This document shows positions 1-64,000 of a stretch of 64,000 bases of DNA, in pieces; the stretch's first letter is position 1, and every line of letters starts with the position of its first letter. The translations under genes were made by a program, and so were the position numbers. The notes under the pieces were generated by a model that was not told the origin of the DNA, did no database searches, and was given only the letters and a program-made list of their open reading frames with translations. The stretch is from Terana coerulea (Eukaryota; Basidiomycota; Agaricomycetes; Polyporales; Phanerochaetaceae): positions 1 through 64,000 of the forward strand of contig JAKOGH010000811.1 of assembly GCA_024811115.1 (NCBI GenBank), written 5' to 3'.

Positions 1-605
1 CGTCAGTTGCAGGGCAGTACACCCAGAGCGCGCCGAGTTATTGCGGAAACTCACCAAATTCTCGACGTCGCAGGCCCGTCCATCGGCGTGCGCGCTCGAA
101 GACGCATGCCCGGATGCGCCGATACTGCCCCGACTGCGACGGCGTTGGGTGCGCCCTCGGCCGCTTGCGTCTCGCTCGCCGGACGCATTGTCGTTGCGGA
201 ACAGCAATCCCGGACCCCACACCATCGGCGGGAGGGCGCGGATGGCATGAACGGCTGCGTGGGACGCCGGCCTGCGCGACACAACACATTTCAGGTGGGT
301 ACGACCACATCGCGCTCGGGAACGTCAAACACTCACCGTCGGCTTGCGCAGAAGTCTGTCCCTTCCCACGCACAGACCGTCGCAAATGCACCACGGAGCA
401 CGCCCTGTCCACAGCACAACGCGCAAACGCACGGGCGGGCAAGACCCCGGTTGGCGGACGGCGCCACATGGCGGAGTGGCGACATTCGCCTCGACGCTCC
501 GCGCAGCGCAGCCGCAGCCAGCCGTCGCCCGCACACGGCGGTCTACTCGTCGTGGCGCAGTCGGTGACCAGTGACGCCGTCGCGACCACGAAGCCGCCAT
601 GACGT

Positions 606-1100
606 CGGTCGCCGGACGACGATCGGTTGCGGAACGGCGACATCCGCCCCGGGACGTGGCGCAGCCGCAGCCCTCCATCGCGCACGCCCCGCGCCCCGCG
701 CGTCGACTTGTCCACGTCGGCCAGCGGCCAGCGACGACCTGTGGACCATGAACAGCCCAATATGTCGGTCGCCGGACGGCGATCTGTTGCGGAACGGCCA
801 AATCCGCGGCGACGATGCCCACCCACCCGACCGACGGGTGCCGTCCGCGCGTCCCGCTGCAGCGGCGTGTAGCAGCCACACCGCGGCCCTGGCAATGCGA
901 CGCCGAGACCGTGCTTGCGTCGGGGTCTTGGCCGCGGGACGCCGATCCATTGCGGAACGGCCAACATCGACCATCAACAGGGCAGTCGGGGGACTCGTAC
1001 ACGCACGCGCACCTGGTCTCTCCATTGACCACACTTCAACCACGTCAACGCGCCGTGAGGACCTCGGTCGCGGGATGCCGTTCTGTCGTAGAACGGCGAA
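606..1100. repeat. Degenerate GC-rich direct repeat, about four copies
   Basis: A motif that pairs a GGTCGCCGGACG-like block with a TTGCGGAACGGC-like block recurs near 606-640, 764-800, 930-962 and 1,057-1,100. The spacing is roughly 160, 165 and 137 bp. Weaker echoes (GTTGCGGAACA near 190, TTGCGGAAAC near 43) suggest the array once extended to the left edge. The long open frames on both strands here come from high GC content and have no recognisable domain, so I do not call genes. The copies are too diverged for a young satellite. Confidence 0.6.
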
Positions 1101-1147
1101 ATGGGCGCGCGATGCGCCCCACAGCGGCCAAGCGACGAGGACTCGAT

Positions 1148-1610
1148 TCGCAGGGCCCTCGCGGGCCCTACTCGGGGACGAGGCGCGCCTGTCGCGGGGG
1201 CTACACGCGTGGCCGTCTGACCGCAGGACGCCATACGCGGCGGCTGCCCGCAGCGCATCGACAAACTCCCGCGGCGGGAGGCGTCGTTTTCGCCTAGACA
1301 CGAAAAGACGGGCGTCTAACGTATGTCAGCCCGCAAGGCCGCTGGAGCATGAGCGTCGAGCGTACCTGTGCCGTCACCGCCGCATCTACCGCCTCCCAAA
1401 GACCAGCACGGCGACGAAGAGACCTCGCAGGGCCCTCACGGGCCCTGCTTGGGGACGAGGCCCCGTCAGCGAGGCGTCAGGCGTCGCCGTCGACCCGTCG
1501 GACGTCGGACGCGGCGGCATCTCGCAGCGCGCTGACAAAATCCCGGCGCGGGGGCGTCGTTTTCGCCTGGAAACGAGAATACGGGCGTCTATCGGCAGTC
1601 AGCCCGAATA
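1148..1610. repeat. Two-copy direct repeat with about 275-bp period
   Basis: The block around 1,150-1,175 (GGCCCT, a short gap, GGGGACGAGGC) returns at 1,428-1,455. The block around 1,259-1,335 (GACAAA, a GC-rich stretch, GGCGTCGTTTTCGCCT) returns at 1,533-1,607. Both offsets are about 275 bp, so a single unit was duplicated in tandem and then diverged. No coding function is apparent. Confidence 0.6.
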
Positions 1611-2099
1611 GCCTCGGCAACACGAGTTATGGACTCACCAACGGCGCACGGCTCGTCCTGGCCACCTCCACCGTCGTCTCCTTGCGTCGCGAAGCCTCGC
1701 GTGGGTCTTGGCGAGGCTGGAGGCAAAGATGCGCCCGCGCAACGGGCTGTTGGCGCATGTAGCGTCGAGGGCGCACGGACACGACGTCCGCGCGGATGCC
1801 GGATTTGAATGATTTACAGAATAAGGGACTGGTCCTGTGTCCTCGCGCGCACCAAGTCGAAGACGATGAGCCCTCCGTCCAAGGCCCCCAACATCAAATT
1901 CTTGTGCACGTCGGCAGTGCGCGGCGTTTCGAGACGTTCGCTTGCCGGACGTCGCTCGATGGCTGCACGACGCACCGTGCCCGGCGCGCACATGTCCTTG
2001 CGCGTTGCGAAGGATTCGGGGTGACGGTCTTGGGCAGATGAGCAACTACGCGGGAAGTCGAGGTAAGGCTCAGCCAGGTTTGCATCAATTCTATTGGTA

Positions 2100-4410
2100 C
2101 TCACTCTTATTCATAGGTCTGCTATCTTCGTGAATTGCCTTTGTTACCGACGGCGACGCCTCGGTTCAGCCTACGTCCCGCGGCTGGGACTCCGACCTCG
2201 CTTGATTGTATGGATAGACCTGTTGGAGGACACCGTCAGCTCCGATTGGCAGCGACGAGACAGCGCACGCAAGAGCTTCGCGGCCTTGCACGTACAAGCA
2301 TTCGAAGCGCACATACCTGTGTTGACGCGCCGTCGGTGGAGCAATACGCAACGCGCGTTCTCGTCGCCCTCTCGCTATTCTCTCTTCCATGCGCGCCGTC
2401 GGCGTGGGCTTGCAGGTCCGCCGACAAGACCCCGGTCGCTGGAATGTGGTCTGTCGCGTCTTTGCTGTGCGCGTGCACGACGGCCTTCAGTCGATGCGCT
2501 CTTCTGGCGGCTTGTGCGAATTGCAGCTTACGGTGTGTGTGCTGCGGGGTTGTAAGACGGCACAGTGAATGGCTTGTGCAATGGATACTGCTCTGGATGT
2601 GCAAAGAACTGCTGGTCGAGAACGAAGGGGTAGGAAGGGCTCAGGACAATGTGGAGTGTTGCAGGGCAGATTCACGACACCGAACCATGTGGACAATGCT
2701 GACCAAAATCTGGGTTCACAGAGAACGCGCGGCTTTGACTAGCAGCCGACGGCTGTGGATACTGGGCGTCGCTGCTTTGCAATGGGATCAGAATCAAGGG
2801 AAACACAACGGCATGCTGTTACGAGGTGGATTAGGCGACGTCTCGAGCTGGCACCTCGAGACGTGCGCAACTGACCAATTTCTGATCATCAGTTTCAGAC
2901 TTACTTGGTATATTGTCCAGGGTCCCACGTAATGTGCCTTGGCCATACCAGCCCATGCTTACACGACTAGAAAGTCTTGTAATCCTGAGCTGGTACTGCC
3001 AATGATTATTCAGTTGGACACTTGCACTGACAGTTCTTGCAAAGGCTGAAATCACAAGTACAGGCATTCTGCCAGCAAGGCCAGAGCTGATAGGCTCTGA
3101 TTTATTCTCACGGAATTGTGAACCTGGCATGCCGTGAACTGATAGGGAAGGTGCCGTGCATCTGCTGGGTAAAGTGTGAGTCCCACGCTACCTTGTTCCG
3201 TCATCTCATGATGCGAAGGAACATCACAGGTGCTGGGTTTGTACCTTGGCTACATTACACCAAATGCGATGCAATACCCAGCAGCTGTGCTTCGACAGCG
3301 CTACTCGCATCGCCTTGATGAAGGTCTAGTAGCCTTCTGATGTTTGTATTTCTGATTCTGCGGCCCGAATACATGTAAATCATGCCAAGCGGTATGATAG
3401 AGGACAAGCCTCGGATGGGACAGTTGGAGGTGCTGGTGCTTGATATCTGTGGGTATACAAGAGGGCTTGTATGATTCAAGAGCCCTGTGACATTGGAGAA
3501 TATCAAGAGCGACGTTGAACGGACTTGAAGTACGCGCACAGCAGTGACTACTAGCATGCCTGTCACCGTCTATCGCGACTAGCAAGGCCCTCTCTTGTCG
3601 TGGATCGCGGAACTCGCACGCTATGAACATTTCTACAATTAAACTATACCTAAGACAAACATGTGGAAGCTGCGCATGTATTCCAGTCCGAGCATGTCAG
3701 GATTTGGGACGGACGCCAGGATTTCGCCGGAAAGCGACCAAAGATGGCAATCCATCAACGCCACAAAGAAGAAGCACGCTCAGCGCCCTTACAGCGTTCT
3801 GCGCCGTTTACGCTCAACTTGTCTCTGCTCACGACATGGCCTGCTCGGCACTCCAGCTTCACATGTCGTTGGCGTCAATTTTACAATATCAACAGCTAAG
3901 TACCATTCCGCACTTGTTTTCGGTGCTTAGTTTTTCCCTCAGACGTCGAATTTGCGCTCAACTTGCGCGGCAGGCTTGCGGCTTGAAGTGTATGGGATGG
4001 GAGTGACGTCTCACCAAGGCCAGGCGAGCTGAGGCAGATTGGGGGCCTCGTTCAGCCGAGGTGCGCATGCTAGAGACCAAATGTACCTGGATACTGACAG
4101 GCCGTGGAATCGTGCTAGAAGCCTTGCGGCATGCTCTGGACGGTTTGCTCAAGCGAATCTTCCGACGGGTGGACCTCGTAACGCAAGCGCAAGTTCACGG
4201 CATGCCGTGATGGAGCGCGCGCTCTAGAAGATGTGCGATCAAACCGCTGTGCTGGGACGACAACGAAGAGAGAGCCGAGCTCGTTTTCGGCCCTTTCCTC
4301 GTTCCCGTCTCACTCAGCAGTTGGAGCGTTCCGGGCATGTGGGTACGACGTGTGATACGAGGGTCAGACGTACGACCGGAAGAAGGTCTGGAGAGGCCGA
4401 AAGTGCTGAG
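2100..4410. other. Stretch without a supported gene
   Basis: Open frames in this stretch are short, lack recognisable domains and overlap on both strands. Apart from the inverted repeat at 2,838-2,864 and a 20-nt sequence at 3,758-3,777 that recurs at 10,335-10,354, I see no interpretable feature. The base composition is less GC-rich than in the preceding 2 kb. Confidence 0.5.
2838..2864. repeat. Perfect 10-bp inverted repeat with 7-nt loop
   Basis: The arms acgtctcgag and ctcgagacgt are exact reverse complements separated by ctggcac. Each arm holds an XhoI-type CTCGAG core. It could be a cruciform, a hairpin or a dyad binding site. No flanking gene is recognisable, so its role is unknown. 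Confidence 0.6.
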
Positions 4411-4418
4411 ATGAAAGG

Positions 4419-4515
4419 TATAAAGGACGCGAGGCAAATGGATGAAGACTGCATCCTCTTCCCCTCGTCCTTCTCTCCCTTTCTCCTATCCCCACCACCC
4501 CTCTTCTCTGCTCAC
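4419..4515 (+). promoter_or_regulatory. TATA box and pyrimidine-rich leader of the multi-exon gene candidate
   Basis: TATAAA lies at 4,419-4,424. It is followed by a long CT-rich tract (about 4,450-4,515), a common arrangement just upstream of transcription starts in filamentous fungi. The first usable ATG of the multi-exon candidate, at 4,591, lies about 170 bp downstream of the TATA box. This supports transcription to the right but is not proof. Confidence 0.45.
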
Positions 4516-4590
4516 CCGGCAGCTGGCCATTTTACCTCTCGCACTGAATGCGCACTCTTCTCTCGCCGTCATCGAGGACGTTGCTCTCGC

Positions 4591-7140
4591 ATGCTCGCTT
4601 TCCGCGTCGCTCCGTTAGCGTCAGGAGGACCGGCTAGTGGTCCAGAGTCAACTTCAATAAGTAAGTGCTAGCTTACCCACTTGTAGTGGCTCTTGCGCTG
4701 ACTTTAAGCATCCATTTGTAATCGTTTTAGCGTTTGTTTGTACCTGCAATGTTGTGTATGCATTGCGTCTCGTCGGTGCCGCACTGTGTAACGGCCGAGG
4801 TAAGTACCAGTTCTCTTCTCAGCTCCGTTTATTTACTGATTGAATTCCACAGATTTAGCGGCTTATTCAGTTAGCTTACCACGTAAGTCGTCCGGCTAGT
4901 CTCGCCGTACCACACACTCATGCCACATTCAGTATAGGCCATCTGCTTATGGTATGCACGGCATTTCCCACTCGCTCGTCGCGCCGCACTGACGTCTCTT
5001 TAAAGGATAACAGTATGTACCCGCTACTGTTGACTGCGACAAGAACTTACGAAACTCGGCTTTAATAGCTCCAGCCTCCGTTCGCTATGGTCGACAGGCG
5101 GTCAGTCCAGGTAATTGACTTCAAGCCGCTCGAGAAGACACTGAACGGACGTCAATAGGGCCTGTACGGCTTTACTGCTGCCATGCCATGACGGGCGGCT
5201 GTGATATTTTACAGGTACGCCGTTGCTTCTACCGTGCTGCCATGATTACTGACTTAATATTGCACATTAGATGGCTGAATGCTTGCAACGGTTATTACCG
5301 TACTCGCCGCATTGTCAGTGCGTCCGGCGCACTGTTGGCGTCGACCGGCTACCACTCGAGACGACGCGGCGCGTTGCAGCCTGGGACCCCGAAGCTGCCG
5401 AGGCCGCCGGCCGCCAAAATATCTCCCGCAAGCTACGCCCGCCGTCCCCTTTGCTCGTCGCGTGAGACGGTACGGCATTGCGGCCACTGTGATATCCTAC
5501 AGGTGCGCAGTCGTTTCTGCGATGCTGCCATAATGACTGACTTGATGTACACAGATGAGCGAATGCTTAACACGGTTATTACCGTGCTTTGCCACATGGT
5601 CAGTGCGCTCGGCGGCATACCGTTGGCGTCTGCCGCTCGAGACGACACCGCGCGTCGCGATCTGCGACCCCGAAGCTGCCAAGGCCGCAAACATATCTTC
5701 CTCGCGCTATGCACGCCATTTCCCACTCGCTCGTCGCGTGGGGCGGCGCGTTGCATGGTATGCCGGTACTTAATCCGTATTATTGACCATGAAGCAATGG
5801 CTAACGAGATCTCGCTTCAGGGCACTGGTATTCAATCAGATAGGTTACGAACGCGTGACTGTGGATATAGGTAAGTAATGTCCAGCCCTCGCTTTGAATA
5901 CATTTTGAGCAGTCGTTCATAGGGTCTTGGCAAACACCACCACGCTGCAGTACTCTCCGGCGCCGTTACTACTAGTACGGCATAAGCAACTGTCAGTTAC
6001 TATACAGGTACGCGGCCGTTCACATGAGCTTACTGCTATTACTGATCCGATGACCACAGTTGTGCGACGAGGCTTCCTGCCAGTGGAGCATTCCGTGCAC
6101 CTTTCAAATATCGATTCAAGCCACGCCTGCCGCCTTGACCGTTGGCGAGAAGCAGGCTTCGTCCATTGACATACCTCTCATGCAACTCCCCATGCGCAGC
6201 ATCCAGGTAATGGCACCTTAGACCATCTAAAGCGGCTCATGCTGACCTTTACATGTAGATAATCTCTCTACTTGTGGCGACGATCATCCTATGCCCCTGC
6301 ACATGTACGCACGACAACGCCGGATTCGGCTCGCGATCGTTCATCGGATGTCGTGCGCCGTGGACGTGAGAGCCCGCAGGCTTCGTCCATCGACATATCC
6401 ATCATGCAATTCCCTATGCGCAACATCCAGGTAATGTCACTTAGACGATGTCAGACGGGCCATGCTGACCTTGAACTTATAGATAATCCATCTCCTTGTG
6501 GCGACAATCATCCCACGTCCCCGCACATGTACGACGCCGCCAGATTCGGCTCGCGAGCGTTCATCTGGCGTCGTGCGGCCGCTGCGGCGTGGACGTGAGA
6601 TTCCGTGGGCCGCTCTACTGATCCATCATACGGTACGTCTTGTAGTCTCTGTAACGCGTCGCATCGCTCACGAATATGCTGTTTCAAGCCTTATGCTCAG
6701 TATCTCGAAACTGCGGCCCGAGACAACATTGAGAACGCCGGGGGCATGCGTGTGCCGCAGAAAACTGCGCGCTCGACTGCCGACTCCCTCCCAATTCAAC
6801 CTATACCGGTACGCCCCATCATGTTATCCTATATACTCCAAGCAGTTGCTAACCTTAACCTTACAGCCCTTGTCCATGAATTCGCTCCGTCGTTATAGGT
6901 GCTTGTTGTCGAGTCGTCGACTATCACGGGTGCGCAGGCTACCGGTAAGTATTGACTCTTATTCAATAGCATTGTACACCCTTACCAACAAGTTACTAGG
7001 GTTTACGCTGTCGCAATCACCGAGACTGTGCCAACCGCGTCCGACCTCCACTCCTCGCAATGTACATGAAGCCGTTACAGCCGTGCTATTGGTGCTCCCC
7101 TCAGACATATCTACATCCTTCTGGCTGTTATCTTTACCAG
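4591..7140 (+). CDS. Unrecognised gene candidate built of many small exons with tandem exon duplications
   Basis: I do not recognise the product. From ATG 4,591, seven exons (4,591-4,660, 4,731-4,799, 4,853-4,882, 4,938-4,951, 5,006-5,012, 5,069-5,110, 5,159-5,214) join through six GT-AG introns of 48-70 nt into about 96 codons without a stop. Two of the exons are only 14 and 7 nt long. An exon opens at 5,271, but the path from there to 5,870 is unresolved. Beyond that, exons 5,923-6,007, 6,060-6,206, 6,259-6,430, 6,483-6,632, 6,689-6,808, 6,867-6,944 and 7,000-7,140 are separated by 52-58-nt introns. All of these introns are phase 0, and all complete exons except 6,259-6,430 keep the frame; that one contains a 4-nt insertion relative to its duplicate. 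Codons for Cys are frequent in several exons. The 3' end is not resolved; intron-like signals continue to about 7,700. It could be a real modular gene or a decayed one. Confidence 0.45.
5199..5780 (+). repeat. Tandem repeat of about 285 bp containing exon and intron
   Basis: The segment starting with TGTGATATTTTACAG (near 5,200) is repeated from about 5,490 with TGTGATATCCTACAG. Similarity continues through the following intron-like stretch, the exon beginning near 5,271 (second copy near 5,555), and the block CCCCGAAGCTGCC. The codons for Cys-Asp-Ile-Leu-Gln just before the donor differ only synonymously. A partial third echo (TATGCACGGCATTTCCCACT) occurs at 4,953 and 5,708. Confidence 0.6.
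6150..6602 (+). repeat. Tandem exon-intron-exon duplication of about 225 bp
   Basis: Copy one (about 6,150-6,371) and copy two (about 6,372-6,602) each contain the end of an exon ending in ATCCAG, a 52-nt intron with GTAATG donor, GCTGACC branch-like sequence and TAG acceptor, and the next exon starting ATAATC. Exon parts are more similar than the intron bodies, and several exon differences are synonymous. Copy one has four extra bases after ACATGTACG, which breaks its frame relative to copy two. Confidence 0.65.
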
Positions 7141-10100
7141 GTAAGTTGAGCTAGTCTCATCATTACGAGCACGTATGACCACTATACTGACCATCTTGGA
7201 CCACCACTCCTCGCAATGTACCAAACACGTCATGTATCAGTAGTACTTGTCCGTATACATTACGACCGGCGTTAAGTAGACTACAACCGTGACCACATAC
7301 AGTCTATATAGGTCGGGTACGCATGACACAAGGCCGTTGTACTGACCTCGTTCTATAGCTACGTCAGTAACGACGGACTCGGATATGCTCTGGCGGTGAG
7401 TCGCAGTCGCGGTAAGAGATTTCGGAAAAGGTCTTATAACAGGATAGACAGCTCACGTACTCTCGTTTGTAGGCCGTTAGGTCGAGCACCAATGATGACG
7501 AATAACGCGCAACCCGCGTATACATAAGTAGGTCGTTCTATTACACTCGCACCAAGCACTAATACTGAACGAGCTACAAAGGTGAATTCTTTCCTGCATA
7601 CTTAGGCTGACCCGGGGCCTTTGCATGCAAGGCGGCAAGACCATAGGGTCAGTGTCTTTGACATGCTATGTCCACTAGCGGGTACGTCGAACACTTGTTT
7701 ATTACTATTCAGGCCGTTAATGTACGTGTAGGTGCCTATCTATTGGACTCGTGTTTACGTGCCGGCGTCGAACTGCGCGACACTGCTACCCAGTGCCACC
7801 TCTCGTTACGGGATGCACGCCGCACCGTGACTCTTGTTACATTGGTGTTCCGCTACTGTATTGCCGGACGTCAGTACTGGGCGCACATAAAGGTGTTTGT
7901 AAGTCTTTGCTTACCATCTTGCTAGTGATGTGCGCTCATAGCCGTATTGCTTCGTCAGCTCGTATGTGCGGTGGCTCAATGGCGCAAGCATGCCCTGCGC
8001 CCATATACATGACAGCTGTACTCGGGGCAAGCGTTCGGCGCGTCTGTGCTCGATGCGGAGCTTCGTGCGTTACACTCCCCGGCGACTGATGCTCGTGGCT
8101 AGCAATGCCGCAGCGGCGAGCAAACGCGAACCGAGCGCGCCGAGGACGTTGCGAGACTTTCCGCTTGGTGTCTCGTGCGTTCGCCCCGTTCCGAGACGTC
8201 GTCCGCGGCTACGGTGCGTCATTTCGCTTGTTCTCCAAGGCCTCGTAGGCTGAGAATCAATAGGCGCCCGTATATTCGCTTGCATGCAATGTCGACATTG
8301 TTTCCGCCAGGCCTTTGGCTGGGCGTAGAAGGATGCCGCGAGCATCCACTCGGAGAGGGTATCCCTCGACTCGGCGAGTGGCTTTGCCCGCATGCTGTTC
8401 GCCCAGCGTGCTGCCAGAACTTCAAGCTGCTCGGCCCGCTCATTTGTGTTGTTGCGCGCCGCACGTAGGGTGCGTTCAACGGTATGCCGCGCCATTGAGC
8501 CTGCCTTGTCAGGCAGGCGCGAGCTCTGTGGCGTCGCAACGCTTGACCTTCTCTAGGCCCGTACCTCTCGTTCCTCTCGTTCTCGATGGGTTTGGCTGAC
8601 TTTTTACATGTGGGCAGGCGTGCCAGTCGCTCTGCGCTGCTCGCGGCCGGACGGCGGAAGCAGCCTGCGCGGGCTGGCCAGTGATTTCTCGCGCACGTGC
8701 GCATTTGACTCGGCGTCCGTGGTGTCTGCCGTAGCGACTCGGCCGTCGCCTTCTCTCGTGCGGTGCGTGCATCCTTTCAGCCTTGACTTGTTGTGCCGGC
8801 GCGCGCGTTCCGCGTCGAGACCCTTCCCACTCGATAGTGTCTGCGGTGTCCGATTTAGTACAAGGTGGTCAAGGCGGGGTGGACGAAGCGTACCGAGGAA
8901 GCCGCGGCACCGTGGCATCGGGCACCGTTGACTTGCGCAACGGCCAGGCTACGGAGAGCGGCTTGCGGCGTCGGCGAGTTGGAACCGACGCCAAAGCCGC
9001 CGCCGGACGGATGAGACTGTGTGATATGGGGTGAATAGCGGTCGAGGCCTGGACGATATGTCCATTAGCCAATGAAAAGATGGTGGTCGGGCGGTCAGGC
9101 AACCAGGCCGGTGCCCAGTGCCGGCATGCGCACTGGGCGGCGTTCGGGTCGGTGCTGGTGTGGTTGGCCGGGCGAGGCTCCCGTCGCATCGCCGTGTGTT
9201 TGCTTGGGCACGGAATGGCGACGGCGTGCCGTGCGCCGGTATTCAGCCATCGTCGAATGGCGGGCAGCACCCGTGCTGCAGAGCCTCGGGCTGATTGGGT
9301 CGGGCAATGGCGTCTGAGTGCAATGCCGCGGTCACCCCTACGGCGAATGAGACGGCTGGAGCGAATGAGTGACCTGAGCGAGATGGCATAAGTTTACAGC
9401 GAAGGCAAAAGTGTTTGCGCGAACGTACCAAATCGGAGCGAGCCTGCCCGCCGCACGGCGTCCTGGCAAGGTGCGCAGTCACCCGAAGGCAGCGCGCACA
9501 ATTCTCGTGCTCCGGTTACGCGTCAAAGCGTCGGGACCCGTGGTACTTTCGCCATGGACGTTGGTGGATGTACGCTGGGGTCAGGGTTTAAGTCGACTGT
9601 TGCGACTCCAACGGGTACACGGGAGGAGGACGTTGGGTGTCTTGGCTAGTAGTCCATGAGTCACAACTTTGCCCTTTCGTAAGCTACTGCTTTCAGACTT
9701 TGAACGGATGCTGTGCTTACCTTCATGCCCTCAGCTCAAGCCAAGGTTGTCGTAGCCGTCGACTTCGCGGCTGCGAGTCAACCTCGCCTTGCTTCTGGCA
9801 GGGCGTTTGAAGAGCAGGGCGCCGGAGGTCGAGGTGCGCGTGCATGGACTTGAAACGCGACATTTGCGCTCTTCATAGGATCGAGCACCGACTCTTACAA
9901 GACCTAGGCGGTCAGACAAGTCATGTGTGCCGGGGAGGTCGAGAGCTGGGGGTCTCTCCCGCAGGAAAACGCGGAACTTGCGGTCGCTGTAGTCGCCGGT
10001 GCGCTTGATGGCTCCACGCCATTTTTGGTCTCCGCACTCGCCCATACTTTCTCATGAATCTTGAGGCGTCGGTTGCGACGGGACGGCTTGCGCAGAGCCG

Positions 10101-10680
10101 AGAGGGCGCGACGAAGCGGGAGGTCGGTGCGTTGGGACATTGCTGGCGAGCTGGCAACTTCGGGTTGGCCTACCGTGCTCAGCACACGACGAGAGCGCGT
10201 GAAATTCACACGGCGAGTGCCAGCATGGTATACGAGGCGACCTGGGGTGTCGAATGGGACGGGACACGAGTATGCGGGTGGGGAAGAGAGAGATGATGGG
10301 AGAGCGAGAGAGATGCGTGGGCGCCAAGGGCTCGACGCCACAAAGAAGAAGCACTCAGCTACTTTGCAGAGGCTGCCTGCTGCATCGCACCAGCAATACC
10401 TCCATCGCAGTCGAGCAAACAACCACGGTTGTGAAACAAATATATTTGTGCTTTGATTAATATACATGGCTCTGTGTGTACCCCTCTCCACGTAAGGTCT
10501 TCGTCTACTACGGCGTATTCAACTTTTCCTCCTCCTGGAACCAGCCGAGCGACGGCGCGTCCTTGTCCTCCGCCACCGAAGCCAAGACCAGCTGAGCCGC
10601 CGCATGCAGTCGGCGGCGAGTCCACGCTCGCGTTCGCGTCGCCACGGAACATCTTCCGAGTGCACCTTGTGCACGAGGTT
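7141..10680. other. Gene-poor stretch with intron-like signals at its left end
   Basis: Up to about 7,700 there are further donor and acceptor pairs with tiny intervening segments (for example 7,237-7,395). The block ACTCCTCGCAATGTAC of the preceding exon is echoed at 7,206. The recurring sequence GCCGTTA after AG appears at 7,474 and 7,713. From 8 to 10.6 kb I see no protein that I recognise on either strand; the frames are short and compositionally driven. Two small hairpins are visible: GCCTGCC...GGCAGGC near 8,502 and CCCAGTG...CACTGGG near 9,115. Confidence 0.4.
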
Positions 10681-10689
10681 GCAGAGATG

Positions 10690-12989
10690 CTATGGATGCG
10701 CTCCAGACCAGCAAATGCCTCTGACGCATTGTCAGCTGCGACGAACCGCTGGAAAACAGTAGAAGCGAGCCTATCGAGCGTGAGTGCGAGGGAGTCAACT
10801 GTATAGCAGCGAGATCTACGCACGAGATACGAGCCCATTCAACGACTGCCTGGTAGTTCGGAGGAAGGTTTCTTATGTCCGGCGTGTGCTTGATGGTCGC
10901 AAAGACGTGCGTTATGCCATCTACACAGAAGCGTTATTACACAATGCGTAAAGGCCCGAGAGCCAACCTACTTCGACCCAGAAGCTCGCCCTTCACGCTT
11001 CGGACAGCATCCCTCAGGCCATCTACCCGCTCGGTAATCTCCTTGGCGAACCGTATCCGACCGTCGTCGCGCATGCGGTCAGCCTCTTCCGTCGACGCGC
11101 ATCCTCCAGCTCCTCCTCACTGCCGTGGGCACCATTCAGCTGCGTTGCGCGCGACATGCAGGGTGTGGTACATACCTGAGGCGTGTGGGCCCGGAGAGCA
11201 GGAACGATCTCAGGACAGGTGACGACGCGAACACCGGCGACGACAGCAGCGTGTGCAGATACGACCGCAGAGTCAATCTGTTCTTCTCGCGCGCGAGCCG
11301 GACGGGTGCATCGTCGCCCCCGCGCCGCCGCTGACGCTGACCGGCGATCCGGGGCTGCCTGTGTCGTGGCTTCGCGAACTCGAGGCACTCTGGAACGAGT
11401 CCACGCTCGCGTTCGCGTCGTCGTGGAACATGCCGGGCATGACCCTCGAGTGGCGAGGGGTGTAAGCGTACGAGGGACTGGCCGGAGCCGAGCTCGCCTG
11501 GTTGCTCTGGTGCCTGCGATGTGTTGTTTGGTGCGCCTGAGGAGATCCAGCACTGGAAGGCGGTGTGGACCATGTCACGTCCACATAGGCACGGTCTTTC
11601 ACAGGGGGCGATGGTATTATCTCCATGGAGTGCGCTTTACGGAGCTAAGACATCAATCAGGAGCAAGACAGAACACTCTGCAAATCGGGCGTACTTCATC
11701 TGCCAACGTTCTGAAATCGCCGTATCGTCGAGAGACAAATACGTCTGCTTGATGGCTGCGGCGGGTACGTATAATGAATTCCTACGCATATATGCACAGA
11801 TTAGCACGCACTCCCATCAGGCCCACTATCGAGGATAGTGTTGCCGGAAAGTGGAGGTGCAGATAACTCGAGGTATCGAAGTTTATTCACCTCGCTGTAC
11901 CTCGAGGTGCTGGATACTTCACCTCCGGGTTCACCTCCACCGCTGTTGCTGCTGAAGCACAGCACGGCGTCATGTGGCACTGGAGATGACGGAGGTAGCT
12001 CTAGCTTCTCTGCGACCGCCAGGCCCTCGAGATGCCACAGAGGCAAGGTATTTGCCACCTCGTGGCAGCGAAAGGTGACCTTGCATCGGAGCTACCTCCA
12101 CCTCCCGGCAACACTAATTGAGGATGCAAGAAGCGTACCTCGTGCGCCTTACTTCTAACCCGTTTCTTCTCCACCACAGTCCGGACGGAGACAATGTTCA
12201 CTTCGAACATGTCTTTGAGCCTTTCCTGCCTGGCCGCTCTCTTCCTCGCAAGCATCTCGAGTCGATCCAGGTCCTTCTGCGTCAGACGCACGACTTCTTC
12301 TGGCTCATGAAGCTTGGTGCCGCTGCTGATCAGCATAGCAAAGTTCTTCTCCAGCCTGGTCAGGAGTTTGGCTCTGGTCGCCTCCTCCGAGTTCTCCGGG
12401 TTGTTATCTAGTGGCGATGCAGACGAGAAGTTCCGGGAGAGGAGGTTCGCCATGAACGGCTGCAGCTTGTCGGGGAAGAAGTCCTTTGGTGCGGCGGCGA
12501 GGAATGGGAAGGAGAGTATGAACTTGCGGAACATAAAGCGCATGAATGGGACATCGAGCTGCGGTCCATCCTTTGGCGGTGGCGTGAAGGGAGGTCCAAG
12601 GTAGGAGAACGTAGACTGATTATTCTGGGGTACGGTAGTGAGAGCACCTAGTTCGCGACGAAACTCTAGCGTGATCAGTTCCTTCTTCAGGTAATGGGCT
12701 CGCAGGGGTGTAAGTTCGGTAGATGTCGTTTCTTCTTGTGACTCCGGTTCATCGTGAATGGCGGTTCTGCTCAAAGAAGATTCAGGTGGGTGCTCAGAGG
12801 AGGGGACTCTATCCGAGGCTCGCTAGGGTCAACGAATGGTGATCCTTGTGGGGTATGGAATGTGTGATCTGATTGGCTTCCAGGTGAGGAGAGGGAGGAG
12901 CCCTGCCGCCGCTTAGGCAAGTCAATGTGCGTTGGCGGCGAGGCAGTGTATGGCGAGGTCGGGGTGCCGCCTGCCTGCGTTCCCGCCAT
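10690..12989 (-). pseudogene. PX-domain protein (YPR097W/Lec1-like), damaged copy
   Basis: The N-terminal half matches the fungal PXB/PX family: a LTPLRAHYLKKEL start of the PXB domain, then RLKDMFEVNIVSVRTVVEKK, the PX core DVFVSRRYGDFRTLADE, LAREKNRLTLRSYLH, and RISLASTVFQRFVAADN. Exons read 12,989-12,139, 11,781-11,695, 11,644-11,176, 11,119-10,972, 10,920-10,824 and 10,770-about 10,690, with good splice sites. Family members are membrane-associated proteins implicated in lipid homeostasis. There are three one-base frame breaks, all in homopolymers (T run near 12,773, G run near 11,317, GG near 11,089); similar breaks elsewhere look like sequence errors. After LERIHS the expected domain is missing. 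The text jumps to a NLVHKVHSE-like segment and a 30-bp block copied from the gene's own exon at 11,398. This points to an internal deletion, so I call it a pseudogene. A transposon sits in intron 1. Confidence 0.7.
11836..12116. mobile_element. 281-bp hAT-like MITE in an intron of the PX gene
   Basis: The element begins TAGTGTTGCCGG and ends with its inverted complement CCGGCAACACTA. The inverted similarity extends about 25 bp inward with a few mismatches. It is flanked by 8-bp near-duplicates ATCGAGGA (11,828-11,835) and ATTGAGGA (12,117-12,124), the target-site length typical of the hAT superfamily, and the YAGNGTTG-like terminus also fits hAT. The interior has many GAGGT/ACCTC motifs in both orientations, resembling subterminal transposase sites. 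It has no coding capacity, so it would depend on an autonomous relative, none of which is in this window. It lies inside the intron between 12,138 and 11,782. Confidence 0.75.
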
Positions 12990-13477
12990 AGTTAGGCTCG
13001 GCGTTGAAGGGTGTCGGGACGATGAGGACGAGTGTGGATGAGCGACGCGGGGCTCCTGTCCTGAGCTAGCCGCGCTCAATCGACGGGTGCCAGTGCGTCA
13101 TCAAAGACATCTGCCTTTCTGAGGATCCCATCAAAATTCAAGGGGCGCCCATTTAACGATACTCTTGATTGGCCAGCGCGCAGTGGCACGTTGCACACAT
13201 CCTGACACGGACTCCCTCCTTTGGAAGCATACAACACTTAGCGAACCTACCAGATTAAACTCATGGTCGGTTGAAGCTGAAGACCTGGAGTGGTCGTAAA
13301 AGTACAGTACATTGAGGCATGATCATAGTGGTTACTATAGAAGCTCCTATTCGACAACGTTGACCACAAAAATACTCGATAGGCATAACATGCTACAGTA
13401 ATAGCGATTGACTACGTCAGAGGGATGAGACAAGGAGAGGAGATCCGCAAAGCATTTGCAACACTGAAGGTTCCCCT
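12990..13477. other. Intergenic stretch between two minus-strand genes
   Basis: The part next to 12,990 is the 5' flank of the PX gene; the part next to 13,477 follows the stop of the next gene. No ORF or RNA gene is evident. The PX frame stays open upstream to about 13,079 without an in-frame ATG, so I chose the ATG at 12,989. Confidence 0.4.
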
Positions 13478-15109
13478 TCAATATGCAGTGGGCTGGTATG
13501 CGGTCTGCTGTGAGGGAGCCTGATGCGACATCGGCTGGAAGGCGGGCTGCTGGTATGTTGTCTGACCGGACGCCTGGTACGTGCTCGGTTGGTATGGTGA
13601 AGGTTGGTAAGTGTTTTGGGATGCCTGGTATCCAAATTGTGTGGCATGTCCCGCAGCAGGGTATGCCGAATGAGTAGATGTGACGCTGTGCACAGAGGGA
13701 GCAGGCGACCGCGCGTGCTCCCTGTTTGGTGCACTATAAAAGCTAGCCATATTGTGGCCTGCATTGGTGCTTGATGGTTGTGGTAGGTGGTAGGAGGAGT
13801 GTGAATGGGCGGCGGCAGGATTGGAGTAGGGGTTGAGGCTGGGACCGGTGAGATGTGTTGGCAAATCAGCCGAAGAAATCGACGGGGGCACGTACGAGGC
13901 ACTTGGGAGCTTTTGCGGCGTCGATGCTACCGTCGGCGTGGGTAAATTCGAACTAGGGCCATACAGCGAAGCGACAGAAGAACTAGGACAGTCGCGTCAA
14001 CAAGGAATTAGGACTACATCCGCACCCCACATACCTGTAAAGAGCGGCAGCGTTGACTTTCGGAGGCGGCTCCTCCACATTGGTGTCAAAAATGGACGGC
14101 TTGTCGTTGGCATATGCCACCCGAGGGTCGAACGTGACCCGCGGAACACCAAAGTTGACGTTGTATGCCGTCTGCGGGCGCGGGCTCGCGCGTGGCGGCT
14201 GCGGCCGTGGCACAGGCAGCGACTGATGGTGCGGCTGCTGAGGCCGCGCATGCGCCATCGGCGACGGGGAATACGACCGCGGTGGCGGCGGCTGGGGCAG
14301 TGACCTGCGCCCGCCGTGCGGGGGCGACTGCGAAGCGCGCGAGCCGTGGCCGTGGTGGAACGCCGTCTGCGTCGGCGGTGGCGAGTGCAGCGGCGAGGCG
14401 GGGCGCGAGTCGCCGGGGACGTATGCGAGCACGACCGCGCCCGCGCCATCGGGGTCGTACGGCGGGCCGTCCAGCGACTCCGCGATCGCAGTGAACACCG
14501 GCGGCGGCGTCGGCAGCCGCTCCAGCACGCTGTCCTGCCGCCGCACCGCGGCGCCCTGGAGGAGGTGCGCAGGGCTGCCCGCTGCCGGGGAAGCGGCGCG
14601 CCCGCGGCTGGGGGTCGCCCAGCTGCGCTTCCGCGAACCAGCTCGGCCGCTCCTTCTCCTTGCCCGATGGGGAACGCGCATGCGAACCACCCTTCTTCAC
14701 GATGCGCAGGGGCTGCACCGCAGGCCCGGGCGACTCACTGAAGTCCTTTCCTTTCCCATTCCCTGGGCCAGACGCAGGCGGGGGTAGACTCGGAGTCGCA
14801 GCTACGTGCGGGGCCGCGGCAGGCGCCGTCAATGCGGCGGGTACAGATCCTGGCGCATCTGACGGCGATCGCGAGGATGAGCTGCTGGCCTCGCCAGCAG
14901 GCGCGTCGCTGATTTGGATGCGGGCGGCGTTGGCAGCGAAGAGGGCGTCGTCCCAGGCCTCCCACTCCTCCTCTCCCCTCCGGCAGGCCGCGAAACTGCG
15001 CGGACGTGCTGGCCTCGAGCGCGTGGGACACTTTCTGATCAAACTCCTGCTGGCAGAATTCGTACGCCGGTGGCGGGGGCGAGTCGGGGATGTCGCTCGC
15101 GGCGGCCAT
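13478..15109 (-). CDS. Hypothetical proline-rich protein with Tyr/Gln-rich C-terminal tail
   Basis: I do not recognise a named family. The start is ATG at 15,109 (MAAASDIPDSPPPPAYEF). The protein continues through EEEWEAWDDALF, a long Pro/Ser-rich middle, and the conserved-looking PRVTFDPRVAYANDKPSIFD. It then crosses an intron at about 14,033-13,985 into a tail rich in YQP, TYQ and QQ that ends at the stop at 13,478. Two frame changes occur in homopolymers (CCCC at 14,975-14,978 and GGGGG at 14,610-14,614). Each is resolved by two extra bases in the run, in line with the homopolymer errors seen elsewhere. No signal peptide or membrane segment is visible. The tail is low complexity and likely disordered. 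Confidence 0.6.
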
Positions 15110-15635
15110 TCGAGAGGGTATGTGTGTGCGAGGGTCAATGCAAGGACGATGGCGGGATGTTGGAGGGAGAGAGCGTTGGCCTCAGGCACGCATCCTCTGT
15201 TTGATTTTACGCTAGGCGAGGGCACAGCCCAGCCCTGAGCCAAGGACGCTGGCGCTACGGGCGGGCGGCACACCAAGGCAGGTGTCATGGAGTCAATCTC
15301 GACGATGTCCGTTCTATCCTCATGTGTAAAGGTTGGGCTGTGGAAATCTATCTGTGCACGATAGTGAGGGATCTTCTACAGTTTCATACATTTATGGTCT
15401 CTACAGGATATGTGGATTGCTCAAAGCGTTACATTGGTGAGTAGGCATGGTTCGTGCGTGCTGCGAAACGTCAAAGCGACGAGTGGAAGCGGGCCGGCTC
15501 AGTTGCGATGCTGGATGATCGTCCGCGGTCTTCGGTAGACGCGGCCTCCACGACGGCACCGCCTTGATTGCAGGGCGATCAACGTTAATATTGATCACGG
15601 ATAACCACCCAGCGGATCAAGCCAAGTACAAATAC

Positions 15636-17609
15636 TCAGACCTCAATGCCTTCCAGGTTCGTGCCCTGGTGAGACGGAACGTCAGTTTACGTAGAGCTAC
15701 TCAGGACGCGAATAAATACGCACCAGTCTCGGAAGCCGCAGATAGACATCAGTACCTGGATAGCACGAGCCATTCAACGAGGAGAACACGCAGAGAAGAA
15801 GATCTGCACTAACCATAACCGTCCATGCTAACCAGCTCCAACGACCCGCCGAAATATCTAGATATCGCCGAACGACATGTCAGCCTCCATGAATGCCACG
15901 CCAAGAAAACGCAGCGACTAACGTTGCGTAAATATTACTCATCGGCAGGCCAATGCCAATGCGTGGATGGCGTCCAGTTCTGTCCGGCACGTCCGGTGCC
16001 TTGGAGCGCTCCTTCAGTCCATCGAGTTGCTCCTCCACTGTTCCCCGCATCCCCTCGTTGCTCGAGCTAATGGTACGCAACGCGCCAAGGCGTGCGTCTT
16101 CCATCCGGGTCGCGTTGCGGACGTGTGAGAACGAGAATAGGTCACTGGGAGCTTGGATTTGTGGGGTCATGAGTCCTCCGCCTACGCAAATGTGTTAATG
16201 GAAATCCCTCATTTTCTGCCTTGGAGCTCCGGTAGGACGACATACCTTGGTCGGAAATCCGTATCGTAACAAGGTCCTCTCCTGCAACGATGGTCGCTCG
16301 TATTGAGGGCAGGTTGCCTTGATTCGGATGGCGGAGACGGGTAGCCCGGAGAGACTGTGAGATGTCAATGCTGCGAGCTGTCCTCGCGAAGCTTAACACT
16401 CACGTTCTTGAGCAGCTCGAAGATAATGTACCTAATCCCAATACGCAGTGTTAAGAAGTGGCCGCTGGTACTATGGGGGCAGTAACTCACTCCAAGTGTT
16501 CTTTAATGTACGGGAACTTGGTGTCCGTCTGTCCCTCCACAACGACTTCCGACCACTCCGCAAGCGTGTTCGCCTTCGCCACCGCATCGTCATCTACGTC
16601 GAACGCCCGCTTTCTGAGGTGGTTGGTGCACCGCTCGATGCTTTCTTGCACGTTCAGACCGGTGTGGATGATGCCGACGTGAGGCGAGCGACCGTTGCTC
16701 CCGTCCGCTCTGGACTTTGCGTCCGCGGACAACGCAATGTGGTGTTCTGCGAGGACACGGCGGGATATGCGGGAGGTGAGCATACGCCGCATGAAGGCAT
16801 CGAGGCGTTCGGGCTCCAAGTATGGCGAAGAGAGCGAAAGGCCCAGGGATAGGCTTGGGATAACAGTGGAGCTATTCTACTATGTCAGAGACGTCACTGC
16901 GAGCGGTGCCCGAGTAGAGACGAACTGCTCATCTAGTATATTCCGCAAGAATTTGCAGAAAGCATCGTTCTCTTCGAGCGTATTTATTTGAGGATATCGC
17001 CGAAGTCTTCACATAAGTATCGATCAGAGCTGCCGCAATGTCCAGACAACATGCAAAGGAGACTCACTTATCAAAAGCAGCCCAATACAACTGCAGTACA
17101 TGGCGCAAAATCAGCCTTCCATGCATGGTGGACAAAACTCCGCAAGACGCACTTCGTAAACCTTGTCCAGCCCTTCCTGCGTGACGACGATGTACGGCAA
17201 CGCCTGCATGTCCCGCAGGCGGTGCGCTATCCGCACTGGCAGCTCCGTGCGCACATAGTTGGCGCTCTGTGTTTCGCGTTTGGTTTTTCTGGCGTTCGGA
17301 GAAGGTGAAGAAGTAACCGCACCGAGATGAGACGCTCCTCATTCATAGACCGTCCGAAGAAGACCTGTCCCACAGTCAGACTATCACAGCGGCATTCAGC
17401 ACGGCGGCGGTGCGCACCAGCTGCCGCAGCGTGAGCCGCTTCGCCTCCTTCGACGCATACAGCTCCAGCTGTTTATTCGAGTAGAAATGGTGTGCGCTCG
17501 TGACGCTTCGTGCGCCCGCATGATGTCTTGTGGGCGGGACTTTCGTGAGGATGTGCCTAGCAAGCATTCGCTGCGTCGTGGCTGCTGTCAGAGACGATGC
17601 CCATGTCAT
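15636..17609 (-). CDS. Mitochondrial pyruvate dehydrogenase kinase (PDK/BCKDK family)
   Basis: It phosphorylates and so inactivates the E1 alpha subunit of the mitochondrial pyruvate (or branched-chain ketoacid) dehydrogenase complex. The start is ATG 17,609. An arginine-rich leader suits mitochondrial import. It is followed by HFYSNKQLELYASKEAKRL, FFGRSMNEERLIS and RTELPVRIAHRLRDMQALP, the H-box region YIKEHLEYIIFELLKN, the N/G1-box DQGGGL, and the G2 box GIGLPMSNIYATYFGGSLEL, ending GTNLEGIEV at 15,636. These are the GHKL ATPase motifs of this family. I trace about a dozen exons with short introns, one only 44 nt, and no frame break, giving roughly 475 residues. PDK rather than BCKDK is favoured by overall similarity, but the assignment between the two is not certain. 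Confidence 0.88.
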
Positions 17610-17842
17610 TCTACGAGCGTCGGTGCTCGAGGGTGAGTGGGGGCGGTCGAGTCATGAGCGGGATCTCTGCGTGCAGCTCGAAAACGTAACTGCGAGTCGA
17701 AGCAGAGTTGCTCAGATAAGCGCGCGCATCTTACCAAGGGAATACAGGGGTCCGCAACAAACAGTGTATTCGCACAAGGTAAAAAAAGCAATGTGGGATG
17801 CAGTATGTAGGTATGGTGTGCATACAGAGCGTAGGAAGGTAA

Positions 17843-18956
17843 TCACAGCAGTCCCTCTTGTTTTAGAGCACCCATAATCATAAACGCGGATCGCTTGTCA
17901 CGAACGGTGCCTATCCAATCTCCTCTGCGAGGCGTCATTAAATCAGGCTCTCCATGCACGAACACTTCATCACTATCGTCTGCTCGTGGCTTGCTATCCG
18001 CTTGGTCTTGTTTAGCTTCTTCTTCGTCTCTATCCCAGAGCACCTCATCCCACATGGGCTCGCCGATTGTCACCGCGTTGGCCCTCGAGTCGGGTATCTC
18101 GGGGAGGACGGACACAAGGAGGTTGTTCAGCAGCTCGCTGCCGTTTGCTTCCATTTGCAGGTGTGACAGAGGCAGGTACTCGGCCTGAGAGCCGCACATT
18201 TCAGCATGGGTCCAGACTAAATCCTGTACAGCACACACCTCAAGCAGCATGCCCTTGACGGCACCTCCTGCCAGTATAACATTTCCCGCCCGTACAAGGA
18301 AGTCATTGCCAATCGAGTAGATGACGCCGTCCACCGACAGCTGCTGACCGCCTGCCTGACTCAACGTAGACGTTCCAGATGTGGCGGACTGCCGGACTGA
18401 CACCCAGCGGGCACGCAGCTGAGTCAGTAGTTGCTCAAGCGCACCAGGGGGGCTCAGCGTCAGAAGAGTCGACCGGTAGTGCGTCGGCGCTCCTGGGCCC
18501 GTCAAGGAGACGGCGGTCTGCCCTTCTGCAGGCTGCTGAGCCAGGATGTCGGCCTTAACCGGCGCCACTGGATCGTCAAGCGCGACAAACACATTATCTG
18601 CAAGAGGATGAGATTAATTGACCCATACCACGATGCAAGGGACGCACGGACCGTTCATGGTGAGCGCACACATCGTACGCTCCGCGTGAACCTGGAACCC
18701 AGGGATGTCCCCCAAGGTGGAACGATACGACTTAACGGTCAGATGCCATTTGCCTCGCGGTATGCCCTGACGCGAGGCGTTCAACGGTAGGCTCGCACAG
18801 TGCGAGGATATGGACACACTTGGTGGTTCCGCGTAATGTTCTGGGTAATTAGGTCGAGACCTGTAGTCGGAGCATTGACCCAGCGTGCGAGCCTGCCCAG
18901 GTATAAGAAAAGCAATTGCATCAATGACGGCCAACCACGTACCCAGTGACTCCCAT
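17843..18956 (-). CDS. MED20: Mediator complex subunit 20
   Basis: MED20 is a head-module subunit of Mediator, which links activators to RNA polymerase II. The first exon is only 14 nt (18,956-18,943, MGVTG). It splices to LARWVNAPTTGLDLITQNI, then GIPRGKWHLTVKSYRS, then NVFVALDDP and a long last exon with VYSIGND-like text (GVIYSIGNDFLVRAGNVI) and the characteristic ILAGGAVKGMLLEV and AEYLPLSHL. The C-terminus is acidic with a DEEEAKQD-like stretch. All splice junctions keep frame and no break is seen. Its 5' end faces ORC4 across 203 bp, so the two probably share a bidirectional promoter. The PDK gene lies 233 bp downstream on the same strand. Confidence 0.88.
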
Positions 18957-19159
18957 AGACTACAGCGTGGAAGGTGGTGGCGGTTCGCCGGCAGGAGATG
19001 CGGGGGAGTGACGGCGCGGTAAGTGACGGTAACAGTTCGTGACGAAGTGACAGGTCGCGAAGGCATGAGCCGTGTTCGCGCCGAGCGTGACGGAAACCCT
19101 TGTCTTGCTCGTCGCCGCATCCCAATCCGCACTCATTACTGCACTTCCCGACACTAGAC
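18957..19159. promoter_or_regulatory. Bidirectional promoter MED20/ORC4
   Basis: Only 203 bp separate the start codons of the divergent MED20 and ORC4 genes, so both 5' UTRs and promoters must fit here. No clear TATA box is visible, as is usual for housekeeping genes. The call rests on gene layout. Confidence 0.55.
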
Positions 19160-21661
19160 ATGCCTCCTCGGAAACGCAAGGCTGAAGCCGATGAAGCCAC
19201 TGCGCCGCCTGCGAAGCGAGTTATGCGCAGCGGAAGGCAGGCAGCCCTCGAGCCAGCACCCGCGAAACCTGCGCGTGCACCGACGAAACCCAGGACTGCT
19301 AACGTTGCGGTGGAAGCCGAAAGTGGACACGAGGAGTCTGAGGAGGACGGTGAGGATAACTCTGTCGTAGAGGCTCGTGTTGTCAGAGGCAGAGCTACTG
19401 CCACACGAGGCCGGCCTGTTACGAAAGCCAAACCCGCACCAGCTAGAAGACAAGCCACAAAGGAGTCAGTACCAGAAGAACCTCCGAAGAGGCGTGGAAG
19501 GCCTCCGAAGAAGAAGGCAGCGACACCGCAGAAGCCATCGCCAGAACCTCCCGCAGCAAGCTCTTCCAAGGTCACGATCGACGCGCTGCGAGACCGTGCT
19601 GCCGAGGAACCCGCAGACGAATCTGACGATGAGCTGCTCTTGAGTCCGACAAAGAGGTCCGACCGCCGCCCCGTCACCCCACCACGGACGCCTCCAAGAA
19701 CACCTGGTACGAAGAACATGCATGGCACGCCACGGCTCGTGTTGGATGCTGTCGAAGTGCCTTCGCCATCCAAGAGGATGCGGGATATCATGAACATAGC
19801 GTCGCCTAGAGTAATATCACCCCGCAAGATTGCTGCCACTGCAAATAAGGAATATCCTCCTCGCGCGACGACGCCTACAAGACCGGCGTTGGCTGCGAAT
19901 CTAGCTTCCCAAGCCGTGCATCGCGCGCACGTCCACGTCCGCGCACTCCGGTCGAGGAAGAGGAGCCTCCTTCTCTACCCAAAGTATTGCCTGTCACACC
20001 TACCAAGAACTCGCGAAAGGGCAAGGAAGTCGCCGCGCCCCAAGCTTCACCAAGCCGCCTTCCGCGCCATCTGCCCGAGCACTTACATTCATGCTTAACA
20101 GCTCAGAAACGCGCGTCGCTGAAGGCCGTCCAGGAGCTCTCGGTATTCCACGAGGGCGTCACAGACAAGAACGGCGAGCTGTCATCAAACGCGAAAGTTT
20201 ATAACGGCTTGCTTGAACTACTGCAGGGGACAGTAGTGCGCGGAGAAGGCAATAGCTGTCTTGTTACCGGCATCAAAGGTAGCGGGAAGACGCAGGTAGG
20301 TCATTCTGGTTTAAATTAGCACAACATTTCTAACCCTTGGATGTTGCAGATAGTCGAGCGGGCCATCGCTGCGCTGCCAATACCACCCATTGTCATCCGC
20401 CTCTCCGGGTTCGCGCAGCTCAACGACCGGCTCGCCATCCGCGAGATCGCCTGGCAGCTCGCCGAGCAGACCGGCCAGTCCCTCCTTCCCCTCGACGACG
20501 CCGAAGACGCGCCGGACGACGCGGTGCTCGCGCTGCCGCCACAGGCGCACCTGCTCGCGCTCATCAACATGCTGCCGACGCTCGCGCGCCCGACGGTGCT
20601 CGTGCTCGACCAGTTCGACCTCTTCGCGCACCACGCGCGGCAGTCGCTGCTCTACTGCCTGCTCGACACCGTGCAGCACGCGCGCGGCGCGGGCGGGCGG
20701 CGCGGCGTCGCGGTCGTCGGCGTCGTGACGCGCCAGGACACGCTCAACCTGTTCGAGAAGCGCGTGAAGAGCCGCTTCTCGGGGCGGATGTTCCAGACCG
20801 CGGGGGCGCGCGGCTGGAGGAGTGGGTCGCGAGTGCGCGGGCGGCGCTGTGTGCTACGCCGGAGGTGGCGGACGGGGAGAGGGAGGAGTGGACGGAGATG
20901 TGGGGTGCGTCGGTGGAGAAGGTGCTGGATGATTCGGAGGTCGCTTTCTTGCTCGAACAGACGTTTTGTTGGCAGAAGGATATTCGGATCCTTGGACGCA
21001 TACTCGTATGTGTACATATCTCTGCGCACACGCCAAGCTAACGGCATTTTCCAGACCTACGCAGTAGTCAACCTAAGCCCGACATCTCCCTTCCTCACAG
21101 CGTCCGGCCTCGAAACTGCGATAGAAAAACAACGGGCCCCGTTGAAATTCCCGTATCTTGCCTGTACGTTCCCTCAACCTCCGCGCATACATGCTCAATC
21201 GAGTGCTCACGACATCCGTCACAGCGCTGACGTACCCACAAATCTGCCTGCTCATCGCCGCCATACACACCCGCACCTCCGGCCACGAGCACTTCACGTT
21301 CGAGATGGTGCACGAGGCGTTCCGTGCCCAGCTGCGGACGTCGCTCGCGGCACCGGTGCACGTCGAGGGCGGCGGCATCGGCATGATGCGCTGCAGCCGC
21401 GAGGTGCTCTTCATGGTACGCCTCCCCGCTTTCACGCATACTCGAGCACGACATGATTTACGCCGTTGTATTTTGCGTTGTCGACAGGCGTTCGAGAAAC
21501 TGGTCTCGCTGTGCGTGTTCATCCCAGTGGACACGGTGCGACCGGGCACAGGCCGGGAGTTCGTCAAGTACAGGTGCGAGCTGTTCCGCGAGGACGTGAA
21601 GAAGGCGGTGGACAAGATGGGCCAGCTGAACCTGAGGAAGTGGCTCGGCAAGGCCACTTGA
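19160..21661 (+). CDS. ORC4: Origin recognition complex subunit 4, with N-terminal AT-hook-like motifs
   Basis: ORC4 is an AAA+ subunit of the complex that marks replication origins. The N-terminal ~300 residues are basic and low complexity and contain two GRP cores (TRGRPVTK near residue 83; KRRGRPPKKK near residue 108). The AAA+ part follows: RLPRHLPEHLHSCLTAQKRA, Walker A GIKGSGKTQ, intron 20,296-20,346, Walker B VLVLDQFDLFAHHARQSLL, VVGVVTRQDTLNLFEKRVKS, then the winged-helix region LTYPQICLLIAAIHTR and GGGIGMMRCSREVL, ending KWLGKAT. Later introns are at about 21,007-21,054, 21,169-21,221 and 21,418-21,487. Two one-base frame breaks (C run 19,908-19,910; G run 20,802-20,806) each need one extra base. 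In an essential, otherwise conserved gene these are best read as sequence errors. Confidence 0.9.
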
Positions 21662-22067
21662 CGAAACCAGTCAAGATGGCTTGGAAATATTTGACGACCG
21701 GAACTCTGTCATGTATTATGTTGTATTGTGACTGCTGGATTTATACGCGGACTCGATGGAATTACAGTAACAACGAATGTTTGAACGCTGAACATGGAAT
21801 GCATGTTGAATGGTTAGGTAGAGTAGCACGGCCGAGAGAACGCGTCGTCGCCCAGCCCGCTTGGCGAGCCTCATCACTGTAACGCGTCAGCGCGTCGCGC
21901 TCGCGATCAATGAGTGGAACCGGCATCCTCATTCTCTTCTCTTGCTGGGGTACAGACAAAAACACAACGGGTGTTGGCAGTGGCCAGTGCGATGAAGCAT
22001 CACAAACTTCGAACAGTAAGAATTCATGGGACTGGAGACTTGTCCACCGTAGGAGCACACGAAAGAT
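21662..22067. other. Intergenic stretch between convergent ORC4 and CipC genes
   Basis: It follows the ORC4 stop and precedes the 3' flank of the minus-strand CipC copy. The minus-strand open frame entering from 22,223 exists only because of the extra base in CipC copy 1, so I do not treat it as a gene. No other feature is apparent. Confidence 0.4.
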
Positions 22068-22150
22068 TTCAAGCGACATGGAGTTCCATTGGTTTGTTAC
22101 ATTGTTATTTCTACATGTTATATTGATAGTGCCCGCGCAGCAGGATGCGC

Positions 22151-22639
22151 TTAGTAGCCGGCGGCGTCGTAGGCACCAATGTTGCGCTCCTGGGCTGTGG
22201 AAGATAAGAGTGAGCATATGCAATGACGAAAGGCAGTGTCTTAAGCGTACCGTGACGCTTGGCCTTCTCCCTTGTCAATGAAGTCAAGGCCCTTGGACTC
22301 GACCTCACGGTCGATGAAGGCACCAGCAAAGCCAGCACTGGCGGAACGACGTGAGCGCCTGCGCATGGAGGTGACCTAGGATGAGGGGCTTACAGGAGCT
22401 CCTTGGCCTTCGCGTGGTTGTCGGGCTTGCCGTTCTGCTGGACGTGCTTCTCGTAGGCCTTGGCAGCCTCGTAAGAGGCAGCAGCGGCGATGAGCTCGTG
22501 CGAGAGCTCAGCCTTGTGGGGAGCGTTGGTGACCTGCGATGGCGAGCACTGTCAGAGGCGATGCAGACATCGGGGAGTGGTTGCGGCTCACCTGCTCGTA
22601 GGCTTGGTGCTCGTCAGATCCGTGGTCGAACCAACCCAT
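22151..22639 (-). CDS. cipC: CipC-like antibiotic response protein, copy 1 (DUF3759)
   Basis: CipC is a small soluble fungal protein first described as concanamycin-induced; its molecular role is unclear. The gene begins MGWFDHGSDEHQAYEQ. It continues after an intron with VTNAPHKAELSHELIAAAA and KAYEKHVQQNGKPDNHAKAK, then AGFAGAFIDREVESKGLDFI, and ends NIGAYDAAGY. There are three introns. Relative to copy 2 it has one extra C in the run at 22,269-22,271. Taken at face value this replaces the last exon with an unrelated extension of about 150 residues. Because the true C-terminus is preserved in the alternate frame, I think a sequence error is likelier. A TATA box (TATATAAG) lies at 22,717-22,724. 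Confidence 0.85.
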
Positions 22640-22716
22640 GATGATAAGTGTGTATGTAGTGGTAGTAAAGTGAGAGGTGAGTTGAGAACTGAGGAGGAGG
22701 AGAGGCAGGGCGGGGT

Positions 22717-22724
22717 CTTATATA
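22717..22724 (-). promoter_or_regulatory. TATA box of CipC copy 1
   Basis: On the minus strand TATATAAG lies about 78 bp upstream of the ATG at 22,639. The same box and its flanks recur at copy 2, as expected from the tandem duplication. A clear TATA box suits a strongly inducible gene. Confidence 0.6.
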
Positions 22725-22925
22725 CGTTCGGCACGAGGTCTTGTTGATGTCATGCCGCCTATATCTGGACTCCACCAGAACGAATTTGACACGAACACCT
22801 TGCGGATCGAGCACCCGGTCTGACTATGATTTCAAGCGACATGATGATGAAGTTCCATTGGTTTGTTACATTCTTATGTCTATTTCTACATGATATAATG
22901 ATAGTGTCCGTGTACAACGATGCGC

Positions 22926-23410
22926 TTAGTTGGCGGCGTCGTAGGCACCAATGTTGCGCTCCTGGGCTGTGGGCGATAATAATGAACAGATGCAATGACA
23001 AAAGGCAGGATATTGCACGTACCGTGACGCTTGGCCTTCTCCTTGTCAATGAAGTCAAGGCCCTTGGACTCGACCTCACGGTCGATGAAGGCACCAGCAA
23101 AGCCAGCACTGGCGGTACGTCGTGAGCGCCTGCACATGAAGGTGACCTAGGATGAGGGGCTTACAGGAGCTCCTTGGCCTTCGCGTGGTTGTCGGGCTGG
23201 CCGTTCTGCTGGACGTGGTTCTCATAGGCCTTGGCAGCCTCGTAAGAGGCGGCAGCGGCGAGGAGCTCGTGAGAGAGCTCAGCCTTGTGGGGAGCGTTGG
23301 TGACCTGCCATGACGAGCATTATCAGCAACGACGCAGACGGTAGGATGTCGGTGCGGCCTACCTGCTCGTAGGCCTGCTGCTCGTCAGATCCGTGGTCGA
23401 ACCAACCCAT
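22926..23410 (-). CDS. cipC: CipC-like antibiotic response protein, copy 2 (DUF3759)
   Basis: This paralogue is nearly identical to the neighbouring copy and has the same four-exon structure. It starts MGWFDHGSDEQQAYEQ at 23,410 and carries KAELSHELLAAAAS, AGFAGAFIDREVESKGLDFI and KEKAKRHAQERN without a frame break, ending DAAN at 22,926. The protein is about 110 residues with no signal peptide or membrane segment, so it is probably cytosolic. The start codons of the two copies lie 771 bp apart. The intact frame here defines the correct frame for copy 1. Confidence 0.88.
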
Positions 23411-23488
23411 GATGATAAGTGTGTTTGAAGTGGTGGTGAAGTGAGAGGTGAGTAGAGAACTGAGGAGGAGGAGAGGCAGGGCGGGGGC

Positions 23489-23496
23489 CTTATATA
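23489..23496 (-). promoter_or_regulatory. TATA box of CipC copy 2
   Basis: TATATAAG on the minus strand lies about 79 bp upstream of the ATG at 23,410. Its surroundings (ACGTTCGGCAC, CACCAGAACGAATTTGACA) are shared with copy 1. Confidence 0.6.
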
Positions 23497-23591
23497 CGTT
23501 CGGCACAAGGACCTCTTGATGTCATGCCGCCTATATCTGGACTCCACCAGAACGAATTTGACAGAGCCATCTTGCGAATCGAGCACCCGGT

Positions 23592-24141
23592 CTAACGACC
23601 ATCGATCATAATATTCCGCTGGCGCATCCACAGGCACAGGAAATATTCGCATTTCGGGCAAGTGGGTCCACAGCATGGGCCGTCGTCACGGCGGGTGCAG
23701 CCACCAACAGCCTCGTAGCACGAATTGGGCGGCCGCAGCAGGAGCCATCGAGCACGATGGGTTCTTCCACCACCGCCCGCGGTTGGCCGCACGGACACTT
23801 GACCTCATCGATATTCGCTGAGCGGTCATCCGGCCATCGCCTGTACGTGCCCCCGCCCTCAGCTCTCCCCTCGGGCTGCGGGCACCGCGCCAGGGGCCAC
23901 TAGCGAGTGTCCTCACAGGGGGAATTGCGCTCCAGGTGTGTTCCTCGCTGTGACGAGGCCAAGACTTCCAGGTCCAGGAACAGTGAAGGCAGGCTACTTC
24001 ATAGACAAAAAAACCTTGTAGACATACCATGGTCACCCGTGCGGTACCCATTGAGTTGCATCCTGTTGCATCAAGATAGTGCTGTTCGGCGAACGGTTTC
24101 ACCACCTCATGTACGAGACGTGGTCTTGATTTGAAGGACAA
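23592..24141 (-). CDS. Cysteine-rich hypothetical protein, frame broken
   Basis: I do not recognise it. The C-terminal part reads VKCPCGQPRAVVEEP, then GSCCGRPNSCYEAVGG, CTRRDDGPCCGPTCPKCEYF and a stop at 23,592. This needs one extra base in the C run complementary to 23,727-23,729. The paired CxC, CC and CxxC clusters suggest metal binding or a compact disulfide or zinc fold. A possible first exon starts at ATG 24,141 (MSFKSRPRLVHEVVKP) with a donor GTATGT after VTM near 24,032. The middle (about 23,950-23,850) cannot be joined cleanly, so start and structure are uncertain. Confidence 0.4.
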
Positions 24142-24792
24142 TAGAAGGCTAGTCTGCGTTCCAGAGCCTAGTTGTGTGTAGATGTCGTAACGATTCAGAT
24201 AGATTGCACCGTTGTATCGTCTTCCAGTAGTACGATCAGAGCACAGTAGATAGGCCTAGTGTTGCATATGTCCCCGCTCGCCGTGTACAAGTGTCTGGAC
24301 AGGTGCTAAACGTGCTCGACGCCATCGCATGCTCACCGGTGATTCCAGCTGTCCGAGATAGCATCCTGCTTCTTGGTCTTGCTCGCCCCTCTTCCAAAGC
24401 CCTGCCTTCGCGTTTGAAATTGCGTGTTTCTCCCGTTCCGCCGGTAACAAAAAACGGGGTAGTGTGGCTGATCCAGAACGCGAGGAGAGAAAATCATGTG
24501 CATCGCCCGTGAACGTGCCCGTCGTCGTCCTGGTCCGAGTTGCGAATCGTGCGCGACCCAGGTAAGGCCAGCGGCGCGGTGGTCGCAGGAGCAAAGCGCG
24601 ACCCGCGCGCAAAGCGACCATGTTGACGTGACGACTGTAGCCGTGACGGCCTTGTTGCCTTTCTGATCGGCGCCGTTACCCGTGACTCAGTGACGCAGCC
24701 GGCGCGGACCCCACTGCTGGGCGGCGGATGCGCACCGGCACATGCCTGTAGCCCACCCAAATGGTTCTCTCCTTTGCACACCACCTCGCGCG
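24142..24792. other. Intergenic stretch upstream of the Tgl-like lipase
   Basis: The stretch lies between the 5' ends of a minus-strand frame (24,141) and the plus-strand lipase (24,793), so it probably holds both promoters. No clear TATA box or repeat is seen. Confidence 0.4.
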
Positions 24793-27700
24793 ATGAGCTT
24801 TCCCTCCGCAAATCCTGACGCACCACCGAAACGCAGCGGGGCCGTTTTGGACATTGACACCGACTATGTCGACGAAGCGTGAGTCCTCGGAGTGCCGCTT
24901 AGACCCGCGTACGATAATAATGCTCAGCGCGGCCGTGCTTGTAACAGACATATGCGGGCATTCGCCCAGGCGTTGACCATCGATGAGACCAGTATCTTGG
25001 ACGAGGTGCCTAGCCCACACGGTCCCGCATCCCCCTCATCACCCCGTCAGTACAACTTCCTGGACGGCGTGTACGGAAAGTGTCTGCGCTTTCCGACTTT
25101 GCACCTGTAAATCAGAGGGTATTGAGACGGTGGGTGGTATTCCTGCTTTGTGCGAACTCAGTATACTCAACCTGTCTTCACATATCAAGGAAGAAGACTG
25201 GAGATAGGAAAGCAAACAGCAAGCGGCAGGAATGGCTCTTCATCCTGCTAAGATGGCCTTTACTTGTGCGTGTAATATATCTATCTCCCGCGACCTGACC
25301 ATATATACCCATGTCTAGTCTCTTATATTTTTATTCATTGCATTCGAGTTCGGAATGTATGTTGTGATCCGCCAAATGGTAAACACAAAGGAATGGTTGA
25401 TCGCCTGTGAGTGCCGCATTCCAGACAAGTAAATCCAATAAACCTTACAGGTGCAATAGGGCGCGGCCGCAAGGGGCTACTCAGAAAGCAACTTCGTAGC
25501 GCGAAGAGCTATCAGGTCAGTCCACAGATGCACACGGCCCAGCTCCTCCATTCATCTCATACATCTATACGCAGGAATGGAAAGATGCGGCAGTCGCGCT
25601 CGACGAGTACCTGCACTTTGACGAATGGAAGACGGTGGACGAGGACCCGTACTACGACTGGAAACTCGTGCGGAAGGTGAGGATGACTTGGTACGGGCGC
25701 GATTCACAGAATCGCCTGGGCAGCGGCGCTCATGCAGGCTTTCGCGTGAACGCAGGTTCTGCGCACACTGAAGACGCTGAGGGCGAAGAACGACGCGCGA
25801 GGGGTGCTTGGCGTGCTGGAAACCTCTGTGAGGACGAACTTTGCGGGTGTGGAATCACCAAGGTGCGCGAGGTTCTGGGACAAAGACATATCTGCTGACT
25901 TGATGTGGCCATCTTAGACTATACAGCGAGGTAGGCAAGACTTTTCTCACAACATGTGCTCAACTTGACGGTGGATCTTGCAGACGTTCTATGGGTCAAA
26001 AGATCTTATTGAGGGTGCGCATATACTCATCTAGCGTCTTTCAAGCTGGCTCACTGCAGTTTATTAGCTTATGTGACGGAGCAGGAAAAAGCGTTGGAAT
26101 ACATCCGCGAGTCGCCCGATATCACAAATGAAGAGAAGAAGCGCTTCTTCAAGAACTCAAACACCAATCTCGGCACCACTGCACTCTGTTTGTCTGGCGG
26201 CGCTACGTTTGGTTACTGTGAGATGCTTCGCCAAACCCTCACGCTCTGCAATTACTCATAATTACCTTCCCAGACCATTTTGGCGTTGTAAAGGCCTTCC
26301 TCGATGCTAACCTCCTGCCTCGTGTGATATCTGGGACGTCGGCGGGCGGTCTCGTTGCCGCACTAGTGTGCACCAGAACAGACGACGAGTTGCGTGAGCT
26401 GCTAGTCCCCGAGCTGGCCAACCGGATCACTGCCTGCGAGGAGCCGGTCAACGTGTGGTTCAAGCGGTTCTGGAAGACGGGCGCGCGGTTTGACAGCGTC
26501 TCGTGGGCTCGCAAGGCATGTTCTGGTGCACTCCAGCTGCATGCATCGCTGACACTTTCCAACAGTCGACCTTCTTCACGAGGGGATCCATGACGTTCCG
26601 GGAAGCGTACATGCGGACGGGACGGATCCTGAACGTCTCCGTCATCCCCGCCAGATCGGCACTCGCCTACGAAGCTGCTCAATTACCTGACGGCGCCGGA
26701 TACGGTTATTTGGAGTGCGCTGTTGGCGTCGGCGGCCGTGCCGGGGATCCTGAACCCGGTGGTGTTGATGCAGAAGCTGAAGGATGGCATGCTGGTTCCG
26801 TGGAACTGGGGCAGCAAGTTCAAGGATGGGTCCTTGAGGTACGAGTTTCACGACGTTGATTTGGGGAGGTAATGTGAACAAACCTTTTGCAGGGTGGATA
26901 TCCCTGTGCAGTCCCTCAATCTGTACTTCAACGGTAAGTGCCCGAATTGATGTTTTTATCTGTCAATGACGACTGGATGGGCCTTGATTTTTAGTGACAC
27001 ATCCTGTGGTGTCCCAGGTCAACCCGCATGTACATCTCTTTTTCTTCGCTCCCAGAGGCTCCGCCGGGAAGCCCGTGGCGACTCGCAAGGGCAAAGGTAG
27101 GAACGTCGAATATAGTCACCCGAGCAAACACGCTAACATGTTTTGTAGGATGGCGCGGAAACTTCCTGTTGGCTGCGGCGGAGCAGTGGCTCAAGCTCGA
27201 GCTCACCAAGAATTTCAAGGTCATCCGCGATCTGGACCTCCTGCCTCCCTTATTGGGACAGGATTGGTCTGGTGTGTTCTTGCAGAGGTTTGATGGCACT
27301 GTCACGATTTGGCCCAGAACGCGTTTCAAGGTAAGATGATATCAACTCGAGATGGCGCAGCTGTTTACTGTTTGAGCAGGACTGGATTAACATCCTCAGC
27401 GACCCGGATGTGCCCGAGCTGGAACGGATGATGCGTGTTGGACAGCTTGTGACATGGCCAAAGGTGAGCTCGACCTCATCGATAGCGCAATGCACGCCTG
27501 AATTTGTCGCCAGCTGCACATCATCGAGAACAGGTACCGTCTCGAGAAGCAGATATTCCTCGGACGCCAGGCGGTCAGACGGGCGATGCGCACGCGGGCA
27601 CAGGAACGGCTGGAGCAGAAGCTGGAAGCGCAGCCTCAAGGCCCCCTCCCGCCTCCCATCACCGACACGAAGATCGCTGCACCAGCGATGATGGAGAGCG

Positions 27701-28347
27701 TCAGCCAAGACTCGCCCATGGCGATCGACTCAGACACCGAGGCGACGTTCGTGAACGGCCACGGCCACGCCCGGCCGCACCTCAGCAAGCGGCAGAGCCG
27801 CCGCTCGCCCAACGCCTCGACATTTTCCAGAGCGACGGGCAGCGCGGCCGCGGGCGACGTCCGCCGCTCGTTCGCCGCGCGCCGGCCGTGGATCACGACG
27901 CCGCCGGACAGAGGCGCGGGCTCGAGCGGCGAGGAGTTTCCGCAGGTCGACTACGGCAGGGCGACGCCGGACCCGCCGCCCGCGCCCGAGGACGAGGACG
28001 AGGGCGGGGCGCAGCGGCCGGTAGACTTCCCCGCGGCGCACACGCCCGCCGCACCGAGCACACCGTCGACGTCGAGCCCCTCCGCGCTGTTCCAGCGGCT
28101 GCGCACCGCGTCGTTCTCGCCGTTCGCGTCCATGCGCCAGCGCAGCCGGATATTCGGGCGGGACAGCAGCGAGGGCAACGGCGGCGCGGCGCCGGAGCAG
28201 CCGGCGCTGGCGGTCGCGAGCAGCGAGAGCTCGTCGGACGACGACGACCTGTCGGTGATGTCGCGGCGGACGTGGCGCAGGGGCGGCGTGACCAGCTACT
28301 CGGACGAGGACGAAGAGTACGATGCGAACGGACGGACATCCGAGTGA
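24793..28347 (+). CDS. Patatin-like triacylglycerol lipase (Tgl3/4/5 family)
   Basis: These enzymes hydrolyse stored triacylglycerol at lipid droplets, and some also act as lysophospholipid acyltransferases. The start MSFPSANPDAPPKRSG is followed by DYVDEAHMRAFAQALTIDET, a membrane-associated segment SLIFLFIAFEFGMYVVI, EWKDAAVALDEYLHFDEW, the glycine-rich CLSGGATFGYYHFGVVKAF, and the nucleophile elbow GTSAG at 26,332-26,346. SALLASAAVPGILNPVVLMQ and HVHLFFFAPRG follow, then an acidic, serine-rich C-terminal tail to 28,347. I place about 14 introns of mostly 45-90 nt. Two one-base irregularities occur: one A short in the run at 25,077-25,079, and one extra A near 26,653. Length is about 1,000 residues, as in basidiomycete relatives. 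The choice among Tgl3, 4 and 5 is open. Confidence 0.88.
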
Positions 28348-29059
28348 GGTGGCTTGGCCTGGTGGATGCGATCCTCCCGTCTGAATGTTGGATTTGGAAT
28401 CATATTGGACGCATGTTATGGCATGGTGTGGCATGGTCGGCACCTATGGAGCGGCTACACTGCTTCATTACTCTACACAATCCTTTCCCTTTATTAGCAC
28501 GCATACAGCTGGTACGGTTGATAATAAGTCACTTTCCCTTTGCAGACCTACCGAACTTGACAACGTCGATCGTATTCGAAACTCGAAAGTGTAGTCAGCG
28601 GACGCTAGAATTGCCGAGGCTTTGATGTGCGACACACTTGGGTTCGTACTGGGAACCTGAGTTTATATAACTACACTCTGGCGTTGTGGCGCTGGGATCA
28701 GACGGAGACCCCGTGCAGTCTTATCCGCGCTGGCATTCCGCTTGAGGCACTTAGTGAAAGTCCAATTTGCAGAGCTATTCCCGGAAACCTTTGCCAGACA
28801 CAATCACCACACGCCAGAGGGCGCAGAAATCCAATGGGACAATATCGTCGAGACGATACATCATCTGAAGATGAGAATGTGTTTGTAACTCTGGGAGTTA
28901 GTAACATTCTATGGCTGTAAACACTCACTGGTGGAGTTACTTCCATGGGTCGCATTTAGACCGAGAAACAAAGGAAGAAAAATGGCATCGAGAAACCTCC
29001 ATTATAGTAACATAGGATACAAATATCATGCAACACACGTCTAACAACATCCATCTCCA
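28348..29059. other. Convergent intergenic stretch with one protein-like frame
   Basis: Between the stops of the lipase and the flavoprotein, the plus strand has a stop-free stretch at about 28,710-28,870. It reads VLSALAFRLRHLVKV, then FAELFPETFARHNHHTPEG and WDNIVETIHHLK, and looks like protein, but I see no start codon or matching exon. It may be a gene fragment. The rest shows nothing. Confidence 0.35.
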
Positions 29060-30049
29060 CTACTTTGCAACATTAGCCCTGGACAGTATGTCATAGAACT
29101 GCTGCCCTTGAATAGTCGCTGTCTCGAGCTCAAGGGCAGATGGTTGCCTTGAGCCGTCTGCACTGGCGAGGGTACCAGCGCCCCATGGTGAACCTGGTAC
29201 AAGCACATGCCATGTCAGATACATCGCTTGCAAGAAGCCTGCAATAACTCGCCTCCATGTACTTCATCTAAGTTCGTGAGCTGAGGGAATGTCCTCGAGT
29301 AACCCAGGGGAACGAAGAGGATGCCGTGGTGAACAAGCGTCGAGATCGCACTCGAGACCGTCGTTTCCTGACCGCCACCCATGCCGGCGCTCGAGACAAA
29401 GACCGAGGCGTACTTGCCCGCCAGTTGCCCCGTCGCCCATAGTTGGCCGGTTGCGTCCCAGAACGCCTAGCTCAACATGAGTGTCTGAGCAAGGACAGAC
29501 AGGCAAGCGCACATACCTTCCATTGTGCAGGGAAGTTGCCGAACCTTGTGGGTATGCCCATGATGAAGCCGTCAAACTGAGGCAAATCGGTCGGAGCGAG
29601 GACAGGGTATGCGGGCTTTGGGGGCGCGTGCATCTTCGCGAGCACCTCCTGTGGTAGTGTCTCGGCAATCCTGCGGACAAGCACAGGTAAGAATTAGAAA
29701 CCTGTGTGAAACTAGCTCGAAGCGTACTGGTAAATTGTTGCGTGACCGCCTGCTTTTCCACACCGCTCTTGACCGCTTCGGCCACTAAGAATGCACGGCC
29801 GTGAGTTAGAGCTTTACAATGTTAAGCATAGGGGAACTCACTTTTCGCGATGTGCCCGTACATGCTATAGATGACGATTGCAATCTTTGGGCCGCTAGGG
29901 CTGCGGATCACACTCTCCTTAGGAGTAGCTGCGGGCGAAGGTATCACGGGTGCCTTGGACTCCTTTGTTAGCGGAGTTCTTGAGCCCGACCTGGCATTGT
30001 TATCGTCGAAGTTCTTGCGGGAGCGTTTGGAGGGGAAGCAGAAGACCAT
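29060..30049 (-). CDS. WrbA/YCP4-type flavodoxin-like NAD(P)H:quinone oxidoreductase
   Basis: The family reduces quinones by two electrons using FMN and is common in lignin-degrading fungi as benzoquinone reductase. From ATG 30,049 a polar leader of about 55 residues precedes the flavodoxin start KIAIVIYSMYGHIAK. MAEAVKSGVEK, IAETLPQEVL, FDGFIMGIPTRFGNFPAQWK and SSAGMGGGQETTVSS follow, and the end is ILSRANVAK. Introns have GT-AG borders except the last (29,194-29,252), whose donor reads AG|GCGAGT, a likely GC-AG intron. One base is missing in the T run at 29,754-29,757 relative to the expected frame. The long leader could reflect targeting, but no clear signal is visible. Confidence 0.88.
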
Positions 30050-30522
30050 ATTGGCTTGAAGTAAGGGGTACTAGGGCGAAGAAGACGAGCGACGGGTGAA
30101 GACGCCACTGAGGATGGCTAGGGAAGTGAGGAAATGATGGTCAATGGGATGTGAGTTTTATATTCCGCAGAAGTACGATTCACGGCCTCGCAAAATTGCT
30201 CAGAGACGGCTGAGTCATCAAGACAACTGAGAACGGCGTAACAGAATCTGTGCCTGCATTCTCCATGACCAAGACCGATCCTGCGTTGAGTGGTGAGCAA
30301 GACGAATTGCCATATATGGCAGTGAGGTAACCACAACGCTCGCTTGACAAATCAAAATGACACTGGAGGTATGAGCGTCAGCACCGCACGAACGTCAGCA
30401 GGATTGCGCGGACTCACCTTACGACAAGCACGCAGTTTGAGACAGAAAGCACACAGCAAGACAAAGAGAGCACGTGTAAAATGGGTATGCGATATGTCTG
30501 ACAGTACAACACAAACACTGTC
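30050..30522. other. Intergenic stretch upstream of the WrbA-like gene
   Basis: This holds the promoter of the minus-strand WrbA-like gene and the 3' flank of BIG1. There is an AT-rich TTTTATATTCC near 30,155 that could serve as a TATA-like element about 110 bp from the start codon. No gene is visible. Confidence 0.4.
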
Positions 30523-31539
30523 TCATTGGTTCTTCTTCTCCGCAGCGTTGAAGCCTTTGGGTGCGTCCAGCCTGAGAGGGGACTGGATGCTAGCCAGGGA
30601 CGAGATACCAACGAAAACGACCGGGTAGCAAGACAAACAGAACAGTGAAGAGAGTAATCAACAGCCCTGGTGTCAGAAGCTGATATCTCTTTAGGATACC
30701 GCCCTCGTTTGCGGCAGCTTTGCTTGGGGACGCTGTACTTGCAGGAGCGACGAATTCAAGAGCGGGGACGTCGTCCTCAAATTCCTGGCGAGCACCAAGG
30801 AGAGGGTTCCATCCGGCGTAGATAACGATGTGCTTTGCAAATGCACCAGCAATCTTCTCGAGGTCAGAGGCAAGTTGTGATTCTGCATTTGCATGAGCTG
30901 CCGTGACAACCCAAGAAATTCTGGCACAACGCACCATGCTCCGCCATGAGCTCCTTCCTGAACTCGCCAGAGCCCTGCATCGGGGGCATGCCCACGCTGA
31001 CGACGTGCTTCCTCCCGGTGTTCTCCTCAATATGTGGGCCAATTTCTCCTGTGGATACGCTGAGGAGCCGTGATCCGCAGCGCTTGGCGATGCTGCTGGC
31101 TACGTCCGGGAAAGGGTTCTCTGAGCTCTGGTGCATGTAAGGCAGTTCCAACGAGGATGGTGCGGAGTTGAGAGTCTGCACTATGCGTGAGGACGACGGC
31201 AGAGAGCGGAGGTCGGATGCGTGAAGCTAGATATTGACTTAGCACGGACGACCCAGTAGGTTACGGTCGTGTGCTTACCCCCATCTGGTCGATGAGTATA
31301 ACGGCATCATGGTCGCATACGCTGTCATCGGAGAAAAGAGTCTCAAGGAAGACATCGGTGTTCGTAATCTTGTTGGTTACAGAAAGTGTGTCGGAGCTAT
31401 GGCAGAGTTCAACAGCAGTACCCTGAAGGTGGATAATCCTTACACACTTGTGAGATGTCCATGCAACGATTGGGTGTGCCTGAGGGAAGGCTAATACCAC
31501 TGGCACGAGTGCCGCGAGAAGAAGTGCACGCTGGACCAT
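30523..31539 (-). CDS. BIG1: BIG1-like ER membrane protein (V-ATPase subunit S1/VOA1-related)
   Basis: BIG1 proteins are ER membrane proteins needed for beta-1,6-glucan and cell-wall assembly. ATG 31,539 opens a signal peptide (MVQRALLLAALVPVVLAFP), then PIVAWTSHK, DHDAVILIDQMG, IAKRCGSRLLSVSTGEIG, GRKHVVSVGMPPM and HIVIYAGWNPLLG, followed by GGILKRYQLLTPGLLITL. A membrane segment comes next and then DAPKGFNAAEKKNQ at the end. The C-terminus KKNQ fits a KKXX dilysine ER-retrieval signal. A frame change at the GGG near 30,623-30,625 within the membrane segment looks like another homopolymer error. It is divergent from SPT4 across about 270 bp. Confidence 0.82.
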
Positions 31540-31811
31540 AGCGGCGTAGACGAGTAAGGAAGTGTTCAGCAGCGAGTCGGCGACTTGAAGCTGGTCGGAG
31601 GACCGTGACGCAGGGAACAGTTTAGTTTATTCCTTACTTTCTTTACTCCGATATGTCCGGATTGGGGCCTTATCAGGAAGATAACGTCTCAAACGTCTCA
31701 AGCCGCTTGCTCACTCTAAGTCTGCTCACCGTTCAACTCATCCCATCCTCGGATTCCTTTATACCTCTCCTGTTCTCTTGGTATCTGATCAGCACAAGGA
31801 AGACATCTGCC
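31540..31811. promoter_or_regulatory. Bidirectional promoter BIG1/SPT4
   Basis: The two start codons lie 272 bp apart and face away from each other. The region is pyrimidine-rich on the SPT4 side (TTTATTCCTTACTTTCTTTAC near 31,625). No unambiguous TATA box is present. Confidence 0.5.
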
Positions 31812-32288
31812 ATGTCTCAAGCACAAGCTCTTATTCCGCCTCAACCCCGCGCCAAGGCATTACGAGCATGCCTCTTGTGCTCACTTATCCAAACACCGGC
31901 AGACTTCCGGCGGAATGGCTGCCCAAACTGCGAAGAAATCATGCAGGTGCGCTCCTTGAGATTGACCCTTGTTAGCCTGCCAATGCCCCTATTTTCCGTC
32001 TTGCGCAGATGAGAAGCGCACCTGACCGCGTCCAGGCCTGTACAACCACACACTTTGACGGTGTAATTGCCGTCATTGACCCTGAACAGAGCTGGGTTGC
32101 TCGCTGGCAAAGAACAGGTAAGAAAGTATCTCTGTGTAGTTTTCATGTATACTAACCAACGGATAGCCAAATATGTGAGAGGAATGTACGCGGTACGGGT
32201 GAAGGGTCGGATTCCCGAAGACGTCGAGGCCGAGCTGGAGAGCCGAAACATCAAGTATCGTCCTCGAGATCAGACGGACTTGGACTGA
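31812..32288 (+). CDS. SPT4: Transcription elongation factor SPT4
   Basis: Spt4 pairs with Spt5 (DSIF) to keep RNA polymerase II processive. There are three exons: 31,812-31,946, 32,009-32,117 and 32,167-32,288. The protein starts MSQAQALIPPQPRAKALRAC. The zinc finger is formed by CLLC and GCPNC in exon 1. Exon 2 holds HFDGVIAVIDPEQSWVARWQ and exon 3 AKYVRGMYAVRVKGRIPEDV. The length of about 121 residues matches the family, and no frame break is seen. Its stop lies about 430 bp from the stop of the convergent MED13. Confidence 0.92.
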
Positions 32289-32716
32289 GTGTTATGCCGG
32301 TAGATGCTGGCTACGTTTTCTATCATCCCTTTGTTTCATACCGTGTATTAGTTATTCATAGTCACGTTTTTAATGCAGGTCCTGGGCTTTGGGAACGCTC
32401 AGTAATAGCTCAATGAGTACGTTAGTCCGTTCAGCAATAGGGATTCTCTACGGCACATAGCAGTCCAATTCCAGAGGTTGTTACAAAACCGGATGTCACC
32501 AATTATTACAATACACTACACATAGGGATATGATGGTTAACGTCTATGCGAAAGCACTACTTGCGTACGACAACAGGGATGATGGATGTGGGAGGACGAA
32601 GTGATGGATGTGGTATAAGATGGGCGGGCAAATGCGCATGCAATGAGATGGTACAGCTGGACAAAAACCCGAAGAAAGAGAAATGCTGAAATCCGACCGA
32701 GAAATGTTGAGATGAT
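32289..32716. other. Intergenic stretch between convergent SPT4 and MED13
   Basis: It is AT-rich 3' flank of both genes with no ORF, repeat or RNA gene that I can see. Both polyadenylation regions must lie here. Confidence 0.45.
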
Positions 32717-35700
32717 TCAGTCCATGAGAGATTCGTCACATGCTAGTGCGGTGCACATTACTTCCAGAGCGGCGAGGTGGAACGGCAGTATCGGATTCGC
32801 CTTCAACTTCCATCTGTGCCTCGCTAGGATAGATAGATCGTGATAGTTCTGCGCGATATCTTCGAGCGTCGCCTTTTCTGACATCGCCGAAGGTGAACGA
32901 GTGGGCAGAACGCAGTGTATGAGATGCAGGTGGAGCATTGATATGGATGTCTGGTCGGTACCCGCAGGTACGCGGACGAGTGTTGTTGAGAATAGTGGTC
33001 TGAGGGAATAATGGTCGACGGAGAGATCGTCGTCAACTTCTGGAATACAGGAATGAGTTGAGATTTGATTCCAGATGTTCTTCGGAAGTGGGACTGGTGT
33101 GGTTGATTCAACCAAGTACGTGGTCGCAGATATGTCGTGAAAGACTGCTCCGGCAGGCTGTTTCGGCATCTTGCTCGGAGAACGAGAGTTCCTAGATTCA
33201 ACGTGCTCAGGCACGAGTAGAAACCATGGATTGTTCGGGTCGACGACCAACAACAGCACTTGCAATGGAGATAGGCCGACGTCCATAAGTCGGTTCATCC
33301 ACACTGCATATTTAAAACGTGAGCTGACATGTATACATGATGTTGGAAATATCCACTCACGGTCTACCTCAGACTCCTCTATCAGGCCCAATTTAGCGAT
33401 AGCTATACGCCATTGCACGTTCGCCTTGGCAGCGACACCGGCGGCCAGAGCCCATACATGATTGACGATGAACGCATCCACGCCATCGTCAGGAATCAGC
33501 CAAACCTTCAGCTCATGCATATCTCCGCGCTGGTCGACACAAGCGGCCAACAGCCATTTCCCGCAAGCTGAAACGCGATAGCCGACCTGTAAGATCGTGT
33601 AGCGGTCAAGGATATCCAACGAGCTTGGGTGGGCCTCTAAACGATAGGTGGCTGTCCGCGGTAGAGCCCTTGCCAGCGTGAACGCAGGTTCCTGGAAGAA
33701 AGCGTTGACCTTGGTGTCATCCGCGAAGACCTTGCGAGACATGATCCTCTGCGCTGGTACCAGTATACGGTCATAGACAGCTTCGACTAGAGTCTCGTAG
33801 CCAAGATGTCGCATCGCCGGGTTATGTAATGTGCCAGTCATGAACGGTTCAGGAATGAGATGGAAGAGGATAGAAGTGTCTGTATACACCTTCTTGACCT
33901 TCCTCATCGCAGAGAACACGTGGCGGAGGGTAGGAGAAGTAAGGTTGATGATGCGCGTTGGAATGACGAGATAGAAGACCATAGACGGACTGATTTCTGA
34001 CAGGCTGGATACGAACGAGACTGAGACGAACGTTTAGTATAGGATGACCAAGTGAAGACGGTGTAAGCCCACCCAAGGTCTTTCGCAAGGAGTCGAACTG
34101 TACAGGGACTAGGCCATGTCTCGTGCAGTTTGCAGATTGACCTGCACTGTGCTTCCCGAAATTTCTTGCCTAAGTGCAACCTTAGTTTGCGGAAGCTCAC
34201 AACGGTCCATAAACTTACGGAGTAGGTCTGTGAGACAGACTCAAGCCAACGAGACATATCGGCTTCCCTGTCATCGTCCGTTCCTTCAAAGAACACGAAG
34301 GCGGTGGTGTCTTTATCCCCAATGCGCGGCCTCAGGCCCAGCTTCTCCCAGAATCGTAGTGCAGTAGGAAGGATCTGGATGAGCGCATCTGATTTGCCGA
34401 CAGCAAGCAAAGGCGGTTCAATATGTTTGATCATTGGAGCCATCTCTGAGGAGTCTGTGTACGGACATAAAGTTAGACACGGCGACGCTTAATTTCAGCG
34501 AAGTAAAGCTAACCTGGCTGCAACACATCCTTCAGCTCTAAGCCGGCGCGTAGACCGTTTACGCGGCTTAGAAGCCTACCGGCATGTCGAACATCCGTTT
34601 GCCAAACGTCGACCGCAGTCGAAGGTAGATTTCGAGCCGCTGAGATATTTGCCCGCCATGCGTCCGCCCAAGCTGGGTTCTCTACAATCTCTTTCACTAA
34701 AAATTGAGCGGCAGTTTCAAGAGCCTTAGTCCGCTCCGACGGCACGCCAAGGGCGGCAGCCGGAGATACCGGAGTGGGAGCAGAGATGGGACCCGGGCCA
34801 GCCCCAAGCATGTGGTCGGCCGAGGCCGCACCCTGAGATTGAAGCGCGGTGCTCAACGGTAGAAGGTGGCTGTGATGAAAATGTGTGTGCATGAGGCTCG
34901 GTCCAAGAGGAAGGTAGGGGAGCGGGGGTGTACGTGGGCGGGACAAGGACACCGCACTCTGCGCGTCGACGTCTGCAGATTCCTCCTCGTCCTCCGCACC
35001 GGAGTCAGATATTGAATCGATGTCGGGCTGTGACAACGCTTCGGACGATACGCTGACCCATTCTTCGTGTTCATGCATCCAAGACGGGGACAACGGGCGG
35101 ATGCTTCGCCCTTCATCGTCGGCACCCAAACGTTTCCGTTTGACGCCTACCAGCCGACGTACCATGGCCACCCGGGGATCTGTCACCGTACTATAGCGAC
35201 GTTTCCAGTCCAAAGGCGAGCGTTCCCGCCGATTTGTTCGCCATATCACTTCGTCTTCGTCAGGCGGTGGTGTAGGAAGGGAAAACTTTCCCCTCGCGTA
35301 CTTTCCGTCTGCGACCTTGTGGGTCTGAGCAAAAGGAATCGGCTCAAAACCAACGGAGCCCTGGCTGGTAACTGAGCTTCTTCGTATATGCACGTCTTGG
35401 AGATCTTGCAGTATCACTGCAGGCGTGGACGGCCCAGGATGCGTCGAAGGTGTTTGAGCAGGGGACATAACCAGTTCGGGAGGAGGGGCGAAGGCAGGCG
35501 TAGAACCAGGAAGCGAGCGCGGTGTCAGACTTTCAGTGCCGAAGTGACTCTGCCATACAACAGGATGGTCATTAGGCAGAGATGGTGGTGGTCCTGGGCC
35601 AGACGTATGTAAACCGCTCAAGGATGTCGATGTTAACGCGGTAGGATTTACAGCTCCATTGACACTCGCGTTCGTTGATGCACGTGCAGGAACCTGAGGA

Positions 35701-38044
35701 GCGTCGAAAAAGTTGAAGTCGTCATCCGTAAACATCCCAAAGCCCTCGTCCAGGTCGGCGGTACCATTGTCACCTGTGGTAGCCATATTCATGTCCATCG
35801 AGAAACCAGCGTCGAAGGTCCCAAGAGATATGTCAACAGGCATGTCCATGAAGTCGTCTTGAGGTTGGCTCCAGGTAGGATCAAAGTCACCAAACACATC
35901 ATACGGACCACTAGTTGGAGACTCAAGCAACTTTGTGTCGTCCACATGCATGCCACTGGTCTCAGGTAGGATTTCAGCAACTTCCGGCGGTATATCCACA
36001 ACTGGGGCGGGAACAGGTGGTGCAATATCGACCGGTGGCAGCAGTCCGCCTGGGGTTCCCATGGTCGCGCTGGATGCTTGCGCCGACACCCACGAAGGTG
36101 TGCTGTGATGCTCATCTACCTGCATGGATTGCTGCTCCGTCGTCGGAGTAGGTGTCTGCAGGGTGACCGTAGGACTCGGCTCTTGTGGTAGTTGGGTAGG
36201 AGTCTGCTTATGTGAAGCCGACTCTGTCGCCGACTTCGACGGACTGGGTGCGGCTTTGGAGAAACTACCCTCGCGTTCGCGTTTCATGCGCTCTCGTTCT
36301 TTTTCCCGTTCTTTCGCAACAGAGTCTACGTAGAAACTAATCTCCCGTGCGACACCTTGTACATCCTTCCGCCCAATCGAGAGCGATTTGAATGCGCGTA
36401 GCGAGTCGGATGTAGGCGACGAACGAGCCAACGGTGGCCTAACATGATAGTCTGCTGTAGTTTCTTCTACAATAGACGTTGTAGTCGGGGAAGGTATACC
36501 GGATGACGGATCAGATGGACTGCGAGAGGCGAGTGGCAATCTGATGCGCGTTGCATGTGAGGGTATCGTAGGTGGTGAAGCAAGTAGCTGAGCAGGCAAT
36601 TCAGGTAAAGGATCCAACGGCCTAGGCTGGACAGGCGGGTTGATTGGTAGAACGCATAGCGAAAGGGGCCAGATCAGAGGTAGACCCTTGTCCTCGCCTT
36701 GCTTATTCTGCACAGCCAGCCAAGCGATGATGTACGAAGCGGAGCCAGTAGGCTTAATATTCGAGGGATTATGCGGATGAGAGTGTGGCGAGTTTCTCCA
36801 ATCTCCAGCGCCATGACCAGCCAAGGCGTCTTCGAATTGCTGAGTCAGATCACCCTGAGGACCGGAGTACGCGTTGAGATAGTAGGCAGGAACACCGTGA
36901 GGTAGGAGAATGACTTGTGTGCCTGCAGGTATAGGAAGCGTGGTCGACAAGGGGAAATAGTGTGTGTTCCGAACGACAGGGTGGATGAGCAGCTGGGTAC
37001 CAGACAAATAAAGTTGGAGTTGGCAATGCGCGTATGAGCGGGATCTGCCATAGTGGTCCCAGCCAATACCCCAGTCGTTATTGCTAGTCAACGACAGAGG
37101 GCTCATCAAGAAACCATCTCGTAGGCGAATTACGTGCCTGGTGGGAGTGCCTGCGGAAGAAATCGACGCCTGGGAGATATCGCTTATGAGGCGTTCTCTT
37201 ACCGCTCGGATGAACTGGGAATATGGGAGGCGGAGGGCGTGCCTGGGGAGTAAGAGTGCGGAGGAAGCTTGCAGCGATGAGCTAGCCGAGGACGATGCGG
37301 TAGGTGTGGAAGCTGGATCACTCTGCTGCAAACATTCTGGGCATGGTAGCAGCTGCACCGAACACGTCAACGTGCATGGGTAGAGGCTCTGCGGCGAGAA
37401 GTGAAATGATTCGGAGCCTGTGAATGCAATATATAGTTAGACATCCGAGTTCGTTAATATTATTCAGCCCATGCAAAGCGAGGACGGTCGTGCATATGTG
37501 CTGTACTGTATGGCATGCATACTGTTCTGTATATCGGATGCAATATCCATTTCGCATCCTTATATGAGAAAGGAATGTGTGGTCCTGTGCCATGCCTTGC
37601 CCCTTGCAGGTGGTCGAACAGAGAAATGGCCAGAAGTATGAGGGTCATGCACAGAAATATGGGGGACTTACATTCGAGCCCATCCAACTGCAAAGCTGAT
37701 AGAGTATTCTGCGATTGTGACGCTTCGAGAGTCGTTCCTAGTGCAAAGACGTGCAAGCTAGCAGTATCCTTTGTCACCTTCACACTGGGCAGCAGCGAGT
37801 CCACGATCGGCTGACTTTCGTGCTTTAGGATAATGGACCTCCTTGCGGCCTCAATTATTGCCAATTGCTCGGATGTTGAAGAAGTGTTTGTGGCGGTGAA
37901 CACTGAGTAAGAGATTAGTGGGTTTGGGCGAAGGTCGATTGTTGAAGCCAAGACAGAGGACGTGGGCGATATTCTAGGAGGAAACTGAGCCAAAGCAGGT
38001 AATCCAGTGGTGTCCGACGCCTGATTATTTGGTTTGGTCGCCAT
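32717..38044 (-). CDS. MED13: Mediator complex subunit 13 (CDK8 kinase module)
   Basis: MED13 bridges the CDK8 kinase module to core Mediator. The N-terminus (MATKPNNQASDTTGLP, 38,044) leads to LISYSVFTATNTSS. After the intron the large exon, ending at 34,509, begins with SPQSLYPCTLTCSVQLLPC and continues through PYSQFIRAVRERLI, YFPLSTTLPIPAGTQVILLP and acidic DDDFNFFD segments. The conserved C-terminal part reads ALIQILPTALRFWEKLGL, ARNFGKHSAGQSANC, GLVPVQFDSLRKTL, FSAMRKVKKVYTD and ILQVGYRVSACGKWLLAACV, then RHRWKLKANPILPFHLAALE. The protein is about 1,600 residues and I found no frame break. Intron 33,304-33,360 is 57 nt, so its retention would keep the frame. The first intron is long (about 250 nt) and may hide a small exon. 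Confidence 0.88.
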
Positions 38045-38411
38045 TCGTAGCGATGCCCAGAGACAGCCGGTGTTTAGTAAGATGTGGTATTAGCTCGTTC
38101 GAAGGAGCCAGAGTGAGCACCTAGAGCGCAAGAGAAGATACAATCAGCAATAGTCCAGGGAGAAGCTTCCAGCATTACACACACATTCCGAGGAGCAGAA
38201 ACCGGGGGTGAGTGGGCGGTGGACGTGGACGGCGGTGCAGGTGAATGCTTTCACGGAGCGGCCAGAGCACGTACCGCGGAGGTCTCAGACGCCCGGGATG
38301 CGTAGGCGTGACGAGCCGTACCATGAAGTCACGGCGTGGTCACAGATCAGTGGTCGTGCTGAGGGTTGTTGGCCCACTGCGCGGACACTTTGTTCGCCAA
38401 CTCTTCCAAAA
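38045..38411. promoter_or_regulatory. Bidirectional promoter MED13/DUF2433 phosphoesterase
   Basis: The start codons at 38,044 (minus) and 38,412 (plus) are 367 bp apart. No clear TATA box is visible. The call is based on gene layout only. Confidence 0.5.
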
Positions 38412-40703
38412 ATGCAGCCACTCTCTCGTCCAGCAAGCACTTCGACCAGGCAGGCAGCTTCTCCTCATCCGTCGGTACCTCATCAGGTCAATACCCAGAC
38501 AAAAGTGTTCGATACAGCCCATGGACGACTGCTATGTGTTGCAGACATTCGTGGCCGCCTCTCCGCCTTGAATGATCTTGCACGGGAAGCCAATGCGTGT
38601 GCAGTCATCCACACGGGCGATTTTGGTTTCTTTGGTACGTGAACATGCATTTCTACGGTATCTTACACGCCTGAGACTGCTGGAAATTATAACAGAGGCG
38701 TCGAGTCTCGACCGCATCAATGACAGGACCTTGCGGCACCTTACGATGTATTCGCCTCTCATTCCGTCCGCACAGCGTACCCATCTTCTTGCTCCTGAGA
38801 ATCCGCCAACCGTCATTCGATCCACTGTCACCATTTCCCTTCTGTCCGAGTTCCCTCTACTCCTCTCGGGCCAGATCAAACTTCAAGTACCCGTGTACAC
38901 GGTCTGGGGCGCATGCGAGGATGTGACTGTCTTGGAGAAGTTCCGCTCCGGAGCACACTCTGTAGACAATCTCCATATCCTAGACGAAGCTACGACCCGG
39001 CTACTCGACCTAGGTGGCGTGAAGCTCCGTTTGTTGGGTCTTGGAGGTGCCCTGGTGCCACACAAGATGTTTGACAATGGCGACGGCTCTGCGACCATCG
39101 CCGGTGGCCAAGGCACTATGTGGACAACAGCTCTGCAGATTGGAGAGCTCGTTGATACGGCTCAACGAGTCTTCGATCCCACAGAGACGCGGTTGCTGGT
39201 CACCCACGCAAGCCCTGGGCGCGAGGGCATCATGACTCAGCTCGCACTCGTCCTCAAAGCCGATCTGACGATTTCAGCTGGACTTCACTTCCGATACGCC
39301 TCTTCCTACAACGAGTTCAGTGTCCAAGGGGACTTTGAAGCATTCCGCCGGAAATTACTTGCGGGCAAGGAAGGCTTCGAGAAAGTCTGGGAGAGCGTCA
39401 AGGCACAAGTTGCCCAGGTCGTTGACGAGAACCAGCGAGTACTACTCGACAAAGCCCTCTCCGTGATTGATCGCATCCCACCGCCACCCAACCAACCAGG
39501 ACCAAATGGGCATATACCAGGAGAAGAGCCTGCTTGGAAGAACTGTTGGAACTGGAACTTGTGCGATGCCGCGTATGGTGCGCTGGTTCTCGACATCCGG
39601 GACGGGCGGGTCTCCGCTGAACTAAAGAGCCAAGGCTTTAACTATGCGTACCGCAAGACTGCAACACCCTCTACAGTTGAGCCCACGCCAAACACTGCCA
39701 CGTCACCCCTTCCCAATGTCAATGCGACTGGTACACCGAAAGATGCAACGCCTGGCGCCGCCGCCACACCTACGGCCACCGAGAAGCACCTGCCGCCTCA
39801 CATGAAGTCAAAGCCGAACACACCTCCGCCCCCGACGTCTGGTCGGGAGACCCCGAAAGACAAGGTGAACGGCTCTGCGGAGAAGTCGGCAGAGAAGGCA
39901 GAGAAGGATCGGGCGAAGCGCGAGCGGAAGAAGGAGAGGAAGCAGCAGGAGCGTGCAGAGCGGGAGGCGACTGGGAAGGAGGGTGCTGAGGGAAGTGCCG
40001 AAGCGAGTCCGGTGCCAGAGCGGAGAGAGCTTGTCGTCAGTCCACAGGTAGGGGGAGGGAAGTCTGGAAAGAATACCCCCGACGTCGGTGAGGGACACCG
40101 TGCAGCCGGTGATGATGGACTCTTGTCGCCGAATACGGAGAGCACTGGCGCGCGCACACCCACGAGCAGAAGGCCGCAAAGAAATCCGTGGACGATCTTC
40201 ATGCGCCTGCAGACACCCGCAAACGAGCAGGAGATCCGGGAGTTCTTTGGAGACGCGAAATCTGGTGTAAGCTCCTACATAGCTCCTACTCTACGTCTAC
40301 ATGCTAAAAATACTATTGTCATAGATCATCCGTGTGAACTACCCTCAGACCTTTGCGGGAAAGCAGAATAAGATGGCGTATGTCGAGTTTGGGGACGAAG
40401 AAGCCATGAAAGCTGCGCTCGACAAGCACGCCGAGGTCCGTCACTGCGAAAAGTTTAGTTGGACAGAGCGCTAACACTGTGTTTGTCACTGCAGAAACTC
40501 AACGACTCCATCCCAGAGGTCAAGCAAGCAACTGACAGGGAGACAAGAAATGCGGAGGCGGGTAGTTCATTTCGGGAGGTCCCTTCCAGCGCGGCGGACG
40601 TGGCGGACGCGGAGGCTTCGCCGCCCGTGGGTTCGCAGCTGCTGGTCTGACCCGTGGACACCCTAGGCCAAACGGCGACGCTCCAGCGCCCATGGAAAGC
40701 TAA
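38412..40703 (+). CDS. DUF2433 calcineurin-like phosphoesterase with C-terminal RRM and RGG box
   Basis: The N-terminal domain is a metallophosphoesterase: RLLCVADIRGRLSALNDLA and VIHTGDFGFF give the metal-binding D and GD motifs, followed by LQVPVYTVWGACEDV, KLRLLGLGGALVPHKM, LLVTHASPGREG and DLTISAGLHFRYA. A charged, low-complexity linker with many KRERKKER-type residues follows. The C-terminus reads PWTIFMRLQTPANEQEIREF and IIRVNYPQTFAGKQNKMAYV plus EFGDEEAMKAAL, an RRM-like fold. It then ends in a glycine/arginine tail (GGPFQRGGRGGRGGFAARGF) if one G is added to the run at 40,574-40,576. The RRM and RGG suggest RNA binding. Introns are at about 38,636-38,695, 40,267-40,330 and 40,435-40,494. 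Confidence 0.82.
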
Positions 40704-41035
40704 ACCTCTGCACGAACATCTAGAATATGCTACTCTTGCTGTTCTTAATCATTGGTCACGGTCTATGCTTATGTTTGGGTGTCGATTTTATCTGTGCTTT
40801 TTCCGCATGCTTGCCTGTGTTGGTTCGACTCCTGCCTTGTCTGCAAACGTTGTTCACGTAGGCCTCAGTATCTTCGGGTTGCGATGCAGGTGTGATTATA
40901 TTCCATCCCTCTTATACCCAGGGTAATTAAGACTACAATCCCTGTTTACGATGTAATAGTTTACATTGTCTCCGTTCCTATGTTATGCTTGATGATCTGA
41001 GCTGTCGCTAGTGTGGCGAATGTACAGAAGATGGA
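40704..41035. other. Intergenic stretch between convergent genes
   Basis: It is the 3' flank of the phosphoesterase and the class-3 lipase. It is T-rich on the plus strand around 40,750-40,810. No gene or tRNA is found; a tRNA B-box-like GGTTCGACTCC near 40,820 lacks a matching A box or cloverleaf. Confidence 0.45.
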
Positions 41036-43685
41036 TTATAACAGCTCGTGTAGGACTCTGTCGTACTGGTGCGGCATGTGAGAGCTACGAGGGCCGGTCA
41101 GCTGTTGCCTTCACTGAGTGATTGTTCGTACAAACCTGAGCATATCTCGTGCGAACACTATCTGGCCGAAGACCTGCTCCACGTCCTGCACGTCGAATAA
41201 CCTGACCTTTTCTGTGCCACGACTCGTCGATGCGTGGTCGAGGCGGTGTGAAGGATGCAGGTCACGTTCACGTATGGCCCAGAGAACCCGCCCTGGAGGA
41301 TACAGGTGTGCCATATGCATATTCGCCTCCAACGTCTTGCGTACTGACAAAAACTAAACCGCCAGGATTCAGAATATGTCTCATACAAAGTAACGTTGAA
41401 TTACACACCCAGTGGGTATCATCCGGTTTCCCGAATCCAGTCTTCGACTTCAGAGCTCGTCCCGTCACGCCTCCATACCCCTCACCACGCTTCTCGCTTT
41501 CAGCCTCACACAGCCAGGACGTTGCTCTTCGGAGATCTCGTACAGACCCCAGGGAAAGCCGAGACACCACGTCGTGTGAGTACACGAAAGACGTAATGAG
41601 ATTTGAGGAGAGCTTCGAGAGGTCCGCGGAAACAAGACATGGCGGTGCGTAGCAGTACGCCGAGACCCGCCTGCCTGAAGGCATAGCGGATGCGCGATGA
41701 GTGAGACACGTCTGCGGATTGGCCCACATCTACCAGCATGTCGTCAGCAGGTTGTTAGTAGTACATATTTATACAAACGCACCAACGCGAGCAGTGCAGC
41801 TACACCAGCGCCAAGGCTATGCCCGCATATAACGAGATCTACATGTATTCAGTCAGTAATGCTCGGAGTAGCAGCCCTACATGCTCACTATATCCGTTGT
41901 TCTGTTTCAACGCATGCCTCACAGCGGAGTGTACGGGTCGTCCTCTGCTGCCCATAACCTTTGCCATCTTCAACATGCCGCCATGCACTTGATACGTATT
42001 ATCTTCGTGTGCCGAACTGGAAGACACATCGGTTGAGTGAGTCTTCCCTTTGCGCTTTGGGGTAGGTGGGGTGGATAAATCTATTGGGAAAGATCCGGGT
42101 ATGGTATCTAGTTCCTCGTCGAAAGCATTAAGGACCTCTTGTTCGTCCAAATTTTCTGTGGCGGGGCTGAAAACAACAAAGTCGGCCGGGTCGCACGTCA
42201 AATCCACTGCAAGCTCATTCAGGCTCATTGTGCCTCGCAACACCAGCACAACTTCTCTACGAGCATGGTCCGTGAGCACCCAAAATCTGGGCATTAGGCT
42301 GGCCTCGCTGCCAAGCATCGAGGTGATAGCTGGAGGTGGCGCGGGAAGTGTCTTTCATAAGCAGTTTCAGTAAGCCTCGAATTTATTGAGCTCATACTCT
42401 TACCTGGGGAGCACTCTCCGAGTGGGTCGCCTGTGCATAGTGCAGCAATATATCCTTGTCATGCTTGCCCAAAAGCACATTCCACCAAGAATATGACGTG
42501 CCACCTGGTTCCTTCTCGAGTTCTTGTCGTTCTGCTGTGCTGAGCCGCAGAGAACCACCAGAGGCTTCCACCTCGGAAGATCCCACTGCCATCGCCATCT
42601 TGCTTTCTTCATCCATATTTCCGGATTTCTTGGAGACTGGGCTTATGGGCACTGGAGGTACACCGAAGAATAACAAGCTGGCGCCCCCATATCCAGCTAA
42701 GCAAAGCTTTGAGAACCGACGTAACCTAGATTTCAAAGCTGCAATAGAATCCGGGTCATCTGCGGCCGGCGGCGTAGTAGAAGAAGAGGCCTCTCCGATG
42801 TCCGCGACGATGATCTGGCCGCTGTGGCTAGGCAATAGCATATCTTTCGTTACGTGGATCCTCGAAGAATTGTGGGTGGGTACAGAAGCAGAGTCATGCT
42901 GTGTGTCGTCGTTGACGCGGATTTCTTTGAGGTATTTGAACCACTTCTTTTCTTGCCACTCGTTCGTCAATCCTTGAAGGGCGGCCCATGCCACTAATGC
43001 TTTCATGGTTTCGCTGACGCCATATCGCCTCTCAGGAAGTGTTGCTTCTTGCATGTCTTCCTTGATTTCTCGGCGCACCAGACCTACGAAACTCGACAGA
43101 GAGAAACTGGCCTCATCGCTCCCAGGGAATACGGCTTGAACGAGAGTCAAGGACGATTGCGCCGCGACGAGCGTGGTCGATGCTATAGACTCGCCGATGA
43201 GAATAGGAGCGAGAGTAAGGGTCTCAATCGCTGAAATGGCGGTAGACACAGCGCCACCAAGCGCAGGACCTGCACCAATGGTTCCCCCGAACACAGCATG
43301 GTCCACCGCAGCCCCAGTTAGACTGGCGACCGAGGAGGCAATTCCTCGAGTAATAGCAAACTACAAGATACACTTCAACCCTGGTATCGAGCAGAACGTG
43401 TTGTCCACATACCCCAAGCTTTGTCCCTTGTTTCGCTGCGGAAAAGCCTACGCTGGTTGCCGTAGACGCGGCGTCGAGGCTGAGCCGACTGTATTTGTCC
43501 CACTTCGTTATCATCTGCTCATCAGACATGTACGACGAGCGAAGGGATTGTGGTGGTAGAGGTATTGATTGTGGTGGTTGTCTGTCGACTTCATTTTCAA
43601 CGTGAGGATGGGCCGCAGTGCTCAGAGAACGTGGACGGAACAACTGCTCCCCAGACTCGTCACTCGTGTGATCGGCAAGGGGCAT
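41036..43685 (-). CDS. Class-3 lipase, diacylglycerol-lipase-like
   Basis: An alpha/beta hydrolase probably acting on acylglycerols at membranes. The start is ATG 43,685. Motifs in order are KWDKYSRLSLDAASTATSVG, ITRGIASSVASLTGAAVD, the hydrophobic glycine-rich GGTIGAGPALGGAVSTAI, LCLAGYGGASLLFFGVP, and VLVLRGTMSLNELAVDLTC. YQVHGGMLKMAK and the nucleophile elbow LVICGHSLGAGVAALLAL (about 41,790-41,840) follow, then SAYCYAPPCLVSADLS, FVYSHDVVSRLSLGSV with a likely catalytic Asp, NMHMAHLYPPGRVLWAI, and an end of SSHMPHQYDRVLHELL. The order matches sn1-specific diacylglycerol lipases of fungi. About eight introns are present and no frame break was noticed. Size is about 800 residues. Confidence 0.85.
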
Positions 43686-43714
43686 GCACCCGTAAGCGCC
43701 CTGACGTGGGGCAG

Positions 43715-43751
43715 GGAGGGGGTCCCTCGAGGGACGTTATCCGGGATTTTT
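43715..43751. promoter_or_regulatory. Shared GC-rich promoter element, copy A
   Basis: The sequence GGAGGGGGTCCC, a short variable gap, then CGTTAT and GGATTTT lies 30 bp upstream of the lipase start codon (minus strand). The same arrangement occurs at 44,362-44,396 before the divergent aminopeptidase gene. Roughly 27 of 36 positions match, so a common regulator or a duplicated fragment is possible. Confidence 0.4.
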
Positions 43752-44361
43752 CCAGAGTATATAATCTCATAGTATGGTATCTTCGAGGCATAAAATAGCT
43801 CGTACATGACTTTTACGAACACGCAAGCCTCTTTCATGCGTGTTTCTACGCCCAAGAGCTCAGTGTGGTTGGATTGGGTAAGTAACGCCGGGTCACACCA
43901 TTACTTATGCACTGTATACTTGCTTCAACTCAGTGACGGTGACAAGTCACTGGGGTAACAACGTTATTCTAGCCGTGCTGACACCTCGGTCCAGAACCCT
44001 TCAGAGGATAAGTACCAGCTACCGGCAGCTCTATATGCTGGGTGACATGGGTTGAGCAATATAACACAGTAACAATATTGATGTTCATAGCTCAGGGATA
44101 TTTGCTGGCCTGAGCTGAACTGATATCACTGATGATTCACCAGCTCTCACAAGTAATATTTCCGCAACATTAGCCTGCTGAAGGTCCACAGTAAAAATAC
44201 TGAGTTGCTTCGCACAGCTTGCACCTACAACACGCGCAAAGGAAGAAGGAGCACTCGACGTGACCGAGTGCGGCGGGCACTGCCGTCCACTGATGGCCGC
44301 GCTGAACGTGATCCGAGATACCATATATAGACCGTGGGAATGATCGGAATGTGCCGAAGGG

Positions 44362-44396
44362 GGAGGGGGTCCCCAAGGGCCGTTATTCGGATTTTA
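44362..44396. promoter_or_regulatory. Shared GC-rich promoter element, copy B
   Basis: This copy lies about 86-120 bp upstream of the aminopeptidase ATG at 44,482 and is in the same orientation as copy A at 43,715-43,751. It reads GGAGGGGGTCCCC, then CGTTATTCGGATTTTA. The remaining sequence of this 796-bp divergent region holds no gene; a TATATA sequence occurs near 44,324. Confidence 0.4.
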
Positions 44397-44481
44397 TGGC
44401 CTCACGTATAGGATTTTATTTTTGCATCCCCTTGGTGATCGGACCAACTAGTCGGGCGCCTCTCTCTTGGACAGTGACTTC

Positions 44482-46652
44482 ATGGCTGCACTTCGCTCGC
44501 TCTCCTCCAAAAGACTATCTGCTCGAATACCGCCTGCACGATGTTTTTGGTCAAGAAATTATGCGTCTGAAGTTGGGCTCCAGCATGACTTGAAGCCTAC
44601 ACGGTTCGGCCAACCCTTATTCACCTCCCACTCTCACTTGAGTAAGTGTGTTGTACCTCCTGGTCGGGTATCGGAACCAACGTGTCTCATGGTCACCTAT
44701 GAAAGTGAGGCCAAATGAGACAACGCCTGGAATACCTTCAGAGGAATACGAGCGGAGGAGAAAGGCTCTTATGGACCAACTGCCCTCAGGAAGCCTAGTA
44801 GTGTCGGTTGCAGGACAAGTGAAGTACATGAGCGGTCGTAAGCAAACTACAATCTCAAGGCGGCATACGTGATTCATGACTAGCGTATAGAGATATTGTG
44901 AGCTTTCTCGAGCCAGTCTGCAAATTGTAAGCTTACTCAGGCCCGTTTAAAGTTACAAGTTTCGTCAAGCGTCGGACTTTTGGTACCTTACCGGATTTGA
45001 AGAGCCCGACTCTGCGGTCATCCTGGAGAAAAACTCTTCCACTCGAGGATACAGCATGACAGTGTTCTCGTCAGGGAAAGATTCCCACAAGGAGAAATGG
45101 GAAGGTGCGCGAACATCGAGGGAAGACATTGTGCAACACTTCAGGGCAGACCATGCACAGCCTATCACTTCCTTCGCCACGATGTTCAAGTCATTAACCT
45201 CCTCATACCACAAGATATATCTTGATATACCGCCATCTGCATCAATGTCTCGCAAGGGGCGCGCACTGTCGCATAAATCCCTCCTTAAAGTACGTCTTAT
45301 TCCCACACTTCTGTGACTTCAATGAGCTTACGGTGTCCCCCACAGTATCTATCTCCTGGAACGCCGTCCACTCGCCTAGAGTATGATTCAATGATTGAGT
45401 CGCTAAGTAGCGCAAAGCTGAACCCCTTGGCACCTGAAGTCGCAAGACTGCGAGCCATTAAATCTGAGCCGGAGCAACATCTCATGCGCACCGCCGCAGA
45501 TATCAGTGGGCATGCACATGCGAAAGTGAGCGCACTTTGTACAATCGGCTGCTCGGTGGCCAATGATGTATCTTGTAGACCATGCGTTTTACGGAACCAG
45601 GGATGTCAGAGCACTCACTAGCATCCCACTTTGAATATCTCTGTGCGCTCAGCGGTTCACAACGTCCAGCGTATGTGCCAGTAGTTGCGTCAGGGTAAGC
45701 GATCGCTGGCTCGCTGCATATGCTATATGCTGACTAATGCGGGCACCCGGCAGACCCAACGCCCTTATAATTCACTATACTTCAAATAATCAAATAATCC
45801 GGGAAAACGAGATGATTCTCGTAGACGCAGGCTGTGAATACAAGTCCGTTGTTAATCTCTTCTCCTCTGAGATCAAATCAATAACGTTCTTGTTTACTTG
45901 TAGCGGCTACGTCTCAGATATTAGTACGCACCCTCCTTCCTCCACTCGTCACAATCTTGACTTAAAATGACGTATATAGCCCGTACGTTCCCGGCAAAGG
46001 CACCTTCTCACCAGCGCAAGCCGCGCTGTATAATGCCGTTCTGCAGGCGCAGAAGTATCTTGTCACACTCTGCACCGAGTCTGCAAGGCTGTCTCTAGCA
46101 CAAATACACAGGGAGTCCATCGACGCGCTCAGGAAAGAGCTGAACAAGATCGGCTTCAACTTACAAGGTGCCTCCGGGACGAGCGATCTGGAGCAAATAC
46201 TGTATCCACACTACGTCGGACATCCGCTTGGCATAGGTTAGTGGAAAATCTACTTGAGGCTGTCTCGCCTGAAGAACGATTTCGTAGACTTGCACGAGTC
46301 GACACATTTTGAGAGGAATGAGCCGTAAGTGGTGTGATGCTTCGTTGTGGATGGGGCGTACTGAGCAGCCTTGTAGATTGAAAGCCGGTATGGTTGTGAC
46401 CGTCGAGCCTGGGATCTATGTACCCCAGTCTCCGCTCTTCCCGAAGGAATTTCACAACATAGGCATCCGGATAGAGGTACGGTCCATGTACATTCTTTGC
46501 CCCTGTGCTTCTGTTGAACGCAAGGTTCCTTCCAATAGGATGAGGTCTTGGTTGGGAAAGACCATCCAACAGTGCTCAGCGTTGCAGCACCGAAGGAGAT
46601 CGTCGATGTAGAGGGAGCTTGTCAAGGGTTACTGGGGCTGGAAGCATTTTAG
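44482..46652 (+). CDS. ICP55: Mitochondrial aminopeptidase P (ICP55/XPNPEP3-like)
   Basis: ICP55-type enzymes remove one residue from imported mitochondrial proteins after the main processing cut. The arginine-rich start MAALRSLSSKRLSARIPPAR looks like a mitochondrial presequence. The APP N-domain follows (RPNETTPGIPSEEYERRRKA, ASDFWYLTGFEEPDSAVILE), then the pita-bread catalytic part: EPEQHLMRTAADISGHAH, metal ligands in ILVDAGCEYK and the downstream DISRTFP, the histidine of HYVGHPLGIDLHE, VTVEPGIYVPQSPLF with a ligand Glu, and RIEDEVLVG with the last Glu. It ends GLLGLEAF. There are many short introns and no obvious frame break. Size is about 500 residues. Confidence 0.87.
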
Positions 46653-46853
46653 GATCGCACATGTCGAACACAACCATCATCGCATTCTACAGATACACCA
46701 TGCTAATGACAAAGCCAATACACTGAGCAGCAGTGCGAAGAAACAACTGAGAAGGGGAATATATATCCAGGTAGATAGATACGAACAAGCATAAGCTTGG
46801 AAGATATAAGTATGTTCCATTAGGATGTCTATAAGTCGATGAGTTTGTGGATG

Positions 46854-49207
46854 TTAATCAACGCGCTTGGTATCATTGCTACGTCTGCCGGTAACCGTGT
46901 CATGCGGAGTGGTGAACTCCGGCATAGTGCTCGTGCCCGCAGAAGGATTGTTGGAAGCGACCAGTTGCTGCTTCACAAGCTCACGACGAAGCCACTTGTG
47001 TTCGGGGACGAAGTACCAGCTGAATATACCAAAGATTGTGACGGAGCCGAAGATAACGCATGCCTGGGTGGATATTAGTAATCAGCTCATGCTACATGAA
47101 GCGAGAGACCTACGAAGTTGAACGTCTCGGCAGTGACAGGGAAGAAGAACGGTGAGATTTGGGTCTGGAATAGGGACGTCAATCAAGGGCGAATGCGCGA
47201 GGCCGACCGACGTACCGCAAAGATCAAACCATTGAACACAACAGCCGAGAAGTAGAACGGCTTCGCCCATTTTCCGAGGAAATAGTGAGACCCCTTGAAG
47301 TCGTCCGGCGTCATGGTCAAGCGGGAGCAGCGCGATGAGACCGTACGCCGCAGTGGTCGGGATACCTCCGGCCGAGATGAGAGACGTGAAGGCGACCTGA
47401 CTCGGAAGGATGGTGCAGAGCAACGCCGCCCCAAAGATGAACATGATCGTGACGGCATTGCGGGGCTGACGTTGAGAGTCGACTTGACCGATCCAACTTG
47501 ACATGGGGAGGACTCCATCACGAGCAACCGCATAGATGAGGCGAGAAGCGGCGACGATGGCGACGCTGGTGCTCTACATTCATATAGTTAGTCAGATACG
47601 TTATGATTTCGTCGCAGAGCTGGACTGACCAAGATTAACCCAAGAGTCGCAATAATGGTCATGACGACACTGCCGCCGCGGCCAAGTGCGAGCGCGTACA
47701 GCTGCACGAAGGGTTGCGGGGCATCCAAGGAAAACAGGGTGTCCAAATCCGGTGTGCAGAACAAGAAGAGTATCGTGGTGACGAATCCGAAGACACCGGT
47801 GGCGATTGCACTAGTCAGAATACCGCGACCAGCCACGACACTTGCGTTCTTGGTTTCCTCGGCAATATGGCCAGAAGCGTCGAAGCCAATCATCGTTCCA
47901 GCGGTGAACAAGCTACACAAATGGTCAGAATGGGACAGTGTGAACGATGTAGCATACTAACAAACACAACATCCAGTTCCAGGCAGGAGGTGCGCCAGTC
48001 CCATTGAAGGTCATCGTGAACACTTCGCTAGCCGAACGGAAACCATAGGTCCTCGAGACGCCAATGGGTAGCCATATGAGGCAGAGCAGGAAATCGACCA
48101 TGTACAGAGCGACGGAGATCCTGAAAACGGCCGAGTACAGCCGAGGAGGAAGATAGTTGATTGCGATGGAGCAGAGTAAGACGCCTTCGGAAACGGCCCA
48201 GATGAGAGCGCGCCATTTAACGTTGTCGTTGCCAACACCTCCCGGGAAGTCAACTTCCCAGATCGCGAGCTGAGAGACAATGTAGTTCGCCGTGGTCTTT
48301 GAGGTGCATGAGCGGGCTGAACGACATCTAAAAAAAGTATGTAAATGTACACACCTGGCAATTGCCGGCCGCGAAGGTCATCCAAGCGGTGGTGGACCAC
48401 CAAGCGACAACGAAACCGAAGAACCGTCCGTATTTGGGCCCGGCACTTTCTGCCGCCCAGACATAGATGGATCCGCTGACCGGTAAAGCAGAGCAAATCT
48501 CAGCGAGGACGGCGGCAGTAATCCACATGAATATCATGGAGATGATATACGAGGACCATACGGCCGCGGGACCACCAGCAAGCAAGCCGAGGAAGATGCC
48601 CGACCTGAACAACTCTATGAGCACTCGCACAACCTGAACTACAGGCATTGTAACGAACCGAACGCCTCCAATAAAATTGAGGGCAACGAAGCTGGCTGAA
48701 AAGCTTTCGACTATACTCCAAGTTCGGTGCAATTGCTGTCGAATAGAAAGTAAGTTACCACTTCCATGTCCATAGTACGACCGTGAAACCGTAAATGTAC
48801 CTGTTTATATCCCAGCCTTTCCTGAAATCAAGTAGACGAGGTCAGTAAACTTTATCCAGGCTCCTCAACGAGGAGCAAAATGAAGTTGGCGACACTGGGG
48901 GCTTCCCTACGCAGGTATGAGCGCTGATCAGGTTCTAACGGTATTCTCTCAATCCTTGCTGCTGCCCACCGTCCCAGAGCTGACTGACTCCCGGCGCCAA
49001 GCCAGAGAAGCCAGTGAGTTGGGAGCCGGTGTGTTCACATGCAAGGATACCCGTAGCCTTCCAGTTTGCCACTAGGAAATGACGTTACCGATGGTAAGTC
49101 TGTACAGCAGCCTGCCTCCCGCGTAAGTCTGGCCCAGTACCCGCTCAGGGTATTACCAGCTGCAATTCGTCCGCGTCAGCCGTGGAGGCGCGCTCGGACT
49201 GGTCCAT
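46854..49207 (-). CDS. APC-superfamily amino-acid/GABA permease
   Basis: A plasma-membrane or vacuolar transporter with about 12 membrane segments, closest in text to fungal GABA or choline permeases. The start exon [17 protein letters not shown] is separated by a long intron (about 325 nt) from a 21-nt exon encoding [46 protein letters not shown], the family signature [59 protein letters not shown] and [17 protein letters not shown] follow. The tail [13 protein letters not shown] is cytosolic. One extra base in the GGG at 47,323-47,325 shifts the frame locally. Substrate cannot be assigned from sequence. Confidence 0.86.
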
Positions 49208-49429
49208 CGTCTTCGTAGGTTCGGTGGCCACTTTGTGCGATCTGCGGAGTACGGAGTTTTGTCCAGTGAGAGCAAGAGAAGCAGGTCAAGCGGCGGAAGG
49301 TGAGACGGGGGAAAAGAAAAGAGAAAGATGCGATAGCTTGGCGTTTATAGATACAGTGTGCTTATGTAAACAAATGATAGGTACAGAGCGCTTCCAAGGA
49401 TTCCCGCATTGTGACAAGGGATGAGACGA

Positions 49430-52400
49430 TCACTGGATGTTGAGACGCTGTGGAAGGAAAGGTGAGTCGGAGCCAAAAGCAGGGAGGGACAACACGTACA
49501 GGTTTCAGGGCTTTGATGAGGAGCCATTCCTCGTTCGAGACATCTGCTTTGAAGGACGCTTTCAGCACATCGATGCTTGTGCGGGAGATTAGACTGTAAA
49601 TCTCGTCCTTCTCGTCGAAGTGACGGCCGAACATCTTCGCGGATTCGTAGACGGCGTGTTCGATCTTGACGGCGACACCACCACCGGCTTGAGACTTCTT
49701 GACGATGTCCATAGGCTTGTGGTTAATCTCCAAAGATGTGCTGGAAGCGATATCAGTGTGACGAAGACATAATCGACACGCGAACACCTACATCTTCCCT
49801 AAGCCGATGATATCCTTCTTCTGCGTCTCGGGGTCGACCTTGACAACACAAAGAGGTGTGCCAACGCGCAGGGTGCCGTCCAATATATCGACGCCGAGGA
49901 TGATGGGTTCGCGCTTGGCGAAGCAAGCAATGGTCTTCAGGCGGCATGGCCACACAGCTTGTGGTGCCGCGTCGCGACGCTTCGCCTCCATGATCTCCGC
50001 GTTGTACGCGGTGAAGGCGTCAAACAAATGGTAGATAATGTCGGCTGCGAATATACTTAACCACAGTACCATCACAGAATAAAGGAGACTGGCGTACCCT
50101 TGAAGAGACGAATGCCCATCTCCTCAGCCAAACGCTCAGCCTCCTTGTCAACAGTAACGTCGAAACAGAGGATACACGCGAGCTCCTTGGCCTTCTCCAG
50201 CATGGTCGCCGCACGCATGATATCCTTCTTGTGCACTGGCCCGATGTTGATCCCGGACACGGGGATTTTACTTGACTTGAGGAAGTCCAGGAGGGCTTCC
50301 AGCGAACCAAGTGTACTAGCCTGGACACAGACGCCTCGCCCGGACTTGTCGATAGAGTTAAGTAGAGTCGTAAGGTCAGCCATAACTTCTTCCATCATAT
50401 CCTCTTCGTCGTCATCGGGACCAACGACCAGCAAGCGTGAGCCGGCAATGGCTTTCTCCAAATCTGGAGCGACGATCTTAATACCCATCGCGGCCTTGAT
50501 CTCTTTATGGTGGACGTATGCAGACTGCAGACATATTGATTCAATACGAGTCCGCCACAAGAAGAATACCGTCTCTTACCTTGATGCGGAGCTCGCGAAG
50601 GGGTTGGGGAGTGAGCAGGGCACGGACTTGGGTGACAATAGGGCCGTTGAGACCACAGACCACGATCTTGTCCCCTTCATGAAGAATGCCATTGGATAGA
50701 ACGACATCGATCGTTGTGCCGAGACCCTCGATGACCTTGACCTCGAGAACGGTACACTCGAGCTCGGAGAGGTACATCAACCTGTCACTCATGCGTTGCT
50801 GCGTCAGGTTAACGAGGAGCATGATCATGTCAGGTATCCCTTCCCCGGTAACGGCAGACGTCGGGACCAAGGAGACATTGCGAGCGAAATTCTTGTTGTC
50901 GTAGTAAGGGACGGCGTTCAACCCCTGCTCGGCGAAAGCCACGACAGTCTTCTGCAAGCGATCCTCAAATTCCCGTTGGACCGAGCGATTTTGCTGCGCA
51001 AGAGAGCTCCTGAAATCGTTATCCGGGATTGCGCTCCAGTTATACATACGATCAATCTAGCTACGATGTCACTTCGACAATGCAACTAGCAAACAGGACA
51101 ACGTACCTTGTTGAGCGCCACAATGAACGGCGTCTTCCCAGCCCTCAGAAGCCGTATTGACTCCAGAGTTTGCGGTTCCAGGCCGTGCTGCATGTTCAAA
51201 TCGGTCACAAAACTTCGCCCAGCTAATATAAGCAGGTGCTTACCATGATATCGACAACAAGGATAGCAATATTACAGAGGGAACTTCCACGGGTTCGGAG
51301 GTTGCTGAAAGACTCGTGACCAGGGGTATCGATGACAAGGAGACCAGGAATCTTGTACTCCTGTGTGCCATCCTTATTGAGAACCGCCGTCTTCGTCTTA
51401 ATCGCGTCAACAGGGAAGTACGTAGCACCAATTTGCTGAGTGATGCCGCCCGCTTCGCCTTCCTGTACGTTGGTTTGACGAATCTGCCGCAGAATGCGTC
51501 AATGACTGATGCAGAGCTGGATTGGGTTGAGGCGTACATGCCTTATCGAGAAGTTTTGTCTTGCCGGTATCGACGTGGCCAAGAATGCAGCAAATCGGGC
51601 TACGAAGATTTTCCTTGCTACGGGCGGCGAGCGCGGCCTCATGAACCTGCTTCCGCCGTTCAGCTGCCTCAGCCTTGCGCTTGGCGACGATTCGCTGAGT
51701 GTTGGTCATGCCCTCGCTCGAATCAGAGTCAGAGTCGGAGTCCTCATCCGAAGATTCATCGGAAGACTCTTCCTCTGAAGACTCCTCTTCCTCACTGGAT
51801 TCCTCCTTAGCGGCCTGTTTCTTCGCAGGGGCGTCGGCGGGGGCTTTCGTAGAAGCTTTTGCAGGCGCGGGTGCCTTGTCAGCTGCTGCTGATTTATTCG
51901 CAGCCGCAGCGGTCTTACCATTGGAAGCTAATGGAAAAAATTAGAGTAAGTTCACTAAACTATCCCGTTCTACGCACCTGGAGCCTTCATCTCTTCGTCA
52001 TCACTACTGTTGTCCCAGGAGTCCTTGACGTCCTCCGCAGGTTTGGCAGGCTCTTCATCGCTACTAGCATCCCACTCATCCTTCACCTCGGTCTTTGGTG
52101 AAGGCAGTTCCGCTGCAGAAGCTGGCGCGGGCGAAGGGGCAGGGGTGTAGCCTCACGCACAGGCGAGGGTTCGCGGGTGGCGGGAGTGCTGTCTGTGGCC
52201 GCTTTCCCTGCCGGGCCCTTCTTCCTTGCGGTTGCCGTACACAACCTTCTTCGGTGCTGGCCCAGCGTTCCCTTGCTGCTGGAGACCTTCAATCACAACA
52301 CCAGACGCGAGGAGGGCCTGTTTGCGAAGTTCGGCGGCACGTTGCTCTTCCTTCTGCTTCTTCGTGAGCAGGCGGCCCTCTTTCTTCGCAATCTCACGCT

Positions 52401-53685
52401 TGGCCTGACGACACCATGAACATGAATACACAGTCGCATGCAGTCAAGGCTTACCTTCTCTTTCTCTTTCCTCCTTTGCTTCTCTTCCTCTTTGCGCTTC
52501 TCCTCTTCCGCCGCCTTCGCCTCCTCCTCCTCTATCCGCTTTCGCTCTTCTTCCTCTCTTAGCCTAGCCTCCTCTTCCAAACGCTTCTTCTCCTCCATCA
52601 AGGCCCTCAGCGCACTGACACCACCACCTGCCTTTTTCTTCGCTGGTGCAGCGGGGGCAGGAGCCTCGTCGTCCTTCTTAGCTTTCTTCTTTTTCTTCTT
52701 CTTAGAAGCGGCTCCCGTTGCAGCTCCCTCCGCTTCATCTTCATCTTCATCCTTCTCAGCAGCAGCCTCCGGAGCGGGCGCCTCAGTAGTAGGAGCAGGA
52801 CTAGCCTCTTGAGGCTCTGATGGGCCAGTCGTCTTCTTCGCAGCAGCCTGCGCCTTTTTCTTCGCCTACACAAGTGGTCAGAACATGTAGACCAAGACAA
52901 GCAGTCAAACATACCTTCTCCTTCTCCTTCTTCAGCTTCTCTTTCTCTTTCTTCGAGAGAATTTTGGGCGCGCCGTCGTCTGCTGCCTCATCGTCTTCTG
53001 CCTCGTCGTCAACTTCTGCGGCCGCTGGTTCTGTCTTTTCCAATGACGTTGGTGGTGCAGGGGAAGCTGCGAGAACGCTGAGTTGTGATAAGGTAAGTGC
53101 AAACGTTGAGACTTACCTGCTTTTGCCTCCTCGGCTTCCTCATCCTGAACCTTGCCCTTCTTGCCCTTGCCCTTCTTCCCTTTCTTTTCTTTCACAGGTC
53201 CCCACTCTTCGTCAGCGAGATCTTCAGCTGTCATCTCAATCGGTTTCTTGGCCTCGGCAGCGTCTTCGCCTTCCTCCGCTTCTGGTGGTGGGGTCTGGAC
53301 GGCGCCGCCTTTCGTCTTCTTCTTGTCCTTCTTGCCCTTCGACGCCTTGATGACAGACTTTGCGTAACATTACAATCAGCTACATGGTTTCGATAGATTG
53401 AATATATGCACACCATAAGGCCACCGAAGTCCTCTTCCTCCTCAGCAGGCTCCTCTATGCCAAGAGAAGCAAAGGCAGAGAAGCCCGACTTGCTTGGTTG
53501 CGGATGGTCGTTGTCCGCATCGTCTGTAGCATCTGCTGCAGCATTATTTCCCGCGACAGACGTCCCCGCGTTCTCCCTGCAGTAATTCTTCAGCGTAATG
53601 CACGACAGTCTCGTGAGAGCTGCTGGTACCAGAAATCGTCGTCGTCTTGCTTCTTGCCCTTCTTGCCTTTGTTTTTGGGGGGCAT
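49430..53685 (-). CDS. FUN12: Translation initiation factor eIF5B
   Basis: eIF5B is the GTPase that promotes ribosomal subunit joining. The start [19 protein letters not shown] opens a long Lys/Glu/Ala-rich N-terminal region (53,685 to about 51,720) split by short introns. The G domain has GHVDTGKT (51,557-51,580), the switch I text [19 protein letters not shown] and NKID. Domain II and III follow ([78 protein letters not shown]), then domain IV ([20 protein letters not shown]) and the end at 49,430. Size is about 1,230 residues, as usual for fungi. The K/E-rich part creates long antisense open frames of low complexity, which I leave out. The gene is divergent from ARL2. Confidence 0.9.
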
Positions 53686-54002
53686 TTTGCAATCGGACTA
53701 AGATCAGCAAAGGCCTTTTCGTAAACAGCGCGCTACGTTGCGCAGAGAGGTTGAAACAGAAGAGGAAGGGGAGGAGGAGGATCGGCTGAAGGCAGTATGA
53801 GCAAGGTCGCTTACGGCGTAAGCAGCGCACTAGAGATGCCGAACTCGGCACCGTCAAAGCTCAGTCACTGATTTGGCGTCTAACCATAATGAACGACCGC
53901 TTCCACCCCCTGCAGTGTGCGCTGTGCACTCGTCCACAGTGCTGAACGGGTCGCACGTATTCCCAGAGTCTCCCTGACTTGTAGCCACAACGCTACGTGG
54001 AA
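53686..54002. promoter_or_regulatory. Bidirectional promoter eIF5B/ARL2
   Basis: The start codons at 53,685 (minus) and 54,003 (plus) are 317 bp apart. The segment next to eIF5B is purine-rich on the plus strand (GAAACAGAAGAGGAAGGG near 53,750). No clear TATA box is visible, in line with housekeeping genes. Confidence 0.5.
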
Positions 54003-54827
54003 ATGGGGTTAATGACGATCATTAGAAAGAACAGGCAGAAGGAAAAGGAAATGCGGATGCTATTCCTGTGAGGAGGTCGTCGGCTGTGTATTGCTGAGCT
54101 CTGAAATCCTCAGTGGGCTGGACAATGCGGGAAAGACTACAATCCTGAAGAAGCTTAATGGAGAGGATATTATGGAAGTGAGCCCAACTCTGGGTTTCAA
54201 TATCAAGACTTTCATGCATGGCAAGTGAGTGTGATTATGCTTAGCATATGGGGATTGAATTCCATACGAGCGTGATATTTCTGCGCAGATACACGTTAAA
54301 TGTTTGTACGTACTACACCAATGGTTCCCCAATGCTGCTCTAACATTGTCATTTGTAGGGGATGTCGGCGGTCAGCGTACACTGCGCCCATATTGGCGGA
54401 ATTATTTTGAACAGACCGACGCGATAGTTTGGGTTGTAGACTCTATCGATCGAATGCGCATGGGAGACTGCAAGGCAGAGCTACACAGTCTGCTCCAAGA
54501 AGACGTTAGTCTCGATTCTTTTCCGACTGCTCATGTTCTGAGACATGTATTACAGAGACTGGCAGGCGCGTCGTTGCTAATCCTTGCCAACAAACAGGAT
54601 ATCCAAGGCTCTATGCCTGGCTCTGAGATCAGAGATGTATGTTCTTCATCTCTTTCGAGCTGAGCATACTAAATTTTTGGTAGGTTCTGGATTTACCGTC
54701 CATCAGATCCCACCATTGGAAGATTTTGTCCTGTAGTGCGGTGACAGGACAAAATCTTGTGGAGGGGCTGGACTGGGTAGTAGACGACGTTGCCCAGAGG
54801 ATATACTACGGAACTGTGGAGGAATAA
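54003..54827 (+). CDS. ARL2: ADP-ribosylation factor-like GTPase ARL2
   Basis: ARL2 acts with tubulin cofactors in tubulin folding. The start at 54,003 ([20 protein letters not shown]) matches the usual ARL2 N-terminus better than the second ATG at 54,012. The P-loop is [21 protein letters not shown] gives the switch I Thr, [19 protein letters not shown] gives switch II (often WDVGGQ; here GDVGGQ), NKQD gives the guanine-specificity motif, and SAVTG the last box. It ends [20 protein letters not shown]. Six short introns with good borders are present; about 185 residues, frame intact. The Trp-to-Gly change before DVGG could instead be a splice-border misreading near 54,358. Confidence 0.9.
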
Positions 54828-55991
54828 TGCATCCAAGCGTTATAGCGCATAAGCGAGTGCGTGGGGAGCTCAGTTTCCAGGCTCGCCTGCTGAATTATCG
54901 GAACTCCCCACCCGAAGCCTAGAATAGAGTCTGGCCGCCATCGATTTGTTTTCTTCAAATTGTCCGTGAGAGAAGACAGCCAAATTTCTTTTCATAAGGT
55001 GGGCACTCAGCATAACCTCCGGATACTGTTTCATTTTTTGGTCACAAAGCCACGCTCTTGATTTCGGAGCTGCGACAAACAAGCCGACAGGCTCGGCGGT
55101 GCTTTCTTCTATGGCCATTGCTCGACGCTACTCCGATCATCCAAATACCGTCCTTCTCTACTCACGAGCCACGTTCTCGAAGATCTGTCACTTTCACGAA
55201 CCTTACAAGCTTTCCACCGCACCCTTGTAGCGGGTCGCCGCCCTTCTATACGCCGACGGTCAGCTTGAGAATAGAAGACACTTTGCGACGACTATTCCCA
55301 CAGGAACTATGATAGCGTGTAACGATGATCACGCCAGCGACCTTCCCTCAAGGATGTCCGCAGCGACCCTCGTGGAAGATGTGTCTCGTGGCCGACGCTC
55401 TACTTGGCTCCACAGAGCAACGTCCTCCTGCCCAGGAGCCAGGTGGACAAGATGTAAACTGTGACCTCCCGACTTTTAAACATGCAGCAGCTTTCGCCGC
55501 CCCCCATCGTCAGCATTACGACAGGTGTAGGAGATATGTAGCGGTGTTATGGTGGTAACGGACGTAGTCCCTGACAGCGCATGGGTCCGAAACCCTACTT
55601 AATACGCTACCCAGATCCCGTTCTCCCGATCACGAACTCATGAAAGGTTCGCGGGAGAACCGACGATGTCCGCCTCGAGGCCATTAATGGCTCCCTCGTT
55701 CCTACGGCCCCGGTCACTGCCATCTCGTAATGGTAAACAAATCGGTGGCTTTCAGAAGCCGTGGCGCCCGCACAGCTTAGACGCATGTGAGGAAGCAAAA
55801 AAATAATTATCAGGGTCTTCGACGCAAGTTCGGCGCGAGCGCGTACATCCGACCAATACATATCGCGTTGCACATGTACGAATAGAATAAATAGGCAAGG
55901 AAGTTCATCGACAGCGGCAATACCGCGAAACTCGCCCGGGCGGTCTGCCGCAGTCGATGCGCGCGAGAATGTCAACCGTCTGAAGAAGGCT
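54828..55991. other. Stretch without a confident gene
   Basis: An 82-codon minus-strand frame at 55,118-54,870 (MAIEESTAEPVGLFV to SSDNSAGEPGN) could be a small gene or the last exon of one, but it matches nothing I know. The rest up to the CFA synthase stop shows only short, overlapping frames. A 7-A run is at 55,796. Confidence 0.35.
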
Positions 55992-57957
55992 TCAGCTTCG
56001 GGAGCGTTCCTTGTTGAGCATGTCGGTCGCGTGGCAAGGTTGATCATCCTAGAACAGCATGAGCCACGATGGACACTCAAAACGTTGTCGGAACGCACCG
56101 CCCGAATGAAGGTGAGCATGTGGCAAGTGATGTAGCCCCTCACGAAGCCCTCTCCAGCATATGCGAAGAAATACTCCCATTTCCGCTTGAAAATCGCGTA
56201 CTCCGATGGGTCCCGCAAAGCCGGGATTTCCGCGCCTACCACGTCTTGCTTGAGATTGGCCTCAAGGCGGCGTCCCCAGGTGCGCAGGGTACGTGGGTAA
56301 TCTGACCTTGCTTGTAAGTAGCTGTTGGCGACCTAAGATAAAATAAATATCACTCACGTGCTGCGTGGTTTTCCACGCCTTCCAGGGTGAAGCGTCCCGC
56401 CGTAGCAGAGTTCACTGCTTGAACGAGCGCGGTCGCGGACGGTAAGCAGGAGTTGGGCCACATATATCTCCGCATGAAGTCCTCCGCCCTGTGCCTCGTA
56501 TAAGCGTTGCAAAAACCAGTGGGGAAGACGTGGCTCACTGATAATCAGTGTATCTTGATTCCGGGAAGGTAGATGAGCTGACCACAACCGTCGAGTTGTG
56601 AGGTTTCAAAGCAAAGTCCACCAGCTTGAAGTACGAGTTGTAGTGCTATCATTATGGGCGTTGGAAAATACATTCAGCGCATACAGCGAGAAGACATACC
56701 TGAGAACCGACGTGCTCGAGCATCTCGATACTGACAAAGGCATCGAAAGTGTGTGCCCATTCCTTGGGTATGTCACGGTAGTCCATCAAGTGGATGCGCA
56801 CACGTCCTTCCAGGCCAGCCGCCCGGATCCGTTCTTCCGCCAGCTTCTTCTGTTCAACCGATAGGGTCAGGCTGTCGACCTCGCAGTCGTATGTGCGGGC
56901 CGCCTGACGTGATGTCAACGACCGATCATTCGCGGAGAACAGGAGACTGAAGTCTCACCTCGATAGCCAAGCCACCCCCAGCCAGATCCGAACTCTAGGA
57001 GGCGGTGTCCTGGGCGCAACCTAGCCTGGGCGAGCACTCGGTGAATCTTCCTGCGTTGTGCCGACTCCAAGTCTCCCCGGACGGGGGCCACTTATTAGAT
57101 CTCCGTCTACTCCGCCCTCGTCGGCATCCCACAGCGCGCAGGAATACATCATTTCCTGGCTCAAGAACGCCTAGAGTCGGGCGGTGTGAGCGGAATGCAG
57201 GTCCGACTCGGAATGCGGATGGCGATGAGAGCATACCTTGAAGAGTTCGTTGGATTGGTCGTAGCTCGCGATCACGTTCAGACGCGCTTGTGACTTGGTT
57301 TGCCCAAGCAAAGCGTTTGACAGCCCGGAAAAGATCGAGTACGCCCGACCGATCTTAGAAGACAAGGCAGTCATTTCTGACCGATTGTCCAGCCAAAGCT
57401 AATCACACATTAGCTGACGCTGTCCCCATCCTACTTGGTACTCACATCCATGAGTCCTTTGAGGCTGTCGACCTGAACTTCACCCATCATGTAGGCCTCG
57501 CTGACTGGGGAGCAAGTTAGTATGCGCCGTCAAATGTCGGCGGTGTCTATGCTTACAGCCGAGGTCGCCAGTTCTGGATGATGAGTATCAGCGCTGAGCC
57601 TTTGAAACGTAGACTATCGCTCACAGGAATACTCGAGTCCAAAAGGTGTCGTCAAAAACCCGGATGCAAACGGTGCGAACAGATTTCTGCTTGACGCCGT
57701 ATTCGTGCACAGATCCATCCACATCTTCAATACGAAGATGACCTCTGGCAAGAGCACTCGCGAGGAATGAGCGGATTGACGACTTCGCTGTAGTGAAAAG
57801 CTATCGGGTCAGCTGTACTGGGTGATGGAATGTATCGACGAAACCACATACCAAACGCCCTTAGCCGAGTACGAGGAGAAGCGAAGTCGAGTGTGAAGTA
57901 AGAGCGTAGACTGACTTGGCAGTTTGAGGGGATGGAGAGTACGAATGACGGGGACAT
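55992..57957 (-). CDS. Cyclopropane-fatty-acyl-phospholipid synthase-like methyltransferase
   Basis: The enzyme transfers a methylene from S-adenosylmethionine to the double bond of phospholipid acyl chains. From ATG 57,957 the N-terminal part reads FWTRVFL, FGEAYMMGEVQVDSLKGLMD, LWLDNRSEMTALSSKIGRAY and LGQTKSQARLNVIASYDQSN. EMMYSCALW, the SAM-binding motif I LLEFGSGWG, EVDSLTLSVEQKKLAEERIR, HLMDYRDIPKEWAHTFDAFV, SIEMLEHVGSQ, PNSCLPSATALVQAVNSA and KWEYFFAYAGEGFVRGYITC follow. It ends at 55,992. Two homopolymer frame breaks (57,075-57,078 and 56,975-56,979) each need two extra bases. A TATA box lies just upstream. Confidence 0.85.
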
Positions 57958-58013
57958 GCTGATGTTTGTGCGTGAAGGAAGGTCGCTGGCTGGCTTGCTC
58001 TGGTTTTCAGATA

Positions 58014-58022
58014 CACTATTTA
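58014..58022 (-). promoter_or_regulatory. TATA box of the CFA synthase gene
   Basis: On the minus strand the sequence TATAAATAG lies about 60 bp upstream of the chosen ATG at 57,957. This good consensus box supports both the start choice and a regulated promoter. Confidence 0.55.
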
Positions 58023-58849
58023 TACGGCTGAACAACCGCTACAGGCGGTAGGCCCCATTTGAGAACATGCCGGTGGCATTGCTGCCTCCGACGCACAAAG
58101 TTTGAAACCAGCGCTGACAGTGGGGGACGAATGGTGGACAATGAGTGCTGCCGTCGCAGGCCGAAGCGACGTCCCGATAGAATCGACTCTCAAGCGGACT
58201 CGGCATCTGCAGGCAGAATAAGAATAAGGGCTAGCTTATTGGCTCATCGATGGGAGCAGGCCATGAGAGAAAGCTCCACTGCAAGACAGCATCGCGTACC
58301 AGTTGAGGCGGGCCTGGAGAGGAAAGTGCGAGCCCGGCTTGAGAAGTCGTCTTCTTTGCATGTCTTCTATCGGAGTCAATGTCGCTTAGCCCGCCCAGCC
58401 GTATTACACCACCGAGCAGAAGCTGGAGGCTGACACCTGTTCAGAATGTATGTTTAATCAGTTAAACATACATGTGTGGGGTCAGAAGTACCTCATGTTG
58501 GACCGAAGTAGTGCCACCGCGCACTCGCTGTCGAGTCAACGAGCTCGCACAACAATCCAGTACGGGGTCAATGTGTCACTATCAAGTGACCGCAGTCATT
58601 CCATAATGCCGTTATACATTTCCGAGCGCTGCCTGGGTCCTTCAATACCACTTGTATCAGCAATGGCGGCATCCACTACGACCGGGAGGCAGAGTTGATA
58701 AAGTTCTCACCTGTTCGTGCGGATCGTCCAAATGCCGCAGGTCCCTGATGGCTTTTGATGTCGCATCAAGATGTCAAGAACGACGCTATAAATGTCGTTC
58801 AATGTGTGTGGATACGTCCGGTAAATACGTGGTGGGAGAAGGTGCAACC

Positions 58850-59275
58850 CATTCTCGAACTTGAGTTGCCACGAGACTTTGAGCGTCTAATAAAGGTCTC
58901 CAGGGTCTCGATCAGGTACTCCCATTTTAGGCGATCTCCCTTTGTGGCGTCTTGCTCCAGAGCTCCGATCTCGTCCGAATCTAGCAGTCCCGAACGTTTC
59001 CATAACGGCCAGCTTTACGTGCATCCAATAACGAATCAAAGGCTACGGATGGTGCTCTGGGAGGACAAGGTGGTGCCGCGACCCTCTCTCGCCGGCAACG
59101 ACAATTCCCTACCGCGCTGACCCTGCACTTCTTGGATGCGACTACGTTGATAGTGCGTGCGCAGCACATCTGGTGGCCCTTCGCAGGATGAGAAGAAGGT
59201 GAGACGGCATTCATACTCATGAAGTCCTTCTTGGGCAGGATTCAACCACGGTGAAGTGCCACCGAATGGCAGCGC
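58850..59275 (-). CDS. Unrecognised protein-like frames, exon structure unresolved
   Basis: On the minus strand ALPFGGTSPWLNPAQEGL, HEYECRLTFFSSCEGPPDVL and RTHYQRSRIQEVQGQRGR are followed in another frame by LWKRSGLLDSDEIGALEQD and RLKWEYLIETLETFIRR. They read like a soluble protein but I know no match and could not join them with certain introns. The plus strand of the same stretch also has a 121-codon open frame (58,755-59,120), so direction is not settled. Confidence 0.3.
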
Positions 59276-61180
59276 CTGGAATAGGATGATCGCTTACCAG
59301 GTACTGGAGGGGACATTACAAACCACAGCCAACGACGAACGACTGCCAGGAGATATTAAGACACTGCGCCGACCCCATGTGACATCATGCTTCCCGCGAA
59401 GCTGTCCTCTTCTTGCTCTCTGATCGCTCGCTGGGTCAATGCGAAGCCAATCATCCTTCTGTCAAACATACTTCATGCGACCATCAGCCCAGCGCCAGGT
59501 TACACCCATACAATCCGAAGGGACGTCTACCAGAATGCTTCTCATGAATACGAGTTCTCAGCCGGGCTTGCCAATCTACGGCCAACAGCATCCCAGACCA
59601 ACGGTCTCAGCAGCCGTCGCAGTCACGCAATCTCTCGATGTGCGGACCTCAGTCCGAAAGGTAATGCTCCTAAATGGACAAACGACTCTAGACACCCCGT
59701 TTTCTCGCTACGTCAATACCAGACCAAGACAAAAAGTTTCACCCGGCATCGCTCGGCCGAGTGCCATTGACCGAGACCCTTCTTGACATCCCATGAGCAA
59801 AACACACGGCGCGGAGGTGGCTTTCATGAGAAGTCGTACCGACTGATACCCTCAGAGAAATTGTAACAACACCTCAACTGATGCTGCATTTATTGATCAA
59901 GGGGCTCTAGATGCCGGTCCGGCTACGTATTTGTATTTTCAGTGCTCCCTGACGTACATGGGCGGGTTCCGCAACTAGACAAAATGCACAGCTCGTAATC
60001 AGAGCACCATAGCCACGGTGCTCTATCTGGGGCGGCGAGGGAAGAGTGTACAAAATGCCAAATGCTTCAAAGCGGTGCCGCCCCCAGATCTTCCTGCGCA
60101 AGTAAGTAATAATATCACGGCCATATTCTGCTACTATGTGCCCAACAAGACTGTCCTACCTCAATGACAGCACGCATTACGTCGCGCCGGTACGACCTGG
60201 ATGCGGCCATGTACGTGATATCTCGTTTCTCTTCATCAAAGCTGGCGGACGAATATTCGAAGAAGCCTGCCAACCTGCAGCGGCGTCCCGTGCGGATCCC
60301 AGCAAGATGAACCGGGGAATCCGGTTCCCCCGTGCCTCAAGGCACGCACATAGGGTACCGTCCCTGGCGCGATCGTAACTGGCTTCTCGGTGATAGTCAA
60401 TATATTGTGCCTGTCCCTCAAGCTTTAGGCTATCGTGTTTCCCAATCCCTCTTGTCCCTTCGTCTACTGTGCCTTTCGCTTTCGATTGCCGTTCGGTATT
60501 CCGAAAAGGGCGGCGCTGTGGCGGGTGCAAGGAGTTTTCCGGCGGACGGCGGCGAGAAGGCATGCATAAAGCAGAGCTTCCACACGAGTGCGCAGAACAG
60601 CCGATCAGATGTAGTTCTCCGCTGATAATTACTCAATACGCAGAAATAGTATGTCTTTCGAAGGGGAACGGTAAGGGCAGGTCAGCCTGCATGTGCTTGG
60701 TTGGTCTGCGATGGCATCCGATGTATTTCCAGCCTCTCGGACTTCTCCTCACACGGTGGGGTGCCATGTGCGGGAACGGCCGTCGGGCCTGGAATGGGTC
60801 TCGTCGATTTCTCATGGGTTCTCTCAATACGTCAAAGTTATCCAATTCAGGCGTGCATTGCCTCCGTGGCCGTGGTAATCAATAGTCTACTCCTACCGGG
60901 GCACATTCAGCACAAAGAAGGCATAGTTCCATGATTTTCGGGCAAAATCCCTCCCGACAGTGTTCTAGTCGGCCTCGAGGACTAGTGAAAAGAAGACGTC
61001 GACCGACATGAGAATGAGTGATACTGTACTCCTCGTACGACGCGGCGTCTGTACGCAGTACTGTCCGTCTCCGGGTGCCATCGTGCGTGGATGCCTAGGC
61101 CGGCAGTGCGGCATCGTCATCAGGACGAGTATTTACGCCATTGGTAGCCAGGACGCACGAGACGACCAGTAGCGCGCTGC
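59276..61180. other. Stretch without a supported gene
   Basis: Only short overlapping frames without recognisable domains are present on both strands. No repeats, tRNA or transposon ends were seen. The stretch contrasts with the dense genes at 15-58 kb. Confidence 0.4.
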
Positions 61181-62951
61181 CTACGCGTCTCCCAGCAAGC
61201 GTTCCACCACGGCGTCGTTCTGCCGCCAAAGCCCTTCCTTAAATTGCCTGACGGCTCGCGCATCCTTCGTCCAGCCATCGCGCAGCATCTCCCGCACGCG
61301 CGCCACCAGCGCTGGGATGGCGGAGAACGGCGTGCCCGCGCCGGCCGGGTCGCTTTCGAGCCAGAAGCTGGCGTTGCCGGTGCGCAAGGCCTTCAGAGCG
61401 TGCACTTCCCGCATCGCAGAGGGCCGTGTCACCACCGCTCGGGCATCGTCGATGTAGCCGTACACCTGTCGCATACGGCGGGTGGCCAGAATTGGCACCT
61501 GAGAAACGAGGCGTAGGGACTCAGACAGAGGACCACGTCAACTGCAGGAATGTAACACTCACGTCCAATTCAACCGCTAGTGCCACCGTAGAACTCGCCT
61601 GGTCTTCGTAGTCTGCACGGAAGTTTGAGTAAGCATTGTCGACGCACGTGGGGCAAGTAGCGTACATCCGTTGTTCGCGAATGCGGGCACAATGATATCC
61701 ATGCGCGAGATCAATTTGTAGAATTCTGGATAGTCCAGCCCCCGATGCACAGTGACCATGTATGCCAGTTCCTCCAGGGACCTCAAGCGACCCAGAGCCT
61801 ACGATTGCGACTTCAAACGGAGGATCTGAAGCGCGATGATTGGGCACAAACGACGGGCGGTTTTCCAGAGGGTGGTAGCCCCACGCTTCGGGATCCTCTG
61901 TTGTGAATGTGTCAGATTAGAAGTAAAATCGTGGAGGGGCACGTACCATGAAGAGAATGAATCATATCGTTGAAGAACCCAGTGTAGTCACGCCTGGAAA
62001 GATCGAAGGACCCCTGTATGGCGGCTGTTGAGAGCTTGCGATCGGGTTGCTTGACAGGAAGATCAGGGATATCGAGCACCGGAACATGCGTGTCAATCGG
62101 AATCTGCTCGTAGCCTGCGGTGTACAGGCGTGGTTCCGGGCTTTCCGCGTTTGAGTCGAACATGCGACGGAATGAAGCCCCTACACTGAGCAACGTTAGC
62201 TTGTCGGAGGCGGGGCCATACGAAGTCGCACATACTGGTCACCAAGGGGAAGCAGTCGTATCGCACCGCGGCGAGACCACTCGTGGATGTTGGGCTGCCA
62301 CCTTGTGTCTATTACATTGTGCACTATACACACCAGCTTGAACTTCTGTGGCTCGGATCGTGCGTCCCATTCCTCCAGCAACCCCGCGTGTAGCTGGTCC
62401 AGACTAGGAAGAAGAGGCTTCAGGAGGGTGTCGTAGCATATGGTATATCACGTACTCAATCTCGCATGTACCCAGAACAACCATATCCAGCGTCGGGTTG
62501 CTTTTCACGTACTCCAGGAGCTCCAAAGGATCTGACTTTTGTCCGTGGTAAAGCCCCAGTTTATTTACGACCTCTTGGAAGCCGTAGTAGAACGGCGGGG
62601 CGAAAACTCGAGTTCTGCCTCGGGTACCCTCGAGAGCACACGCTCAAGGGTCCAAACCAGCGCCATGTACACGTCGAAGTGAAACCCGAAAAACGATGCT
62701 ACCGCGACGTGCGTTCGTCTGATCGGGGCTGGCTCGTGGTTCACCAGATCATCTTGCGCCAGCGGGCTGTCCACGACGGCGACTTCTTGAGAGGGTGTCG
62801 AGCAGACGCTTTCACCGACACCGAGGTGTGTCTTGAACGGCGACATAAGGCTTCCCCGAGCTGAATCAACGTTGGCCATGAAGGAGGCAGAAAGCACCAT
62901 TACTACGATAATGGCACAGCCCCAGGCTATCATGCGGCGAGAATAGACCAT
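61181..62951 (-). CDS. Membrane-anchored glycosyltransferase-like protein
   Basis: The start MVYSRRMIAWGC leads into a single hydrophobic segment (AIIVVMVLSASFM), typical of a type II Golgi membrane protein. The lumenal part reads THVAVASFFGFHFDVYMALV, LVCIVHNVIDTRWQP, HEWSRRGAIRLLPLG, PPFEVAIVGSG, SLEELAYMVTVHRGLDYPEF, KLISRMDIIVPAFANN, STVALAVELDVPILATRRM and GYIDDARAVVTRPSAMREVH. The two-lobed layout with a late STVALA...PILAT stretch resembles GT-B glycosyltransferases, but I cannot name a family or donor. A frame break at CCC 61,791-61,793 needs two bases. Other frame-keeping introns are short. Function remains inferred. Confidence 0.6.
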
Positions 62952-63463
62952 AACGCTCCTTTGCTCAGCGAGTGCCTACATAGGTCAGCTCAGGAGACAG
63001 AATCACAATGAAACACACGCACCGCTGTTGTACGCACTGAGGGGACGAGGGGCGGGGAGTACGTAGAGGTTCAACACAGGAGATAGTTCGGAGCCGCCGC
63101 CCTTCCTCTTCCCGCGCTCTATGAAGGCTTGGCAACTCCGAAGGTTTCCATGTCTCAGCACGACATGGCGGCGTACAGGTGCATCGGACTGTCTTCGAGG
63201 GAACCTTCTCACGGGCGCTCCAACGGACAGCTGCAAGAATTCAGTACTGATATGAACCGTGCCAGTGACGTACTGAACAGCAAAAAGTGCACTGCACCTG
63301 TTGTGACTGACGAGTCGCTCGCGGTGAGTGAATGATTACTTCGTCTCAGACGTGGGGCAGTAGTCGCTCGAATCCTCACCACTAACGACTGTGCAGATTC
63401 TACTCCGCATAGCGTTTGAGGACAGCGTCCCGAAGGCGAGATTTGATCGGTGTCTTCAGGCCT
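62952..63463. other. Intergenic stretch upstream of the glycosyltransferase-like gene
   Basis: It contains the presumed promoter of the minus-strand gene. A 68-codon plus-strand frame at 63,129-63,335 has no recognisable feature. No TATA box is obvious. Confidence 0.35.
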
Positions 63464-63960
63464 TTAATGATACGGTTCAACCCAAACATGCCATGGCTGA
63501 CTGATTGTAACGTACATGTGGTCTAGAATAGCGCTCTGTAGACGACGCAGTAGAGTTTTAACGTCTCTGGCCAAGTAGCAGCCTTGTATAGCCTCTGATA
63601 CATCTTCCTCTGAGACGCTTGAAATGTTCAAGCCGCGCGCAGTGAGAGTTGCCCAGCTCAACTCGGCGAAACAGAGGATCTAAAACCCCCATGGTCAGTG
63701 CAAGAATTTTCGGTCCTATCTAGACGCACGCTTATACTGGCAGCTTGTCGACCCTTCGCCGTGACATGGGAACGAAGCACACAGTACCAAGCGGCGCGCA
63801 CTCGGCTGGGGAGTATTTAGGAGCTGGGATGCTTGTTGTACATCGATATCAGTTAACTTAGCTGCAAGTACCATGCCGAGCGGAAGAAATGATCATTACC
63901 TCACAGCCGAGGGCGTGTCCTCCAGTGTAGCAATTGATTATCAGAGCCTGCTTCAAAAGT
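63464..63960 (-). CDS. Unrecognised gene, 5' part runs off the right edge
   Basis: The last exon reads ILCFAELSWATLTARGLNIS, then SVSEEDVSEAIQGCYLARDV and TLLRRLQSAILDHM, with a stop at 63,464. It joins through a long intron (about 240 nt, ending TTTTAG) to an upstream exon encoding ALIINCYTGGHALGCE near 63,920-63,955. The text is protein-like and helical, but I do not recognise the family. The start lies beyond 64,000. The penultimate donor after GCE is GTAATG. Confidence 0.45.
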
Positions 63961-64000
63961 CAGTAGGTCCGCTGGTAGGCCTATAGGGATTGCGGTGACC

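Follow-up and report, generated by a model that had tools for sequence, protein, structure and literature searches.

A putative member of a superfamily of tandem, intron-rich RNA genes, apparently noncoding and bearing short copies of a cyclin gene in Terana coerulea

Array structure and intron density of the locus

The DNA analysed here (the window) comprises positions 1 to 64,000 of contig JAKOGH010000811.1 from the basidiomycete Terana coerulea (assembly GCA_024811115.1). It begins within a tandemly repeated unit that contains a promoter-like region, a TATA box and a dense run of short candidate introns:

1..13127, + strand: the part of the tandem-repeat unit lying in the window (unit length ~13.8 kb)
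3665..4430, + strand: promoter-like upstream region, conserved among distant copies
4418..4427, + strand: TATA box (GGTATAAAGG), with a CT-rich start region downstream
4460..7760, + strand: predicted spliced noncoding transcript, with 20 introns at score >12 and approximate ends

In a search of the 48.4-Mb genome (896 contigs) from which the window comes, we identified close copies of the locus at 91-97% identity (C632, C165 and C631) and diverged copies at about 66-85% (C309, C515, C610, C197, C103, C291, C295, C649, C481 and C571). Similarity to the distant paralogues is piecewise and spans window positions about 1-10475. On C631 and C632, sequence corresponding to window ~10639-13127 is followed by ~0.7 kb and then by window position 1 onward. 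Two copies on C309 are spaced 13.5 kb apart, and the unit spacing at several loci is 9.6-14 kb. The close copies L010, L011 and L012 contain numerous 1-2-nt indels, which are possibly assembly errors. Within the window, two pairs of modules are duplicated (5194-5470 with 5482-5748, and 6152-6376 with 6376-6577), and the number of duplicated exon modules differs from copy to copy; an earlier sequence-only reading, which described an undescribed intron-dense unit built of exon modules, is upheld in this respect. The minus strand of window 1-14000 carries a partial, truncated-looking PX-associated gene that is part of the array.

The best-conserved stretches of the unit fall in 3665-4430, upstream of the TATA box, where identity over 60 nt reaches 91-92% in 10 distant copies; other 60-nt windows of this region are 71-89% identical among distant copies. 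No codon pattern was detected in the upstream region, tested from position 4200 on. The motif GGTATAA(A/G) is found upstream of families II-VII as well, and no TATA box was located for L040.

A splice-signal scan that is blind to reading frame, and that was trained on nine family I introns, identified 16 strong introns on the plus strand of 4445-7750 and none on the minus strand of 4445-7800; in 20 dinucleotide shuffles, the plus-strand count averaged 1.3 and never exceeded 3. The dense run of short GT-AG intron-like stretches previously proposed 3' of the TATA box is borne out. The two 2-kb bins of 4001-8000 hold eight strong introns each, and every other bin in the window holds at most five. 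Individual loci contain 9-20 strong introns against shuffle means of 0.6-1.8, and the five loci from families II-V, which lie outside the training set, contain 9-13 against 0.6-1.6. The intron density is therefore robust, and we infer from these sequence signals that the array loci are transcribed and spliced.

Nine candidate introns, whose conservation figures are biased by their having been picked after inspection of the retention list, keep their donors, acceptors and lengths (48, 52 and 55 nt) in nearly all copies. Boxes A and G, named below, are short recurring segments described in the next section.

4883..4937, + strand: intron; donor GT in 9/9 distant copies, 55-59 nt in 11 copies
5013..5068, + strand: intron 3' of box A copy 1; donor 8/8, 55-58 nt in 10/11 copies, missing from L021
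5111..5158, + strand: intron; donor 9/9, 48 nt in 10/11 copies
5503..5554, + strand: intron; donor 9/9, 51-56 nt
5766..5820, + strand: intron 3' of box A copy 2; donor 9/9, 54-55 nt, acceptor AG 9/11
5871..5922, + strand: intron; donor 9/9, 51-53 nt
6008..6059, + strand: intron; donor 9/9, 52-54 nt
6431..6482, + strand: intron beginning 4 nt 3' of box G copy 2; donor 9/9, 52-53 nt
6945..6999, + strand: intron; donor 9/9, 55-60 nt

Because these nine had been chosen after looking, we carried out fairer tests of junction conservation. Candidate introns defined by a generic consensus kept their donors at a rate of 0.79 versus 0.62 at other GTs (p 0.042), and their acceptors showed no excess (0.53 versus a background of 0.63). 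For held-out predicted introns the rates were 0.72 versus 0.61 for donors (p 0.17) and 0.32 versus 0.63 for acceptors, and for held-out and leave-one-out introns together, donors reached 0.83 (p 0.003) and acceptors 0.55, again without excess. These tests suggest turnover at the level of the single junction, most marked at acceptors, even though intron density remains robust. In our view, the window locus may well belong to a superfamily of RNA genes that are arranged in tandem, rich in introns and apparently noncoding.

Short boxes and their match to a cyclin gene

The box A motif (window 4953-4983 and 5708-5738) recurs on C690, C689, C733 and C488, in loci whose remaining sequence is unalignable with family I. 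A box A 25-mer has 67 sites in the genome at three or fewer mismatches, and its reversed control none; the 20-mer core has 79 (control 0). Box B occurs at 44 sites (control 2), and boxes C, D and E at 58, 30 and 26 sites, respectively (controls 0). Boxes A-E are about 20-28 nt each, and box G is longer. After removal of chance-like matches, boxes were tallied on 35 contigs, a count that excludes C531, C579, C140, C604, C670, C121, C824, C539 and C576 and in which C42 and C312 are represented by one box C site each. The copies in the window, with their relation to the cyclin gene introduced below, are:

4957..4979, + strand: box A copy 1, corresponding to the cyclin start-codon region
5712..5734, + strand: box A copy 2, with the donor at 5766 located 31 nt downstream
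6139..6202, + strand: box G copy 1 (GEKQASSIDIPLMQLPMRN), 62/64 nt identical to the cyclin coding region
6376..6426, + strand: box G copy 2, 46/51 nt identical to the cyclin coding region
7042..7065, + strand: box C copy 1, matching the 5' leader of the cyclin at 22/24 nt in a segment that includes an upstream AUG
7094..7116, + strand: box D, 23/23 nt identical to the cyclin
7199..7222, + strand: box C copy 2, 23/24 nt identical, predicted exonic in the window copy

With respect to predicted splicing, the boxes fall largely in exons: A in 45/45 cases, B in 8/8, E in 7/7, G in 13/14, D in 9/11 and C in 14/22, counted in 18 scanned loci of the more than 40 in the tally, where 29% of the sequence is predicted intronic. 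The remaining box C copies are predicted intronic (8/22), and predicted introns cut box D in 2/11 and box G in 1/14 cases; of the other family I copies, 7/10 have a box C copy that the scan places in an intron. Assignment of the boxes to exons is prediction-based, as the fairer tests gave a modest excess for donors and none for acceptors. A donor-like site lies 31-33 nt downstream of box A at 51/66 sites, when sought between +26 and +48 only, and the distance from box A to the predicted intron is 31-33 nt at 34/45 sites.

All six boxes are clustered on contig C539, within about 0.8 kb and on one strand. That strand has an open frame of 695 codons that begins at an ATG inside box A (MHAISHSLA...), and its product matches the cyclin domain PF08613 weakly, at a score above the cut-off (E 2.9e-4; 21.7 bits versus 21). 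The best named homologues belong to polypores, among them Phanerochaete and Irpex, and members of the family are labelled PHO85 cyclin-5 or G1/S-specific cyclin pas1 in the sources; the N-terminal MHA... region is kept in 6 of the 8 aligned homologues and lacking in the other 2. The genome holds one full copy of the cyclin, on C539, and a partial copy at C576, the remaining matches to the protein being box-G stretches in the arrays and a weak match at C633:137833 (42%, E 2.8e-4). On these matches, C539 is a single Pcl/pas1-type cyclin gene.

When the cyclin transcript was compared with 12 array loci, of the more than 40 in the tally, we obtained 73 sense and 2 antisense matches at a score of at least 14, compared with 0-0.3 for each shuffled locus, and 72 of the 73 sense matches lie in the first ~1 kb of the transcript. 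Judged by this comparison, the boxes are sense copies of the cyclin 5' leader and N-terminal coding region. Box A contains the opening ATG of the cyclin frame, and box C contains an upstream AUG. Since box A differs from C539 at 1-4 positions per about 26 nt in the 12 compared loci, its pairing with C539 would be imperfect. The order and number of boxes in the arrays are unlike those of the cyclin: in the window the boxes run A, A, G, G, C, D, C, in L025 five copies of A precede four of E, and L037 has three copies of B followed by D, C and D.

A mobile or satellite-like element that took up cyclin fragments could have generated arrays of this kind, tandem duplication and gene conversion having spread boxes that are functionless. 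Such an origin is consistent with units that repeat 9.6-14 kb apart at several loci, with the partial cyclin copy at C576, with the truncated-looking PX-domain gene inside the array, and with acceptors at or below background in the fair tests. It accounts less readily for boxes that retain about 85-100% identity with the cyclin even where the rest of the locus is unalignable, for the conserved upstream region, or for a box order that departs from the cyclin order; in addition, no transposon domain was detected in six frames of window 1-14000 (E<=0.1). We regard this capture of fragments as rather unlikely; the weak junction conservation in the fairer tests made it slightly more likely, and slightly lowered our confidence in the best explanation, action of the array RNAs on the cyclin.

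Coding potential and the silent-site signature

The sequence-only reading had proposed a protein gene of interchangeable, phase-symmetric exons starting at an ATG at 4591. This start codon is absent from 15/15 other family I copies aligned, including ones that are ~95% identical. The micro-exons of 14 and 7 nt in that model require an intron at 4952-5005, which is without a donor in 2/9 distant copies and which, if spliced, would delete box A; an alternative single exon, 4938-5012 (75 nt), is exactly 75 nt in 8/11 copies. Micro-exon splicing may nonetheless take place in the window copy itself. The frame symmetry of the exons is real in the window copy (147, 150, 108 and 78 nt, with 85 as the exception) but does not extend across copies: over 11 copies, exon lengths fall into all classes modulo 3 (for example, 78, 76, 70, 79, 73, 81, 72, 85, 73, 73 and 73 nt). 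Similarly, the long stop-free stretch holds for the window, whose longest predicted-spliced open frame of 229 codons exceeds shuffles (p 0.030), but only 3 of 17 loci reach p<0.05, the other two being L009 (p 0.010) and L025 (p 0.040). For summed frames of at least 80 codons, L009 and L017 reach p<0.05.

A codon-level test, made in two runs over 4200-5200, 6312-7750 and 7850-9600, revealed no codon constraint. In the first two stretches the z of forward frames stayed at or below 3; each run had one window above 3, highest in a reverse frame, and in 7850-9600 a forward frame reached a z of 3.0 at 8962. Across 5200-6312, the test consisted of pairwise comparisons only. The pairwise frame signals at 6090, 6360 and 6990, which are among the stronger ones, coincide with boxes G and C. 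In a simulated coding control of similar divergence, the mean z per 60 nt was 5.8 at omega 0.1, 3.7 at omega 0.3 and 0.2 at omega 1, the last value meaning that the test is blind to unconstrained coding sequence. A Pfam search of six frames of window 1-14000 (E<=0.1) returned nothing except the partial PX-associated gene on the minus strand, and a box-rich query had no homologue at E<=1 among 7991 candidates scored. With no common start, exon lengths that vary modulo 3 and no codon constraint, the modular protein gene first envisaged is not sustained, and 4591-7140 is probably not a protein gene. As these tests revealed no shared start, frame, constraint or domain, and no homologue among the candidates scored, micro-exon effector families are the wrong comparison.

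Array-box variants fall preferentially at silent sites of the cyclin, in 50 of 102 contig-distinct events compared with 28% expected (p 3e-6 if the events are independent, which they are only in part). For this count, matches at C531, C579, C140, C604, C670, C539 and C576 were dropped, as were frameshift-like box D rows from C165, C309, C488 and C486. The excess is clear in box A (24/34), clear or at least visible in box D (9/16), weak in box E (4/9) and absent from box B (13/43). Such a bias would be expected of a noncoding guide that follows a coding target, without itself being translated.

The preference of box A and D variants for silent changes could also point to fast-evolving protein genes, either of the type first proposed or effector-like with conserved motifs, many copies of which have decayed. 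The open frames of the window, L009 and L025 that exceed shuffles, and the pairwise signals at 6090, 6360 and 6990, would agree with this, but those signals coincide with stretches identical or nearly identical to the cyclin. Moreover, the box A frame has stops in 29/48 site windows (one of which is a chance match, and the windows may enter introns), and the simulated coding values of 5.8-3.7 stand against a single window above 3 per run, with the reverse frame highest. Together with the missing common start codon, the exon lengths and the lack of a homologue among the candidates scored, this makes protein genes very unlikely in our view.

Several other identities were considered for the locus and for box A. 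A known structured RNA was rejected, with 0 Rfam matches at gathering scores over the whole window and no consensus structure in the sequence flanking 39 box A sites, and a tRNA host reading of the locus was also rejected. Box A had been examined as a coding motif, given its HAISHSLV translation with third-position variation, which the cyclin now explains. In antisense, box A resembles two repeats of a C531 gene with putative TPR repeats (1 and 2 mismatches in 20); we judged this gene a coincidental match and not the source, as the variable positions of box A do not fit its frame. A viral or prokaryotic origin was set aside, no exact match to box A having been found in viral or prokaryotic contigs.

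Antisense loci and candidate modes of action

Two loci carry antisense boxes. On the minus strand of L041 (C28) there are 9 strong introns and on its plus strand 0, and for L040 (C101) the numbers are 9 and 3, respectively. Read along these minus strands, box B is present as 1 sense and 2 antisense copies in L041 and as 2 sense and 2 antisense copies in L040. The antisense copies on C28 are identical at 23/24 and 26/27 nt and lie about 30 nt before a predicted donor. Matches at C302, C480, C572 and C651 suggest that antisense box B is present there too. Long inverted repeats were not detected: window 3000-9000 contains only three inverted pairs of 18-21 nt, L040 has one self-palindrome, and L041 has no inverted self-match.

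Our preferred explanation, held tentatively and with nearly even confidence, is that the superfamily comprises noncoding RNAs whose present or past action on the cyclin works through base pairing, with RNAi as the likeliest route. Under this model, the array loci would be transcribed and spliced, and their RNA would become double-stranded either by pairing of sense and antisense boxes or through RNA-dependent RNA polymerases (RdRPs). Small RNAs of 20-25 nt matching the boxes would then regulate the cyclin mRNA in trans, and the need to match the cyclin would conserve the boxes as the remaining exon sequence drifts. RNAi is our first choice because antisense copies exist, the boxes are of a size that suits small RNAs, and several RdRPs are encoded in the genome. 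As the boxes in the 12 compared loci are nearly all sense, copying by an RdRP or pairing with the antisense loci would be needed.

The same predominance of sense copies, 73 versus 2 and several per locus, is sponge-like, and the arrays could instead be decoys, in which sense mimics of the start of the cyclin mRNA titrate a repressor (a small RNA, an RNA-binding protein or a translation factor) and raise cyclin output. The cyclin-opening ATG in box A and the upstream AUG in box C would suit such mimics. A variant of this view makes room for L040 and L041: loci with antisense boxes may act as the repressor, and arrays of sense boxes as its antidote. However, variation at cyclin silent sites would not be required of a sponge that binds a protein, and no repressor candidate was identified; we consider decoys unlikely. 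Less likely again is an RNA poison-antidote or drive system, in which antisense arrays silence a G1/S-type cyclin and sense-box arrays serve as sponges. An arms race of this type would lead to tandem amplification and to numerous families whose bodies are unrelated, with boxes that follow the cyclin.

If regulation through the boxes proves correct, dozens of tandem noncoding genes in a basidiomycete are given over to carrying short pieces of a single cell-cycle gene. RNA regulation of one particular gene, or conflict within a genome, would then have an architecture of a new kind, and small RNAs are predicted from six defined boxes. Such regulation would also mean that a guide can bear a silent-site signature though noncoding, and would serve as a warning that intron-dense noncoding arrays can pass for micro-exon protein genes.

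A search of the open-access literature returned no description of arrays with such anatomy. Plant TAS (trans-acting siRNA) loci and target mimics are noncoding transcripts with short conserved segments that match mRNAs, as the boxes do within their predicted transcripts. They differ from the arrays, which have no known trigger microRNA and whose boxes are copies of a single gene, several per locus.

Nearest in logic to the arrays are hairpin RNA (hpRNA) loci. The Drosophila hpRNA loci Nmy and Tmy are reported to silence Dox-family genes (PMC10292708); there, as in the arrays, genomic loci (siRNA loci in Drosophila) are aimed at particular protein genes, and evolutionary conflict is a possible parallel. 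Homology to a protein-coding target is likewise found in the arrays, 12 loci of which gave the 73 sense matches to the cyclin. Nmy and Tmy are hairpin RNAs; the long inverted repeats of such loci were not detected in window 3000-9000, L040 or L041, and the arrays distribute short boxes of 20-30 nt, mostly sense, over many predicted exons, their apparent target being a host cyclin.

Spliceosome-coupled nuclear RNAi (SCANR) in Cryptococcus, reported by Dumesic et al. 2013 as described in PMC5851062, takes inefficiently spliced, typically transposon-derived transcripts as templates for dsRNA and siRNA. By analogy, the entry of intron-bearing basidiomycete transcripts into RNAi would be a plausible route for the arrays, which differ in representing one host gene. 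The bicycle genes of aphids (PMC9168663) diverge rapidly, and their gene structure outlasts sequence similarity. The arrays resemble them as fast-diverging families in which gene structure is more durable than sequence; bicycle genes encode proteins, whereas the arrays have no conserved frame.

One further short element lies inside a late predicted intron of the window locus:

6848..6864, + strand: element GCTAACCTTAACCTTAC

At one or fewer mismatches, it has 24 sites in the genome (reversed control 1), and 20 of these 24 are in loci that bear box A.

The cyclin first exon and its copies

In the first exon of the single Pcl/pas1-type cyclin gene on contig C539 (locus L028), the reading frame diverges from that of its homologues after WQP. 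The homologues' phase is kept, unlike in this exon, by both the partial cyclin copy on C576 and box E, one of the short sense copies of the cyclin leader and N-terminal coding region in the array loci. The departure is either a real variant or an assembly error.

Two loci carrying antisense box B, L041 and L040, contain a further stretch matching cyclin transcript positions ~639-707 in sense, which is probably another box:

L041, 220-154 and 435-420
L040, 776-743 and 535-508

Antisense box A matches also fall within a minus-strand gene on C531 (locus L034) that looks like a TPR-repeat gene from its sequence; these may be due to chance, or possibly mark a second target:

about 1758-1777, antisense, box A-like, 1 mismatch in 20
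about 2838-2857, antisense, box A-like, 2 mismatches in 20

Shared and repeated segments of the array loci

An upstream region of ~500-800 bp is common to families V-VII (L035, L037 and L038) at ~71% identity, and the mutual matches between their bodies are box-sized only. In family II, box E is carried by four ~150-bp repeats in tandem, located within the inferred transcription unit:

L025, 3146-3737
L024, 1286-1883

The PX-associated gene and a variable stretch of the repeat unit

The repeated unit of the window includes a PX-associated gene:

10687-12822, minus strand, PXB and the first part of DUF3818

This copy looks truncated, because it matches the DUF3818 profile over no more than the initial ~60 of its 338 positions. 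Segments similar to it are present on C631, C632 and C165. A 280-bp stretch of the unit (window 11836-12116) is missing in one C632 array copy, and the C309 unit has a counterpart at 86.5% identity.
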